This document shows positions 1 to 64,000 of a stretch of 64,000 nt of DNA, one piece after another. A model generated the notes under the pieces. It worked only from the letters and a program-made list of their open reading frames with translations. It did not search any database and was not told the origin of the DNA. Each line of letters begins with the position of its first letter. The first letter of the stretch is position 1. The translations under genes and the position numbers were made by a program. The stretch comes from Pseudarthrobacter sulfonivorans (GTDB lineage Bacteria > Actinomycetota > Actinomycetes > Actinomycetales > Micrococcaceae): assembly GCF_001484605.1 (NCBI RefSeq), contig NZ_CP013747.1, forward strand, positions 2,852,001 through 2,916,000, given 5' to 3'.

Positions 1-120
1 GAGATTCTGTTCAAGCAGCGAGGCAACGGACCTGGAGAGTTTCTGAGTCTCCATGGCGACGCCGCTAATCCACGAAGTGAGGGCATTGGCAGCTTGTACG
101 ACTTCAGTGGCGGGCTTCAT
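1..120 (-). CDS. N-terminal fragment of an unidentified protein, possibly a sensor (Cache/PDC) domain protein
   Basis: Only the first 40 codons are in the window, starting with ATG at 120 and running off the left edge. The start overlaps the stop of the upstream GntR-family gene by the bases ATGA, so the two are almost certainly translationally coupled. The visible peptide begins MKPATEVVQAANAL and is an amphipathic helix without a signal peptide. In this same window another GntR/FCD regulator (37626-39065) carries a sensor-like domain fused at its C-terminus, and that domain also begins with such a helix. I infer that this gene may encode the unfused sensor partner. The assignment depends on sequence outside the window. 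Confidence 0.45.
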   Translation of the reverse strand, partial: MKPATEVVQAANALTSWISGVAMETQKLSRSVASLLEQNL

Positions 121-878
121 TGACCATCCTGGATTGATCGGGCGTAACCGAGGGTGAGTTTCTTGTCAATCAGATGGAAAATGTTTCGCCTGATGTGCTC
201 AAGTACCAGTTTCTGGGCCTTCTCGGGTTGGTCCTGGGCGACTGCCCGGACCAATTCCAAGTGTTCAGCGGTTGCCTGTTCTGGGTCAAATGCCACCGTG
301 AGCGGGGTCCATAGCTGCTGAACTGTTTCTTCCTGAAGCCGGATTTCGGCGTTGGCAAGCCTCGGTGATTGCGCGGCTACTGCCAACTCGATATGGAAGC
401 GGCTGTCAGCAGGTGCACGCAATTCGGGGGTTGAGGCCAGAACCAATGCTCGCGCAAGTTCCTGAAGACGGTCGACGTCGTGTGCTTCCGCGCGCTCACA
501 TGCCAGCCGGACGGTCGTGGCTGCAATAGCGGAATGCTCGTCTCCGATGTCACGTATTTCCGAAATGGACGTCGAGAGGAACCAATCCCGGATGGTGTCG
601 GTCTGCGTACGAGGCTGGCTGACGACGAAGGTTCCCCCGCTCCGGCCTCTGCGAGTCTCGACGATTCCCCGCTCGCGCAGGTCCCCCAAAGCTTCGCGAA
701 GAGTGGCGCCGCCAACTCCAAACATCTCCGAGAGTGCCGCTTCCGGGGGCAGACGTTCACCTACTTTGAGCAGCCCGAGGCCAATGGCCTTGGTAATCCT
801 GTCCACAATTGCGTCGGCCCTCTCGATTTCCGGCAAGGACCGATATATCTGCGATTGGAATGAGGACGGCGAGGCCAA
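117..878 (-). CDS. GntR-family (FadR/FCD type) transcriptional regulator
   Basis: This 253-residue protein has a winged helix-turn-helix at about residues 18-85 (LPPEAALSEMFGV, then the wing ETRRGRSGGTF). An FCD ligand domain follows, with the DSRFHIELA metal-site motif near residue 160. FadR-type members bind acyl, sugar-acid or amine-derived effectors through a metal in this domain. The start is TTG at 878, chosen because a GGAG sequence lies about 9 nt upstream and no ATG or GTG start is available in frame. It is transcribed away from the RuMP genes and is coupled to the partial gene at the left edge. It is a distant paralog of the fused regulator at 37626-39065. It may control hxlB-hxlA, but no operator can be assigned with certainty. 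Confidence 0.85.
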   Translation of the reverse strand: MASPSSFQSQIYRSLPEIERADAIVDRITKAIGLGLLKVGERLPPEAALSEMFGVGGATLREALGDLRERGIVETRRGRSGGTFVVSQPRTQTDTIRDWFLSTSISEIRDIGDEHSAIAATTVRLACERAEAHDVDRLQELARALVLASTPELRAPADSRFHIELAVAAQSPRLANAEIRLQEETVQQLWTPLTVAFDPEQATAEHLELVRAVAQDQPEKAQKLVLEHIRRNIFHLIDKKLTLGYARSIQDGQ

Positions 879-1130
879 AAGTCTGCGCTCCGAGAATGGG
901 CTACGGGTCAGGACAACAACAAGCAGCCCGGACAGGACCTAAAGGACTTAACTCGTTCTTCAGAGTCTATGCAATAAATCCTTCAAAACTGCGGCTTTCA
1001 GAACGGTAGGCCTCCGCGCTCCAGCGGACCGGTCCCTCTAAGGAGCCACTCGTCCGGCATGGCAGTCCATGGACCACGGCGTTGGACGCTTCCTCAACGG
1101 ACGGCCTGGGACAACGCCCAATCCTTAAGT
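879..1130. other. Intergenic region between the GntR regulator and hxlB
   Basis: This stretch separates the divergent GntR gene from the shared hxlB control block that begins near 1131. I see no convincing gene. A weak TAAAGGACTTAAC sequence around 945 resembles part of the palindrome upstream of the other GntR/FCD gene, but the match is too loose to call an operator. Confidence 0.5.
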
Positions 1131-1249
1131 GTAGTTAGAACCGTCAGAAAACAGTGTTACCCCTGCCCTTTTGCTTCGGGATTATGGATATCAACCAGAA
1201 AGCATCGTTCGACCGACACAGGCCGACGACCGAAGGGAAGGGACAAATC
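1131..1249 (+). promoter_or_regulatory. hxlB control region, copy 1 of a duplicated RuMP promoter block
   Basis: Positions 1131-1228 align without gaps to 11287-11384 upstream of tkt, with roughly 85 percent identity by eye. The best-kept parts are AGAACCGTCAGAAAACAGTG and GTTACCCCTGCCC, and the block around ATGGATATCAACCAGAAAGC. An ATG at 1184 opens a short MDINQKAS peptide that is in frame with hxlB. At tkt the same peptide is out of frame, which points to function as DNA or mRNA leader and not as protein. Confidence 0.8.
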
Positions 1250-1849
1250 GTGAATCCGACAGCAAGTACAACGCTCACCGGGTACAGCACCACCGGTGAC
1301 ATTGTCCGCAATCTGTCTCTCGTCAGGGACGAGATCGCGGACACAGCGGCCAAGATCGACGAGCAGCAGGTAGCTGACGTGGCCCGCCATCTCAGCCACC
1401 CGGGCCGGGTGTTCGTGGCCGGCGCGGGCCGAAGCGGGCTTGTCCTGCGTATGGCCGCCATGAGGCTGATGCACCTGGGCCTGGATGTCCATGTCGCCGG
1501 TGACACCACCACTCCCGCAATCAGTTCCGGTGACCTGCTCCTGGTGGCCTCCGGATCGGGAACCACCTCGGGAGTGGTCAAGTCAGCGGAAACAGCAGCG
1601 AAGGCCGGAGCGCGGATTGCGGCGTTCACCACCAATCCGAGTTCGCCGCTCGCTGGGCTCGCAGACGCGGTGGTGATCATTCCCGCCGCCCAGAAGACCG
1701 ACCACGGCTCCAGCGTTTCCCGCCAGTACTCGGGGTCTCTCTTCGAACAGGTCCTTTTCCTCGCCACGGAAGCACTCTTCCAGTCTCTGTGGGACAACAC
1801 CGATGTACCGGCTGAAGAGCTCTGGCTCCGGCACGCCAACCTCGAATAA
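1250..1849 (+). CDS. hxlB: 6-phospho-3-hexuloisomerase
   Basis: The enzyme isomerises D-arabino-3-hexulose 6-phosphate to fructose 6-phosphate, the second step of formaldehyde fixation in the RuMP pathway. The 199-residue product is a single SIS domain with the phosphosugar-binding loops VFVAGAGRSGLV and LLVASGSGTTSGVV, and the usual length for the family. I chose the GTG at 1250 because GAAGGGAAGGG precedes it at good distance and because the paralogous control region at tkt places its start at the same point. An in-frame ATG at 1184 would add 22 residues. The gene lies 55 nt ahead of hxlA, as expected for an operon. Confidence 0.92.
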   Translation: MNPTASTTLTGYSTTGDIVRNLSLVRDEIADTAAKIDEQQVADVARHLSHPGRVFVAGAGRSGLVLRMAAMRLMHLGLDVHVAGDTTTPAISSGDLLLVASGSGTTSGVVKSAETAAKAGARIAAFTTNPSSPLAGLADAVVIIPAAQKTDHGSSVSRQYSGSLFEQVLFLATEALFQSLWDNTDVPAEELWLRHANLE

Positions 1850-1904
1850 CCGAACCACAATTTTTCACACCCACCGCAGTTCCCAACAGAAGGAAAACAA
1901 CACC

Positions 1905-2528
1905 ATGAAACTCCAAGTTGCTATGGACGTCCTGACCACTGAAGCCGCCCTCGAACTGGCCGGTCAGGTCGCCGAGTACGTCGACATCATCGAGCTCGGC
2001 ACCCCCTTGATCAAGGCTGCCGGCCTCTCCGCCGTCACCGCCGTCAAGAACGCCCACCCGGACAAGATCGTCTTCGCTGACATGAAGACCATGGACGCCG
2101 GAGAACTCGAAGCCGACATCGCTTTCAAGGCCGGTGCCGACCTGGTCACCGTGCTCGGCACCGCCGACGACTCCACCATCGCCGGCGCCGTCAAGGCAGC
2201 CAAAGCCCACAACAAGGGCATCGTCGTTGACCTCATCGGCGTGGCAGACAAGGTAACCCGCGCCAAGGAAGCCCGCGCCCTGGGTGCCAAGTTCGTAGAG
2301 ATGCACGCCGGTCTCGACGAGCAGGCCCTGCCCGGCTTCGACCTGACCGGACTGCTCCGCGCCGGAGCAGAAGCGCGCGTTCCGTTCTCCGTCGCAGGCG
2401 GCGTGAAGCTCGCCACCATCGAATCAGTCCAGAAGGCCGGCGCTGACGTAGCCGTCGTCGGAGGCGGCATCTACAGCGCGGCCGACCCGGCACTGGCAGC
2501 GAAGCAGCTCCGCGCTGCCATCGTCTAA
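1905..2528 (+). CDS. hxlA: 3-hexulose-6-phosphate synthase
   Basis: The enzyme condenses formaldehyde with ribulose 5-phosphate to give hexulose 6-phosphate, the carbon-fixing step of the RuMP cycle and also a formaldehyde detoxification route. The 207-residue TIM barrel belongs to the OMP decarboxylase superfamily. It shows the start MKLQVAMDVLT, the metal and phosphate-site segment VFADMKTMDAGE (D and K of the DxK motif), and the phosphate loops FSVAGGVKL and VVGGGIYSA. The ATG at 1905 follows AGAAGGA. The gene is paired with hxlB in the order phi-hps. Confidence 0.95.
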   Translation: MKLQVAMDVLTTEAALELAGQVAEYVDIIELGTPLIKAAGLSAVTAVKNAHPDKIVFADMKTMDAGELEADIAFKAGADLVTVLGTADDSTIAGAVKAAKAHNKGIVVDLIGVADKVTRAKEARALGAKFVEMHAGLDEQALPGFDLTGLLRAGAEARVPFSVAGGVKLATIESVQKAGADVAVVGGGIYSAADPALAAKQLRAAIV

Positions 2529-2583
2529 CCATCCGAGTGACGGTGGCGTCCCACACCCGTAAAGCTGCGGGAAGCCACCTCCG

Positions 2584-2672
2584 GGCTGCAGGACCCTGTT
2601 ACTTCTGGGGGCCTGCAGCCGCGGAATGTCTTACCTGTACTGCCCGCGGAGAAACGTCACCGCGGGCAGTAC
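2584..2672 (+). terminator. Two consecutive hairpins after hxlA
   Basis: The first hairpin pairs GGCTGCAGG (2584-2592) with CCTGCAGCC (2612-2620). The second is a perfect 13-bp stem, GTACTGCCCGCGG (2637-2649) with its complement at 2660-2672 and a 10-nt loop. No long T-run follows, so they may act as a terminator or as an mRNA-stabilising barrier. Confidence 0.6.
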
Positions 2673-2795
2673 GCGTTCGGTGGAAGAACTAAGACGATCC
2701 CGTCACATCGACTTGATCCAAGAACACATCACACCCTCAATGATGAGGGTTGGCACATTCGGGGGACCCTCATCCTGGAAAGGAAGCTGTTCATC

Positions 2796-3011
2796 ATGCG
2801 CACTCAGACCGCCGAGCATTTGGAAGTCCACGTTACCGAGCCTGGTCGACTCTACGAGTTGCTCGACGATGCAGAAGCCGCGCTTCGGCAAATAGCCAGG
2901 CCCCAATGCTATGCCGGCATTCTGGTCACCCGCCATGATCCCAGCCGCTACACCCTCGCACTCAGCGACACCGTTCCCTATGGGGAGACCCGCGAGCAGA
3001 TACTCTCGTGA
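2796..3011 (+). CDS. Small uncharacterised protein between hxlA and zwf (71 aa)
   Basis: The reading frame begins MRTQTAEHLEVHV, with AAAGGAAG well placed upstream of the ATG at 2796, and ends 46 nt before zwf. The product is soluble, acidic in the middle, and has no membrane segment or recognised motif. One Cys is present at about residue 38. Codon use looks like that of its neighbours, which supports a real gene. I do not recognise the family. Its place inside the formaldehyde cluster suggests a role tied to zwf or formaldehyde oxidation, but that is inference from position only. Confidence 0.6.
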   Translation: MRTQTAEHLEVHVTEPGRLYELLDDAEAALRQIARPQCYAGILVTRHDPSRYTLALSDTVPYGETREQILS

Positions 3012-3057
3012 CCGTCGGTCGACTGCCGCACTGCCTTGTCGAAAGTTAGAAGCAACC

Positions 3058-4626
3058 ATGTCAGTTACTTACGTTGATTCAAGTGTGAGGTCCGGGCATA
3101 AGCCAGGCCGTAATCCGCTCCGGGATCCGCGTGACCGCCGGCTGAATCGGATTGCCGGTCCGTCGTCGTTGGTGCTCTTTGGAGTGACCGGGGATCTTGC
3201 CCGTAAGAAGCTCATGCCGGCCGTGTATGACCTCGCGAACCGGGGGCTGTTGCCGCCGAGTTTCGCGCTGGTGGGTTTCGGTCGGCGGCCGTGGTCGGAT
3301 GAGGAGTTCGCCGCCGAGGTGAAGGCCTCGGTGAAGGCGTACTCGCGGACGCCGTTTGATGAGGCGGTGTGGAACCAGCTCGCTGAGGGTATCCGTTTTG
3401 TCCGGGGCGAGTTCGACGACGATGATTCGTTTGAGCGGTTGGGTGACACGATCGCGGGGCTCGATGAGGTCCGTGGAACGCGGGGGAATCATGCGTTCTA
3501 CCTTTCGATTCCGCCGAAGGCGTTTGAGCAGGTCTGCCGTCAGCTCTCCAAGCATGGCCTGGCGCAGGCTGATGGGGAGAAGTGGCGGCGGGTGGTGATC
3601 GAGAAGCCGTTCGGGCATGACCTGGAGTCGGCCCGGGCTCTGAATGAGATTGTGGAGTCGGTGTTCCCGCCGGATGCGGTGTTCCGGATCGATCATTATC
3701 TGGGTAAGGAGACGGTCCAGAACATCCTGGCGTTGCGTTTCGCCAACCAGCTGTTCGAGCCGTTGTGGAACGCGAACTATGTGGACCATGTCCAGATCAC
3801 GATGGCCGAGGACATCGGCACGGGCGGGCGGGCCGGGTACTACGACGGTGTGGGTGCGGCCCGCGATGTGATCCAGAACCACCTCCTGCAGCTGCTGGCT
3901 TTGACGGCGATGGAGGAGCCGATTTCCTTCAACGCCGATGACCTGCGGGCGGAGAAGGAAAAGGTCCTCGCCGCGGTCAAGCTCCCGGACGATCTCTCTA
4001 CCCATTCGGCGCGCGGGCAGTTCGCCGGCGGCTGGCAGGGCGGGGAACAGGTCCAGGGCTACCTGGAAGAAGACGGCATCCCGGCCGATTCGACCACCGA
4101 GACGTTCGCGGCGATCCGGGTGGATATCCATACCCGCCGCTGGGCCGGTGTGCCGTTCTACCTGCGTGCGGGCAAGCGCCTGGGCCGGCGCGTGACCGAG
4201 ATCGCGGTGGTGTTCAAGCGCGCCCCGAACCTGCTGTTCCGTGACCATGGCGAGGATGACTTCGGCCAGAACGCTGTGGTGATCCGGGTCCAGCCCGATG
4301 AGGGCGCCACGATCCGGTTCGGGTCCAAGGTCCCGGGCACGCAGATGGAAGTCCGCGACGTGACCATGGACTTCGGCTACGGGCACTCCTTTACCGAGTC
4401 CAGCCCCGAAGCGTACGAACGGCTGATCCTTGATGTGCTCCTGGGCGAGCCGCCGCTGTTCCCCCGGCACGCGGAGGTGGAGTTGTCCTGGAAGATCCTG
4501 GACCCCTTTGAAGATTACTGGGCCGGTTTGGCTGAGCAGCCGGAGCCTTACGCCCCGGGGTCCTGGGGCCCTGCCTCGGCGGATGAACTGTTGGCCCGTG
4601 ACGGACGAACCTGGAGAAGGCCATGA
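3058..4626 (+). CDS. zwf: Glucose-6-phosphate 1-dehydrogenase
   Basis: The enzyme oxidises glucose 6-phosphate to 6-phosphogluconolactone with NADP. In RuMP organisms this opens the cyclic oxidation of formaldehyde to CO2. The 522-residue protein has the N-terminal nucleotide-binding GVTGDLARKK motif, EKPFGHDLESAR, and the active-site signature RIDHYLGKE. I chose the ATG at 3058, which yields the MSVTYVD start; an in-frame extension upstream would run through the preceding small gene. The stop overlaps the opcA start (ATGA). Pgl and Gnd, needed to finish the oxidative cycle, are not in this window. Confidence 0.95.
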   Translation: MSVTYVDSSVRSGHKPGRNPLRDPRDRRLNRIAGPSSLVLFGVTGDLARKKLMPAVYDLANRGLLPPSFALVGFGRRPWSDEEFAAEVKASVKAYSRTPFDEAVWNQLAEGIRFVRGEFDDDDSFERLGDTIAGLDEVRGTRGNHAFYLSIPPKAFEQVCRQLSKHGLAQADGEKWRRVVIEKPFGHDLESARALNEIVESVFPPDAVFRIDHYLGKETVQNILALRFANQLFEPLWNANYVDHVQITMAEDIGTGGRAGYYDGVGAARDVIQNHLLQLLALTAMEEPISFNADDLRAEKEKVLAAVKLPDDLSTHSARGQFAGGWQGGEQVQGYLEEDGIPADSTTETFAAIRVDIHTRRWAGVPFYLRAGKRLGRRVTEIAVVFKRAPNLLFRDHGEDDFGQNAVVIRVQPDEGATIRFGSKVPGTQMEVRDVTMDFGYGHSFTESSPEAYERLILDVLLGEPPLFPRHAEVELSWKILDPFEDYWAGLAEQPEPYAPGSWGPASADELLARDGRTWRRP

Positions 4627-5615
4627 TTGTAGATTTGCCGGACACCACCACCTCGAAGATCTCCAAGAAGATCATGGCCCTGCGTGAGCAGGGCGGGGTG
4701 ATCGCCTTGGGCCGGGTCCTGACCCTTGTGGTGGTCACCCGGTCCGGGCTCGAGGAAGAAGCGATCGAGGCGGCGAACGAGGCCAGCCGCGAACACCCTT
4801 GCCGGATCATCGTGCTGGCCGACGCCGGCCAGAGCGCACCGGATCGGCTAGACGCGCAGATCCGGGTCGGCGGTGACGCCGGCGCGTCCGAGGTCATCGT
4901 GCTCCGCGGCTACGGCGAGCTCGCGCACGAAAGCGAATCCCTGGTCGCGGCCCTGCTCCTGCCGGACGCCCCGATCGTGGCCTGGTGGCCGCACGGGGCA
5001 CCGGAGAACGCCTGCGAAACCTCCGTGGGCCGGATCGCGCACCGCCGGATCACCGATTCCGCGAACGAAACTGACCCTCAAATGGCGTTGGAGAACATCC
5101 GGGCGACCTACAAGGCCGGGGACACCGACCTCGCGTGGACCCGGCTGACGAACTGGCGGATCCAGCTCGCGGCGGTCCTGGACCAGGTGGACTCCTCGCC
5201 CGTGACCGCCGTGGCCGTCGAAGGCGCCTCCGACTCCCCGTCCACGATCCTGCTCGCGGCCTGGCTGACCCTGGCCCTGGACGCGCCCGTGACCATCGTC
5301 GCGGACCCCGCCGGGACCGGCATCCGCCGCGTCCGCCTCACCCGCCACACCGGCGACGTGCAGCTCTTCCGCCCCGGACTCTCCGTCGCTGAACTCACCC
5401 AGCCCGGACAACCCGCCCAACGCATCTCCCTGCCACGCCGCAGCCTCAAAGACTGCCTCGCCGAAGAACTCCGCCGCCTCGACCCCGACGAAGTCTTCGG
5501 CGAAACCGTTCGCAGCCTTGGTACTTCCAGACTGCATCAAGCCAGCAGCGTGACATTCACCTGCAGCGGGGAGCCAGAACGTAACCGGGATCGCTTGTCA
5601 CTGATCGCCGTCTAA
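4623..5615 (+). CDS. opcA: Glucose-6-phosphate dehydrogenase assembly protein OpcA
   Basis: OpcA is the actinobacterial and cyanobacterial partner that supports assembly and activity of glucose-6-phosphate dehydrogenase. The 330-residue product starts with [13 protein letters not shown] and keeps the typical segment [10 protein letters not shown] near residue 120. It overlaps zwf by 4 bp, the normal arrangement in actinobacteria. The last 30 or so residues after [10 protein letters not shown] are rich in Ser, Thr and Arg and do not resemble the ending I expect, so a late frameshift or divergent tail is possible. Confidence 0.9.
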
Positions 5616-5667
5616 GGGGACCTCGACTCACCGGATCCGCCCGGATCCAGGAAAGGAACACAAAATA

Positions 5668-6774
5668 ATGGTTCACAAAGTCAAAGCGGTCATCGCCAGG
5701 GAGAAGAATGCCCCTGTTTCGGTGGAGACTATCCTGGTCCCGGATCCGGGGCCGGGGGAGGCGCTGGTAGACATTCTCACCTGCGGGGTCTGCCACACCG
5801 ACCTGCACTACAAGCAGGGCGGCATCGGCGACGAGTTCCCCTACCTGCTGGGCCACGAGGCCACCGGCGTGGTCAGCGCCGTCGGTTCCGGCGTCACCGA
5901 GGTGGCTCCCGGCGACCGCGTGATCCTGAACTGGCGTGCCGTGTGCGGGGAATGCCGTGTGTGTGCCAAGGGCCAGCCGCAGTACTGTTTCAACACCCGC
6001 AACGCGACGCAGAAGATGACGCTCGAGGACGGCACAGAGCTTTCTCCCGCGTTGGGCATCGGCGCCTTCGCGGAGAAGACCCTGGTAGCCGCCGGGCAGT
6101 GCACCAAGGTGGATGACGACGCCGATGCCGCCGCCGTCGGGCTGCTCGGCTGCGGCGTGATGGCCGGCATCGGTGCCGCCATAAACACGGGCGAGGTCAA
6201 GCGCGGCGAATCCGTGGCCGTGATCGGCTGCGGCGGCGTGGGCATCGCCGCGATCGCCGGCGCAAAGCTGGCCGGAGCCACCACCATCATCGCGGTGGAC
6301 ATCGACGCCAACAAGGTGGAGATGGCCAAGACCCTGGGGGCCACCCACGGCGTGGATTCCAGCAAGGACGATCCCATCGAGGCCATCCGGGCCCTCACCG
6401 GAGGTAACGGAGCGGACGTGGTGATTGACGCCGTCGGACGTCCCGAAACGTTCAAGCAGGCGTTTTACGCCCGCGACCTCGCCGGCCGGGTGGTGCTGGT
6501 GGGTGTCCCGACGCCGGACATGAAGCTTGAGCTGCCCCTGCTGGACGTCTTTGGCCGGGGCGGCTCGCTGAAGTCCTCCTGGTACGGGGATTGCCTGCCC
6601 TCCCGTGATTTCCCCATGCTCGTGGCGCAGTACAAGCAGGGCAACCTTGATCTGGACGCCTTCGTCACCGAGCGGATCACCATCGATCAGGTGGAGGAAG
6701 CCTTCGCCAAGATGCACGAGGGCAAGGTCCTGCGCTCGGTTGTTGAAGTAAAGACACTGAAGGAGTTCTCATGA
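5668..6774 (+). CDS. mscR: S-(hydroxymethyl)mycothiol dehydrogenase (mycothiol-dependent formaldehyde dehydrogenase)
   Basis: The enzyme oxidises the spontaneous adduct of formaldehyde and mycothiol to S-formylmycothiol with NAD. The 368-residue zinc alcohol dehydrogenase has the catalytic [10 protein letters not shown] and GHEATGVV motifs and the structural zinc cysteines C93, C96, C99 and C107 in [15 protein letters not shown]. The Rossmann motif is [20 protein letters not shown] precedes the ATG at 5668. Its stop overlaps the MBL hydrolase start (ATGA). It offers a dissimilatory outlet for formaldehyde next to the assimilatory hxlAB pair. Confidence 0.92.
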
Positions 6775-7391
6775 CAGTCACCATCGAAAACCTGGTCACC
6801 TCGGGCACTTTTTCGCTCGACGGCGGCACTTGGGACGTGGACAACAACGTCTGGATCGTGGGTAACGATGATGAGTGTGTGATCATCGATTCCCCGCACG
6901 ATGCGGCAGCGATCATCAACCAGGTCCGTGGCCGGAAGGTCCTGGCCATCCTGCTGACCCACGCGCACAATGACCACATCGGCGCGGCGCGGGAGGTCGC
7001 GGCTGCTGTGGGCGCCCCGATCGTCCTGAACCCGGAGGACCTGGTCCTCTGGAAGCAGGCCTACCCTGATACGGAACCGGACCGGTACCACGGGGAAGGC
7101 GACGTGTTCGAGGTGGGCGGCACCGCGCTGTTGGCCATCCACACCCCGGGCCATTCCCCGGGCTCCACCTGCTTCTACCTCGAAAGTGAGGGAACGGTCT
7201 TCACCGGCGACACCCTCTTTAACGGTGGACCGGGAGCGACGGGACGCTCCTACAGCGACTACCCCACCATCCTGACCTCCATCCGGGAACGGCTGCTCAC
7301 CCTCCCGCCGGAGACCGTGGTCCGTACCGGCCACGGCGACAACACGACTATTGGTGCGGAACGGGAAACGCTGGCTAAGGTTTCCCAATAG
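6771..7391 (+). CDS. MBL-fold metallo-hydrolase coupled to the mycothiol formaldehyde dehydrogenase
   Basis: The 206-residue protein has the metallo-beta-lactamase motif THAHNDH (H64, H66, D68, H69), then TPGHSPG, FTGDTLF and RTGHGD, so it is glyoxalase-II-like with a full set of metal ligands. It overlaps mscR by 4 bp, and this pair is commonly conserved in actinobacteria. From that context the probable job is hydrolysis of S-formylmycothiol or another mycothiol thioester to formate and free thiol. The substrate is an inference. Confidence 0.85.
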
Positions 7392-7414
7392 AGCAGGGTC
7401 TTTAACAGCAGGAT

Positions 7415-7460
7415 CCCGTTGAGGCGCGCCAGGACAGCTGGCGCGCCTCAACGGGCGTTT
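7415..7460 (+). terminator. Strong rho-independent terminator after the mscR-MBL operon
   Basis: A perfect 16-bp stem (7415-7430 with 7440-7455) and a 9-nt loop are followed by CGTTTTG. Confidence 0.85.
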
Positions 7461-7499
7461 TGAAGAAGAACGGCGTGAGCCGCAAAGGAAGTTGGAACA

Positions 7500-9854
7500 A
7501 TGAAGTTCGGCAAGCAGCCCGCCCCCGTCGCGGACATCAACGAGGACAACCTCGAAGTCCACAAGCCCAAAACGGAAGCGGCCGGAATCAAGGCCGTCAT
7601 GGTGGCCCTCGAGCGCGCGGTGGCCCAGGCCGGGGTGACCCGGACGGCGCAGTCCCTGCTGCGGCTGAACCAACAGGGCGGCTTCGACTGCCCAGGCTGT
7701 GCCTGGCCGGAATCGGCCACGAAGCGCAAAGCGGCCGAGTTCTGCGAGAACGGGGCCAAAGCGGTGGCCGAGGAGAACACCCTCCGCACGGTCGGGGCCG
7801 AGTTCTGGGCCCGGCACTCCATCGCCGAACTCTCCGGGAAAACGGAGTACTGGCTAGGCAACCAGGGCCGGCTGAGCGAACCGGTAGTGATCCGCGAGGG
7901 CGACACGCATTACTCGCCGATCTCCTGGACCGAAGCCTTCGAGCTGATCGGCGAACACATCCGGGCCTCCACCCCGGACCGGTCCGTCTTCTACACTTCG
8001 GGCCGCACCGCCAACGAAACCGCGTTTATGTACCAGCTGTTCGCGCGGGCACTGGGCACCAACAACCTGCCCGACTGTTCCAACATGTGCCATGAGTCCT
8101 CCGGCTCGGCGCTGAACCCGACCATCGGCATCGGCAAGGGCACCGTGTCCCTGGAGGACATCCACGATTCCGAGCTCATCTTTGTGGTGGGGCAGAACCC
8201 GGGCACCAACCACCCCCGGATGCTCTCAGCGCTGAAGGAATGCAAGGACAAGGGCGGCAAGGTGGTGGCGGTCAACCCGCTGCCGGAGGCGGGACTGTTC
8301 AACTTCAAGGATCCGCAGACCGTTTCCGGTGTGGTGGGCGGCGGCACACCGCTCGCCGACGAGTACCTGCAGATCAAGGTCGGCGGTGACCTGGCACTGT
8401 TCCAGGCACTGGGCCACCTGCTCCTGGCGGAGGAAGAGCGCAACCCGGGCACCGTCGTCGACCGTTCCTTTATCGACGCACAAACCGACGGGTTCGACGC
8501 CTACCGAGACGCCCGCCAGGAACTGGACTGGGCGGAAACCGAGAAGGCCACCGGCCTATCCCGCGAACAAATTGAGACCGTGGCTGGGATGCTGATCAGG
8601 TCCAAGGCCACCATCTTCTGCTGGGCCCTCGGCGTGACGCAGCAGCCGCACTCGGTGGACACCATCAAGGAGATGGTCAACGTCCTGCTGCTGCAGGGCA
8701 ACTTCGGCAAACCCGGCGCCGGCGCCTGCCCCGTCCGCGGCCACTCCAACGTCCAGGGCGACCGGACCATGGGCATCTGGGAAAAACCCAAGGAATGGCT
8801 CCTCGAAGCACTTGACAAAGAGTTCGCGATCGAGTCCCCGCGGCACCACGGCCACGACGCCGTCGAAACCATGGCGGCCTTCGAGCGGGACGAGGTGGAC
8901 GTTTTTGTGTCCATGGGCGGAAACTTCTCGCTCGCCTGTTCCGATACCGAGACCCTGGAAGCCGGGATGCAGCGGATTGGCCTGACCGTGCACGTGTCCA
9001 CCAAGCCGAACCGGTCCCACGTGGTGCACGGCCGCACGTCGCTCATCCTGCCCACCCTCGGCCGGACGGACAAGGACGACAAGCACGCCAAGGGCGTACA
9101 GTTCCTGTCCGTGGAGGACTCCATGTCCGTGGTCCACTCCACCCAGGGCAGGCTGGCGCCGGTGTCCGAGCACCTGCTCGCCGAACCGGTGATCGTCGCG
9201 CGGATGGCAGAGGCCACCTTCGGGCCGGACCACCTGGTGGACTGGAGGGCCATGGCCGGGGACTACGACGTGGTCCGTGACCACATCTCCCGCGTCATCC
9301 CCGGATTCGAGGACTTCAACGCCCGGATCCGGACCAAAAACGGTTTTGTGCTGCCCAACCCGCCGCGGGACACCAGGTCGTTCAAGACCGACATCGGCCG
9401 CGGCCGCTTCACCGTCAGCCCGCTCGAGTACCTGTCTCCGCCCCACGGCCATCTGGTCCTCCAGACCATCCGCAGCCACGACCAGTACAACACCACGTTC
9501 TACGGCCTGGATGACCGGTACCGGGGGATCTCGGGCGGGCGCCGGGTGATTCTGGTGCATCCGGAGGACCTGGCAGAACTGGGTTTCCAGGACCGGGACC
9601 TCGTGGACGTGGTCAGCACCTTCCGTGGGCACGACCGGCAGGCGTACAAGTTCCGACTGGTGGCCTACCCGACGGCGAAGGGCTGCGCGGCGGCATACTT
9701 CCCCGAGGCCAACGCCCTGGTTCATAAAGAGAACGTGGCGCGGGAATCCAACACCCCCGGTTTCAAGGCCATGTTCGTCCGGTTTGTGCCGCACGTGGCG
9801 GAGCCGGAAGCCGCCGAGGAGTCCGCTTCGCTGGCGGCTGCCACTGCCAGCTGA
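7500..9854 (+). CDS. FdhF/YdeP-family molybdopterin oxidoreductase (formate-dehydrogenase-like)
   Basis: The 784-residue protein belongs to the molybdopterin oxidoreductase superfamily, in the branch often annotated FdhF/YdeP. A CPGC pair lies at residues 64-67. The molybdenum-site region is DCSNMCHESSG, and a C-terminal molydopterin dinucleotide-binding domain contains TIRSHDQYNTT. It lacks a selenocysteine codon and a signal peptide, so it should be cytoplasmic. AAAGGAAG precedes the ATG at 7500. Just after the formaldehyde dehydrogenase operon, oxidation of formate to CO2 is the most economical role, but several family members have unknown substrates. Confidence 0.85.
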   Translation: MKFGKQPAPVADINEDNLEVHKPKTEAAGIKAVMVALERAVAQAGVTRTAQSLLRLNQQGGFDCPGCAWPESATKRKAAEFCENGAKAVAEENTLRTVGAEFWARHSIAELSGKTEYWLGNQGRLSEPVVIREGDTHYSPISWTEAFELIGEHIRASTPDRSVFYTSGRTANETAFMYQLFARALGTNNLPDCSNMCHESSGSALNPTIGIGKGTVSLEDIHDSELIFVVGQNPGTNHPRMLSALKECKDKGGKVVAVNPLPEAGLFNFKDPQTVSGVVGGGTPLADEYLQIKVGGDLALFQALGHLLLAEEERNPGTVVDRSFIDAQTDGFDAYRDARQELDWAETEKATGLSREQIETVAGMLIRSKATIFCWALGVTQQPHSVDTIKEMVNVLLLQGNFGKPGAGACPVRGHSNVQGDRTMGIWEKPKEWLLEALDKEFAIESPRHHGHDAVETMAAFERDEVDVFVSMGGNFSLACSDTETLEAGMQRIGLTVHVSTKPNRSHVVHGRTSLILPTLGRTDKDDKHAKGVQFLSVEDSMSVVHSTQGRLAPVSEHLLAEPVIVARMAEATFGPDHLVDWRAMAGDYDVVRDHISRVIPGFEDFNARIRTKNGFVLPNPPRDTRSFKTDIGRGRFTVSPLEYLSPPHGHLVLQTIRSHDQYNTTFYGLDDRYRGISGGRRVILVHPEDLAELGFQDRDLVDVVSTFRGHDRQAYKFRLVAYPTAKGCAAAYFPEANALVHKENVARESNTPGFKAMFVRFVPHVAEPEAAEESASLAAATAS

Positions 9855-9867
9855 TCACACAGCATAG

Positions 9868-9900
9868 CGGCCCCGTCTCCGATGGGAGTCGGGGCCGTCC
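9868..9900. terminator. Terminator between convergent genes
   Basis: CGGCCCCG (9868-9875) pairs with CGGGGCCG (9890-9897) between the FdhF-like gene and the convergent LuxR-type gene, so it can serve both strands. Confidence 0.6.
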
Positions 9901-9934
9901 TCCTTGCGTTAGCCGGTCAGCGGGGTTTACACCG

Positions 9935-11242
9935 TCACCGGAGTCCGTGGCTGTGTGCCAGAGCGATGGCCTCGGTGCGTGAGCCGACGTCGAGCTTCTT
10001 GAACAGGTTTCGCACGTGGAACTTGACCGTATTCTCGCTGATGCCCAGCTTTGAGGCGATGGTCCTGTTGCGGTGTCCGGCGACAAGGTGCTGGAGCACT
10101 TCGAGTTCCCGGGCGGCAAGGTCCCATCCGGCGACATCCCCGGACGGGCGTGTCGGCAGGTCCAAGGGGAGCGTGACGAAGACGTCTGCACCCCAGCCCG
10201 GCATGACGTCGATCCGCAGCTGTCCGGTGAGCGCCTGGACCCGGCGGTCCAGGCGGGCGATGCTCGGCGCGTCGGCGGCGAGTGCACCGCGGCCGTCGTC
10301 GCGTACGTTGATCAGCAGGTTTTCGCCATCGCAGTCCCACTGCGTCCGTACCCTGCTGACGTCCGGCTGTTCCGTCATGGCCAGCACAAGTCCGCGGACA
10401 ATGGCCCGTGCCGCGTGGGCAACTTCGCCGGGCAGCGCCCTTCCATTCAGCGGCGGTTCGATAAATTCGATCTCGATGCCGCTGTAGCGTGTGAGCGGCC
10501 GCAGGTCCTCCCGCAGTCGTTCGAAAGCCTTGGCAACGGGCTCTTTGACCAGGTCTGTCGTGCGGTCGCTGTGGGTGCGGAGCCCGATTAAAGCCTTGGC
10601 AGTGAGGTCAGTGACGGTTGAGCGGGCTGCTGCATCCTCCAAGGAGGAAGAACGCAGGGCTGCCAGGAGGGTCTCCAGGGTGGTGGAGTGCAGATCGGTC
10701 AGTTCCGCCGTCACGCGGAGGCGCTCAGCGGAAGCCGCCCGAGATTCCAGCAGGTACGACGGCGGCGCATCAGCCACTTTCTCGCGGATCCGGCGGGCAG
10801 TAAGGCGCCAGAGATACGTCACCAGGTCCAATCCGGAGTTGTGTCCCGAATCGGCAGGGGCGGGATCCGTGAGGACCAGGAGGGCATTGCTGGAGGCGTG
10901 CTTCAGGGCGAGGACGGGCCGGGTCCGGCCAGCGATCTCGGCTTCCCCAAACCAGGGTGCCTCATCCGAAAGGGCAGCGCGAAGCGTGTCAAGCTCGGCG
11001 ATGGAGGCCCGGGAGATGATTTCTTCGTCGCCCGCCTTTTTCTGCGGCCGCCCCGTGCAGTCTTCGGTGAAGATGACCAGCGCACTGCCTCCCATGAAGG
11101 GGAGTGTGGCATCGCGCAACCGCTCCGCTATCTGGGCCAGAGGGGCATCGGCCAAGGCTGCCACGCTCTGCAAAAGCGGCCACGGCAGGTCTGGAAGAGG
11201 CATGGTGGATTCCTTCAGGGATGGGTCAGGGGCTGCACTCAT
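9935..11242 (-). CDS. LuxR-type regulator with a kinase-like ATPase core
   Basis: The 435-residue protein ends in a NarL/LuxR helix-turn-helix (residues 372-435, TIASKLGISENTVKFHVRN). The preceding part resembles a NarX-class histidine kinase: a dimerisation-like helix with ELTDLHSTT where a kinase would have ELHD, and ATP-lid boxes RDDGRGAL and GWGADVFV. No receiver domain is present. The N-terminal 160 residues look GAF-like. I infer a one-component regulator in which a degenerate kinase module drives DNA binding. It is divergent from tkt and shares the 163-bp control region that holds the RuMP block, so it is the first candidate to control tkt and hxlB. Confidence 0.8.
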   Translation of the reverse strand: MSAAPDPSLKESTMPLPDLPWPLLQSVAALADAPLAQIAERLRDATLPFMGGSALVIFTEDCTGRPQKKAGDEEIISRASIAELDTLRAALSDEAPWFGEAEIAGRTRPVLALKHASSNALLVLTDPAPADSGHNSGLDLVTYLWRLTARRIREKVADAPPSYLLESRAASAERLRVTAELTDLHSTTLETLLAALRSSSLEDAAARSTVTDLTAKALIGLRTHSDRTTDLVKEPVAKAFERLREDLRPLTRYSGIEIEFIEPPLNGRALPGEVAHAARAIVRGLVLAMTEQPDVSRVRTQWDCDGENLLINVRDDGRGALAADAPSIARLDRRVQALTGQLRIDVMPGWGADVFVTLPLDLPTRPSGDVAGWDLAARELEVLQHLVAGHRNRTIASKLGISENTVKFHVRNLFKKLDVGSRTEAIALAHSHGLR

Positions 11243-11276
11243 CCCAACAGCTTACCGGGGCGGAAGCGTCCAACCA

Positions 11277-11404
11277 ACCCAAAAGGGTAGTAAGAACCGT
11301 CAGAAAACAGTGTTACCCCTGCCCATTCGATTCGCAATCATGGATATCAACCAGAAAGCATCCGTCCGGCCGCTACAGGCCGACCAGATCCAAGAGGACA
11401 AACC
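11277..11404 (+). promoter_or_regulatory. tkt control region, copy 2 of the duplicated RuMP promoter block
   Basis: Positions 11287-11384 match 1131-1228 upstream of hxlB. Just in front lies an ACCC-AAAA-GGGT-AGT sequence (11277-11291) that resembles the GACTACCC-TATT-GGGTAGTC palindrome upstream of gap. An ATG at 11340 opens a 22-codon peptide starting MDINQKASV whose stop overlaps the tkt GTG start. Compared with hxlB there is a 1-nt length change between this ATG and the gene start. Confidence 0.8.
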
Positions 11405-13558
11405 GTGAACCTGAGAACAAATGTTATGCTCCCCGGCACTACAAATTCAGCAACACTCGACTGGACGCCCGCGGACGAGCGCGCCGTGGACACAGCCCGT
11501 GTTTTGGCTGCGGACGCCGTCGAGAAGGTTGGCAACGGCCACCCCGGCACGGCCATGAGCCTTGCACCGGCCGCCTACCTTCTCTTCCAGAAGCTGATGC
11601 GCCACGACCCCCGCGACCCGGACTGGCTGGGACGTGACCGTTTCATCCTGTCACCCGGTCACTCCTCGCTGACCCTGTACATTCAGCTGTTCCTGTCCGG
11701 CTACGGCCTGGAACTGGACGACCTCAAGGCGCTACGCACCTGGGATTCCCTCACGCCGGGCCACCCCGAGTACAAGCACACCGCCGGCGTCGAAATCACC
11801 ACCGGCCCGCTGGGCCAGGGCCTGGCCTCCTCGGTGGGCTTCGCCTACTCGCAGCGCCGGATGCGCGGCCTGTTCGACGCCGACGCTGCCGAGGGCACGT
11901 CCCCGTTTGACCACACCATCTGGGTCATCGCTTCCGACGGCGACATCCAGGAAGGCGTGACCTCCGAGGCTTCCTCGCTGGCCGGCCACCAGGAACTGGG
12001 CAACCTCGTGGTGGTGTACGACGAAAACCACATCTCCATCGAGGACGACACCGACATCTCCTTCACCGAGGACGTCCTCAAGCGCTACGAGGCGTACGGC
12101 TGGCACACCCAGCGCGTTGACTGGACCGAGACGGGCGAATATGTCGAAGACGTCCAGGAGCTGTACTCGGCCCTGCTCGCCGCGAAGGCCGAGACCTCCA
12201 AGCCGTCCATCATCTCGCTGCGCACCATCATCGGGTACCCGGCGCCGAAGAAGCAGAACACCGGCAAGATCCACGGTTCCGCCCTGGGTGCCGACGAAGT
12301 GGCAGGCCTCAAGGAGGTCCTGGGCTTCGATCCGGCCAAGTCCTTCGACGTTGACCAGGACGTCCTGGCGCACGCCCGCGCCGTCGTCGAACGCGGTGCT
12401 GCTGCCCGCATCGAATGGGACGGGTCCTTCGAGGCGTGGCAGTCGGCCAACCCTGAGGGCGCTGCGTTGTTGGAGCGGATCGAAGCCAAGAAGCTTCCAG
12501 CCGGACTCGACGCCGTCCTGCCGGTCTTCGAAGCAGGCAAGGACGTCTCCACCCGCGCAGCGTCCGGCAAGGTCTTGAACGCGATCGGCCCGGTCATGCC
12601 GGAACTGTGGGGCGGTTCGGCCGACCTCGCGGAGTCCAACAACACCACCATCGAGGGATCGCCGTCGTTCATCCCGGCCTCGCGCTCCACGGACACGTGG
12701 AAGGGCAACCCGTACGGTCGGGTCCTGCACTTCGGCATCCGCGAGCACGCCGCGGCCTCGATCGTGAACGGCATCTCGCTGCACGGCCGCACCCGAGCTT
12801 TTTCGGGCACATTCCTGATCTTCAGCGACTACCAGCGCCCCGCCATCCGCCTCTCCGCCCTCATGGGTGTCCCGTCCATCTACGTATGGTCGCATGACTC
12901 CATCGGCCTGGGCGAGGACGGCCCCACTCACCAGCCGGTGGAGCAGCTCTCCACCCTGCGCGCCATCGTGGGCCTGGACGTCGTCCGCCCCGGTGACGCG
13001 AACGAGGTGGGCATAGCGTGGAAGACCATGCTGGAGAACCACGAAAACCCGGCCGGCATCGTCCTGACCCGTCAGAACGTCCCCACCTTCGCCCGCGGTA
13101 ATGGTGCAGCACAGGGCGACACTTTTGCTTCCCCGGCCGGTGTGGCCAAGGGCGGCTACGTCCTGGCTGAAGCATCGAAGGACGGCGCCACCGTGCCGGC
13201 CGACGTGCTCCTGATCGCAACCGGCTCCGAGGTCCAGTTGGCTGTCCAGGCCCGCGAAGCCCTGCAGGCCGAAGGCATCGCCGCCCGCGTTGTCTCCATG
13301 CCGTGCGTCGAGTGGTTCAACAACCAGGACGCCGCCTACCGCGAGTCCGTGCTCCCCGCCGCCGTCAGGGCCCGCGTCTCCGTGGAGGCCGGTCTGGCCC
13401 TGGGCTGGAGGGAATTCGTTGGCGACGCCGGCCGTTCCATCTCGCTCGAGCACTACGGTGCTTCCGCTGACTACAAGCGCCTGTTCCAGGAGTTCGGCAT
13501 TACCGCGGAGGCGGTTGCCGCCGCTGCCAAGGACTCCCTCGCCGCGGCCCGCAACTAG
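11405..13558 (+). CDS. tkt: Transketolase
   Basis: Transketolase moves two-carbon units between sugar phosphates with thiamine diphosphate and here regenerates ribulose 5-phosphate for formaldehyde fixation. The 717-residue product has the usual length. [10 protein letters not shown] lies near residue 40, the ThDP-metal motif [12 protein letters not shown] near 180, and the pyrimidine-domain segment [11 protein letters not shown] near 450. The start is GTG at 11405 with AAGAGGA upstream. The first gene of tkt-tal-rpe-rpiB-fba, it is probably a duplicate dedicated to RuMP growth, because actinobacteria normally carry another tkt elsewhere; that is inference. Confidence 0.96.
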
Positions 13559-13573
13559 CCTTTCCCCTGCACT

Positions 13574-13623
13574 GCGGCGGCACCGCGGGACGGCCTTATG
13601 GGGGCGTCCCGCGGTGCCGCCGC
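13574..13623 (+). terminator. Very stable 19-bp hairpin between tkt and tal
   Basis: A perfect inverted repeat pairs 13574-13592 with 13605-13623 around a 12-nt loop. There is no T-run, and tal follows only 45 nt later, so it may set the tkt/tal ratio by partial termination or mRNA protection. Confidence 0.6.
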
Positions 13624-13667
13624 GAACCCTCACCAGTCCACAATTTTTGAAGGAAGAAGCAGAAGCC

Positions 13668-14789
13668 ATGACCAACGCAACCCCCACCGCCCAGCTGTCC
13701 GACGCCGGTGTGTCCATCTGGCTCGACGACCTCTCACGTGAGCGTCTCGCCAGCGGAAGCCTCCAGAAGCTCATCGACGAAAAGAACGTCGTCGGCGTGA
13801 CCACCAACCCGTCCATCTTCCAGGCCGCGATCACCTCCGGCTCGGACTACGACGCAAAGATCGCAGAACTCGCCGCCCAGGGCGCCGGTGTTGAGGAGAC
13901 CATCTTCGAGATCACCACCACCGACGTCGCGGACGCCTGCGACCTGTTCGCCCCGATCGCCGCTGCGACCAAGGGAGTGGACGGCCGTGTCTCCATCGAA
14001 GTTGACCCGCGCCTCGCCTGGGACACGGCCGGCACCATCGCCGAGGCCAAGAACCTCTACAAGAAGGTGGACAAGGACAACGTCCTCATCAAGATCCCCG
14101 CGACGCTCGAAGGCCTGGAAGCGATTACCGCAACCCTCGCCGAAGGCATCAGCGTCAACGTGACCCTGATCTTCTCCCTCGACCGCTACTGCGCCGTCAT
14201 CAACGCCTTCCAATCCGGCCTGGAACTGGCCAAGGAAAACGGGCATGACCTGTCCACGATCCACTCGGTCGCCTCGTTCTTCGTCTCCCGCGTGGACAGC
14301 GAGATCGACAAACGGCTCGACGCCCTCGGCACCGACGAAGCCAAGGCACTCAAGGGCAAGGCCGGCGTAGCCAATGCCCGCCTGGCCTACCAGGTGTACG
14401 AGCAGCTCTTTTCGACCGAACGGTGGGAAGTTCTGACCAAAGCCGGCGCACGCACGCAGCGTCCGCTGTGGGCCTCCACCGGTGTGAAGGACCCTGCCTA
14501 CCCCGACACCCTGTACGTCACCGGACTGGCTGCCGCCGACGTCGTCAACACCATGCCGGAGAAGACGCTTGACGCGACGTTCGACCACGGCGTGGTCACC
14601 GGTGACACCATCACCGGCACCTATGCCGAGTCCAAGGGCGTGCTGTACGCACTGGACGCCCTCGGCATCTCCTACAACGAGGTGGTTGCCCTCCTCGAAT
14701 CGGAGGGCCTGGACAAGTTTGTGGCCAGCTGGAAGGAACTGCTGGCCGACGTCGAAGGCGCCCTCGCCACCGCACGGAAGGCATCCTGA
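13668..14789 (+). CDS. tal: Transaldolase
   Basis: Transaldolase transfers a dihydroxyacetone unit between sugar phosphates and belongs to the transaldolase variant of the RuMP rearrangement. The 373-residue product has the class signature [12 protein letters not shown] near residue 45 and the Schiff-base lysine in VLIKIPAT near 140. The ATG at 13668 follows GAAGGAAG. An in-frame extension further upstream would overlap tkt and the hairpin and is not real. It is spaced 34 nt before rpe. Confidence 0.95.
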
Positions 14790-14823
14790 CCCGAGCTCTG
14801 ACCGCTACCGAAAGGCAGACATC

Positions 14824-15543
14824 ATGTCCGCATCACCTCTGAACTGCTGCATCAACCCCAGCATCCTCTCGGCCGACTTCGTCAATCTCGAGGCCGAACT
14901 CGCCCGCATCAGCAACGCCGATGCCGTGCACGTGGATGTTATGGACAACCACTTTGTGCCAAATCTGACCATCGGCCTGCCTGTTGTGGAACGCCTGCAG
15001 AAGGTCAGCCCCGTCCCGTTGGACGCCCACCTGATGATTGCCAACGTGGACCGCTGGGCTCCGCTGTACGCCGACGCCGGCGTGAGCTCTGTGACATTCC
15101 ACGTCGAGGCATCCGACGCCCCCATCAAACTCGCTCGCGAACTTCGCGCACGCGGGGCCAAGGCGGGCATGGCCCTGCGTCCGGCCACTCCGGTGGAACC
15201 GTACCTGGACATGCTCCCCGAACTGGACATGCTGTTGATCATGACGGTGGAGCCGGGCTTTGGCGGCCAGGCGTTCCTGGATGTCATGCTGCCCAAGATC
15301 CGCCGTGCCCGCGCGGCGGTTGACGGTTCAGGAGTGAACGTGGCCATCCAGGTGGACGGCGGCATCACGGAGGAAACCATCACTCGGGCCGCGGAGGCCG
15401 GTGCCAACGTCTTTGTGGCCGGGTCAGCCGTGTACGGCAAGCCGTCTCCTGCGGACGCCATCGAGTCACTGCGCGCGAACGGCCAGCTCGCCTTCGGCCG
15501 AACGGCTCTCCACCTCAACAACATCGCACCCCAACCAGTCTGA
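14824..15543 (+). CDS. rpe: Ribulose-phosphate 3-epimerase
   Basis: The enzyme interconverts xylulose 5-phosphate and ribulose 5-phosphate, giving the formaldehyde acceptor. The 239-residue TIM barrel shows [10 protein letters not shown], the metal-site [20 protein letters not shown] and the phosphate loop QVDGGIT. The ATG at 14824 follows CGAAAGGCA. It ends 10 nt before rpiB, so the two are cotranscribed. Confidence 0.95.
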
Positions 15544-15553
15544 AGGACCACTC

Positions 15554-16027
15554 ATGCGCGTTCACATCGGAACCGACCACGCCGGTATGGAGCTAAGCTC
15601 CCACCTCATCAATGCACTGTCTGCCAACGGCTACGAGATGGTGGACCACGGGCCGGCGGCCTATGATGCCGAGGACGACTACCCGTCGTTCTGCATCAAG
15701 GCAGCCTCCGCCGTCGTGGCCGATCAGGCCGCAGGCATTGACGCCCTCGGGATTGTGCTGGGCGGTTCGGGCAACGGCGAGCAGATCGCCGCGAACAAGG
15801 TCAAGGGCGTCCGCGCGGCCTTGGCCTGGAACCTCGATACGGCCAAGCTGGCCCGCGAACACAACAACGCCAACGTGGTGGCAGTGGGCGGGCGGCAGCA
15901 CACCGTGCAGGAGGCCACCGAACTGATCGAGGCATTCCTGGCAGAACCGTTTAGTAATGCCGAGCGCCATGAACGCCGCATCGGCAAGATCGCCACCTAC
16001 GAAACCACCGGCGAGGTGGCCGAGTAA
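15554..16027 (+). CDS. rpiB: Ribose-5-phosphate isomerase B
   Basis: The enzyme interconverts ribose 5-phosphate and ribulose 5-phosphate. The 157-residue LacA/RpiB protein has IGTDHAGMELS at its start and the loop GGSGNGEQIAANKV near residue 75. The ATG at 15554 follows GAAGGACCA. With tkt, tal and rpe it completes the acceptor-regeneration branch of the RuMP cycle. Confidence 0.94.
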   Translation: MRVHIGTDHAGMELSSHLINALSANGYEMVDHGPAAYDAEDDYPSFCIKAASAVVADQAAGIDALGIVLGGSGNGEQIAANKVKGVRAALAWNLDTAKLAREHNNANVVAVGGRQHTVQEATELIEAFLAEPFSNAERHERRIGKIATYETTGEVAE

Positions 16028-16039
16028 AAACCCCGGCTA

Positions 16040-16075
16040 CGTCATAGCTCCGTCCCATGCGGCGGGGCTATGACG
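16040..16075 (+). terminator. Hairpin between rpiB and fba
   Basis: A 12-bp stem with one G-T pair joins 16040-16051 and 16064-16075 around a 12-nt loop, 35 nt before the fba start. It is probably a partial terminator or processing site within the operon. Confidence 0.6.
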
Positions 16076-16109
16076 CGTTCACAGACGAAAACTCAGCATA
16101 GGAGTCAGC

Positions 16110-17129
<1,020 letters not shown>

Positions 17130-17135
17130 AGAAGG

Positions 17136-18161
17136 TCAGCCGAACAGGACCGCTGCTTCCTCGTAGCGGTCCTGTGGCACGGTCTTCAGCTTGCCCAGCG
17201 CTTCCGCGAAGCCAACGTGCTCGATATCGGTGCCCTTGAGCGCCACCATGGTGCCCCAGCAGCCCTCCACTACCGAGTCGATCGCGGCCATGCCCAGGCG
17301 CGTTGCAAGGACACGGTCGAAGGCGGACGGGACGCCGCCGCGCTGGATGTGCCCCAGGATCGTTGCACGGGTCTCGATGCCGGTCCGGGCTTCCAGTTCC
17401 GGGACCAACTGGTCCGCGATGCCGCCCAGGCGGGGCCGGCCGAAGGTGTCCAGGCCGCGCTCGGAGTGCGGGGATTCCATGTAGTCCGGAACAAAGCCCT
17501 CGGCCACCACTACCAGCGGTGCGCGCCCGCGGGCGTGGGCTTCCTTCACCCACTGGGCGATCTGTTCGATGCTGATCTTCTGCTCCGGGATCAGGATGGC
17601 GTGGGCGCCTGCGGCCATGCCCGCGTGCAGGGCAATCCAGCCCACGTGCCGGCCCATGACCTCGGCGATCATGCACCGGTGGTGGGATTCTGCCGTGGTG
17701 CGCAGCCTGTCGATTGCTTCGGTGGCGATCTGCACGGCGGTGTCGAAGCCGAAGGTGTAGTCCGTGGCGTCGAGGTCGTTGTCCACGGTCTTGGGGACGC
17801 CCACGATCTTCAGCCCTGCGTCGGTCAGCCGCTTTGCGGCGGCAAGGGTCCCTTCGCCGCCGATGGCAATGATGGCGTCGATGCCCAGGCGATCCATATG
17901 GTCCTTGATGACTGCGGGGCCGCCGCCGTTTTCGAAGGGATTGGTGCGGGACGTGCCCAGGATCGTGCCACCCTGCTTGGCGATGCCGCGGACCATGGTG
18001 CGGGGGATATCGATGATGTCGCCCTCAACCACGCCCCGCCAGCCGTCCAGGAACCCGACAAACTCGTGGCCATGGACGGTGATGCCTTTAAGTACGGCGC
18101 CGCGGATGACAGCGTTCAGTCCGGGGCAGTCGCCACCGCTGGTGAGGATTCCAATTTTCAT
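17136..18161 (-). CDS. pfkA: 6-phosphofructokinase
   Basis: The enzyme phosphorylates fructose 6-phosphate, committing RuMP product to cleavage. The 341-residue protein has GILTSGGDCPGLNA, IAIGGEGTLAAA, and the catalytic VPKTVDNDL. The donor-site residues are Gly in GGEG and Lys in PKTVDND. From the phosphofructokinase family, Gly at the first position favours ATP, whereas PPi enzymes have Asp there, so I predict ATP use. I chose the ATG at 18161, giving MKIGILTSGG; longer forms upstream lack conservation. A 47-codon reading frame with a strong ribosome site ends 7 nt before this start. Confidence 0.94.
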   Translation of the reverse strand: MKIGILTSGGDCPGLNAVIRGAVLKGITVHGHEFVGFLDGWRGVVEGDIIDIPRTMVRGIAKQGGTILGTSRTNPFENGGGPAVIKDHMDRLGIDAIIAIGGEGTLAAAKRLTDAGLKIVGVPKTVDNDLDATDYTFGFDTAVQIATEAIDRLRTTAESHHRCMIAEVMGRHVGWIALHAGMAAGAHAILIPEQKISIEQIAQWVKEAHARGRAPLVVVAEGFVPDYMESPHSERGLDTFGRPRLGGIADQLVPELEARTGIETRATILGHIQRGGVPSAFDRVLATRLGMAAIDSVVEGCWGTMVALKGTDIEHVGFAEALGKLKTVPQDRYEEAAVLFG

Positions 18162-18168
18162 GTTCGGC

Positions 18169-18312
18169 TCAAATTCTGCGAGAGGATTTACAGGCAGTGC
18201 GCCACACTGACGCACCTGGAAGTGTTGTGGGTGGTACGTGGTACGGCATAAACCTGTTGCAGATTCGAGGTGCGCCACACGGTACAAGCCTGAGGGTCAC
18301 GTGCCGTTTCAT
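18169..18312 (-). CDS. Possible leader peptide upstream of pfkA (47 aa)
   Basis: The frame starts at ATG 18312 with AGGAG 8 nt upstream, a better ribosome site than that of pfkA itself, and ends with TGA at 18169, 7 nt ahead of the pfkA ATG. The product begins MKRHVTLRLV and is basic, with three Cys. This layout suits translational coupling or attenuation. I do not recognise the peptide, and the frame could be fortuitous. The rest of the 312-bp gap-pfkA spacer (18313-18473) shows no other gene. Confidence 0.35.
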   Translation of the reverse strand: MKRHVTLRLVPCGAPRICNRFMPYHVPPTTLPGASVWRTACKSSRRI

Positions 18313-18473
18313 GGCGAAACTCCTGCTGGGGACTGCGACGGTGCCGTGAAAGGCGGCTTCTCAGCCGTAGGGGGATCAACAATGCACATTGAGTCTCCCT
18401 AAATTCCGTCGTCAAGGCGAGTGAGGTTCGTCCGCTCCTTCCCCTCGAATGCTGCTGGTGGGGGAGGATCGCG

Positions 18474-19967
18474 CTAGGCCGATTTCAGCGCGGCAAGCAC
18501 CGACATGGCCTCCTGAACGACATCCCGCGCGGGGAAGGACGGCCGGTTGACGCCGGCCATCTCTTCCATGACGCGGACCACCTGGCAGCTGTAGCCGAAC
18601 TCGTTGTCGTACCAGACGTAGAGGACGAGGTTTTTGTCATTGGAGATGGTCGCGAGGCTATCAACAATGCCGGCATGGCGGGAGCCGACGAAGTCCGTCG
18701 AGACCACGTCGGGCGAGTCCATGTAGTCGATCTGCTTGCGCAGGTCCGAGTGCAGCGACATATCGCGGAGGAAGCTGTTGACCTCATCCTTGGTGGTGCC
18801 GTTCTCCAGGCTCAGGTTGAGGATGGCCAGGCTGACGTCCGGGGTAGGAACGCGGATTGAGCTGCCGGTGAGCTTGCCCAGCAGTTCCGGCAGTGCCTTC
18901 GCCACAGCAGTGGCCGCTCCGGTTTCGGTGATCACCATGTTCAGCGCGGCGGAGCGGCCGCGGCGGTCGCCCTTGTGAAAGTTGTCGATCAGGTTCTGGT
19001 CATTGGTGAACGAGTGCACGGTCTCCACGTGCCCGTGGACCACGCCGAACCTGTCGTTGATGGCTTTCAGGACCGGCGTGATGGCGTTGGTGGTGCAGGA
19101 CGCCGCGGACACGATCTTGTCCGAGTCCAGGATGGTGCCGTGGTTAATCCCATGCACGATGTTCTTCAGCTCGCCCTTGCCCGGAGCGGTCAGGAGCACG
19201 CGGGCCACGCCCTTGCTCAACAGGTGCTGGGACAGCCCTTCAACGTCGCGCCAGCGGCCCGTGTTGTCCACCACGAGAGCGTTGTGGATGCCGTAGGCGG
19301 TGTAGTCGATCGTGGCGGGGTTGTCCGAGTAGATGACCTGGACCTGCACGCCGTTGGCGGTAATGGTGCCGGCTTCCTCATTGACGCGGATGGTGCCCTC
19401 GAAGGAGCCGTGGACCGAGTCGCGGCGCAGGAGGCTGGCGCGCTTGGTGAGGTCGTTGTCGGAGCCGCGGCGCACCACGATGGCGCGCAGGCGCAGGCCG
19501 TGGCCGCCGCCTGCCTTTTCGATGAGGAGGCGCGCCAGCAGGCGGCCGATGCGGCCAAAGCCGTAGAGCACGACGTCGGTGCTGGCGCGGTCATCAGCGC
19601 CGCGCCGGCCGACGACGTCGGCGAGTTCGGCGCGGAGGAACTCTTCCAGGGTTGCCCCGCCGCCCTCTTCCTTGAACTTCTGGTTGAGGCGGGCGATGTC
19701 GATGGCTGCGGCGCCCAGGTCCAGGCCGGCGAGGGTGTTCAGCAGCGGGGCGGTTTCCCCCGGGAGCAGCTCGTCATTGCTGATCCGACGCGCGAAGCGG
19801 TGCGCCTTGAGGATGCCCATGGTGGACTTGTTGATCAGGCTGCGGCCGTGGATGCTGGTCACCACGTTGTTTTCGCGGTACAGCCGGCCGATCACCGGAA
19901 TCATGGCCTCGGCAAGGGCCTCCCGGCCCATCCACGTATCAAGGCAGGAATCTGGGAGTTGTTGCAT
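18474..19967 (-). CDS. gap: Glyceraldehyde-3-phosphate dehydrogenase, long form
   Basis: The enzyme oxidises glyceraldehyde 3-phosphate to 1,3-bisphosphoglycerate. At 497 residues it is about 150 longer than classic GAPDH, because a helical N-terminal extension of about 130 residues precedes the Rossmann motif YGFGRIGRLL (around 135-143). The catalytic Cys is C291 in SAASCTTNAITP. This long type occurs in corynebacteria and relatives as a second GAPDH and is often linked to gluconeogenic or NADP use, which I cannot decide here. AAGGAAG lies upstream of the ATG at 19967. It is codirectional with pfkA. Confidence 0.93.
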   Translation of the reverse strand: MQQLPDSCLDTWMGREALAEAMIPVIGRLYRENNVVTSIHGRSLINKSTMGILKAHRFARRISNDELLPGETAPLLNTLAGLDLGAAAIDIARLNQKFKEEGGGATLEEFLRAELADVVGRRGADDRASTDVVLYGFGRIGRLLARLLIEKAGGGHGLRLRAIVVRRGSDNDLTKRASLLRRDSVHGSFEGTIRVNEEAGTITANGVQVQVIYSDNPATIDYTAYGIHNALVVDNTGRWRDVEGLSQHLLSKGVARVLLTAPGKGELKNIVHGINHGTILDSDKIVSAASCTTNAITPVLKAINDRFGVVHGHVETVHSFTNDQNLIDNFHKGDRRGRSAALNMVITETGAATAVAKALPELLGKLTGSSIRVPTPDVSLAILNLSLENGTTKDEVNSFLRDMSLHSDLRKQIDYMDSPDVVSTDFVGSRHAGIVDSLATISNDKNLVLYVWYDNEFGYSCQVVRVMEEMAGVNRPSFPARDVVQEAMSVLAALKSA

Positions 19968-20018
19968 CGGGCTTCCTTTCGCAATGGGTCGGATCTGTTG
20001 GAGCTTGGCCTAGCCTCC

Positions 20019-20136
20019 ATCGTCCTGTCATTTGCGGATAGGGGAAACGCTATTTCGGGATGGTTCTGACTACCCTATTGGGTAGTCTGGGCGGCGCGCC
20101 GGGGCGGAAGGCGGTCACTTCCCTACCCGAACGGGC
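20019..20136. promoter_or_regulatory. gap/cupin divergent control region with palindromes and a shared promoter element
   Basis: Positions 20019-20065 closely match 35618-35664 upstream of the GH15 gene. A perfect palindrome GACTACCC-TATT-GGGTAGTC lies at 20068-20087, and a weaker relative TACCC-GAAC-GGGC at 20124-20136. GGTT (20062-20065), a 14-nt spacer and GGGTAG (20080-20085) also resemble an actinobacterial stress-sigma promoter directed towards the cupin gene. The last point is inference. Confidence 0.6.
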
Positions 20137-20217
20137 TGGGCTACAGTGCCTCTATCTGGTCACCCGCCAGCCCGCCGGAGACATTGCCGGCGAGTAGCAG
20201 CAGAAAGGCAAAATCAA

Positions 20218-20580
20218 ATGAGCGTAACTTTCCAGCCCAGCGAGCTCTTCGCTGGGGACCTAGACAAATCCCTGCTCGGCCCCCCGTTGGCCGAAGTGCT
20301 CGGCGACGAGATACCAACGCGAATTGCCGTTCCCTTTACCAGCGACGACTCCCGCATCCTCTCTGGAGTCTGGGAAGCCGACCCAGGCCTCTCTCGGTGG
20401 GAATTCCTGGAGCGCGGCGAAGCGATTCATGTCCTTGAAGGCCGCATGGTGGTCACCCAGGATGGCGCTGGACCGATCACGTTGGAGGCCGGAACCGCCG
20501 CCGTCTTCCCCATCGGTTGGCAGGGGACATGGGAGATCCAGGAACGGATCAGGAAATTCTTTGTGATTTTCTCGGCCTGA
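20218..20580 (+). CDS. Cupin-fold protein (DUF861/cupin_3 type)
   Basis: This 120-residue protein is a single cupin barrel. The core WEFLERGEAIHVLEGRMVV and a late FPIGWQGTWEI match the cupin_3 group also seen in ureidoglycine aminohydrolase and EutQ. AGAAAGGCA precedes the ATG at 20218; an earlier in-frame start lacks a ribosome site. It is divergent from gap. The usual cupin metal-binding histidines are mostly absent, so an enzyme activity cannot be assigned. Confidence 0.8.
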   Translation: MSVTFQPSELFAGDLDKSLLGPPLAEVLGDEIPTRIAVPFTSDDSRILSGVWEADPGLSRWEFLERGEAIHVLEGRMVVTQDGAGPITLEAGTAAVFPIGWQGTWEIQERIRKFFVIFSA

Positions 20581-20591
20581 CACGGACCGCT

Positions 20592-20629
20592 GCCGAGCCA
20601 GGTCAGGATATTGCGCGGCCTGGCTCGGC
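20592..20629 (+). terminator. Terminator after the cupin gene
   Basis: GCCGAGCCAGG (20592-20602) pairs perfectly with CCTGGCTCGGC (20619-20629). Confidence 0.7.
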
Positions 20630-20776
20630 CGTTCGCGATCCGATTTTCATTCCTGAGCGTGGCGGAGTCTGTGCCTTGCACGCATCGGGCCGGCGCAGCC
20701 GGTTTATTAGCCTTCGTTACTGGCGCCGCACAAGAGTGCAAGCCGGTCATCAACACCAGCGGAAGATGAGGTATCA

Positions 20777-21766
20777 ATGAGCATGCGGTTAATTGACGGC
20801 TTTGATGGAGTGCTGGCGGACCTCGACGGCGTCGTGTATACCGGGCCGAGGGCGATCGACGGCGCTACCAACGCACTCGATAAGCTCGAAGGTGAGGGCA
20901 AGAGCCTGGCATACGTGACTAACAACGCGTCGCGCTCACCAGAGGAGGTTGCCACCCACCTCCGGGAATTAGGAGCACCTGCCACCGCCGAGCAGGTCTT
21001 CGGATCCGCGCTGGCCGGTGCACAGCTGCTGGCCGCCAAGATGGCCGCAGGCGCGGCTGTGCTCGTCGTGGGCAGTCAGATCCTCGCAGACTCCGTCAGG
21101 GCGCAAGGGCTCGTCGTCGTGTCAAGCTCGGATGATCGGCCAGACGCAGTCATCCAGGGATTTTCCCCTGCCCTCGGCTGGAAGGACCTGGCAGAAGCCG
21201 CCTACGCGGTCACAGCAGGTGCCACTTGGGTAGCGACAAACATGGACATGACCCTTCCCCAGGAGCGGGGGTTCGCTCCGGGTAACGGGTCATTGGTGGC
21301 CGCGGTTGCCGCTGCCACCGGCAAGTCGCCCCTAGTAGCGGGAAAACCAGAAGCAGCCCTCTTCGAGACGGCGGCGCGCCACTCCGGCGTCGAGCGCGCT
21401 CTCGTGGTCGGCGACCGCCTGGACACCGACATCCTCGGCGGAAACCGCGCAGGCATGGCCACGGTTCTCGTCCTCACGGGCGTGGACTCGGTCCAAACGG
21501 CGCTGGCTGCACGCTTGGACGAGCGTCCGAACTACGTGATTCGTTCTCTGGGCGAACTCTACGTGGAGTACCCCGCGATCACGGCCGACGACGGGGCCTA
21601 CTCCTGTGGCGCGGCAGTGGCCCGGGCATCGGGATCGACGGTAAGCATCAACGGCCGTGAAAACGACCTCAACAGCTGGCGCGCAGCGTGCGCCGCCTGG
21701 TGGGCAGCCCACCCGCTTATGACACCGCATTCTGCGCCGGAAATCGTGTTTACGACGGCTGGATAG
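20777..21766 (+). CDS. HAD-superfamily (IIA, NagD-like) phosphatase
   Basis: The 329-residue protein has the HAD catalytic loop LADLDGVVYTGP (nucleophile Asp and second Asp), TNNASRSPEEVA as motif II, and the late acidic motif VVGDRLDTDILGGNRAGM. The family contains 4-nitrophenylphosphatases and phosphoglycolate or sugar phosphatases. The cap is of the IIA type. The start is ATG at 20777 with GAAGATGAGG upstream; a second ATG six bases later is equally possible. No operon partner is obvious. Confidence 0.85.
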   Translation: MSMRLIDGFDGVLADLDGVVYTGPRAIDGATNALDKLEGEGKSLAYVTNNASRSPEEVATHLRELGAPATAEQVFGSALAGAQLLAAKMAAGAAVLVVGSQILADSVRAQGLVVVSSSDDRPDAVIQGFSPALGWKDLAEAAYAVTAGATWVATNMDMTLPQERGFAPGNGSLVAAVAAATGKSPLVAGKPEAALFETAARHSGVERALVVGDRLDTDILGGNRAGMATVLVLTGVDSVQTALAARLDERPNYVIRSLGELYVEYPAITADDGAYSCGAAVARASGSTVSINGRENDLNSWRAACAAWWAAHPLMTPHSAPEIVFTTAG

Positions 21767-21846
21767 GGGCGTTCGGTCAGGAATGAACCGCAGTAGGTGT
21801 GCAGAACCCTCCTCAAACGGGGCAGGTACTAGAAAAGGAGAGTTCA

Positions 21847-22878
21847 ATGAGCGAGAAGCTGCGTTGGGGCGTCCTCGGCACCGCCCACATCGTCCGCAAG
21901 ACAATTACGGCGTTGCAGAAAACGAAAAACGGTGAGGTAGTAGGTATTGCTTCCCGCACCGAGGAAAAGGCAAGGGAGTACGCCAACAAGCACGGCGTCC
22001 CACAGGCGTTCGGCTCTTACGAGGCGCTGCTCGCTTCGCCGGACATCGACGCTGTCTACATTCCGCTGCCGAACTCACTTCACCTCGAATGGATTCTGAA
22101 ATCCTTAGACGCAGGCAAGCACGTCCTCTGTGAAAAACCCTTGGCAATGAGCGCCGCCGAGTGCGAGGAGATTTCGCGCAAGGCCGACGAGACCGGGCTC
22201 AAAGTCTTAGAAGGATTCATGTACCGTTTTCACCCGCGTTTCGAAAAGCTGCAAGAGCTGCTCGCGGCCGGTACGGTGGGCAAATTGACATTTCTCCACG
22301 TCGGTCACTCCTTCGATGCGGGCGGCGACGACAATATCCGCTGGTATGCCGGCCTCGGCGGCGGCGCACTTTTCGACACAGGGTGTTACTGCGTCAATGT
22401 GAGTCGGATGGTCGTGGGGCAGGAGCCGGCCCGGGTCACCGCCTTTGGCAACTACCGCGACGCCAACGACGGAGGTCTCATTGATGCCAGCATTGCTGGC
22501 ATGCTGCGCTTTCCCGGCAGCGCCACCGCGCTTTTTGATACCGGAGTGAACCTCGAGCGCCGCAATTTCCTGGAAATCACGGGCACCGAGGGCCGACTCT
22601 ACCTCGACAATCCTTTTGGGCTGTTGGAGGAGGATTCGGTCCTGGAGGAGCATCACTTCGGGCAGGACACTATCCATCACGAGTTCAAAGGCGAAAACCA
22701 TTTCGTCCGGATGGGCGAACATTTCGCCGACAGCGTCCTAAACGGTAGGCCGCTCCGCTACGATCTCACGGACGCGGGAGCCAACGCGCGGGTGTTGGAA
22801 GCTCTCGACCAGGCGGCGCGGAAACACGAGGCGTCCGAACCGAAACCGCATTCTGGCGCTGGCGCAGGCGTCAGCTGA
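21847..22878 (+). CDS. Gfo/Idh/MocA-family oxidoreductase
   Basis: The 343-residue protein has an N-terminal Rossmann domain (GVLGTAHIVRKTI), the family CEKPLAMSAAE motif near residue 98, and a C-terminal alpha/beta substrate domain with FMYRFHPRF and GGGALFDTGCY. It probably oxidises or dehydrates a sugar or polyol with NAD(P); the exact substrate is unknown. AAAAGGAGAG sits ahead of the ATG at 21847. It stands alone, 80 nt after the HAD gene on the same strand. Confidence 0.87.
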   Translation: MSEKLRWGVLGTAHIVRKTITALQKTKNGEVVGIASRTEEKAREYANKHGVPQAFGSYEALLASPDIDAVYIPLPNSLHLEWILKSLDAGKHVLCEKPLAMSAAECEEISRKADETGLKVLEGFMYRFHPRFEKLQELLAAGTVGKLTFLHVGHSFDAGGDDNIRWYAGLGGGALFDTGCYCVNVSRMVVGQEPARVTAFGNYRDANDGGLIDASIAGMLRFPGSATALFDTGVNLERRNFLEITGTEGRLYLDNPFGLLEEDSVLEEHHFGQDTIHHEFKGENHFVRMGEHFADSVLNGRPLRYDLTDAGANARVLEALDQAARKHEASEPKPHSGAGAGVS

Positions 22879-22988
22879 CAATTTGACGCCCGAGCCGGAG
22901 ACGCCGACGGCAAAACCGGTTTTCGGCCTTCCCGTTGGCTGCCACAGACACTCCCTCTGGTTCGCGCGCGCCGTCGAACGCACCACAG

Positions 22989-24170
22989 CTAGACTTTCGT
23001 AACGACGCCCTCTGCGGACAGCACGATTTCCACCAGCGGTTCGACGTAGCGCGCGGCCAATGGGCCAACCACGGCCATGATCAGCACATAGGCAGTAGCC
23101 ATGGCCGCCAGTTCTTGGGTGACGGCACCGGATGCCACTGCCAGTCCGGCAATAACGATCGAGAATTCCCCGCGGGCCACAAGCGCCGCTCCGGCACGCA
23201 GACGGCCGGGCCGGGCAATGCCCTCACGCTTCGCAGCCCAGATGCCGGTCGCCATTTTGCTGGCCGTGGTGACAACAGCGAGGGCGAGTGCCCAGCCAAG
23301 GACCGGTGGAATGGAGGCAGGGTCGGTGTTCAGGCCGAACGCCACAAAGAAGATCGCGGCGAAAAGGTCCCGGAGCGGTGCCAGAATACGCGCGGCATTG
23401 TGCGATGTGGCACCGGAGATCGCGATGCCGAGCAAAAAGGCTCCAACTGCCGCTGACACGAGCATGGCTGATGCCACGCCGGCTACGAGCAGCGCCGCGC
23501 CCAGGACGTTCAGGAGGAACACCTCTGAGTTCTCGCTTTGGACAGCCTTGGAGACCCGGTGTCCGTGGCGCAGCGCAACCAGCAGGACCACACTCACCAC
23601 CGCCAGCGCAATGCCCACCGTGGTGAGTCCGCTGACGAAACTGACGCCGGCAAGAATGCTGGTGAGGACGGGAAGGTAGATGACCATGGTCAGGTCTTCA
23701 AACACAAGGATGGAGATCACCACCCGGGTTTCGCGGTTGCCCAGCCAGCCCAAATCAGTGATCACCTTCGCCGCGATGCCTGATGACGAGATGTAGGTTG
23801 CGCCGCCCATCACCATGGCACCCACGAACCCACAGTTCAGGAACAGGGCAAGTGCTGCCCCCGGCAGGAAGTTCAGGACGAGGTCAAGGAGACCGGCCCG
23901 CCACGATCTTCGCAGTCCGGTGAAAAGCTCGGACGCCGTATATTCCAGCCCGAGCACAAGCAACAGCAGAATGACGCCGATCTCCCCAAAAAGGTGCGCG
24001 GATTGCTTCATGCCTTCAAGCTCAACAATCCCGCCTGTGCCAAAGGCGAGGCCGCCAAGGAGATAGAGGGGGATGGGCGACATTCCGATCCGTTCGGCCA
24101 GTCTGGCCAACAGGCCGAGGGAGAACACCACTGCCCCGAGTTCTATGAGGCTCAAGGCAAGCGGGTTCAT
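22989..24170 (-). CDS. Cation:proton antiporter, CPA2 (KefB-like) membrane domain
   Basis: The 393-residue protein is almost wholly transmembrane, with about 12-13 helices, and has the family segments LLLLVLGLEYTASEL and LVFEDLTMVIYLPVL. The C-terminal TrkA-N regulatory domain of full KefB/KefC is absent. Such proteins exchange K+ or Na+ for protons. It is downstream of and codirectional with the DUF5134 gene (60 nt gap). Confidence 0.88.
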   Translation of the reverse strand: MNPLALSLIELGAVVFSLGLLARLAERIGMSPIPLYLLGGLAFGTGGIVELEGMKQSAHLFGEIGVILLLLVLGLEYTASELFTGLRRSWRAGLLDLVLNFLPGAALALFLNCGFVGAMVMGGATYISSSGIAAKVITDLGWLGNRETRVVISILVFEDLTMVIYLPVLTSILAGVSFVSGLTTVGIALAVVSVVLLVALRHGHRVSKAVQSENSEVFLLNVLGAALLVAGVASAMLVSAAVGAFLLGIAISGATSHNAARILAPLRDLFAAIFFVAFGLNTDPASIPPVLGWALALAVVTTASKMATGIWAAKREGIARPGRLRAGAALVARGEFSIVIAGLAVASGAVTQELAAMATAYVLIMAVVGPLAARYVEPLVEIVLSAEGVVTKV

Positions 24171-24230
24171 GGCCTCTTCCCGAGATTGGACGGCTTCCTC
24201 GCCAAAGCTTTCATCAGCGCAAAAGGTCCG

Positions 24231-24899
24231 TTATGCCGACATCGTGGCAAACATCAGGGCCATGACAGCGGCGCCGAGTGCTTCGAGTCCGTGTTCCGCG
24301 CGGCGGGAGGGCTTGGGAATGTAAGCGCTGTGGTGAGCGGGTATTGTGGCCCGGTAGCGCAGCAAAAGGACAATGAAAACAACCGCCGCAGCTGCGAAGA
24401 ATACCGTCAGCGGGATCGCCAGGTCAGCTGAGTGATCCAATCCTGGTGCTGCCGTGCTGTGGACTGCAGAAGCTGTTCCGTGATGGGCGTTCGACGCCGG
24501 CATTGCAGTTGCGGGGGCGATGTCATGGCCGGCGGTGGCGGCATGACCCATCATCGCGATCATGAGTGCAGCAGCACCCATGGTGAAGCTGTGATAAACG
24601 CATTTCAGCCGGCCCTGGCTGCCGGCGCAGAGCAGTTTGAATTCCGGCCGGGCGACCGCCTGGATCACAAACCACAGGGCAGCACCGGCGAGGATGGCGA
24701 TCTGAGCCAGCACGGTCGACGGGGCGAGGTTCCACAGCATGGCGGCCATCAGAACCATCATGAGGGCATGGAGGCTGTTGTTCACCCGGTTTGTGAGATG
24801 GCGGGACTTTGCCGCCTGAAGCACGTAGTGGCTGCCTCCGAGCAGCAGGACGGCCGTCAGAGCCCAGGTAATTGCGGGGGAATTGAACACGCGGATCAC
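24231..24899 (-). CDS. DUF5134-type membrane protein
   Basis: The 222-residue protein has about six predicted membrane helices, His- and Met-rich stretches (HALMMVLMAAMLW, HAATAGHDIAPATAMPASNAHH), and a loop with repeated His and Ala. I recognise the DUF5134 pattern, whose members are often near copper-handling genes. A metal-related role is therefore possible but unproven. It forms a probable operon with the antiporter. Confidence 0.7.
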   Translation of the reverse strand: MIRVFNSPAITWALTAVLLLGGSHYVLQAAKSRHLTNRVNNSLHALMMVLMAAMLWNLAPSTVLAQIAILAGAALWFVIQAVARPEFKLLCAGSQGRLKCVYHSFTMGAAALMIAMMGHAATAGHDIAPATAMPASNAHHGTASAVHSTAAPGLDHSADLAIPLTVFFAAAAVVFIVLLLRYRATIPAHHSAYIPKPSRRAEHGLEALGAAVMALMFATMSA

Positions 24900-24928
24900 G
24901 CCCTAAGAACGATGTAGGTGAGGTGGGG

Positions 24929-24966
24929 CGGTCCCCGGCGCGACTGTTCGCTAGCGCCGGGGACCG
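24929..24966 (-). terminator. Terminator after the amine permease gene
   Basis: A perfect 13-bp stem (24929-24941 with 24954-24966) and 12-nt loop lie between the permease stop and the DUF5134 gene start. Confidence 0.75.
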
Positions 24967-24982
24967 GTAGGTGCAGATTTCC

Positions 24983-26464
24983 TTAGGTAAGGTCCAGGAC
25001 CTTTTCCCGCTCGTCGGCGGCGTGAACTGCAGGGGGAGCAGCTGCTTCAGGCTTCGTGCGTCGCGATTCGTGCTGGGAATACAACCAGATGGGCAGGTAG
25101 AGCGCCAGTACGAGGAAGCCGACCCAGGTTGAAGTCCAGCCGATTTCCAGGCTATTCAGGTAGACCACGCCAATCAGGCACAGCGGCACATTGAACAGGC
25201 CAAAGATCATGGAGACGTTCGTCCAGCCCTTGGGTGCGTTGAAGGGCCTTTCCAGGTTCGCGAAAGCGGGGTGCTTCTTGGCTTTGACATAGGCGAAGAG
25301 GCTGATGCCGTTGGCGCACGTGTAGCCAATCGCCGAGGCCGCAAGAATTGCCGCGGCGTTTCCCATGGAAATGAGCACCAGGTTGAAGGCTCCGATCACC
25401 AGCAGGGCAACAAAGGGGGTTCCGTGGCGGTTGGTTCTGCCGAAGACCCTGGGGATGTTGCCTTCCACCGCCATGGAGTGCATGGCGCGGGAGGAACCCA
25501 GGTAAGCCGTTTGGATGATCAGCACCATGGCGGCGATCAGCATGATGATGGTGATTATTGACCCGGCCTGGCCAAAGGCGGCCTGAGCCACCGGAATCAG
25601 GGGCGATACAGACTGTTCCTGAACACCCTCGACACCGAGCACGCCGATGACTGCCGCCTGCAGCAGTACATAAAGGACGAGGCAGATGATCCCGCAGGCG
25701 AGCAGCGCCTTGGGGACATCCTTGGACGGGTTTTTGTATTCGGGGCCGTAGATGGCCGCCGTTTCCCAGGCGCAGGCACTCCACTGTGCGATGGCAAAGA
25801 TGCCAAAGAGCATCAGGATATGGTGCATGTCCCAGGCCCAGTCAGTGGGCCACCAGTTGCCGGTGATGTTGGCCAGGTCAACGTGTCCGGTAGCAAAAGG
25901 CGCCACCGCCAGGATAACCAGCGGGATCAGGGAGATGGCTGCCAGGATGTAGCCCAGGAGGGCACCATCCTTGAGGCCGAACCAGTTCACTATGAACAAC
26001 CCGCCGAAGATCACCAGACCCGAAATCAAAGCGAGCTGATATTCGGTAAAGGTGTCGCCCAGCGCCGGAAACAGCCCATGCAGGTATCCACCGGCCGTGA
26101 TGGCGAAGATCGCCAGGATCGGGTTCCAGCCAAACCAGTAGCTCCAGGCGGTGAAGCCGCCGATCAGCTTGCCCTTGTCGTACTTGCCCTTGTAGTTTTC
26201 GGTGCGGAACAAATGCTGCGCAAAGCCTGGCAGGCCGGAGGCCTTGGGAAAGGTGGTGGCCATCTCGGCATACGCGGCGTTCTGCAAAAAGCCCTGAAGG
26301 ACGGATATTCCCCAGATAAGAATTGCTGCGGCGGATACATACATCGGCAGGTAGCCCAACGAGGGCAGGATCAGCATGGGAACACCCAGCGCGATGGCCG
26401 CACCCTGCTTCCAGTTAATCGACCTTTTCAGGTCATCGCCTTCATCCAAACGATTTTCACTCAT
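24983..26464 (-). CDS. APC-superfamily amine/amino-acid permease, copy 1
   Basis: The 493-residue protein has about 12 membrane helices of the APC fold. It starts with a short hydrophilic segment (MSENRLDEGDD) and AAGGAGAT precedes the ATG at 26464. It is downstream of and codirectional with the copper amine oxidase gene, which makes a primary amine such as methylamine or phenylethylamine the likely cargo. A paralog of identical length and very high similarity lies at 39994-41475, next to the trimethylamine monooxygenase cassette. Confidence 0.9.
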   Translation of the reverse strand: MSENRLDEGDDLKRSINWKQGAAIALGVPMLILPSLGYLPMYVSAAAILIWGISVLQGFLQNAAYAEMATTFPKASGLPGFAQHLFRTENYKGKYDKGKLIGGFTAWSYWFGWNPILAIFAITAGGYLHGLFPALGDTFTEYQLALISGLVIFGGLFIVNWFGLKDGALLGYILAAISLIPLVILAVAPFATGHVDLANITGNWWPTDWAWDMHHILMLFGIFAIAQWSACAWETAAIYGPEYKNPSKDVPKALLACGIICLVLYVLLQAAVIGVLGVEGVQEQSVSPLIPVAQAAFGQAGSIITIIMLIAAMVLIIQTAYLGSSRAMHSMAVEGNIPRVFGRTNRHGTPFVALLVIGAFNLVLISMGNAAAILAASAIGYTCANGISLFAYVKAKKHPAFANLERPFNAPKGWTNVSMIFGLFNVPLCLIGVVYLNSLEIGWTSTWVGFLVLALYLPIWLYSQHESRRTKPEAAAPPAVHAADEREKVLDLT

Positions 26465-26606
26465 AACATCTCCTTTGATGAACTGAACGTCATGTGATCT
26501 TTACTGCCTTGACGCCTCTGGCGGCCAGCAAGTATGGGACGGACCCCGATGCGCGAACGTCCAGGCACATAGGAAGGTCCGAGAGGATTCGCCCTTGTGG
26601 CGAGGC

Positions 26607-26652
26607 GAGTCCGCGGGAGCGCCGCGACGAATCATCGCGCTCCCGCGGACTC
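26607..26652 (-). terminator. Terminator after the amine oxidase gene
   Basis: A perfect 16-bp stem (26607-26622 with 26637-26652) starts 13 nt after the amine oxidase stop on the minus strand. Confidence 0.75.
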
Positions 26653-26664
26653 AGTTAGGGACTG

Positions 26665-28607
26665 TCAGTCCGTGGTGCAGCATGTTTCGGTGGTGGTTGT
26701 TTCGGTTCGGTTTTCGTTGCTGGGGAGGTTGAGGGTGGGGTTTTGGTCGAAGAAGCCGTGGGGTTCGAGCATGAAGCCGATGTTTTGGCGGGGCATGATG
26801 GGCCAGTCTTCGAGGCGGACGACGTGGTGCATGCCGAAGGTGTACCAGACTACGAGGTCTTGGTCGACGATGTTCCGGTCTTTTTGGGTCCAGATGTGCA
26901 GGCCGTCGTCGGCGCCGGTGGCTTGGTTGGGGAATTCGCCGGCGGCGAAGCGTTCGGTGCGGTCGTAGGCGGTGACCCAGAGGTTGTTGCGGGCGAATTG
27001 GGCTCGTTTGCTGACGTAGGATTCGTCGCCGGCGGCCAGTTGGATACCGTCGGTGGGGATGAGGCGGTAGGCGACGGGTTCGTCCACGATGTTCTTGCTG
27101 TCGCGGTTGGCGATTTTCCAGAAGCGGTGTTTGGAGGAGTCGGTTTTCCGGATGGCGGCTTGTTCGGTTTCGAGTAGCCGGTCCACTGCCATGAAGGCGG
27201 TGTGGGTGGGGTTGTCTTCGGGGATTTCCATGTCTACTTCGTAGACGGCGTTGTTCGGGCCGTCGATTTCGAAGTCCATGCGGACGTTGAACATGTGTTG
27301 GTGGATCGGGGCGTAGAGTCCGTCGTTGTTCAGGGTCTGGCCGTAGGGGCTTTTCTCGCCGGGTTTCTGGCCGGCGGTGGAGAGGATGCCGGTGGCTTTG
27401 ACGAGGAATTCGATGCTGCCGTCGAGGAAGAGGTGCCAGTAGAAGGCGTATTCGTAGTTGGCGACGGTGGCGATGAAGGAGATGACGAGTTTGCGGCTGC
27501 GGCGGGTTTCGGTGGTGCCTTCGCGGAAGTCGAAGTGCTTCCAGAGGATGGAGTCGTCTTCCTCGTGCATGCAGATGGCGTTTTCGATGGTCAGCGGGTT
27601 GCCGTGGCTGTCGGCGGTGATGCCGTCGAAGTATTTGATTTCGCCGAGGCAGTCGCAGCCCAGGGTGAGGGAGTTGGCCATGTTGCCGATGTTGTATTCG
27701 CCGGAGTCGAAGGCGTTCTTTTTGGCCTGGACGGGGGCGGTGTCGCCGTAGGGGACGACCATTTCGGAGAGTGAGGCGCGGTTGATGACGGGGCGTTCGG
27801 TGTCTTTGTCGCGGAACTTCAGCTGGTGGAGGACCAGGCCTTCGCGGGGGTGAATCCGACGCGGAAGGACCAGTCGGCCCACTGGACGTGGTTTCCGGTG
27901 ACGTTGAAGGAAGCGCCTTCGGGCTGGGTGATGGAGATGGGTTTGAGGTCGGTGCGGGCGGGGCCGACGTATTTGGGCAGGTAGTTGCCGCTGGCGCTGG
28001 GGACGGGGATGGCCTGGTCGTCTTCGACCTTGACGACCTCGCCGGAGTTGAGGTCAACGATGACGATGAAGTTCTCGATCGGGTGCGCGTACGGGCTGTC
28101 GTCGGCCTCCTGACGGACGAAGACCAGGGCACGCATCAGGCGCCGGCCCTCGTTATCCTCGCCGAAGTAGCCCACGGACCACGGTTCGAAGCAGACCAGG
28201 CCCATGTCGGTGATGCCGCGTTTGGCGAGGGCGGCCTGGACCTCGGGGTTCTTCCGGCAGCTCTCTTCACCCTCGGCGAACTCGTCGAGCATGAAGGGCG
28301 GGTGGATGTTGGCAGCCAGCTGCGTCCACTTCGAGACGATGCCCGCATCAAGGTCGACAATCGCTTCGTAGGAACGCCCCTCGGCACGGTCCACGAGGAC
28401 TGCATCTGCCTCGCGCACCGTCTTAGCGCCGCTGCGCAGCAGTTCCTTCTCAGGCTCGCGCAGCTCAATGCTGATGAAGCGGAACGACTCTGCCGCGGCC
28501 GGGCCGTCCTTCAGGATTGACGCCGCCCGGGAAATCTCGGCGCGGGACAACGGGTCGAGAGGGTGCGCAACCCCCACCTCGGTGTGGATTTCAGTGTTGA
28601 GAGTCAT
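26665..28607 (-). pseudogene. Copper-containing primary-amine oxidase, split by a 1-nt frameshift
   Basis: Primary-amine oxidase converts RCH2NH2 to aldehyde, ammonia and H2O2; with methylamine it yields formaldehyde. The gene starts at ATG 28607 (MTLNTEIHTE, with AAGGAGA upstream). The frame reads correctly to RVGFTP, and a G-run at 27846-27850 then shifts it to a stop at 27819. The other frame resumes at REGLVLHQLKF and runs to 26665. One extra G would restore about 647 residues, close to the A. globiformis enzyme. The topaquinone site ANYEY, the copper ligands in PIHQHMF and GMHHVV, and the catalytic-base segment VVPYGD are all intact. This is either a recent mutation or a homopolymer sequencing error. 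Confidence 0.88.
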
Positions 28608-28961
28608 GGTTTCTCCTTGGTTTCTAATCAAAATAACGGCGCTTATAGCTGGCAGCCAGCATGGTTTTATTGCCATCGCGGGATAAAGGATAAAAGATCC
28701 ACGGAATTTCAGAACTGTTAATCTTTGGATTTCCCAGAACTGCTAATTCTTTCGTACATACGATGCTGCGCTAAAAGACCCTCCCCGAACCCGGTTGAGG
28801 CTGGAGAAGGGATCGCTTGTAATTGGCATCCTCTGTTTCCAGAGTGTCAGCCGAGCACTTACTCCGGCCCCTTCTGGCGTTATGCAGATCACTTGCGTTC
28901 GGTCTGTGTAAGAAAACTACGTCATTCAACTCGGCCAGGCGAGCCTTTTGTGGATATTTAC

Positions 28962-29094
28962 GTGAGAAATTCACGGCGGTATTTTCCCATCGCAGTTAAC
29001 ATGTTGGAAACATTCGGGAGCGGGCTGGGCGGGTCGGTCCGTGAGAAATTTGAGGCTGAATCTTCCCACCGCAGTTAACATGCTGGAAACATTC
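28962..29094 (+). repeat. Two 54-bp direct repeats with GlnR-like boxes
   Basis: Copies at 28962-29015 and 29041-29094 start GTGAGAAATT and end in nearly the same 22 bp. Each end contains TTAAC, six bases, then GAAAC (28996-29011 and 29075-29090), the spacing of an actinobacterial GlnR box. They differ at eight of 54 positions by my count. Confidence 0.7.
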
Positions 29095-29155
29095 ACAAAC
29101 GCGTTCGCCGCCGTCATCGAGGGCCGGGAATGCTAATGTTTGGCACCTCTGGCCG

Positions 29156-29169
29156 GTGACGTGTGTCAC
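29156..29169. promoter_or_regulatory. CRP/GlxR-like dyad upstream of the permease
   Basis: GTGA-CGTGTG-TCAC matches the GTGA-N6-TCAC pattern of cAMP-receptor-type sites. It lies 46 nt ahead of the preferred GTG start of the permease. Confidence 0.45.
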
Positions 29170-29215
29170 GCGAAATCAAAGACGAGCCTGCATGCCGGAG
29201 GGAAAGTTGGTCCCA

Positions 29216-30688
29216 GTGTCTGCCCGCGGTGATCGCTTCATCACGCCCCGCTCTCCCGTGGAGGGCCTGAGCCGCCGGAAGCTTTCCTTCCTGCCGGTCT
29301 TCGCGCAGTCAGTAGCCAACGTGGCGCCCGCGGGCGCCATGACCGTCATCCCGGCCCTGATTTTTCCGGGTCTTGTCTTTGGATCCGATGGACCGAACCT
29401 TGTGCTGACATTCGGCGCAGCCATGGCAGTCATGATCCTGGTTGCCTTATGTCTGAGACCGATGGCAAAGCGCATGGCTGCCGTCAGCGGGCTCTACAGC
29501 TACACAGCCAAGGGACTTGGCCAACGGACGGCAATTACCGCCGGCTGGTCGGCCATCTTCGGGTACGGCCTTGTGGCCATGGCCAGTCTGTTGGCTGTTG
29601 GCATGTATGTCGTTGAGCTGTTCATCAACCTGGGCATCCCCGTCGCCGATCCTGAGGTTTTAGCGGTGCTGGTCATTCTTGCCGCTGCAGGCGCCGCCTG
29701 TTTCCTCATGATCAGGGGGATCCAGTTATCCGCGTGGTCCACGCTGTTAATGGAATCCATTTCAATTGGAATCCTCGCCGTCCTCATGGTCGTTTACTTC
29801 GCCTTCAACGAGCCGAAGGTCAATCTCGGGACTGTGTTTGCGTGGAACGGACATTTTGATTCGTTATCGATCGCAATCGTCGTGGCCGTCAGTGCCTTTG
29901 TCGGATTCGAAAGCCCAACCACACTCGGAGGAGAGGCGCAGAAACCCTTCGTCAGCGTGCCAAGGGCCATTACCTGGACCCCCATCTTGGCGGGCGTGCT
30001 CTATCTCCTCGCCGCGACCGCCCAGGACGTAGCCCTCAGAGATGCACCGTCAGACATAACAGCAAGCTCCACACCGTTGTCTGACCTGTTTTCCCAGACT
30101 TCCCCGGTGTTCGCCGCAGTCCTTGACCTGGGAATCGCCGCATCGTGGTTTGCGTGCGCCATCGCATCTGTGAACGCCCTGGCCCGGATATTCTTCTGCA
30201 TGGGCAGGGAAGGCGTTGCCCCACGGGCAGTCGGCCGGACACACCCCGCTTTTCGGACACCTTCGACGGCGATCCTGGCCGTCATGCCGGTTGTGGCCAT
30301 CGTCCCCATCGCGATCATCATCTTCGGAGCAAGTCCTGAGGAGGGCCTCGCCAACCTCTTCACGCTGGGCGCCTACGGATACCTGGGGTCCTACATCCTT
30401 GCCAGCGCGTCCCTGCCTTTCTTCCTGCGCAGGATCGGGGAGAACACGTACGCCAGCTGGGTACTTGGAGCAGCAACCTCCATGGTCCTCGGTGCGGTGC
30501 TATGGATGGCTGCGACAACATCGATTGGAACAGGCAACCTGCAGACTCTCATCTACGCCGGTGTCCTTCTCGCCAGCGTCATTTACGCCATGTACCTTCA
30601 CCGCCGGTTACCCATGCGCCTGGCGTCAGTGGGCATCTACGACGAGACCCGCGAATCAGACCTGTTTCATGGCGGGCCGATCAAATGA
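29216..30688 (+). CDS. APC-superfamily permease, divergent from the amine oxidase
   Basis: The protein has about 12 membrane helices and the APC N-terminal hallmark (SFLPVFAQSVANVAPAGAM). I chose GTG 29216 (490 residues), because GGAGGGAA lies 10 nt upstream; ATG 29192 would add eight residues. It belongs to a different branch from the two 493-residue permeases. Its stop overlaps the IclR-type regulator start (ATGA). Position suggests uptake of an amine or amino acid under nitrogen or carbon control. Confidence 0.87.
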   Translation: MSARGDRFITPRSPVEGLSRRKLSFLPVFAQSVANVAPAGAMTVIPALIFPGLVFGSDGPNLVLTFGAAMAVMILVALCLRPMAKRMAAVSGLYSYTAKGLGQRTAITAGWSAIFGYGLVAMASLLAVGMYVVELFINLGIPVADPEVLAVLVILAAAGAACFLMIRGIQLSAWSTLLMESISIGILAVLMVVYFAFNEPKVNLGTVFAWNGHFDSLSIAIVVAVSAFVGFESPTTLGGEAQKPFVSVPRAITWTPILAGVLYLLAATAQDVALRDAPSDITASSTPLSDLFSQTSPVFAAVLDLGIAASWFACAIASVNALARIFFCMGREGVAPRAVGRTHPAFRTPSTAILAVMPVVAIVPIAIIIFGASPEEGLANLFTLGAYGYLGSYILASASLPFFLRRIGENTYASWVLGAATSMVLGAVLWMAATTSIGTGNLQTLIYAGVLLASVIYAMYLHRRLPMRLASVGIYDETRESDLFHGGPIK

Positions 30689-31428
30689 ACTACAGACCTT
30701 CACACTCCGGTTCCGGCCCAGCGTCAAATTCGCTCAGGCTCTTGGAGATCGTGGCACGGTTCGGCACCGGGACAACGGCGAAAGAGATCACCGACGCCCT
30801 GCGCATGCCTCCGGCGACCGCCTACAGGCTTTTGAATGCGCTTGTCGGGGACGAATATCTGGTCCGCACCTCAGATCTCCGCGGATTCGCGCTCGGCCAC
30901 GCAATTTCAGGACTGGTGACAGCGGCGAACCCGCCAACTGTTCCCACCGCGGCCCGCACCGTCCTGGAGGAGTTCCGGCAGGGAAACCGTTTCGCCGTGC
31001 ACCTCTTTATGTTCAGGAGCGCGTCCCTCCGGATCGCCGATGAAGATCCTGATTATCCGCTCCACTCGGTCTACGAGATGCTCCGGTACCCGCACACCTC
31101 CGCCCCGGGGAAGCTGATGCTCGCTGAACTTGGTAATTCGGTCTTCCCGCTTCCGAGCGGCCAGCTGGTGAAGCTGACCGAGGACACCATTACCGACAGC
31201 GGCCAGCTGTACAAGCAACTCGCGGAAATTAGGCTCAACGGCCAGGCCTCGGAAATCAACGAACTCGAATCGGGATCCGCCAGCCTGGCACTTCCCGTGC
31301 GGCAGCCCGACGGCTCAGTGGGCGCGGCGCTGTGTCTCACTGGCCCCGCGGAACGATTCACCACAATCTCCGAACACGCGGAGGCGGCACGTGAACTGAC
31401 CACACGGCTATCGCCTCTCCTGTTCTGA
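30685..31428 (+). CDS. IclR-family transcriptional regulator
   Basis: The 247-residue protein has an N-terminal winged helix (SLRLLEIVARFGTG, then RMPPATAYRLLNALV) and a C-terminal effector domain with HTSAPGKLMLAEL, the usual family segment. It overlaps the permease stop by 4 bp, so it probably responds to the permease substrate or a product and controls that operon, perhaps with the divergent amine oxidase. IclR proteins act as repressors or activators; which one is not visible. Confidence 0.87.
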   Translation: MNYRPSHSGSGPASNSLRLLEIVARFGTGTTAKEITDALRMPPATAYRLLNALVGDEYLVRTSDLRGFALGHAISGLVTAANPPTVPTAARTVLEEFRQGNRFAVHLFMFRSASLRIADEDPDYPLHSVYEMLRYPHTSAPGKLMLAELGNSVFPLPSGQLVKLTEDTITDSGQLYKQLAEIRLNGQASEINELESGSASLALPVRQPDGSVGAALCLTGPAERFTTISEHAEAARELTTRLSPLLF

Positions 31429-31564
31429 TGAGCGGATGCTCCGCCACGCAACTGTCCTCGGTTCCTCACAGCTGTCCCCCCGAAAAACCCGTCCCCATTC
31501 CCAGCCGCCGGACGTAAACTGACCTCCGCACCATTTATCGCGGGACAGAACCTTTGGAGCCGCC

Positions 31565-33313
31565 ATGCTCTGGAAACTGCTTGTTGAATACCTGCGGCCG
31601 CACCGGCAGCTGCTGATCGCCGTCGTGATTTTCCAGCTAGCGCAGTCCATCGCGTCGCTGTACCTGCCCACGCTCAATGCGGACATCATCGATGAGGGCG
31701 TGGCCAAGGGGGACACCGGCGTCATCCTCAGCCTGGGTGGCCTGATGCTGGCGATCACGCTGCTGCAGATCATCTGCGCCGTGATTGCCGTGTACTTCGG
31801 GGCTAAGGCCGCCATGGGGGCGGGCCGGGACCTGCGCGGGGCCATTTTCACGCGGGTGGGGGAGTTCTCCGAGCAGGAAGTCACCAAGTTCGGCGCGCCC
31901 AGCCTGATCACCAGGTCCACCAACGACGTCCAGCAGGTCCAGCAGCTGGTGCTGATGGCCGCCACCATGATGGTGGCCGCGCCCATGCTCGCCATCGGCG
32001 GTGTGATCATGGCCGTCCGGCAGGACGTGCAGCTGTCCTGGCTGATCGCCGTCGCCGTGCCCGTCCTCATGATCGGCGTAGGGCTGATCATCACCCGGAT
32101 GGTGCCGCTGTTCCGGAAGATGCAGAAGCGGATCGACACCGTCAACCGGGTGCTCCGCGAGCAGCTCACCGGCATCCGCGTGGTGCGCGCGTTCGTCCGC
32201 GAGGACATCGAGACCGCCCGCTTCGCCCAGGCCAACGAGGACGTCACGGACACCGCGCTGCGTGCCGGCCGGCTGATGGCGCTCGCGTTCCCCGTGGTGA
32301 TGCTGGTGCTGAACGTCTCCAGCGTGGCGGTGATCTGGTTCGGCTCGTTCCGGATCGAGGACGGCTCCATGCAGGTGGGTACCCTCATCGCGTTCCTGAG
32401 CTACCTGATGCAGATCCTGATGTCCGTCATGATGGCCACCTTCATGGCGGTGATGATCCCGCGCGCCGCCGTCTCCGCGGACCGGATCGGCGAAGTGCTG
32501 GACACCGAGTCGAGCGTCCGGCCGCCGCTGAAGCCCGTGACCAGCGTGGTTCCGTACGGCGGGCGGCGCCGCGGGGAGCTGGAAATGCGCGACGTCGGAT
32601 TCGCCTACCCGGGTGCCGACCAGCCCGTCCTCTCCGGGCTCAGCTTCACCGCCAAAGCAGGGCAGACGACGGCGATCATCGGCAGCACCGGAGCGGGCAA
32701 GACCACCCTGGTGAACCTCATGCCGCGGCTGTTCGACGCCACCACCGGCTCGGTGCGGATGGACGGCGTGGACGTGCGCGAGCTGCACCCGGACCTGCTC
32801 TGGGGGCACATCGGCCTGGTCCCGCAGCGGCCCTACCTGTTCAGCGGTACCGTCCGCAGCAACCTGCAGTACGGCAAGCCGGACGCCACCGAGGACGAGC
32901 TCTGGACCGCCCTTGAAATCGCCCAGGCCCGCGACTTTGTGGAGGAGATGGAGGGCGGGCTGGATGCGCCCATCTCCCAGGGCGGCACCAACGTCTCGGG
33001 CGGGCAGCGGCAGCGGCTGGCCATTGCCCGGGCACTGGTGAAACGGCCCGAGCTGTACATCTTCGACGACTCGTTCTCCTCCCTGGACACCGGCACCGAC
33101 GCCCGGCTCCGCCAGGCCCTCAAGCGCAGCACCTCCGGCGCCACGCTGGTGATCATCGCCCAGCGCGTCTCCAGCATCGTGGACACGGACCAGATATTGG
33201 TGCTCGACGACGGCAGGATCGTGGGGCGCGGAACGAACCGTGAACTGCTGGAGACATCCGAGACGTACCGGGAGATTGTCTCCTCCCAGCTGGCAGCGGA
33301 GGAGACGGTATGA
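31565..33313 (+). CDS. Heterodimeric ABC exporter, first half-transporter
   Basis: The 582-residue protein joins six membrane helices (residues 1-300) to an ABC ATPase domain. It has Walker [12 protein letters not shown] and signature [14 protein letters not shown]. Walker B reads [12 protein letters not shown], with Asp where a catalytic Glu is usual, so this half has the degenerate ATP site typical of heterodimeric type IV exporters. It overlaps its partner by 4 bp (ATGA). Substrate is unknown; relatives export drugs, peptides or lipids. Confidence 0.9.
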
Positions 33314-35367
33314 GCACGCCGAACCGGCCGACGCCGGGCGCTCCCCGCAGTGCCGGACCCAACTCTGCCGCCCCCGGCGGAACCGCAGCGGCCTCGAAAA
33401 CCGGGACGGCCGACGTCGTACGCATTCCCCGTCCGGCGGGCGGACCGGGACGCGGCGGACCGTTCGCGGGGATGAACGTCCCGGCGGAGAAGGCGATGAA
33501 CTTCGGGCCGTCGGCCAGGCGGCTGGTGGGCACGCTGCGGCCGGAGCGGGCGTGGCTGCTGTTGGTGCTGGTCATGGGGGTGGCCAGCGTGACGCTCTCG
33601 GTGATCGGGCCGCGGCTGCTGGGGGAGGGCACCAACCTGATTTTCGCCGGGGTGGTGTCGCGGGAGCTGCCCGCCGGGGTGAGCAAAGCGGAGCTGATCG
33701 CGCAGCTGCGGGCCGCGGGGGAGAACCAGCGGGCGGACATGCTGACGCCCATGGCGCTGACGCCCGGCGAGGGGATCGATTTCGCGGCGCTGTCCGGCGT
33801 GCTGCTGTGGGCGCTGGCGCTGTACGTGCTGGCGTCGGCGTTTATGTGGGTGCAGGCGTATGTGCTGAACGGGGTGGTGCAGCGGACGGTGTTCGGGCTG
33901 CGCGAGGAGATCGAGGCGAAGATCCACCGGCTGCCGCTGCGGTATTTCGATTCGATCCAGCGCGGTGAGCTGCTGAGCCGGGTGACCAACGACGTGGACA
34001 ACATCTCCCAGAGCCTGCAGCAGTCCATCAGCCAGGCGGTCACGTCGGTGCTGACCGTGGTGGGCGTGCTGGTGATGATGTTCATCCTCTCGCCCACGCT
34101 GGCGCTGATCGCGCTGGTGACCGTGCCGCTGACGCTGGGGATCACGGCACTGATCGCCAAGCGCTCGCAGAAGTTGTTTGTGGCGCAGTGGAAGCACACG
34201 GGGGAGCTGAACGGGCAGATCGAGGAGACGTACACCGGGCATGCGCTGGTGAAGGTGTTCGGCCGGCAGCGCGAGGTGGAGGAGCGGTTCCGGCAGAAGA
34301 ACGTGGAGCTGTACGACGCGAGCTTCGGTGCGCAGTTCATTTCGGGTCTGATCATGCCGGCCATGACGTTCATCGGGAACCTGGTGTACGTGGGGATCGC
34401 GGTGGTGGGCGGCCTGCAGGTGGCGTCCGGGGCCATGCAGCTGGGCGATGTGCAGGCGTTCATCCAGTACTCGCGGCAGTTCACCATGCCGCTGGCGCAG
34501 CTGGGGTCCATGGCCAACCTGCTGCAGTCCGGGGTGGCGTCCGCCGAGCGGGTGTTCTCGTTGTTGGATGAGGACGAGCAGTCTGCGGATCCTGCTTCCG
34601 GCGTTCCGCCTAATGGGGCGGGGCGGGGGCGCCTGGTGTTCGATGACGTCTCGTTCTCCTACTCGCCGGACAAGCCGCTGATCTCTTCGCTTTCCTTAGT
34701 GGCGGAGCCGGGGCAGACGGTGGCGATCGTCGGGCCCACCGGGGCCGGCAAGACCACGCTGGTGAACCTGATGATGCGGTTCTACGAGCTGGATGCGGGC
34801 CGGATAACGCTCGACGGCGTGGACGTCACCTCAGTGCCCCGGCGGGAGCTGCGCTCGCGGCTGGGCATGGTGCTGCAGGATACGTGGCTGTTCGGCGGGA
34901 CCATCCGGGACAACATCGCGTACGGCCGGCCCTCAGCCACCGAGGACGAGATCCTGGAGGCCGCCCGGGCCACGTACGTGGACCGGTTCGTGCACTCGCT
35001 GCCGGAAGGGTACGACACCGTGCTGGAGGATGAAGGCTCCAACGTGTCCGCTGGCGAGAAGCAGCTGCTGACGATTGCGCGGGCGTTCCTGGCGCGGCCT
35101 TCTGTTCTGATCCTGGACGAGGCGACTTCCTCAGTGGATACGCGGACTGAGGTGCTGGTGCAGAAGGCGATGCGTGCCCTCCGGTCCGACCGGACGAGCT
35201 TCGTGATTGCACACCGTCTGTCCACCATCCGCGACGCCGACCTCATCCTGGTGATGGAGGCCGGCCAGATCGTGGAGCAGGGGACGCACGCCTCGTTGCT
35301 GGCTGCAGGCGGGGCTTATGCGCGGTTGTATGAGGCCCAGTTTGCGGCTCCCGTGGCGGAGATTTAG
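33310..35367 (+). CDS. Heterodimeric ABC exporter, second half-transporter
   Basis: The 685-residue protein has a Pro- and Ala-rich N-terminal tail of about 60 residues, then six membrane helices with an unusually long first external loop (about residues 110-160), and an ATPase domain. Walker A is [10 protein letters not shown], the signature [15 protein letters not shown], and Walker [12 protein letters not shown] with the catalytic Glu present. It pairs with the upstream half. Two truncated relatives of its 3' part occur at 39474-39845 and 46083-47128. Confidence 0.92.
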
Positions 35368-35384
35368 GGCTTCTGCTCTTACGA

Positions 35385-35534
35385 TCAATGGCGGATGATC
35401 CGGCGTTCACCAGGCAGACACGTGAAAAAGGAAGGCTGCTGGACGGGCGCAAGTGGGACTACCAGCCATTGGCCGCCATAAAATTCCACGTACGAATCCG
35501 AGGGGCACCTTGCGTAGGCTTCTTCTCGTGTCAT
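35385..35534 (-). CDS. Small conserved protein MTREEAY family, copy B (49 aa)
   Basis: A 49-codon frame starts at ATG 35534 and begins MTREEAYARCPSDSYVEF. A second gene of exactly the same length, about 80 percent identical over its core, is at 39230-39379 on the other strand. The product is rich in aromatic residues (YVEFYGGQWLVVP), has two Cys (in RCPSD and FTCLP), and has no signal or membrane segment. The two copies differ mostly at silent positions and in the last eight residues, which supports coding function. I do not recognise the family. Confidence 0.65.
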   Translation of the reverse strand: MTREEAYARCPSDSYVEFYGGQWLVVPLAPVQQPSFFTCLPGERRIIRH

Positions 35535-35768
35535 GTCGCTCAGGCTTTCTCGCTAGGTAACGCACTGTTGGGTAGGGAACTGCTTCTCCTCTTTCGCCGG
35601 AGGTGGGCTTGTCATCTATCGTCCTGTCATCTGCAGGTAGGCGAAACGCTAGTTCGGGATGGTTTAAACCACCCCTTTTGATAGGTAGCTCCATCGATCG
35701 GCCGCGCACAACGGCTAAACGGTGAGCCCAGAGCATTCCTCAACGGGCCTCACCCGGATGAAAAAATT
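35535..35768 (+). promoter_or_regulatory. GH15 upstream region with the shared gap-type element
   Basis: Positions 35618-35664 match 20019-20065 upstream of gap/cupin, including GAAACGCTA and TTCGGGATGGTT. A CACCCC to GGTAG segment follows at the place of the gap palindrome but with broken symmetry. I see no additional gene in this stretch. Confidence 0.65.
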
Positions 35769-37604
35769 ATGGTTGAGTGGAGCATGGCTTCACCCATAGA
35801 GGACTATGCGTTGCTGTCGGATCTTCAGACCGGTCCCCTCATATCCCGGGATGGCAGCGTGGACTGGCTCTGTTTCCCACGCTTCGACTCACCGTCGGTG
35901 TTTAGCAGAATCCTAGGCACCGATGAGCACGGTCACTGGCTCTTGGCCCCCAGCGACGCCGGTGCTGCCGTTGTCGACCGGCACTATATTGACTCGACAT
36001 TTGTGCTCCAAACCATCTGGAAGACCGGTGGCGGAACCGTCTTGGTAACCGATTTCATGCCGCTGGGGGACAACGGATCATCCCTTGTCCGCCGGGTGAC
36101 CGGTTTGGAAGGCAGTGTAGAAATGCACCAGGAACTTCGGATCCGCCCAGGGTATTCGACGGTTTTGCCTTGGATGAGCCGTGTCCGCGACAATGCGCAT
36201 ACGGCGGCGCCGGTCCTGTTGGCCATGGCCGGTCCGGATGCTCTCGCACTGAGGGGACCTCATCTTCCGCATGCCCACGCGCACGGGCACGAAGGAGAAT
36301 TCCTCGTTTCGGAGGGCGAGCAGCTTGATTTCGAACTGACGTGGTTCCCCTCGCACCGCCCGTTGCCGGCAGCGACTGACGTTGATGTGGCCCTCGAAGA
36401 AGCCACTGACTATTGGAGCCGCTGGGGAAGTCACTGCCGGCAGGACGGCGCCTATGGGGATGCGGTAAAACGTTCATTGTTGGTACTGCGGGCGCTCACA
36501 CATTTTGAAACCGGCGGCATAGTCGCAGCGCCCACCACGTCCCTCCCCGAGGATTTCGGCGGGCCGCGGAACTGGGACTATCGGTACTGCTGGTTGCGCG
36601 ATGCGGCCCTGACCCTGGAATCGATGCTGACCCATGGCTACGAAACGGAGGCACTTCAGTGGCGCAACTGGCTCCTTCGGGCCCTCGCCGGGGATCCCGA
36701 GCAGATGCAGATCATGTACGGGATAGGCGGAGAACGGGAGCTCCCTGAACGCGAGCTCCCCCACCTCCCTGGCTACGCAAACTCCAAGCCTGTACGCATT
36801 GGAAATGCCGCAGTATCGCAGTTCCAAGCTGATGTTGTCGGCGAAGTGATGGTTGCATTGGAAAGACTTCGTATGGCCGGAGGTAAGGAAGACCATTTCT
36901 CCTGGGCCCTTCAGAAGGTACTCCTGGGATTCGTCGAAAAACACATCGATGACAAGGACTTCGGCCTATGGGAGATGCGCGGTGCCGCACAGTACTTCAC
37001 CCACTCCCGCGTGATGATGTGGGCCGCCTTTAACAGTGGGATCCGGGCGGTACGGATCCATGGACTTCCTGGAGACGCTGAAAAGTGGGAGCAACTCCGT
37101 GACCGGTTACGTGAAGAGATCATGCGCGAGGGATTCAACCGGAGCATTGACTCCTTTACGCAGACCTATGGTGGAACGCAAACAGACGCGGCGCTACTCG
37201 TTATGCCCCAGGTCGGTTTTCTCCCCTACAACGACAAGCACATGCTCAGCACCGTCACACGGCTGGAACAGGAACTCCTTACCGACGACGGCCTTTTGCT
37301 GCGCTATCGGACAGAGAGCGGCGTTGATGGCCTGGAGCCGGGTGAACATCCGTTCCTCGCATGCTCTTTCTGGCTTGTGGAGCAGTATGCGCGCACAGGT
37401 CGCCAGGCCGAGGCAAAGGTCTTGATGGACAAGCTCGTGGGGCTTGCCAACGAGCTTGGTCTGCTGAGCGAAGAGTACGCAACAGACGAAGATCGGATGG
37501 CTGGGAACTTTCCGCAAGCATTCTCGCACTTGACCCTGGTCAGGGCGGCAGATGCAATGCACGGGGTGGACCGACTCAGTCTGGCGGTCGAAGCTCCCGT
37601 TTAA
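35769..37604 (+). CDS. Glycoside hydrolase family 15 protein, trehalase/glucoamylase-like
   Basis: The 611-residue protein has an N-terminal beta-sandwich (SVDWLCFPRFDSPSVF) and an (alpha/alpha)6 catalytic domain with GGPRNWDYRYCWLRDA at residues 264-279, the usual GH15 signature. Actinobacterial enzymes of this shape include acid trehalases and glucan-degrading glucoamylases. No signal peptide is seen, so it acts in the cytoplasm. The start is ATG 35769; ATG 35784 (MASPIEDYALLSD) is an alternative closer to the conserved region. The upstream stress-type element suits a trehalose role, but that is inference. Confidence 0.85.
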   Translation: MVEWSMASPIEDYALLSDLQTGPLISRDGSVDWLCFPRFDSPSVFSRILGTDEHGHWLLAPSDAGAAVVDRHYIDSTFVLQTIWKTGGGTVLVTDFMPLGDNGSSLVRRVTGLEGSVEMHQELRIRPGYSTVLPWMSRVRDNAHTAAPVLLAMAGPDALALRGPHLPHAHAHGHEGEFLVSEGEQLDFELTWFPSHRPLPAATDVDVALEEATDYWSRWGSHCRQDGAYGDAVKRSLLVLRALTHFETGGIVAAPTTSLPEDFGGPRNWDYRYCWLRDAALTLESMLTHGYETEALQWRNWLLRALAGDPEQMQIMYGIGGERELPERELPHLPGYANSKPVRIGNAAVSQFQADVVGEVMVALERLRMAGGKEDHFSWALQKVLLGFVEKHIDDKDFGLWEMRGAAQYFTHSRVMMWAAFNSGIRAVRIHGLPGDAEKWEQLRDRLREEIMREGFNRSIDSFTQTYGGTQTDAALLVMPQVGFLPYNDKHMLSTVTRLEQELLTDDGLLLRYRTESGVDGLEPGEHPFLACSFWLVEQYARTGRQAEAKVLMDKLVGLANELGLLSEEYATDEDRMAGNFPQAFSHLTLVRAADAMHGVDRLSLAVEAPV

Positions 37605-37625
37605 TGGCACGTTGTGGGAGGTGCC

Positions 37626-39065
37626 TCATTCTCCAGTGGTGCCGGCGGTAGGGATGCCCACGAAGAGCCGCCAGGGCATGGCGTGGAGGTCAAGCTGCTT
37701 CCCGGCGTATTGTGCGGGTGAGTAGATTCCCCCCATGAAGCGGCCGGTGTTGGTTGCGATGATCACATCGTTCTGGTCGACGAGGCACGTATTCGGGGGT
37801 AAGGCGCGGAGGTGCGGTTCGAGCTGGCCTTGGATTCCCCGGACAAGTACATCTGCAGCTGCTATCCCGACCATCTGCTCCCCCGAGAAAACGGCTTTGC
37901 TGAAGGTGACGATGTTTTCGTTGCTTCCGTTGGCATCCAGGTAAGCATGGCTGATGTGGACGGCTCGGTCGCCGTAGTCTTCGGGGCGCCATGTTGCGGT
38001 ACCGCCCTCATACAAGTCCCAGTCGATCACGAGCCGCTGAAGTGACTGGGGTCCCGCGGGGGCATGGCACCACGCCGCACCCGCAGGGCCGAATGAGACG
38101 TCAGGCAGGAAGCCCGCTCCGTATAAAAGTGGAACGGCCCCTGCGAGAGTCCGTCGCGAAGCGTCGTAGATTGCGTCCAGGTCAGAGCTATCTCCCTGAC
38201 GCTGGGAGCCGAGTTGAACGTGCACCGCGTGCTCAATCGAACGGATCGAAGATGAGGCCGTATCTGCCAGCAGCTCGGTAAAGGATTCTATCGATGCTAC
38301 TTCGCGTTCCTCTTTGCGGGGGCCAGGAAAAGATTCTTCGCGTGATGCATCGACGCTCATTCGTAGGTCGAGCACCCGGTTCATATCCGAACGGACATGC
38401 TCCTCGGCTAGAGCCCGGGCAAGCATCCCGTCTCCGGACCGAATCGCTTCCACGATAGCGACATGTTCTGCTGCCGCGTTCCCGTTTTCGGCAGGGGCTG
38501 CCCAGATCAGCGGCCCCACCTCGGCTTGCATCGCCATTTCCTCGCGGGTGAGCCGCACAGAACCCGAGCTTGCGGCAAGCTCGATGTGAAACCTGCTGTC
38601 GTCGCGAATCGCCTGCGCGGAATCCTCCGACGATGCAATCTTCACCGCCATGGATGCCAGGCGCCCCAGGGAAAGCCGCCCACTCCGCTCCGCAGCGGAA
38701 GCAGCTGCCGAGCCCGCCAAGAAGGCCCAGTACTCACGGATGTCGCGCAGGTCATCAAGAGAATAGGCCATGAGCGACTCACGCTCCGCCTTGATGATGT
38801 CGCCAGTACTGGCCTTGACGAAGCTTCCGCCGCCCTTGCCGCGCCGCGTCTCGAGCAGGCCGCGCCCCCGCAGCTCAGCCAACGCGGCGCGAAGAGTTAG
38901 TGTCGACACACCCATCTTGGCTGCAAGCTCGCTTTCGCTGGGCAACTGGGATCCGTCTTCAAGGACTCCGAGCTCGATGGCATACTTGAGCCGCCTCCCG
39001 ACCTCTTCCCCTCGATCAAAGGTGGCCAAGGGGGCGAATGCGAGCTGCTCTCTCCATGTGGTCAT
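37626..39065 (-). CDS. GntR/FCD regulator fused to a C-terminal sensor-like domain
   Basis: The 479-residue protein has a GntR winged helix at residues 18-88 (LPSESELAAKMGV, then ETRRGKGGGSF). An FCD domain with DSRFHIELAAS lies near residue 160. A further 220 residues resemble a PDC/Cache sensor (VHISHAYLDANGSN, LVDQNDVIIATNTGRFMGG). Standard FCD regulators stop at about 240 residues. The fusion is cytoplasmic, as no membrane helix separates the parts. The start is ATG 39065 with AAAGGAGCACC upstream. It faces a large palindrome (39118-39159) that is probably its operator. Confidence 0.82.
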   Translation of the reverse strand: MTTWREQLAFAPLATFDRGEEVGRRLKYAIELGVLEDGSQLPSESELAAKMGVSTLTLRAALAELRGRGLLETRRGKGGGSFVKASTGDIIKAERESLMAYSLDDLRDIREYWAFLAGSAAASAAERSGRLSLGRLASMAVKIASSEDSAQAIRDDSRFHIELAASSGSVRLTREEMAMQAEVGPLIWAAPAENGNAAAEHVAIVEAIRSGDGMLARALAEEHVRSDMNRVLDLRMSVDASREESFPGPRKEEREVASIESFTELLADTASSSIRSIEHAVHVQLGSQRQGDSSDLDAIYDASRRTLAGAVPLLYGAGFLPDVSFGPAGAAWCHAPAGPQSLQRLVIDWDLYEGGTATWRPEDYGDRAVHISHAYLDANGSNENIVTFSKAVFSGEQMVGIAAADVLVRGIQGQLEPHLRALPPNTCLVDQNDVIIATNTGRFMGGIYSPAQYAGKQLDLHAMPWRLFVGIPTAGTTGE

Positions 39066-39117
39066 GGACCGGTGCTCCTTTGTCAGGCATGCTTGGCTCC
39101 GCCATCTTCATTATCTA

Positions 39118-39159
39118 ACCTTTAAAGTTAAATGTCTATTGACATGTAACGTTAAAGGT
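39118..39159. promoter_or_regulatory. 42-bp interrupted palindrome, probable GntR operator
   Basis: ACCTTTAAAGTTA (39118-39130 as AACC plus TTTAAAGTTA with one offset base) mirrors TAACGTTAAAGGT (39147-39159). Inside it ATGTC (39132-39136 region) mirrors GACAT (39141-39145). It lies between the GntR fusion gene and the small MTREEAY gene, and so could control both. Confidence 0.65.
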
Positions 39160-39229
39160 CTAAGACTTAGAGGGAGATGAAAGATCTGCACCACCTCCAG
39201 CACCCGGGTTTTGAAAGGAAATGATCAGC

Positions 39230-39379
39230 ATGACGCGAGAAGAAGCCTATGCCGGTTGCCCTTCGGACTCGTACGTGGAGTTCTACGGAGGCCAGTGGCT
39301 TGTCGTCCCATTTGCGCCAGTTGAGCAGCCCTCCTTTTTCACCTGTTTGCCTCGGAGCAGGCGGGGCGCCCGTTACTAA
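39230..39379 (+). CDS. Small conserved protein MTREEAY family, copy A (49 aa)
   Basis: This 49-codon frame runs from ATG 39230 to TAA 39377-39379 and begins MTREEAYAGCPSDSYVEF. AAAGGAA lies 9 nt upstream, a good ribosome site. It is the counterpart of copy B at 35385-35534, with the same length and the same two Cys positions. It is divergent from the GntR-sensor fusion and ends 95 nt before an ABC-exporter remnant. Function is unknown. Confidence 0.7.
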   Translation: MTREEAYAGCPSDSYVEFYGGQWLVVPFAPVEQPSFFTCLPRSRRGARY

Positions 39380-39473
39380 ATTGGGCGTCTGTCTACCGTC
39401 TAGCGCCACCTGTCAGCAGCCAGCGCAGGCCTGTCCAGCCGTCACACAGATACTTCTGGAACGGCTATGACCA

Positions 39474-39845
39474 TGCAGCTGGGCGACGTGCAGGCGTTCA
39501 TCCAGTACTCGCGGCAGGCTCCAACGTATCGGCCGGCGAGAAACAGCTCCGGACGATCGCGCGGGCGTTCCTGGCACGTCGGTGCTGATTCTGGACGAGG
39601 CGACGAGCTCGGTGGACACCCGGACCGAGGTGCTGGTGCAGAAGGCGATGCGGGCTTTGCGGTCCGACCGGACGAGCTTTGTGATCGCGCACCGGCTCTC
39701 CACGATCCGCGACGCCGACCTCATCCTGGTGATGGAGGCAGGGCAGATCGCGGAGCAGGGGACGCACGCCTCCTTGCTGGCTGCGGGCTGGGCTTACGCG
39801 CGGCTGCATGAGGCGCAGTTCGCGGCCCCTGTGGCAGAAGTCTAA
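39474..39845 (+). pseudogene. Internally deleted remnant of the second ABC exporter gene
   Basis: The first 47 bp ([14 protein letters not shown]) match the membrane domain of the 33310-35367 gene. They are joined directly to the ATPase signature region (SNVSAGEKQ), and then, after a small frame-breaking loss near 39580, to [11 protein letters not shown] through the C-terminal APVAEV and stop. Walker A and most of the ATPase domain are missing, so it cannot work. Confidence 0.85.
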
Positions 39846-39993
39846 GGCCGCGTGGGACCGCCGGGATCACCGTGTAGTCGATCCTGCCGGGACAAACGGG
39901 TCGTTCGGCCCGGCAGGAAGCGGCTATGCCATCTGAAACAACGTCGGTGTTGCGTCTGGCGTCGCGGCGGTCAGCTTTCACGCGCCGGCGACA

Positions 39994-41475
39994 TCACCTG
40001 GAAGCTGGAAGCTTTGCCAGATCTGCGGCATCGTGATCTGAAGAGCGAGCAGCGGCTGCATTTTTGGAGCGACCCGATTCGTGCTGGGAATAGAACCAGA
40101 GGGGTATGTAGAGTGCCAACACGAGGAAGCCGAGCCAGGTTGAGGTCCAGCCGATCTCCAGGCTGTTCAGGTAGACCACGCCCACCAGGCACAGGGGCAG
40201 ATTGAACAAGCCAAAGGCCATGGCGACATGTTTCCAGCCCTTGGGTGCCTTGAACGGTCGTTCCAGGTTCGCGAAGGCGGGGTGCTTCTTGGCTTTGACG
40301 TAGGCGAACAGGCTGATGCCGTTGGCACAGGTGTAGCCGATGGCTGCGGCTGCAAGAATCGCCGATATGGATCCCATGGAAATCAGTGCCATGTTGAATG
40401 CTGCGGTGACGAGCATGGCAACGAACGGGGTTCCTTGCCGGTTTGTTTTGCCGAAGACCCTGGGAAGGTTGCCTTCCGTCGCCATGGAGTGCATGGCGCG
40501 GGAGGAACCCAGATAAGCCGTCTGAATGATCAGGATCATGGCGGCGATCAACATGATGATGGTGATGACGGTACCGGCTTCGCCGAAGACGGCCAGTGCG
40601 ACTGGGATCAGGGGTGAGATGGGCTCAGCCTGAACACCCTCGACACCAAGGACACCGATCACCGCTGCCTGCACCAGTACATACGAGAAGAAGCAGATAA
40701 TGCCGCAGGCAAACAGCGCTTTGGGGACGTCCTTGCCGGGTTTTTTGTATTCAGGGCCGTAGATGGCTGCCGTCTCCCAGCCACAGGCACTCCACTGAGC
40801 GATCGCAAAGATGCCGAAGAGGATCAGGATGTGATGCATGTCCCAGGACCAGTCAGCCGGCAGCCAGTTGCCGGTGATGTTCGCGAGCTCAACGTGCCCG
40901 GTCGCAAAAGGCGCGACGGCCAGGACAACCAGCGGGATCAGCGATATGGCAGCCAGGACGTAGCCCAGAAGGGCGCCATCCTTGAGGCCGAACCAGTTGA
41001 CCACGGACAACCCGGTGAAGATCACCAAGCCTGAGAGCAGTGCGAGCTGATACTCGGTAAAGGTCTCGCCCAGCACCGGGAACAGCCCGTGCAGGTATCC
41101 GCCGACCAGAATGGCGAAGATCGCCAGTACCGGATTCCAGGCAAACCAGTAGCTCCAGGCGCTGAAGCCGCCGATCAGCTTGCCCTTGTCGTACTTGCCC
41201 TTGTAGTTCTCGGTACGAAATACATGCTGCGCAAAACCTGGCAGGCCGGAGGCCTTGGGAAAGGTGGTGGCCAATTCGGCGTAGGCGGTGTTCTGAAAGA
41301 AGCCCTGGAGGACTGATAATCCCCAGACAAGGATGGCTGCAGCCGATAAATACATCGGAAGGTAGCCCAGCGAGGGCAGAATCAGCAAGGGCACTCCCAG
41401 CGCAATGGCCAGACCCTGTTTCCAGTCGATCGACCTTTCCAAATGGCCGACGCCGTCTGAATGGTTTTTACTCAT
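39994..41475 (-). CDS. APC-superfamily amine/amino-acid permease, copy 2
   Basis: At 493 residues this is the same length as the permease at 24983-26464 and very similar along its whole length (for example FRTENYKGKYDKGKLIGGF). I chose ATG 41475 (MSKNHSDGVGHLERS), which matches the start of copy 1; upstream in-frame codons are not conserved. It is codirectional with the cupin gene at 41720-42127 and linked to the trimethylamine monooxygenase cassette, so a methylated amine or related compound is its probable cargo. Confidence 0.9.
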   Translation of the reverse strand: MSKNHSDGVGHLERSIDWKQGLAIALGVPLLILPSLGYLPMYLSAAAILVWGLSVLQGFFQNTAYAELATTFPKASGLPGFAQHVFRTENYKGKYDKGKLIGGFSAWSYWFAWNPVLAIFAILVGGYLHGLFPVLGETFTEYQLALLSGLVIFTGLSVVNWFGLKDGALLGYVLAAISLIPLVVLAVAPFATGHVELANITGNWLPADWSWDMHHILILFGIFAIAQWSACGWETAAIYGPEYKKPGKDVPKALFACGIICFFSYVLVQAAVIGVLGVEGVQAEPISPLIPVALAVFGEAGTVITIIMLIAAMILIIQTAYLGSSRAMHSMATEGNLPRVFGKTNRQGTPFVAMLVTAAFNMALISMGSISAILAAAAIGYTCANGISLFAYVKAKKHPAFANLERPFKAPKGWKHVAMAFGLFNLPLCLVGVVYLNSLEIGWTSTWLGFLVLALYIPLWFYSQHESGRSKNAAAARSSDHDAADLAKLPASR

Positions 41476-41531
41476 AACAGTCTCCCTAGGACGACCTAGG
41501 GCCGTCTGTTTTTTTACTGAACAATTTAGGA

Positions 41532-41546
41532 ATTCAAAATTTGAAT
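41532..41546. promoter_or_regulatory. Palindrome upstream of permease copy 2
   Basis: ATTCAAA-A-TTTGAAT lies 57 nt ahead of the permease start in a 244-bp spacer that otherwise has no gene. It is a candidate operator. Confidence 0.4.
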
Positions 41547-41719
41547 GGCAGTGGAAAGAACTACATGGCATCGCAGCGGCTTTATTACCGCAATGTGAGG
41601 ATGTAGAAAACCCGGGGCGTGATTGTGCCATCTTTTGGACGATTGAGTCGTTGGGGGTCGTCGGTCCGGGTCGAACTAGCAGCGGACCTGGACGAAGGTG
41701 CCGGGCAGGAAAATCAGGC

Positions 41720-42127
41720 TCAGATTTCGAAGTATCGGAAGGAGTGCGACTCTGTACCCTCGGGGTTGGGGCCGTAAGTGGTTACCATGCGCGCGTAGAC
41801 CGGCGCCCAGTATCTGCCGAGCTGTCCGGGATTTACGCGTGCCGCGTCGCCCGGCCTCAGGATGACAGTCTTGCCTTCGCTCTCGATGTGGAGTTCGCCT
41901 TCCAGGACGAAGTTCGTCTCGCTGTGGGGGTGGAAGTCTTCCCAGCCACAGGCTTCCAGCTCCCACTCCGACAGGATGAGCTCGTCCCATGGGCCTACGG
42001 GATTCGAGTTTATGAACCTGCAGCGCAATCGTGGCCATTCGTCCTTCATGGCCTTCATGGACGTCGCCGGCCAGAAATCGATCGCTTTGCCCGTCGTAGG
42101 TGTCGGGAGCTGAGGCGTTGTGGTCAT
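41720..42127 (-). CDS. Cupin-domain protein of the amine cassette
   Basis: The 135-residue protein has the cupin motifs GWEDFHPHSETNFVLEGEL (His-x-His...Glu) and PGDAARVNPGQLGRYWAP, so metal ligands of motif 1 are present. It may be an enzyme or a ligand sensor. The gene is divergent from the EutQ-like gene across a control region with a CRP-like site and the repeated TetR-linked sequence. It is codirectional with permease copy 2. The exact function is unknown. Confidence 0.8.
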   Translation of the reverse strand: MTTTPQLPTPTTGKAIDFWPATSMKAMKDEWPRLRCRFINSNPVGPWDELILSEWELEACGWEDFHPHSETNFVLEGELHIESEGKTVILRPGDAARVNPGQLGRYWAPVYARMVTTYGPNPEGTESHSFRYFEI

Positions 42128-42583
42128 TGTCTTTTACCCGTTTCTTGAATGGGAAATCTGCTTTTGCGGGATGCTTCGGTGAATCTCATCAGTAGCGTCT
42201 TCGTGATCTAGGTCACGGCGCTGTCCAACACTGTGACACGGACACTTGTTCCAGTCAATGGTTCAGGACGAGGCGGTGGAAGCTTTTCGCGTGGGGCCGG
42301 TCCTGGAAATTTTAGTGAGGGGGCCAGCCTCAGAAATGTCATCTTGGACGGTTGACTTATACAGCTGTTCATGTCAAAGTTTCTGGCACGGGCTAACGTG
42401 ACTGGCATCACACCAGTACTGTTCCGTTAGCCCTGCAAATCCGAAAATCTCCGGTTTGCAATCGATCCCACGAGAGCCCCGATCGGGCCTACTCAGCTGC
42501 TTTTCAGAGCAGCCTCGCCCCAAGAATGACAGTTCTGTCAAAGATGAACAGTCCTGCCGAGCACCATTTACACAGGAGACACC
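42128..42583. promoter_or_regulatory. Divergent control region of the trimethylamine cassette
   Basis: This 456-bp region carries GTGATC-TAGG-TCAC at 42203-42216, which fits the GTGA-N2-TA-N2-TCAC form of a GlxR/CRP site. At 42246-42269 lies a 24-bp sequence (TTGTTCCAGTCAATGGTTC and five more bases) that recurs exactly at 44926-44949 in front of the TetR gene. No gene is apparent. Confidence 0.65.
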
Positions 42584-42964
42584 ATGGAAACCAACCTCGT
42601 AGGAACACTCAGCAAGGCCGGATCCATCCATAAGGTAGAAGGCGGTTATGTCGGTCTGCCGCCGATGAACGAGCCTGGGACGGTCGCTGCAATCGGTGAC
42701 TCCCTCCACAACCCCGAGGGCTCGGTCATGAGCGCCGGTTTCTTCGAATTGAAGGCCTCCGAACCCTTGGTATACACGTACACCTACGACGAAATGAAGG
42801 TAGTCGTGCAGGGTGAATTCATCCTCACCGACCAGACCAGCGGGGAAGTCACCCACGCGAAAGAGCGCGACATTCTGTTCTTCCCCAAGGGCACAACAGT
42901 CAAGTTCGAGACCCCTGAGTACGGTCTGGGGTTCTTCGCCGGCCACCGCTCCTTCGCGCCCTAG
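42584..42964 (+). CDS. EutQ-like cupin protein
   Basis: The 126-residue protein resembles the cupin part of EutQ (AGFFELKASEPLVYTYTY, QGEFILTDQTSGEV, KERDILFFPKGTTVKF). In ethanolamine systems EutQ has acetate-kinase-like activity, but single-domain homologs occur in many amine clusters without a microcompartment. CACAGGAGACACC precedes the ATG at 42584. It is the first gene of the tmm operon (162 nt spacer to tmm). The role is uncertain. Confidence 0.75.
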   Translation: METNLVGTLSKAGSIHKVEGGYVGLPPMNEPGTVAAIGDSLHNPEGSVMSAGFFELKASEPLVYTYTYDEMKVVVQGEFILTDQTSGEVTHAKERDILFFPKGTTVKFETPEYGLGFFAGHRSFAP

Positions 42965-43066
42965 GCCCCCGGGCGTTGCGAATCTGCAACGCCGGAGATG
43001 GCCGAATACCTAGGCATCACCCGCTACCGCAAACGGCACCTGGCTAGCTGCCGGCCTGACCCTTAG

Positions 43067-44527
<1,461 letters not shown>

Positions 44528-45019
44528 TTCCGGGCCACCGGCCCAGGCTGAACCCTCGCATCGGTCGTTCCTGCTGAGTGAGCCAGATTCATCGCGACCC
44601 GGGGGTCTGGACAAGTTCATGCTTGGCCCCATGGGAGGGCTGCTGGTAGTTAGAGTGCCGGTTTGTCCAGCAGCACGAAGATGTGCCCCACCCCACGGGA
44701 CCAACACTGGTTGAACCGTGGGGCGGGGCACACGACAGGCTGATCCACTTCGACCCACTGGACCTCCCAGGCAGCACCATCAATGCAGCTACGGTGATCC
44801 ACCGCTACGTCCCAGGCCAATCCCATCGCCTGACCCCTGAGGCTGGCTGCGGCCGGTCGTTGCCGGAGCCACACGCCGCCGAGATCGACCATCATTACGC
44901 GGGGCACGCGTCGGGACGGAGACGTTTGTTCCAGTCAATGGTTCAGGACAAAGGTGTAGCCATTAGTCTTAGGGAACGGGCCCCTGTCGGGCCGCAACCT
45001 GGAGACTAGAGAGTGGGCT
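44528..45019. promoter_or_regulatory. Region between tmm and the TetR gene
   Basis: This 492-bp spacer contains a 17-bp inverted repeat with one mismatch (44682-44698 with 44716-44732) that may terminate tmm. The exact 24-bp repeat of the cassette control region is at 44926-44949, about 70 bp before the TetR start. An open frame of 85 codons on the minus strand has no recognised family or ribosome site, and I do not call it a gene. Confidence 0.6.
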
Positions 45020-45607
45020 ATGCGGGTACCCGCAGAGGAACGGAAAGAACAGCTAATTGCAGCGACGGTTGAACTGATGCGTCGTGAGGGCGTTCAGTCG
45101 GTGACCATCCGGGCTATAGCCAAGGAGGCTAATGCCCCCTTGGCCACGGCACATTATTGCTTCAGCGGAAAAGACGAACTCATGGACGCGGCCGCCGAGG
45201 CATGGCTGAAGAACCTCAGCAGCTTTTCCGGCGACGTCCCGGTCCACTTGGGACTTCGTAAGGCTGTGGAACAAGTAGCGGAAGGCTACTGGCGTGCACT
45301 AGAAGAAGAGCCAGCCAGCCTCCTCGCTGAGATCGAACTCATTCTGTGGGCAACACGCAACGCCCCCGTCAGCCCGCTGGCCGCAAAAATTTATCCCGCT
45401 TACGAAAAAGAGTTAGGAAGCATATTCTCGTCCGCTGCCAACCACAGCGGTGAAAAGTGCCTGATCGGCTTTCCTACGCTTGTGCGATCTTTCCTCATGA
45501 TTTACGACGGAGCGGCCATTCAATACATGACCGACCCGAAGGCTACCGATCACCGATCAATGTTCTTCATGCTGGTGGATGCACTTCTGATCAAAGCCGG
45601 CGCCTAA
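45020..45607 (+). CDS. TetR-family regulator of the amine cassette
   Basis: The 195-residue protein has a TetR helix-turn-helix (RKEQLIAATVELMRREG, then TIRAIAKEANAPLATAHYCF) and a ligand domain. The start is ATG 45020. The 24-bp sequence present both in front of this gene and in the cupin/eutQ control region is the likely operator, which would make it autoregulated and the local regulator of tmm. The ligand is presumably an amine or its oxidation product. Confidence 0.87.
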   Translation: MRVPAEERKEQLIAATVELMRREGVQSVTIRAIAKEANAPLATAHYCFSGKDELMDAAAEAWLKNLSSFSGDVPVHLGLRKAVEQVAEGYWRALEEEPASLLAEIELILWATRNAPVSPLAAKIYPAYEKELGSIFSSAANHSGEKCLIGFPTLVRSFLMIYDGAAIQYMTDPKATDHRSMFFMLVDALLIKAGA

Positions 45608-45748
45608 ACATCACCGCCCTGCCCATGATGTGGGTATCAACCAAGAGATTATGAGGCCCAGGAGGCGCCTCGTCCCACGATGCTGCAGCGCCATTCTTGT
45701 CGCCTGCCACAGGGCGCGGGGCTAGTCCTTGGGGGCCACCCCGCCTAG

Positions 45749-46082
45749 GGAACACCGGCTACGACTACCTCAAGCAGACCTTCGCCCTGCAGGCCGAGGG
45801 CCTCGTCGACGGGGGAACGGACCCCTTCCTCATCGAAACGAGCCAGGACCTCCTGCAGACCAAAGCCGCGGTCAACGGCTGCAAGCAGGCCATCGTGACC
45901 CGCGGCGTCCGGCTCCCCATCTTCGTCGAGGTGACCGTCGAGACCACCGGAACCATGCTGATGGGATCCGAGATCGGCGCGGCACTCACCGCGCTCGAGC
46001 CGCTCGGCGTCGACGCCATCGGCCTGAACTGCGCCACCGGACCGGACGAGATGAGCGAGGAAGAAACCCGCCGGGGCGGCAT
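45749..46082 (+). pseudogene. Internal fragment of metH (methionine synthase, homocysteine-binding domain)
   Basis: The translation YDYLKQTFALQAEGLVDGG through [13 protein letters not shown] matches the homocysteine S-methyltransferase domain of MetH, but both ends are missing. At about 46082 it is joined directly to an ABC-exporter fragment. A separate N-terminal metH fragment is at 53986-54505, and the two overlap in about 75 bp of similar sequence. Confidence 0.85.
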
Positions 46083-47128
46083 CGAGCTTCGGTGCGCAGT
46101 TCATTTCCGGGCTGATCATGCCGGCCATGACGTTCATCGGGAACCTGGTGTACGTGGGGATCGCGGTGGTGGGCGGCCTGCAGGTGGCGTCCGGGGCGAT
46201 GCAGCTGGGCGACGTGCAGGCGTTCATCCAGTACTCGCGGCAGTTCACCATGCCGCTGGCGCAGCTGGGGTCCATGGCCAACCTGCTGCAGTCCGGGGTG
46301 GCGTCCGCCGAGCGGGTGTTCTCGTTGTTGGATGAGGACGAGGAGTCTGCGGAGCCTGTTGCTTCTTCGGGTCCTGCGTTTGGGCGGGGGCGGCTGGTGT
46401 TTGAATCTGTTTCCTTCTCGTATTCGCCGGACAAGCCGCTGATTTCTTCGCTTTCTTTGGTGGCGGAGCCGGGGCAGACGGTGGCGATCGTTGGGCCGAC
46501 GGGAGCGGGCAAGACCACGCTGGTGAACCTGATGATGCGGTTCTACGAGCTGGATGCGGGACGGATAACGCTCGACGGCGTGGACGTCACCTCAGTGCCC
46601 CGGCGCGAGCTGCGCTCGCGGCTGGGCATGGTGCTGCAGGATACGTGGCTGTTCGGCGGGACCATCCGGGACAACATCGCATACGGGCGGCCATCTGCTT
46701 CAGAGGACGAGATCCTGGAGGCGGCGCGGGCGACGTATGTGGACCGGTTCGTGCACTCGCTGCCGGAGGGGTACGACACGGTTTTGGAGGATGAAGGCTC
46801 CAACGTGTCCGCTGGTGAGAAGCAGCTGCTGACGATTGCGCGGGCTTTTCTGGCGCGGCCGTCGGTCCTGATCCTGGACGAGGCCACGAGCTCGGTGGAC
46901 ACCCGGACCGAGGTGCTGGTGCAGAAGGCGATGCGTGCCCTCCGGTCCGACCGGACGAGCTTCGTGATCGCGCACCGTTTGTCCACCATCCGCGACGCCG
47001 ACCTCATCCTGGTGATGGAGGCCGGCCAGATTGTGGAGCAGGGGACCCACACTTCCTTGCTGGCTGAGGGCGGGGCTTATGCCCGGCTGTACGAGGCTCA
47101 GTTCGCGGCTCCTGTGGCGGAGGTTTAA
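46083..47128 (+). pseudogene. 3' fragment of an ABC exporter gene related to 33310-35367
   Basis: From 46083 the sequence matches the second exporter half from 34317 to its stop. It keeps the last membrane helices and a complete ATPase domain with Walker [11 protein letters not shown] and [12 protein letters not shown] 336-residue frame from ATG 46118 could still be made, but four membrane helices are missing. The linker after DEDEESAEP differs from the full gene over about 25 residues while both sides are nearly identical. Confidence 0.85.
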
Positions 47129-47289
47129 GGGGGCAGCCTGCTCGCGAGGAGGCCGGGGCGGTCCGGTGTGTCCTATTCAGATGGTGACCCCTTGGATATG
47201 AATCAACGAGTTCTCGTATCCGCAACCAACAGGACAGCAAGTGATTCACGATGACGCCGAAGCAAGGTGTCTTATCTAGTAGGAGCGTG

Positions 47290-50200
47290 CTACGGGGGCT
47301 GGGTCGAACTCCTTGAGCCTGTGGAAGCGAAGAGGTCTCGGGGGCCGCGATACAGCAAACGGATCCCTTGGGAGCTAGACATGCGTTGCGCGCGAAGAAT
47401 CCCGAGTCGCTCGGGATTCAGTTGGATACTAGCCTCGCCGAGGAGGTCAAAGCCAGTCGTCCAGATTTGGACAGTCTTTGCGTCAAGTTCGGTGATGCGG
47501 AGCCAGGTCTTTGGGCCAGGCACAACTCCGTACCACGTAACATCGTCGATGTCCTTGGTGCTGCGCCCCCATTGCCGGAGGCGCGGGCGGCGGGCGTGCG
47601 ACGCGAACATCTCCCACGCTTGCCGAGATTCGGGGCTTGGCCACGCTTCGTCGTGAGCGAACCAAGGGTCGAGATTATTGACCCACTGGCGCATGTCCGC
47701 TACCGAGTCGAACTCGGCGCCAGTGCTGACGACGGCCTTCTGCGCGGCGAGGCGATGGTCGAAGCCGGAGCGGATGAGCACCGATGCAGACCAGTTGAAG
47801 GTCCCCGTCTCGACCGCGGTCACGGCGGTGCCACTCAGCGTCTCGGCGAGTGCGTTGCCCTGGGCAGCTTCGAAGACCCGGGCGGCCTCCATGCCCCAGA
47901 CCAAGCGATAGACCAGGTCGGTTTCGATGAACTGCGCGATAGCAACGCGGTCCCCGGTAAGGTCTGCAAGGCGCAGCCCATGAACCCATTGGCGAAGAAC
48001 TTCGCTCCAGTTATCAATTGAGACTTCGGGGGCGAAGGTGTCCAGACCAAAGACGACAGCAGCGATCTCGACGAGTCGGTCGGACGCGGCGATGTAGTCC
48101 TCGTAGACCAGGCCGACTTCGACTTGCTCCATTAGGTCGACCACCTGCCCTGAAATCGCAGACAAGCTCGACCCGGCGTCGGCGCCCAGCCCAGCTAGAT
48201 ACCAGCCGCGACGCTGTGAAGGCGTCGACGTTCGCCAAAGATGTCGGACCCGGCCCGTCACCAATTCGCGGACGGCCGTAGCTACGCCGGTGTCTCGGCG
48301 GCGTAGCTGACGCTCCCAAAGTGAGTCAACGAGAGCATCAGTGATCACCTGCGTGGCAGCATCCGGGTCGGCGTCGTAAGCGCCGTCTCCCATGATGCTG
48401 AGAATGCCGATATCGAGCAAAGAGAGGTTGGAGCTCCATGCGGCAGCGGCTGTCGCGTGGTCTGCCGCCGACTCTTGCTGCAGGACAGGAAGGGCCCAGT
48501 CCGGACCACCTGTGAGGTAGTCCAGAAAAGGCTCGATAGGCCCAGCCCCGCGGGAGATGTGCATCCGGCCGAGCAGTGCTAAGCCGACCGCGATGAGGCC
48601 TGAGTCCAGCGCCTTGCCCCCATCGCCTTGGGTCAGCTGGAGCCAGTCCTGCCGTAGTCGCTGTCGCTGGTACGCTCGCGGCTCGAAGATCGGGTAGAGC
48701 ACCAGCCCCTCGGTGTCGACGAAGGCACGCCCAGCTCGGCCGATGACGTTGGAGAAATCGGAGCCCTTCAGCAGTTCGCGGCCGCGTTTGAGACCGTGGA
48801 ATAGCACCGCAGACGCTGAGAGGTTGAGTCCCTGTGCAAGGGTCGGCGAGGCGATAGTGATCTTCAACGTGCCCTCGTGGAGAAGCTTTTCAACCTCTCT
48901 ACGGAACGGACCCGGCAAGGCTCCGTGATGAATGGCGACTCCGAGCTCGAGGCACCTCAGAATCGGATGATCGGCACCGAACCACTCGGCTCCGACAACG
49001 AGCGCCCCGCTCAGGTCGACGTGGTCAGGTAGAACGGCGGTGATGAGGCCTTGCCTGTGCATTTTGATGATTTCGCGCGCATACGGCTCGACGGAGTTGC
49101 GCTGGGGGCAGAAGACAAGAACCGTTTGACCTTCGTCGACCAATCGCCACGCTGTCGCAATCACCAACTCGCGCTGGTCCGCGGGAAACGGCCTCGTGCG
49201 CTTACCGATCGGCTGTTTAGCCTCGAAGTATCTAGGGATGAACGGCTGGTCAGACCCCAGGGTAATTGCCAGCCGAGCGTGATCGCCAAGCCATTCAACG
49301 AGGCCGAACCGTTGCAGGGTTGGGCGCCAGGTCTCCTGGTGCAGGCCTTCGGGTTCGTCGTCGGTGATCCAAGCGACGAAGTCCTCCAACTCTGTACCGG
49401 AGGGAAACACGGCTGACAGGCAGACGATCCGACGGGTTGAGGCGTCCGGGCGGCGCAGGAGCCGCTGAATCTGGGCCTCGTATCGCACCTCACGCTCAGA
49501 CGCCCCGATCATGTGACCTTCGTCGAGAACGACCAGCCCGACGTCGTCCAATACCGAGGGATCGGATCGGAGCGCGAAGTCCAGTTTCTCCGGGGTGGCG
49601 ACCACGATCTCACTTGAACGCAACGTGTCGTCGTCGACATCGCTGATCCCCATGCTGCCGTACAGTGACGACACTCGCACTCCGAGGGGAGCGAACGTCC
49701 GGGTCAGGACCTGCTCGGTTTGGGCAGAGAGCGCACGGAGCGGGGTGACGTAGACAGTACGCCGCCCCTGTGCCAGACATGCCAGGATCGCTAGTTCGGC
49801 GATCCGGGTTTTGCCAGCGCTGGTGGGAAGGGCAACGACGAGGTCGCGCACGTCGGCGAAAATCCGATCCACGACGTGGAGCTGTGAGGGCCACAGGTCG
49901 ATCTCGGACCGCCCTCGTGCCAGGAGGTTTTCAATGAAGGTACGGCGCAGGTAGCGCCAACGAGGGACTACGTCGTCGCCGCCGGTTGGCGGGTCGACTG
50001 GAACGTTGGCGTCGATGCTGGTGTTGAAGAGGTCGCCGAGCATCCGACGAGTGAGCCGGTAGACCCACCAAGGTCCGGGAGCGCTTACGTCCATCGAGGC
50101 ACGCTCGCCGAGAGTCAGATCCTCCAGTGCCTCGGCTAGAAGTTCGCGTTCGCCGACCTCGATCCCAAAGAGTCCCCTGGACACGGCCGAGAGGTAGTTC

Positions 50201-50865
50201 TCGCCGAGCAGCAGAGCCACGGGGCCAAGCGGATTGACTGCGTCGTTGTCGGCATCGTTGTCGCCGCCCGAGAGGGAAGCGAGCAGGACGTCGTCCGAGA
50301 CATTTTCGGAAGAGCGCAACAGCCGTGTTCGTTCCTCGATGGCGTCGAGATTGCGCATTGTCAGGTCCGCCAGGGTGAGCTCCATGGGCGTCAACTGGCC
50401 GGATTCCCGGCTCCGTTCCATCAGCGAGAACGCACGGGCGGCGTAACCACCGAGATGGCTAGCCGCACCCGCGATGAGTCGATGAAACAGCTTGTCGGGA
50501 GTATCCGCGGCGTTGCGAGTGGCAGCTTCCAAAGCGTATGAGCTCTGAATGAACGCTAGCCGGGCGACCTCAATTTGGCTGGTCGCGTCGCCGTCGCCGT
50601 CACCGTCGTCGTCTGCTTCTAGCTCCTCGAGTAGGTCCATTCCGTCGGCGAGTAGCGCGTAGCCGTAGTTGAGGAGGTCGGCGTCGAGGAAGGGGCTGAA
50701 CTCCGGCGAGCCGTTCGGAAGCACGCCGTCCCGGCGAATCATTGACTGGGCCTGTCCGCGGGCCAATAGGCGACTGCGGAAGCGCGCGTCTGTGGCGGCG
50801 CTGAGGCCAGCGACCAGAGCTTGTGCGTCACGGGACACTGGCGACCACCTTGTCGTAGGCGTCAT
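47290..50865 (-). CDS. hamB: Hachiman-type defense helicase HamB
   Basis: The 1191-residue protein is a superfamily 2 (Ski2-like) helicase. Walker A LPTSAGKT is at residues 346-353, the DEGH box at 448-451, motif III SAVFPSG at 484-490 and motif VI IGRAGRAF at 708-715. The N-terminal 320 residues are an accessory region with a run of alternating Asp and Gly. It overlaps the upstream gene by 38 bp. A large helicase paired with a small DUF1837-like nuclease is the Hachiman anti-phage arrangement, in which HamB senses foreign or damaged DNA and HamA cuts DNA. The start at ATG 50865 is plausible but not certain. Confidence 0.75.
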   Translation of the reverse strand: MTPTTRWSPVSRDAQALVAGLSAATDARFRSRLLARGQAQSMIRRDGVLPNGSPEFSPFLDADLLNYGYALLADGMDLLEELEADDDGDGDGDATSQIEVARLAFIQSSYALEAATRNAADTPDKLFHRLIAGAASHLGGYAARAFSLMERSRESGQLTPMELTLADLTMRNLDAIEERTRLLRSSENVSDDVLLASLSGGDNDADNDAVNPLGPVALLLGENYLSAVSRGLFGIEVGERELLAEALEDLTLGERASMDVSAPGPWWVYRLTRRMLGDLFNTSIDANVPVDPPTGGDDVVPRWRYLRRTFIENLLARGRSEIDLWPSQLHVVDRIFADVRDLVVALPTSAGKTRIAELAILACLAQGRRTVYVTPLRALSAQTEQVLTRTFAPLGVRVSSLYGSMGISDVDDDTLRSSEIVVATPEKLDFALRSDPSVLDDVGLVVLDEGHMIGASEREVRYEAQIQRLLRRPDASTRRIVCLSAVFPSGTELEDFVAWITDDEPEGLHQETWRPTLQRFGLVEWLGDHARLAITLGSDQPFIPRYFEAKQPIGKRTRPFPADQRELVIATAWRLVDEGQTVLVFCPQRNSVEPYAREIIKMHRQGLITAVLPDHVDLSGALVVGAEWFGADHPILRCLELGVAIHHGALPGPFRREVEKLLHEGTLKITIASPTLAQGLNLSASAVLFHGLKRGRELLKGSDFSNVIGRAGRAFVDTEGLVLYPIFEPRAYQRQRLRQDWLQLTQGDGGKALDSGLIAVGLALLGRMHISRGAGPIEPFLDYLTGGPDWALPVLQQESAADHATAAAAWSSNLSLLDIGILSIMGDGAYDADPDAATQVITDALVDSLWERQLRRRDTGVATAVRELVTGRVRHLWRTSTPSQRRGWYLAGLGADAGSSLSAISGQVVDLMEQVEVGLVYEDYIAASDRLVEIAAVVFGLDTFAPEVSIDNWSEVLRQWVHGLRLADLTGDRVAIAQFIETDLVYRLVWGMEAARVFEAAQGNALAETLSGTAVTAVETGTFNWSASVLIRSGFDHRLAAQKAVVSTGAEFDSVADMRQWVNNLDPWFAHDEAWPSPESRQAWEMFASHARRPRLRQWGRSTKDIDDVTWYGVVPGPKTWLRITELDAKTVQIWTTGFDLLGEASIQLNPERLGILRAQRMSSSQGIRLLYRGPRDLFASTGSRSSTQPP

Positions 50866-51601
50866 TGATGAACTTTTGGTGTTGCTGGACTCGGAGCGTA
50901 ACGGTCAGTTGGGGGACCGTGCCAGCGTATGCTTTGAGATCTGCGCCAACATGAGCGCTTGGGTCGCCAGCCGTCAGCAGAAACATCAAATGACGTACGC
51001 GATCCGGCCTCACCCCGTCGGTCAGCTGCAAGTCGAGTACGGCCTCACCAATCTCGCGATCAGATGTCTTCAGGAGTCGGGTAGCGAACTGGGACAGCGA
51101 ATGTGGGGAGGGCATTTCGGCGTTTCGGGCGAGCCCCTCTCGGGCTTCCTTGACTGTTGCTCCACCGACGGTGACGCGACTCTTGGCTTCGGCTTTGACG
51201 ATGCGCAGCTCTGAGCCGGCGTCAATCCTGGCAGCGAGCACGTCGTCACCCCTCATCGCCCACTCTTGGTGGTCACGGTCGATGAGCCGACTTGGTCCGA
51301 CGACGTAGCCGCGCTCCTCGGCGAGATACGCGGTCGCCAGGATCTCACCCATGTCGCCGGATCGAGCGCTCTTCTTTGTTGGCAGTCGGTGGCGGAGAAA
51401 AGCCGCCACCCCGGGCTTTCCATGCCGTTCTGCGATCAACGCTAGAGCCGTCGTTTCGGCGTAGGCATCGGGAAGCTTGGCAGCTAGGACCGCAACGCCC
51501 GTGGCGTCGTCATGAGAGTCAATTTGGCTAGATGCTTGGCCTGCGATCGAAGTGAGCACCCCCTTCGAGCACCAACTATCAAACATGGTCACGACGTTCA
51601 T
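50828..51601 (-). CDS. hamA: Hachiman-type effector nuclease HamA (DUF1837-like)
   Basis: The 257-residue protein shows a PD-(D/E)xK nuclease pattern: E86 in GDMGEILATAYL, D119-D120 in RGDDVLAAR, and E138-x-K140 in VKAEAKSR. This layout and the length agree with HamA of Hachiman. It lies immediately upstream of the helicase and overlaps it. The start is ATG 51601; ATG 51586 (MFDSWCSKG) is possible. Assignment rests on motif and context; a DUF1837 profile search would decide it. Confidence 0.68.
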   Translation of the reverse strand: MNVVTMFDSWCSKGVLTSIAGQASSQIDSHDDATGVAVLAAKLPDAYAETTALALIAERHGKPGVAAFLRHRLPTKKSARSGDMGEILATAYLAEERGYVVGPSRLIDRDHQEWAMRGDDVLAARIDAGSELRIVKAEAKSRVTVGGATVKEAREGLARNAEMPSPHSLSQFATRLLKTSDREIGEAVLDLQLTDGVRPDRVRHLMFLLTAGDPSAHVGADLKAYAGTVPQLTVTLRVQQHQKFINDAYDKVVASVP

Positions 51602-52146
51602 CCGCCCCCAAAATCAGGCCGGCCCGCAGCCAGCACCCAACAACCCTCTCCATTCATACACGACCCGGCGCAGGAATGCGTGCCGCTACTGGTCTGCACC
51701 GACTCACAGGCCCCTACCCTCTCCTACTACCGGCAGCTAAGCCTCATTTCTGAGGCAGATTAGCGAAGTAGTTCACATGCTACAAATTGCTCTTCTACGC
51801 TGGTGACGCACGAGTTTAAGGACATCCACAAAGGGCTGCATGAGGACTTCGGCTTCGTCTACCTCACCACGCAGGAGCGGGCCAGCCACCCCTGAACCTG
51901 GCCAAAGGGTCGGTCCTCTCGCATGGTGCACAAGGCGCCCTCAGATGAACTGGGCCGACGGAACAAGCGAGCGAAATACGCCGTCGATCTCATGATGAGT
52001 ATTGACGACTCGCTGGTCGTCGACCCTGCGGACGCCCAGAGAATCGTCGAGGTCGAGGACTGCGTGGCCACGCCGCTGGAACAGGTGTTACAGCGGTCTG
52101 GTCTTCAATAATCGGTATCGATCGTGGGCTAGGTGATGATTGAGAC
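51602..52146. other. Gene-poor spacer with degraded coding remnants
   Basis: This 545-bp stretch between hamA and the OLD nuclease contains two short coding-like pieces on the plus strand, about 51803-51893 (THEFKDIHKGLHEDFGF, then stop) and 51923-52111 (RAKYAVDLMMSIDDSLVVD). Neither has a clear start or a family I know. They look like leftovers of deleted genes. Confidence 0.4.
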
Positions 52147-53856
52147 GTGCTAATCAAAGGATTCATCTTTCGCGGGTACAGAAGCTTCCCATCGGATCAA
52201 CCGGCAGTGCTCTTCCCTCTACGCAGGGTCAATCTCTTCGCGGGCCAGAACAACACCGGCAAATCCAACATCTTGCGGGTGATTGCTGACACGTTCACCG
52301 AGGAGGAGGGGAAAAGGCCCGTTTCAAAGTGGGATCGCCCGCTTGGAGATGCCGAGCACACCTTCGCTCGGCTGGAACTGCATGACATTGCCCAGGTCCT
52401 CACCTGGGGAGAGATGGGAAGCCAGTCCGCTGAGCGGTTGGAGAGTCTGCGGAGTTTCCTTCGTCTTCCGGGGATAGCTTCAACCTTGGGTGCCGACCTC
52501 GTGGCTTTCGGAGTCTCAGATAAGGGCTTCATAGAGGGTGAAGCCTTGAAACAAATGGCTCGCGAAGCAGGCGGCGGCGAACTGGCACGCGAACTGTCTG
52601 GTGAACTGACCGGGACCAGGGGCGGAGGCGCAGGAGACGATGCCTACCGGGTTCTTGACTGGATTGCCAGGCAACGCGCGCTTCCTCCAGCAGCATTTAC
52701 TGTGGGCGGCATAAGGTCAATTTCTGACGACAGTGAAGCGGATCCCGACCTGAACGGGCGGAGCATCAAGCGCCGCCTCTTGGAGTTGCAGAATCCATCG
52801 ACCGATCACTTGAAAGACAAGGAAGTCTTTCTGAAAGTGCAGGACTTCGTCCGCGCTGTTCTAGACGACGCCACCATCACTATAGACGTACCTCATGATC
52901 TGTCGACAATCCACGTCACCCAAGGAGGGCGCACTCTTCCCATTGAAAACGTTGGAACGGGCGTTCATGAAGTAGTTATCATTGCGGCGGCGGCGACGGT
53001 CACTCAGAACTCAATTTTGTGCGTCGAGGAACCCGAGGTCCACCTGCACCCGATCCTCCAACGCAAGCTGCTTCGATATCTTGCATTGAACACAACGAAC
53101 CAGTACTTCATCGCGACTCACTCTGCCCACATGCTCGACTCAGAGATCGGTAGCATTTTTCATGTTACCCGCGAGGATGGTGCTTCTAGCCTCAGGTACG
53201 CCGGTGCCGCGCGAGAGAGGGCCGCGGTGTGTGCAGACCTCGGATACCGTCCCTCGGACCTAGTCCAGACAAATGCAGTCCTGTGGGTTGAAGGACCCTC
53301 CGACCGCATATATCTCAAACACTGGATCGAGCACCTCGCTCCCGGCAAATTCGTTGAAGGAACGCACTATTCCATCATGTTCTATGGCGGCTCCTTGCTC
53401 AGTGCACTATCGCCGCTCGACGCCGAAGAAGTTGAGGAGTTCATCTCCCTTCGGAGCCTAAATCGGTACATGGTGGTCTTTATTGACTCTGACAAGAAGA
53501 GCAGCGGCGCGGGTCTCAATAGCAGTAAGCGACGGGTCATAGATGATCTCAATGACGACCCATCAACGGGCATGGCATGGGTAACCGCAGGCTATACAGT
53601 CGAGAACTACGTACCGGAACAGGTTCTCACCAGCGCGATATATACCGCACACCCCTCCACGAAGAAGCGGAGCCTGCCCACTCAGAATCGTTGGTCGAAT
53701 CCCCTGGCGGCCGATCGGCTTGGTATTAAGCAGCCAAGCAAAGTCGCCATCTCAAAAGTTGCGACTAAGAACTGGGGAAACGAGTGGCCCCTAGACTTGA
53801 AGAAGAAAGTGCTGGAGGTCATTTCGGTTATCGACGCCGCCAATAGCCACACTTAA
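52147..53856 (+). CDS. OLD-family ATP-dependent nuclease (AAA ATPase plus TOPRIM)
   Basis: The 569-residue protein has an ABC-like AAA ATPase (Walker A GQNNTGKS at 33-40, Walker B CVEEPEVHLHP at 292-302, ATHSAHML at 323-330) followed by a TOPRIM nuclease domain (VEGPSDR at 381-387, FIDSDK at 445-450). OLD-type proteins act in phage exclusion, alone or with a helicase as in Gabija. No UvrD-like GajB is adjacent here, so a stand-alone OLD nuclease is the best call. The start is GTG 52147. Confidence 0.82.
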   Translation: MLIKGFIFRGYRSFPSDQPAVLFPLRRVNLFAGQNNTGKSNILRVIADTFTEEEGKRPVSKWDRPLGDAEHTFARLELHDIAQVLTWGEMGSQSAERLESLRSFLRLPGIASTLGADLVAFGVSDKGFIEGEALKQMAREAGGGELARELSGELTGTRGGGAGDDAYRVLDWIARQRALPPAAFTVGGIRSISDDSEADPDLNGRSIKRRLLELQNPSTDHLKDKEVFLKVQDFVRAVLDDATITIDVPHDLSTIHVTQGGRTLPIENVGTGVHEVVIIAAAATVTQNSILCVEEPEVHLHPILQRKLLRYLALNTTNQYFIATHSAHMLDSEIGSIFHVTREDGASSLRYAGAARERAAVCADLGYRPSDLVQTNAVLWVEGPSDRIYLKHWIEHLAPGKFVEGTHYSIMFYGGSLLSALSPLDAEEVEEFISLRSLNRYMVVFIDSDKKSSGAGLNSSKRRVIDDLNDDPSTGMAWVTAGYTVENYVPEQVLTSAIYTAHPSTKKRSLPTQNRWSNPLAADRLGIKQPSKVAISKVATKNWGNEWPLDLKKKVLEVISVIDAANSHT

Positions 53857-53985
53857 CCGTTGCACCCGCTCAAAGCCGAAAAATTTCCGTTTGTCCTGGG
53901 GCTCGGCAGAATGTTTGGGCCCCGACCACCCCGCCGTAGTACACAGAAACACGGCGCAATGTTCCGGCCCGCCTGTCGTCTGTTA

Positions 53986-54505
53986 GATGCCTCGTTTTGC
54001 GCGTGATATTGAGTCCGTCCCCCGTCCCGTTCGCTCCCAAGAGCTGCTGGATGCAGTAAACCAACGGGTTGTCATTGCCGATGGGGCGGTATGCACCATG
54101 CTGCAGGGGCGGGAACTGTCGCTCGAGGACGACTTCCTCGGGCTGGAAGGCTGCAACGAGATCCTCAACGCCACGCGACCCGATGTCCTCGCGGACATTC
54201 ATGACGCGTACTTCGCGGTGGGAGTCGACGCGGTCGAAACCAACACCTGCGGGGCCTACTGGTCAACCTCTCCGACTGCGGCATCGACGACCGGACTGAA
54301 GAGCTCGCCCGGAAGGGTGCGGAGATCGCCCGCGAACGCGCCTGAGGCTGCGGAAGCCGTGGACGGACGGATGCGGTGGGTCCTGGGTTCGATGGGGCCG
54401 GGCACCAAGCTCCCCAGCCTCGGGCACACCAGCTACGACTACCTCAAGCAGACCTTCGCGCTGCAGGCCGAGGGCCTCATCGACGGGGGAGCGGATGCCT
54501 ACTAA
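53986..54505 (+). pseudogene. N-terminal fragment of metH with two frameshifts
   Basis: The frame from ATG 53986 reads as the start of methionine synthase (SQELLDAVNQRVVIADGA, GLEGCNEILNATRPD, VLGSMGPGTKLPSLGHTS). A 1-nt loss near 54265 and a 1-nt gain near 54342 put 26 codons in the wrong frame before the correct frame returns. It ends abruptly after EGLIDGGADA. More than 1000 residues of MetH are absent. Confidence 0.87.
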
Positions 54506-54512
54506 CATCAAT

Positions 54513-54553
54513 GGCGCCATACTCGCATCCGACGGCGGCTGGTCGGCACTGTA
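54513..54553 (+). pseudogene. C-terminal remnant of an SDR gene
   Basis: Only the last codons AILASDGGWSAL and a stop remain, joined to the metH fragment within about 10 bp. The same ending, preceded by more of the gene, occurs at 62559-62663. Confidence 0.65.
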
Positions 54554-54677
54554 GGGGCCCCAATACCCGCGCGAGGAGGCCAACGCATCACCGGTTTAAG
54601 GCCGGCCCTCCGGCCCTATCGGAATGACGATGTACGGCCTATCTTGGTCTGATACAGACCCAGGGAAAGGAACAACG

Positions 54678-54983
54678 ATGTTCACCTTGCAAATCAGCTA
54701 TCCAGTCCGGGACTACGAGGCTTTCAAGAAGGTATTCGATAGCGATCCTGCAGGCCGCGCCGCCTCGGGCGCCAGGTCTGTCCGGCTGTTCCGGGATACG
54801 GACGACCAGAACAGCGTGGCCGTGCTCCTTGACTTCGACACCAAGGATGCTGCGACCGTCTTTCTGGACCGGCTCCGCAGCGAGGTATGGGACAAGCCCG
54901 AGGTGATAGGGCAGCTGATGACGGCAGCGCCCACTGCAAGGATCCTGGAGGAAGTGGCCCGCGAGGGTGAGGGTGCGGGCTGA
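54678..54983 (+). CDS. Uncharacterised 101-aa protein, possible dimeric alpha/beta-barrel fold
   Basis: The product begins MFTLQISYPVRDYEAFKKVFDSD and has the beta-alpha-beta-beta-alpha rhythm of small ferredoxin-like (ABM-type) domains, ending with an acidic tail. GGGAAAGGAAC precedes the ATG at 54678; an earlier in-frame start lacks a ribosome site. It stands alone between the pseudogene debris and the XRE regulator. Function unknown. Confidence 0.65.
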   Translation: MFTLQISYPVRDYEAFKKVFDSDPAGRAASGARSVRLFRDTDDQNSVAVLLDFDTKDAATVFLDRLRSEVWDKPEVIGQLMTAAPTARILEEVAREGEGAG

Positions 54984-55014
54984 CCACTGAGTATTCGGCA
55001 CTAATTCAAGCGGT

Positions 55015-55050
55015 CGACGGCGGGAGGCCCCGCCGTCGTCCGTTTCCTTT
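55015..55050 (+). terminator. Terminator, family copy 1
   Basis: CGACGGCGGG (55015-55024) pairs with CCCGCCGTCG (55029-55038), followed by TCCGTTTCCTTT. It is a relative of hairpins at 57011, 57986 and 62681. Confidence 0.75.
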
Positions 55051-55082
55051 CCTCCTGACTGCTTCTATCCCACCGATTGGGG

Positions 55083-55097
55083 GTGTCTGATAGACAC
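55083..55097. promoter_or_regulatory. Palindrome upstream of the XRE regulator
   Basis: GTGTCT-GAT-AGACAC lies 28 nt before the proposed GTG start and is a good candidate for an autoregulatory operator. Confidence 0.55.
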
Positions 55098-55124
55098 TGC
55101 CGCCAGCCAAACAGCCTGCGTACC

Positions 55125-56123
55125 GTGGAACTTGTGGACAGAAAAGATGACATCCGTGAGTTCCTGATTTCGCGTCGTGCGAAGGTCAGCCCGGGGCAGG
55201 CCGGGATCCCCAGCTATGGGGAACTGCGGCGTGTGCCGGGTCTGCGCCGAGAGGAAGTGGCGCAGCTCGCCGGAGTCAGTACGGACTACTACACGCGGCT
55301 GGAACGCGGCAGCATCCGCGGCGTCTCCGACTCGGTGCTCGAGGCCGTGGCCTCGGCCCTTCAGCTGGATGTAGCCGAACGCGCACACCTGATGGACCTG
55401 GCGCGGACGGCCAACGCGCCGTCGAGCCGGACGCCCCGGCGGCCATCGCAGCAACGGGTCCGTCCCGGGGTGCTGCGTCTGCTGGACGGGATGACCGGAG
55501 TGGCCGGCATGGTGCAGAACGGCCGTGGTGACGTGCTCGCCGGCAACTTGCTGGGACGGGCCCTGTACTCCGAGGTATTTAACTCAGCTGTGTCATTTGG
55601 GCGGGATACTCCGGGCCGGCTGCCGAATCAGGCCCGCTACATCTTCCTCGATCCGCGCGCAGGTGACTTTTACCCCGACTGGAACGCGATCGCGGCCATC
55701 ATGGTCGCGATGCTGCGCCTGGAATCGGGCCGGAATCCCCACGACCGCGCCCTGAACGAGCTGGTCGGCGAGCTCACCACGCGCAGCGGCCTGTTCGCCG
55801 CGCTCTGGGCCGGGCACGACGTGCGGATCCACACCAAGGGAACCAAGCGCTTCCATCACCCGGTGGCCGGCGACCTGTCCCTGCAGTACGAAACGCTGGA
55901 CCTCCCCGGCGACGAAGGACAGGCCGTGTTCACCTTCACCGCCGAGCCCGGCTCCGCATCCGAAAACGCGCTGGCATTCCTCGCCAGCTGGGCGGCATCG
56001 CCACCCGAAGAAACCACCCAAACAGCCACCGCCGGCGATCCTGCCGGCGGATCCACCGCCCCCGTGCGCTCCCAGGCGCAGCCAGGGCGCACCACAGGAA
56101 AGACAGAACCCTCCCATGACTGA
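55125..56123 (+). CDS. XRE-family regulator with MmyB-like ligand domain
   Basis: The 332-residue protein has an N-terminal helix-turn-helix (RREEVAQLAGVSTDYYTRLERG) and a large C-terminal domain of the MmyB type (GNLLGRALYSEV, ARYIFLDPRAGDFYPDW), which binds fatty-acid-like ligands in characterised members. A Pro-, Thr- and Ala-rich tail ends it. I chose GTG 55125; no ribosome site is visible, so a leaderless mRNA is possible. It overlaps the following SDR gene by 8 bp, the usual regulator-plus-dehydrogenase pairing. Confidence 0.83.
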   Translation: MELVDRKDDIREFLISRRAKVSPGQAGIPSYGELRRVPGLRREEVAQLAGVSTDYYTRLERGSIRGVSDSVLEAVASALQLDVAERAHLMDLARTANAPSSRTPRRPSQQRVRPGVLRLLDGMTGVAGMVQNGRGDVLAGNLLGRALYSEVFNSAVSFGRDTPGRLPNQARYIFLDPRAGDFYPDWNAIAAIMVAMLRLESGRNPHDRALNELVGELTTRSGLFAALWAGHDVRIHTKGTKRFHHPVAGDLSLQYETLDLPGDEGQAVFTFTAEPGSASENALAFLASWAASPPEETTQTATAGDPAGGSTAPVRSQAQPGRTTGKTEPSHD

Positions 56124-56997
56124 ACAAAACACCACCACTGAAAAGGCCAAAAACACCACTGGCAAGAAGGTCTGGTTCATCACCGGCGCCGGCCGCGGCA
56201 TGGGCACCGACATCGCGAAGGCAGCCCTCGCCGCCGGCCACGCCGTGGTCGCCACCGGCCGCAACCCCGAAAAGGTCACCCAGGCCGTCGGCGACAACGA
56301 GCACCTCCTCGCGGTCAAGCTCGACGTCACCGATCCCGCCGACGCGGCCGCCGCCATCCAGGCAGCCGTGGACCGGTTCGGCCGGATCGATGTCCTGGTG
56401 AACAACGCCGGCAACTTCTACGCCGGGTTCTTCGAGGAAATCACCCCGGCGGACTTCCGGGCACAGATCGAAACCACCATGTTCGGACCCATGAACGTCA
56501 CCCGCGCCGCCCTGCCGGTCCTGCGCGCCCAGCGCTCCGGCCTGGTGGTCACCATCTCCTCCACCGCTGGCCTCGCAGGCGGCGAGTTCCTGTCCGCCTA
56601 CGCCGCGTCGAAGTTCGGCGTGGAGGGCTGGGCGGAATCTCTCGCCCCCGAGGTCGCACCGTTCGGCATCCGCTCCATGATCGTGGAACCGGGGTTCTTC
56701 CGCACCGAGCTACTCACGCCGGAATCCACCAGCTACGCGGAGTCCACCATTGAGGACTACGCCGAACGCACCGCGCAGACCGTCGCCGGCTGGCAAAGCA
56801 TGAACGGCCTGCAGGGCGGGGACCCGGCCAAACTCGCCGACGCGCTGATCCAGCTCGCCGAACTGGACGAACCCCCGCTGCGGTTCGCCGCCGGAGCCGA
56901 CGCCGTGGGTGTCTTTGAGACCCGTGGCAAGGCCCTCCAGGTCCAGGCCGACGCCCACCGCGAACTCTCCAGCAACCTCGCCCACACCGACGCCTAA
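56116..56997 (+). CDS. Short-chain dehydrogenase/reductase, SDR 1
   Basis: The 293-residue protein has the nucleotide motif TGAGRGMG near residue 24, NNAGNF near 97, and the catalytic Ser...YAASK set (ISSTAGLAGGEFLSAYAASKF). It overlaps the XRE regulator and is probably its main target. The substrate is unknown. Its 3' end and following terminator are partly duplicated after the second SDR gene. Confidence 0.9.
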   Translation: MTEQNTTTEKAKNTTGKKVWFITGAGRGMGTDIAKAALAAGHAVVATGRNPEKVTQAVGDNEHLLAVKLDVTDPADAAAAIQAAVDRFGRIDVLVNNAGNFYAGFFEEITPADFRAQIETTMFGPMNVTRAALPVLRAQRSGLVVTISSTAGLAGGEFLSAYAASKFGVEGWAESLAPEVAPFGIRSMIVEPGFFRTELLTPESTSYAESTIEDYAERTAQTVAGWQSMNGLQGGDPAKLADALIQLAELDEPPLRFAAGADAVGVFETRGKALQVQADAHRELSSNLAHTDA

Positions 56998-57010
56998 CAA
57001 AACGGAAACG

Positions 57011-57038
57011 GACGACGGCGGGAGGTCCCGCCGTCGTC
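57011..57038 (+). terminator. Terminator, family copy 2
   Basis: GACGACGGCGGGA (57011-57023) is the exact complement of 57026-57038. Confidence 0.75.
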
Positions 57039-57138
57039 CATCACCCACCACCGCAAGGCCCCACCACCACAGTCCAGCCGGACGCCAGCAGCTTCCGGCT
57101 GCCCAAAACCCGGCACCAACCCCGGAGGAGAACACCCC

Positions 57139-57903
57139 ATGACATCGAACCTGACCGGAACCACCGCCCTCGTCACCGGCGCCAGCAGCGGCATCGGAGC
57201 CGCGACCGCACGGCAGCTCGCCGCACTCGGCGCCTCCGTGGCACTCGTCGCCCGACGCCGTGACCGCTTGGAAGCCCTCGCCGCCGAAATCGAACAAGCC
57301 GGCGGCACCGCCCTGGTCATCGAAGCGGACATCACCCACCGCGCCCAGGCCCAGGCCGCCGTCGACCAGACCGTGGAGCGCTTCGGGCAACTGGACATCC
57401 TGGTCAACAACGCCGGCCTGATGCTCCTCGGCCCGGTGGTCGGCGCCGACCCCGAGGACTGGGAACGCATGATCGCCGTCAACATCCAGGGCCTGCTCCA
57501 CACCACCCACGCCGCCCTGCCGCACCTGCTCAAAGCCGCCGAGGACAGTCCCCGCCGGGTCGCGGACATCGTCAACATCAGCTCGATCGCCGGGCGCGTC
57601 GCCTGGAACGGGTACGGCGTCTACAACCTCACTAAGTTCGGCGTCAACGGCTTCACCGAATCCCTCCGCCAGGAAGTCACCCAGCGCCACGTCCGCGTCG
57701 GCGTCCTGGAACCCGGCGGCGTCGATACCGAGCTGGGCTCACACAACACCGCCGAGGTCCGCGGCGAAATGATCGACCCCTTCTACGAGCAGACAGAAGT
57801 CCTGGCCCCGGAGGACATTGCCGACGGCGTTGGCTACATGGTCACCCGGCCCCGGCACGCCTCCATCGGAGAGCTCTGGATCATGCCCACCGACCAGGCC
57901 TGA
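57139..57903 (+). CDS. Short-chain dehydrogenase/reductase, SDR 2
   Basis: The 254-residue classical SDR has TGASSGIG at 14-21, NNAGLML near 90, and the catalytic ISSIAGRVAWNGYGVYNLTKF. CGGAGGAGAAC precedes the ATG at 57139. It is the third gene of the XRE-SDR-SDR group, 141 nt after SDR 1 with a terminator between. The substrate is unknown. Confidence 0.9.
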   Translation: MTSNLTGTTALVTGASSGIGAATARQLAALGASVALVARRRDRLEALAAEIEQAGGTALVIEADITHRAQAQAAVDQTVERFGQLDILVNNAGLMLLGPVVGADPEDWERMIAVNIQGLLHTTHAALPHLLKAAEDSPRRVADIVNISSIAGRVAWNGYGVYNLTKFGVNGFTESLRQEVTQRHVRVGVLEPGGVDTELGSHNTAEVRGEMIDPFYEQTEVLAPEDIADGVGYMVTRPRHASIGELWIMPTDQA

Positions 57904-57911
57904 ACGGAGGC

Positions 57912-58075
57912 CCGGGACCAGGCCGGCGCCCACCGCGGGCTCTCCAGCAACCTCGCCCACAGCGACGCCTGACAAAACGGAAACGGACGACGGCGGGAGG
58001 TCCCGCCGTCGTTCATCACCCACCACCGTAAGGCCCCACCACAGTTCAGCCGGACGCCGGCCGCTCCGACCCGTC
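57912..58075 (+). repeat. Duplicated SDR 1 tail, terminator and spacer
   Basis: This stretch repeats about 150 bp from 56942 onward. It keeps the codons for HRxLSSNLAHxDA and a stop, then the hairpin at 57986-58013, then the CCACCACCGxAAGGCCCCACCA spacer. It is not translated from a start of its own. Confidence 0.8.
57986..58013 (+). terminator. Terminator, family copy 3
   Basis: GACGACGGCGGGA pairs with 58001-58013, ending in one G-T pair. Confidence 0.7.
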
Positions 58076-58118
58076 CGGTGCTGCATGGTGGCGGAGATGC
58101 GTGTTGTAGATCAGCTAT

Positions 58119-58164
58119 TGACTGAAAATTCAGTCAGGCCTTATGGTTGATGCAATACATCAAC
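58119..58164. promoter_or_regulatory. Two palindromes upstream of the NCS1 permease
   Basis: TGACTGAA-AA-TTCAGTCA (58119-58136) is a perfect 8-bp dyad, and GTTGATG-CAATA-CATCAAC (58146-58164) a perfect 7-bp dyad. Both lie within 75 bp of the permease start and suit the TetR protein encoded downstream. Confidence 0.65.
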
Positions 58165-58190
58165 GTGATGTAGCTCACGAAAGGCTTGCC

Positions 58191-59705
58191 ATGATCAGCA
58201 CGCGCTTCCGCAAAGACGCGGATTCCGTCGGTGCCGCATCCGCGCACAAGGACCGCTTCGGCCGCATTGAGTCGGCCGGCATTGAGTTCATTCCCGACGA
58301 ACAACGCACCTCCCGCCCCCGGAACCTGTTCACCGTGTTCTTCGGCGGCAACTTCGCCTTCTCGGTCATCGTTTTCGGCTGGCTTCCCATCACCTTCGGC
58401 CTGGACTTCGTCGGCGCCGCCACGGCCAGCCTCACCGGTCTCCTCGTTGGTACAGCCCTGATCGCCCCGATGGCCCTCCTGGGGCCACGGACCGGCACGA
58501 ACAACACCGTTTCCAGCGCCGCACACTTCGGCACCCGCGGGAGGTTGATCGGTTCCGCCCTGACCCTGGTGTTCGCCCTTGCGTACGCCGCCATCGCGGT
58601 CTGGACTTCGGGCGACGCGCTGGTTGCCGCCGCCGAACGGCTGCTCGGGATACCCGTCGACGGCGTCACGCTCGCCATCGGCTACGCCGTGATCTCCGTG
58701 GAAATTGTTCTCGTGGCGCTCTTCGGCCACGGCACCGTGGTGGCGATGCAGAAGTTCGTCGCACCCGTCGTCGGCGTTCTGCTCCTCATCGGCGTCGTCG
58801 CCTTCGCACCGACGTTCAGCCCCACAACAGTCCATGCCGACTACCTCCTGGGCGACTTCTGGCCCACGTGGATCCTCTCGGCCGTCATTTCCGTCGGCGG
58901 CCCCCTCTCCTATGCACCCACACTGGGCGACTACAGCCGGCGCATCTCGCGGACCAGGCACTCGGACCGTTCGGTGGTGACCTCGGCATGCCTCGGCGTC
59001 TTCCTCGGGCTCTTCGTCACTGCCCTTTTCGGTGCCTTCACGGCCTCGGCGTTGCCGGAGCTTGGCGGCTCGTACGTCGCCGATCTCGTGAAATCATCCC
59101 CGGCCTGGTATCTGCTGCCGATCCTCATCATCGCGTTGGCGGGCGGACTCGGCCAGGGCGTGCTCAACCTCTACGCCAGCGGACTGGACCTCGAAGCCCT
59201 CTTCCCGAGGCTCCGGCGGATCCACACCACCCTCATCACCTCGGTGATCGCAGTCGGTCTTCTCTACGTCGGTGTCTTCGTCTTCAACGCGGTGGACTCC
59301 ATTACGGCCATGACACTGGTCCTCAACGGCTTCGCCGGACCCTGGGTTGCCATCAACGTCCTGGGATTCCTGATCGCCCGCCGCGGCAAGTACCACGCCG
59401 CCGACCTCCAGCTCTTCCGGGCCAGCGGACCGCGCGGACGCTACTGGTTCAGCAACGGCTGGAACCTGCGCGCGGTAATTCCCTGGGCCATCGGTTCAGT
59501 CTTCGGCCTGCTCGCGACGGACACGTCCCTGTACACCGGGCCGTTCTCGCAGCTCGCCGGGGGAATCGATCTCAGTTTCATCGGGTCCACGATCATCGGA
59601 GCGGCAGGCTATCTGCTGGCCTTGCGGTTCTGGCCCGAACCCGCCGCAACGAGGGAGTCCGCACGGGAGGAAGGTGAGCACGTATTACTGTCAAACCATG
59701 ACTGA
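58191..59705 (+). CDS. NCS1-family (purine/cytosine permease-like) transporter
   Basis: The 504-residue protein has about 12 membrane helices and NCS1 hallmarks (NLFTVFFGGNFAFSV near residue 45, GDYSRRI near 245). The preferred start is ATG 58191 with GAAAGGC upstream. The family carries nucleobases, hydantoins, thiamine and related compounds. Followed by TetR, aguB and aguA genes, it may import agmatine, putrescine or another amidine; that is inferred from context. Confidence 0.87.
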   Translation: MISTRFRKDADSVGAASAHKDRFGRIESAGIEFIPDEQRTSRPRNLFTVFFGGNFAFSVIVFGWLPITFGLDFVGAATASLTGLLVGTALIAPMALLGPRTGTNNTVSSAAHFGTRGRLIGSALTLVFALAYAAIAVWTSGDALVAAAERLLGIPVDGVTLAIGYAVISVEIVLVALFGHGTVVAMQKFVAPVVGVLLLIGVVAFAPTFSPTTVHADYLLGDFWPTWILSAVISVGGPLSYAPTLGDYSRRISRTRHSDRSVVTSACLGVFLGLFVTALFGAFTASALPELGGSYVADLVKSSPAWYLLPILIIALAGGLGQGVLNLYASGLDLEALFPRLRRIHTTLITSVIAVGLLYVGVFVFNAVDSITAMTLVLNGFAGPWVAINVLGFLIARRGKYHAADLQLFRASGPRGRYWFSNGWNLRAVIPWAIGSVFGLLATDTSLYTGPFSQLAGGIDLSFIGSTIIGAAGYLLALRFWPEPAATRESAREEGEHVLLSNHD

Positions 59706-60309
59706 CAAACTAGCCAAGATCCTCACCGCCGCCACCACCTGCATCGCCAGGAACGGCGTCCGGGGAATGCGGGTCAACGATGTGGCTGCAGAAGCCGGTG
59801 TTTCGCCGGGCCTCCTGTACTACCACTTCACCGACCGGGCCGGCCTGCTTGCCGCAACGCTTGAACACATCAACAAGCAGGTCAGCAAGGACGACGCCGC
59901 CCCCTCCTCCCCTGACGCGGAAGACCGCGCCCGGCACTTCAGGCACCTGCTCCTTGACGAAATCAAGGACGACGCTGATGTCCGCCGGAATTCGGTGGCC
60001 TGGAACGAGCTCCGGGCGTGCTCCATCTTCGAACAGGAGCTGGCGGAACCGCTTTCACGGACAACGGCGGAATGGAACCGCGAGATCGCCCAGGCCATCG
60101 TGGCCGCCAGCGAAGGCACCAGCGAGGACGAGGCCGCAGTCACTGCGGAGATCCTCACCAGTTTGGTGGAAGGGATCTCCGGCCGCTGGCTCAACGGTTT
60201 CATCACCACAGACCACGCGCGTTCCCTGTTGACGACGGCCATCGACTCACTCACCACAGCACGCCCGACGACCCTGCATGAACCTTCCGGACAGGGTCTG
60301 GGCAAATGA
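59674..60309 (+). CDS. TetR-family regulator of the agmatine module
   Basis: The protein (211 residues from GTG 59674, or 203 from ATG 59698) has a TetR helix-turn-helix (RVNDVAAEAGVSPGLLYYHF) and a helical ligand domain. It overlaps the permease stop. The strong GGGAGGAAGG sits only 2 nt from GTG 59674 and far from ATG 59698, so the start is unresolved. Probable target: the palindromes at 58119-58164. Confidence 0.85.
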   Translation: MSTYYCQTMTDKLAKILTAATTCIARNGVRGMRVNDVAAEAGVSPGLLYYHFTDRAGLLAATLEHINKQVSKDDAAPSSPDAEDRARHFRHLLLDEIKDDADVRRNSVAWNELRACSIFEQELAEPLSRTTAEWNREIAQAIVAASEGTSEDEAAVTAEILTSLVEGISGRWLNGFITTDHARSLLTTAIDSLTTARPTTLHEPSGQGLGK

Positions 60310-60408
60310 ACCACCGACCCAACCCTCAACCACTTATCAAACGACGCGATTCCAGCGGAATCCCGCGATTATGCAAGGACCCCTAGGGTCCCGTTAGGAA
60401 GCACCACC

Positions 60409-61398
60409 TTGGACATCATCGCCAACACCGAACCGCCCGCCTCTTTCGCCCGGAGCCAGGAAAGCACCCGCCGGCCGCTCCGAGTGGCCCTGGTCCAGCA
60501 CCGCTGGCGCGAAAACGCCGCCGAGCTCAGGCCGGTGCTGACCGGGGCCATCGGCAAAGCCGCCGACGCCGGAGCCAGGGCCGTGTTCCTGCCGGAACTT
60601 ACGCTGTCCAAATATCCTGCCAACGTCCGGGCCGGCAGTAACCCTGCCCGGAATGCCGAGGACCTGCTCAGCGGCCCCACCTTCGAGTTCGCCGCCAACG
60701 CGGCCCGGAAGCACTGCGTCACCGTCCACGCCTCGCTCTACGAGCGCTCAGACGGAAACGACGGGCTGGGCTTCAACACCGCCATCCTCGTCTCGCCCCA
60801 GGGGGAGCTGCTGGCACGCACGCGCAAGACCCACATTCCCGTCAGCGCCGGCTACTACGAGGACACGTACTTCCGTGCCGGGCCGGCCGTCGACGCCTAC
60901 CCCGTGCACCGCCCCGCGGAACTGGGCGGGGCCGCCGTCGGACTCCCCACCTGCTGGGACGAATGGTTCCCGGAGGTCGCCCGGCTGTATTCGCTGGCCG
61001 GCGCGGAAATCCTGGTCTACCCCACGGCTATCGGCTCGGAGCCGACCTTCCCGGAGTTCGACCACCAGCCGCTGTGGCAGCACGTGATCACAGGCCACGG
61101 CATCACGAACGGCACGTTCATGGTGGTCCCCAACCGGACGGGCGACGAAGGCGACATCAAGTTCTACGGTTCCTCGTTCATTTCCGATCCCTACGGCCGC
61201 GTCCTGGTCCAAGCGCCGCGGGACCGGGAAGCCGTCCTGGTGGCCGACCTTGACCTGGACCAGCGCAAGGACTGGCTGGACCTGTTCCCGTTCCTGACCA
61301 CGCGCCGCCCCGACACCTATGCCGAGCTCACCCGGGACGTCGATTTCGACCGTCCGTACGGGGCGGTATCCGCACAGCAGACTGCGGCCCAGCCATGA
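60409..61398 (+). CDS. aguB: N-carbamoylputrescine amidase (carbon-nitrogen hydrolase)
   Basis: AguB converts N-carbamoylputrescine to putrescine, CO2 and ammonia. The 329-residue nitrilase-fold protein has the catalytic Glu in FLPELTLSKY, Lys in ARTRKTHIP, and Cys in GLPTCWDEWFPE. I chose TTG 60409 because AGGAAG lies 8 nt upstream. Its stop overlaps aguA (ATGA), forming the agmatine-to-putrescine pair. Confidence 0.88.
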   Translation: MDIIANTEPPASFARSQESTRRPLRVALVQHRWRENAAELRPVLTGAIGKAADAGARAVFLPELTLSKYPANVRAGSNPARNAEDLLSGPTFEFAANAARKHCVTVHASLYERSDGNDGLGFNTAILVSPQGELLARTRKTHIPVSAGYYEDTYFRAGPAVDAYPVHRPAELGGAAVGLPTCWDEWFPEVARLYSLAGAEILVYPTAIGSEPTFPEFDHQPLWQHVITGHGITNGTFMVVPNRTGDEGDIKFYGSSFISDPYGRVLVQAPRDREAVLVADLDLDQRKDWLDLFPFLTTRRPDTYAELTRDVDFDRPYGAVSAQQTAAQP

Positions 61399-62414
61399 CC
61401 TGGATGATGCCGAGCGAAACGGCACCCCAGGAAAGGGTCTGGATGGCATTTCCGCCGGAGCGATCCTCGATAGGGCACACCGCGGAGGAAACCCATGAGG
61501 CCCGCACGGCGTGGGCAGCGGTGGCGCATGCTGTGGCGGATTTCGAGCCTGTCACCATGGTCGTGGACCCGCCAGACATGACAGCCGCGCGGACTTATCT
61601 TTCGGCTGGCATTGACCTGGTGGAAGCGCCCCTCGACGATGCCTGGATGCGGGACATCGGGCCCACATTCGTGACCGGCGACGACGGCCGGCTGGGCGGG
61701 GTGGACTGGGTCTTCAACGGCTGGGGGCAGCAGGAATGGGCCAGCTGGGGCAAGGATTCCGGGGTCGGTGCGGAAGTGGTGAGGGAGGCCGGTGCGGAGC
61801 TGCTGGACAGCCCGCTGGTCAATGAAGGCGGCGGGATCCAGGTGGACGGTCTGGGCACCGTGCTGGTCACCGAGACGGTGCAGCTGGATAAGTTCCGGAA
61901 CCCGCACCTGACCAAGGCTGACGTCGAAGCCGAGCTGGCCCGCACTATCGGCGCCACGCATGTCATCTGGCTGCCACGTGGGCTGACCCGTGATTCGCAG
62001 GAACTCGGAACCCGCGGACACGTGGACATCGTGGCCGCTATCCCGTCGCCCGGTGTGCTGCTGGTCCACTCCCAGCGCAACCCATCACACCCGGACTTCC
62101 AGATCACCGCCGATATCATCGCGATGCTCGCCGGGACCCGGGACGCGCAGGGCCGTGTCTGGGACATCGTGGAGGTACCGGCCCCGGACACGCTGCGCGA
62201 CGAGCTCGACTGGGTCGACTACAGCTACATCAACCATCTGGTGGTGAACGGAGGCGTCATCGCCTGCAGATTCGACGACCCCGCGGACGCGGGAGCCCGC
62301 CGGATCCTGGAGCAGGCGTATCCGGGCCGGGAAGTGGTGACGGTCGATGCCCGCGCCATCTTCGCCCGGGGCGGCGGCATCCATTGCATCACCCAGCATC
62401 AGCCGGCCGTCTGA
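61395..62414 (+). CDS. aguA: Agmatine deiminase
   Basis: AguA hydrolyses agmatine to N-carbamoylputrescine and ammonia. The 339-residue penteine-fold protein has DDAWMRDIGPTFV near residue 80, GRGH-equivalent TRGHVDIVA near 207, and the catalytic cysteine in GGGIHCITQHQPAV near the C-terminus. It follows aguB with a 4-bp overlap. The end product putrescine, or the ammonia released, would link this group to nitrogen nutrition. Confidence 0.92.
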   Translation: MTWMMPSETAPQERVWMAFPPERSSIGHTAEETHEARTAWAAVAHAVADFEPVTMVVDPPDMTAARTYLSAGIDLVEAPLDDAWMRDIGPTFVTGDDGRLGGVDWVFNGWGQQEWASWGKDSGVGAEVVREAGAELLDSPLVNEGGGIQVDGLGTVLVTETVQLDKFRNPHLTKADVEAELARTIGATHVIWLPRGLTRDSQELGTRGHVDIVAAIPSPGVLLVHSQRNPSHPDFQITADIIAMLAGTRDAQGRVWDIVEVPAPDTLRDELDWVDYSYINHLVVNGGVIACRFDDPADAGARRILEQAYPGREVVTVDARAIFARGGGIHCITQHQPAV

Positions 62415-62435
62415 CCGCGGCAGCCATGAAGACCC

Positions 62436-62469
62436 CTGCTGTGGGCGACGTGCCCGCCGCCCACAGCAG
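62436..62469 (+). terminator. Terminator after aguA
   Basis: An 11-bp perfect stem (62436-62446 with 62459-62469) is followed by AGGCTTT. Confidence 0.75.
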
Positions 62470-62558
62470 AGGCTTTCCACGGCAATACCACCGGTAGTCT
62501 CGCCTCAGCCGTTGGACGCTCAGTTGCACTCGGCAACTGACGTATGTTTCCGACCGCC

Positions 62559-62663
62559 GTGTACGGGCCCAAGGGCCTGCGCTTCAACGCCGTCGCCCCC
62601 GGCCCCACGATCACCAACATCGTGGCCATCCTTGCGTCCGACGGCGGCTGGTCGGCGCTGTAG
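62559..62663 (+). pseudogene. C-terminal remnant of an SDR gene
   Basis: The 34 codons YGPKGLRFNAVAPGPT through SDGGWSAL and a stop match the last part of SDR proteins. No start, nucleotide motif or catalytic residues remain. The same ending is present at 54513-54553. Positions 62470-62558 hold no recognisable gene. Confidence 0.75.
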
Positions 62664-62680
62664 GGGAGCCGCACCCAACG

Positions 62681-62720
62681 CAAACGGACGACGGCGGGGT
62701 GTCCCGCCGTCGTCCGTTTG
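62681..62720. terminator. Terminator, family copy 4
   Basis: A perfect 18-bp stem (62681-62698 with 62703-62720) with a 4-nt loop. It can serve the convergent oxidase gene as well as the SDR remnant. Confidence 0.8.
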
Positions 62721-62807
62721 AGGACTGGTGGTGTGTGCGGGAGCGCCTAAGCCGTGGCAGCGACCAGCTGGCGGTTGCCGCGACGTCTCCCCTTACTCGC
62801 CAACCGC

Positions 62808-64000
62808 TTACCGTGAGCTCACCGCCGGGACGCCGAGAATGCTGTCCAGCAGCCCGTTGCGGAACTTTCCCTCCGGATCGTGCGCCGATGCCAGCGAGCG
62901 GAAGTCCGTTAAGCGGGGGTACAGGGAGTCCCAGTCGTGACCGCCGGGCGTGAAAAGCTTGCCCCAGTGCGGCCTAGCCCCGAACGGCCGCAGCAGGTCC
63001 TCGAGCTGCGGAAGAACGGCTTCCACCTGCGGCTGCAGAGGCTTCCAGGTGAAGTGCAGCGCAACGCTCTGCTGCCGGTAGAAGGGGCTGAGCCAGAATT
63101 CGTCCGCGGCGCCGGTCCGGATTTCGGAGACAAACAGCAGGGGTGCAAGTTTGTCCGCCAGGTTCCGCACTGCCTGGATCGCAGCAGGTGCCTGCTCCAG
63201 CGGCAGGATGAATTCGCTCTGCAGTTCCTCACCGTTGCTGGGCGTGAACTCGTGGCGGAAATGCGGTAGCCGGTCCAGCCATAGCCCGGGCTCATCCATC
63301 TGGACGGTGCAGTTCTCGGCCGACATCCCCGGCAACGGGTGCCGCGGGCCGGTGGCTGCCGTGGCGCCGAACAGTTCACCGAGGGGAGGCTCCGAGTCCA
63401 ACGCCTTGAGCCAGACCTGGCTGATGCTATCGCCCACATAATCGGTGAAAAGACTCACGCTGTAGGCGCTGGACACAAGCCGCGTGAAATCCGCCAGTGC
63501 CCGTTCCCACGGCAGGTTTTCCAATACACGCTGGCGCATGCTGAAGCTCGGCCGGACGGCAAGCTGGAGGCCGGTGACGATGCCAAAAGCGCCCAGGCCC
63601 ACCACGCTGCCCAGGAATTCCTCGCCGTCCGCGCGGGACAGCGATACCTGCTCGCCGGAGGGCCGGACCAGATCAATGCCCTCCACCGCTCCGGCCAGGG
63701 AGAGGTTGTTTACACCGGATCCATGGGTGCCCGTCTGGACTGCCCCGGCCACGGAAATGTGGGGGAGCGACGCCAGATTGTGGATGGCCACGCCGGACTG
63801 CTGCAGCGTACGGCACAGGGCACCGTAGCTCACTCCGCCGCTGACGCGGACGCTCTGCCGGTCCGAGTCCAGTTCGATGTGCTGCGGCAGTGCATCCAGC
63901 AGCACGTGCACGCCGTCCGTGTCCCCGATGCGGTTGAAAGAGTGCCGCGATCCCAGGGCCTTGACCCGGCCGGAGCGCGCCACCACCTGGGCGAGCTCAG
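62808..64000 (-). CDS. FAD-binding alditol/xylitol oxidase-like protein (5' end outside window)
   Basis: The visible 397 residues, still open at the window edge, have the FAD-binding VAO-fold segment VKALGSRHSFNRIGDTDG and the LASLPHISVAGAVQTGTHGSG motif. The C-terminal part (FRHEFTPSNGEELQSEFILP, HWGKLFTPG) matches alditol oxidase. Such enzymes oxidise xylitol, sorbitol or similar polyols with O2, making H2O2. The true start is beyond 64000, probably 30 or fewer residues away. It is convergent with the agmatine module. Confidence 0.88.
   Translation of the reverse strand, partial: ELAQVVARSGRVKALGSRHSFNRIGDTDGVHVLLDALPQHIELDSDRQSVRVSGGVSYGALCRTLQQSGVAIHNLASLPHISVAGAVQTGTHGSGVNNLSLAGAVEGIDLVRPSGEQVSLSRADGEEFLGSVVGLGAFGIVTGLQLAVRPSFSMRQRVLENLPWERALADFTRLVSSAYSVSLFTDYVGDSISQVWLKALDSEPPLGELFGATAATGPRHPLPGMSAENCTVQMDEPGLWLDRLPHFRHEFTPSNGEELQSEFILPLEQAPAAIQAVRNLADKLAPLLFVSEIRTGAADEFWLSPFYRQQSVALHFTWKPLQPQVEAVLPQLEDLLRPFGARPHWGKLFTPGGHDWDSLYPRLTDFRSLASAHDPEGKFRNGLLDSILGVPAVSSR

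Follow-up and report, generated by a model that had tools for sequence, protein, structure and literature searches.

The 64-kb window of Pseudarthrobacter sulfonivorans DNA analysed here (the window refers to this whole stretch of 64,000 nucleotides) carries on its forward strand the genes hxlB, encoding 6-phospho-3-hexuloisomerase (1250-1849), and tkt, encoding transketolase (11405-13558). Two regulatory genes lie on the reverse strand, one encoding a GntR/FCD regulator and adjoining hxlB (117-878), the other encoding a LuxR-type (GerE) regulator and transcribed divergently from tkt (9935-11242). The hxlB and tkt genes are preceded by copies of the same block, located at 1118-1290 and 11274-11445, respectively, both on the forward strand. 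An ungapped alignment of positions 1118-1206 on the hxlB side with 11274-11362 on the tkt side gave 78 identities in 89 bases, and the similarity continued, with small gaps, through the Shine-Dalgarno sequence and the GTG start codons (1250 and 11405) into the first ~8-10 codons. Upstream, the likeness stopped at 1118, only 7 of 28 bases being identical over 1090-1117. The shared first codons encode N-terminal stretches that lie outside the enzyme models, which begin at residue 24 for HxlB and at residue 27 for transketolase.

An earlier note on this DNA had described a gapless alignment of 1131-1228 with 11287-11384. The repeat was confirmed, but it is not gapless up to 1228: the ungapped identity was 75 of 98 bases, and fell to 6 of 22 over 1207-1228 because the hxlB copy lacks one base after position 1206. 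The start codon and the first codons, which were copied as well, had been overlooked. With the hxlB block as the query in a whole-genome search, the tkt copy was recovered at an E value of 1.1e-30, and the 25-base core, allowing at most three mismatches, occurred twice in the 5.06-Mb genome and not at all in the reversed control.

The putative operator consists of an inverted repeat, CTACCC-N4-GGGTAG, followed at fixed spacing by a core, AACCRTC...AGYGTT, and by a third half-site, CCTACCC. The left end of the block corresponds to this inverted repeat, near-complete or decayed: it reads CAACCCAAAAGGGTAG before tkt (CAACCC-N4-GGGTAG, 11275-11290) and CAATCCTTAAGTGTAG before hxlB (CAATCC-N4-GTGTAG, half-repeats at 1119-1124 and 1129-1134), and it was decayed in the majority of hxlB copies. 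Before hxlB, it is followed by the core (1137-1158), the third half-site CCTGCCC (1162-1168), the hexamer ATGGAT (1184-1189), the Shine-Dalgarno sequence (~1232-1242), and the GTG codon at 1250 with the first codons; before tkt, the core starts at 11293 and is followed by CCTGCCC (11318-11324), ATGGAT (11340-11345), and the GTG codon at 11405 with the first codons. The binding region and leader previously reported as conserved are indeed so, but only the middle of the operator had been recognised, the inverted repeat and the third half-site having been missed. Judged by eye, ATGGAT is a poor −10 element; if this hexamer corresponds to the −10 region, the −35 position would be that of the third half-site. 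An ECF-type promoter within the core was considered and rejected, as its spacing does not fit the consensus.

When the complete layout was used as a pattern over the 5-Mb genome, with at most three mismatches, only four sites were found, all of them within the window, and none in the reversed control. These sites front hxlB, tkt, gap, and a 49-codon ORF, so that one shared operator precedes several operons in this genome, and the previous view of two control blocks had overlooked the last two. The third site (20037-20085, reverse strand) contains a perfect CTACCC-N4-GGGTAG and is located 70 bases before gap (18474-19967, reverse strand), while the fourth (35636-35684, reverse strand) is located ~100 bases before the 49-codon ORF (35385-35534, reverse strand). 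A motif built without the copies of the window scored the four sites at 67.4, 66.3, 62.1, and 52.4 bits, while nothing else in the window exceeded 9.9 bits and the best of 20 random windows reached 15.5 bits. The 49-codon ORF has 58 homologs, the named ones all being "hypothetical", and is preceded by the same kind of site in genome G017; a plasmid search with the fourth site gave no match. A half-kept inverted repeat, CTACCCGAACGGGCTGG, was also observed at 20124-20140 (forward strand) before a cupin gene divergent from gap, and in genome G098 a full site is located before this cupin gene.

The block was present in 16 of the 295 genomes of the family Micrococcaceae. This search considered no more than two candidates in each genome, and for this reason the copies were recounted with a pattern. 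A degenerate core pattern applied to 84,980 species genomes detected 52 stretches with 54 copies, belonging to Micrococcaceae, Cryobacterium, and two mycobacteria. All loci pooled, 145 copies were obtained, 69 of which were distinct: 33 precede hxlB, 27 tkt, and one hxlA, and eight are unassigned. Seven of these eight stop at the end of a contig or locus (one of them is a tkt site that was resolved in locus L164), and the remaining one is an orphan. The earlier note expected to find the block before RuMP genes in relatives, and this expectation was borne out by the 61 of 69 distinct copies that front hxlB, tkt, or hxlA. Among the 60 copies before hxlB and tkt, the distance between the TAG of the core and the start codon was 114-128 bases. 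The orphan block (L003:15017), carried by a plasmid of Arthrobacter sp. ERGS1:01, has a start codon and first codons, and is followed at a distance of 725 bases by an amine oxidase gene. In locus L172 (genome G175), a third block copy was seen directly before a second copy of hxlA, downstream of hxlBA.

The long pattern was also applied to 28 genomes, 16 with and 12 without the block, and detected 39 sites in 17 of them (15 with the block and 2 without it, G050 being the block genome that was missed), with none in the reversed control. These sites precede hxlB (13), tkt (12), gap (6), the small ORF (2), a cupin gene (1), and hxlA (1); two others are truncated by the end of a contig, and the last two have no recognised target (the ERGS1:01 orphan and one site in G239). 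As only two of the 12 block-free genomes matched the long pattern, the core outside the inverted repeat has drifted there. The repeat itself was found, with at most one mismatch, in all 16 block-free intergenic regions examined between divergent luxR and hxlB genes, compared with 8 of 1000 shuffles; in locus L105, the best match was a second repeat nearby, and the equivalent repeat has one mismatch. At the four block loci among the 20 loci scanned in this way, two mismatches were found in three and no match in one. Four promoter classes were then compared, namely 32 copies of the hxlB class (31 hxlB and one hxlA), 25 of the 27 tkt copies, 10 gap-type sites, and 14 of the 16 block-free luxR-hxlB loci, leaving out two hxlB copies with more than three core mismatches and the block-free loci L105 and L113. 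The letters common to all four classes at one spacing were C.A.CC..A.G.GT.G, ACC.TC, GTT, CC..CCC, and TGGA.

The LuxR-type protein was detected at 1e-40 in 15 of the 16 block genomes versus 45 of the 279 others (Fisher p 1.2e-10, kinship being ignored), and luxR is divergent to hxlB in 35 of these 45 block-free genomes. No LuxR match was found in the assembly of the block genome G056, even at 1e-15; in Arthrobacter sp. H14-L1, which shares identical block copies with G056, the protein was found at 85% on a 1.6-kb contig. In 23 distinct copies, luxR begins at a distance of 45-72 bases from the core TAG; 17 of these copies stand before tkt and four before hxlB, the target of the other two being cut off.

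The protein encoded in the window contains a GerE helix-turn-helix (HTH) domain (69.6 bits, cut-off 23.5) and, among its Pfam matches, no receiver domain, as expected of a one-component GerE regulator and unlike two-component response regulators, which carry a phospho-receiver domain. It does not belong to the RamA regulators either, the NCBIfam RamA model scoring 30.3 bits against a cut-off of 500 and matching the HTH only. Its predicted structure shows a mixed N-terminal domain and a degenerate histidine-kinase-like core that matches histidine-kinase folds, the domain arrangement being uncertain in view of the quality of the model (mean pLDDT 76.6, pTM 0.45, 20 sequences). In all 20 aligned proteins, the place of the phospho-acceptor histidine (ELxD motif) is occupied by T, V, or I, a replacement that sets the protein apart from DesK-type histidine kinases; it is therefore probably a one-component sensor.

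Both blocks had been attributed in the earlier note to one regulator, either the LuxR-type or the GntR protein. Comparison supports one shared control element and favours the LuxR-type protein as the likelier regulator, whereas the GntR/FCD protein is the less likely reader. GntR/FCD proteins are typical metabolite-sensing repressors, and gntR lies divergently upstream of hxlB in 15 of the 33 distinct hxlB copies, but it adjoins none of the tkt copies. Moreover, GntR was found at 85% identity or more in only 7 of the 16 block genomes, at 1e-60 in 10 of these 16 and in 27 of the 279 others, and, at the same threshold, in only two (G207 and G235) of the 16 block-free genomes that have the luxR-hxlB pair and the repeat. 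This occurrence across genomes disfavours GntR, and it is unlikely that it reads both blocks. It could also be argued that luxR is a mere neighbour and that the block is read by an unlinked regulator or an alternative sigma factor, given that the core is not palindromic and that the reader protein of the block is a predicted one. The short distance between luxR and the core, kept before either gene, and the retention of the luxR-hxlB pair with the repeat in block-free genomes nevertheless make this explanation rather improbable.

Alternatively, the conserved part may act in RNA, as a leader peptide, an attenuator, or a structured 5' leader. ATGGATATCAACCAGAAAGCATC could start a small ORF in both genes, and a leader hairpin with a stem of at least 5 was found in 31 of 59 copies (59 of the 60 leaders were counted) versus 12.8% of shuffles, kinship being ignored. 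However, the strongest conservation is located upstream of ATGGAT, indels come after the triplet that would start the small ORF, and this triplet is ATG in 50, ATT in six, ATA in four, and GTG in one of the 61 copies with a downstream gene. A leader peptide MDINQKAS was rejected on this ground, as its ATG is present in 50 of the 61 copies only, whereas the GTG codon and the Shine-Dalgarno sequence are kept. RNAalifold detected no common structure among 54 leaders, the excess of hairpins being a weak one, and a known riboswitch or leader RNA was discarded, since no Rfam match was obtained at gathering scores in the 64-kb window. An action in RNA thus appears very unlikely. The hairpins observed within 1206-1250 and 11362-11405 are small and of the type CGGCC-loop-GGCCG.

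The proposal that the promoter had been duplicated can be retained in part: the spread of the block by duplication is well supported by comparison, with signs of repeated exchange and not of one event. In a tree of 60 of the 69 distinct copies, namely those assigned to hxlB or tkt, the two kinds of copy were mixed, the number of label changes being 12 as compared with 20 in shuffles; the hypothesis of one tkt clade was rejected (p-AU 0.0038 from 165 columns, the bootstrap not having settled). In the 21 genomes with both copies labelled, the similarity of the spacer and leader was 0.697 within genomes versus 0.637 between genomes (permutation p 5e-5), with corresponding values of 0.900 versus 0.879 for the core (p 0.001) and 0.650 versus 0.609 for the first codons (p 0.0013). 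The clearest case is G129, whose hxlB and tkt copies are sisters with full support. Such a similarity excess within genomes is that expected of a duplicated promoter under concerted evolution, although it is not evident for the pair in the window: of the 21 tkt leaders, 7 resemble its hxlB leader more than its own tkt leader does. Tree mixing and within-genome closeness rule out one ancient duplication followed by two stable lineages; gene conversion, repeated copying, and cassette transfer can all contribute. The available text of PMC5023230 reports that Hps is 87-91% identical between Arthrobacter and Mycobacterium and proposes a lateral transfer of RuMP gene islands.

It is likely, in our view, that each block reproduces the operator-promoter of the LuxR-type protein (9935-11242), which would regulate the RuMP genes of this group. 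This protein would bind, probably as dimers, to CTACCC-N4-GGGTAG, to the core, and to the third CCTACCC half-site, and would most likely activate transcription upon build-up of formaldehyde or of a fixation product; activation is slightly preferred to repression. In this genome, it would act on hxlB, tkt, gap, and the 49-codon ORF. A luxR gene divergent from hxlB would be the older arrangement. Then, in RuMP methylotrophs, a 5' segment comprising the operator, promoter, leader, start codon, and first codons of hxlB would have been copied in frame before tkt, the hxlB and tkt copies being afterwards repeatedly exchanged or homogenised. From the sequence, conservation, spacing, gene association, co-occurrence, and within-genome similarity established by comparison, we infer the binding, the activation, the inducer, and the direction of copying. 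A bolder and more doubtful possibility is that the LuxR-type protein, with its dead histidine-kinase core, senses formaldehyde or a derived sugar phosphate directly and switches hxlAB (fixation), tkt (acceptor regeneration), and gap (lower pathway) together, the whole 5' cassette, start codon included, having been copied and gene conversion keeping the switches matched.

In Bacillus, HxlR exerts a formaldehyde-responsive control of hxlAB, as proposed here, but its DNA-binding family differs from LuxR. To our knowledge, and among the literature matches listed, formaldehyde assimilation has no named regulator in Arthrobacter and other Gram-positive RuMP actinobacteria. By behaviour, the nearest described systems that we found are RamA and MnoSR, neither of which is related to the present one by membership. 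RamA of Corynebacterium glutamicum is also a regulator of central carbon genes with a LuxR-type HTH; its sites are short runs of C or G, given as A/T/C-CCCC-N and A/T/C-GGGG-N in the available part of PMC4847777, unlike the fixed 49-base layout and the RuMP gene targets described here, and the RamA model fits the HTH alone. According to the available part of PMC11303327, MnoSR of Mycobacterium smegmatis likewise regulates methylotrophy genes in an actinobacterium through a palindromic target; it consists of a separate kinase and response regulator with a published site occurring once in the genome, unlike the single protein without a receiver domain and the four sites found here. Arthrobacter and Mycobacterium also harbour C1 gene islands (PMC5023230), which resemble the present case in being RuMP gene islands; in the available text of that article, the words LuxR and promoter are absent, and a figure legend assigns a colour to regulatory genes.

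In our reading, the operator and regulon are new but of a known kind, and their origin is unusual, in that promoter, leader, start codon, and first codons were copied together. The analysis thus provides a candidate regulator with a 49-base operator and four target sites, as well as an example of a pathway that would have been wired by the joint movement of these elements, and may be useful for the construction of synthetic methylotrophs. Elsewhere in the window, the gene encoding a primary-amine oxidase (26665-28676, reverse strand), the first step of methylamine use, is split over two frames that overlap near 27.82-27.88 kb, which reflects either a frameshift or a sequencing error.
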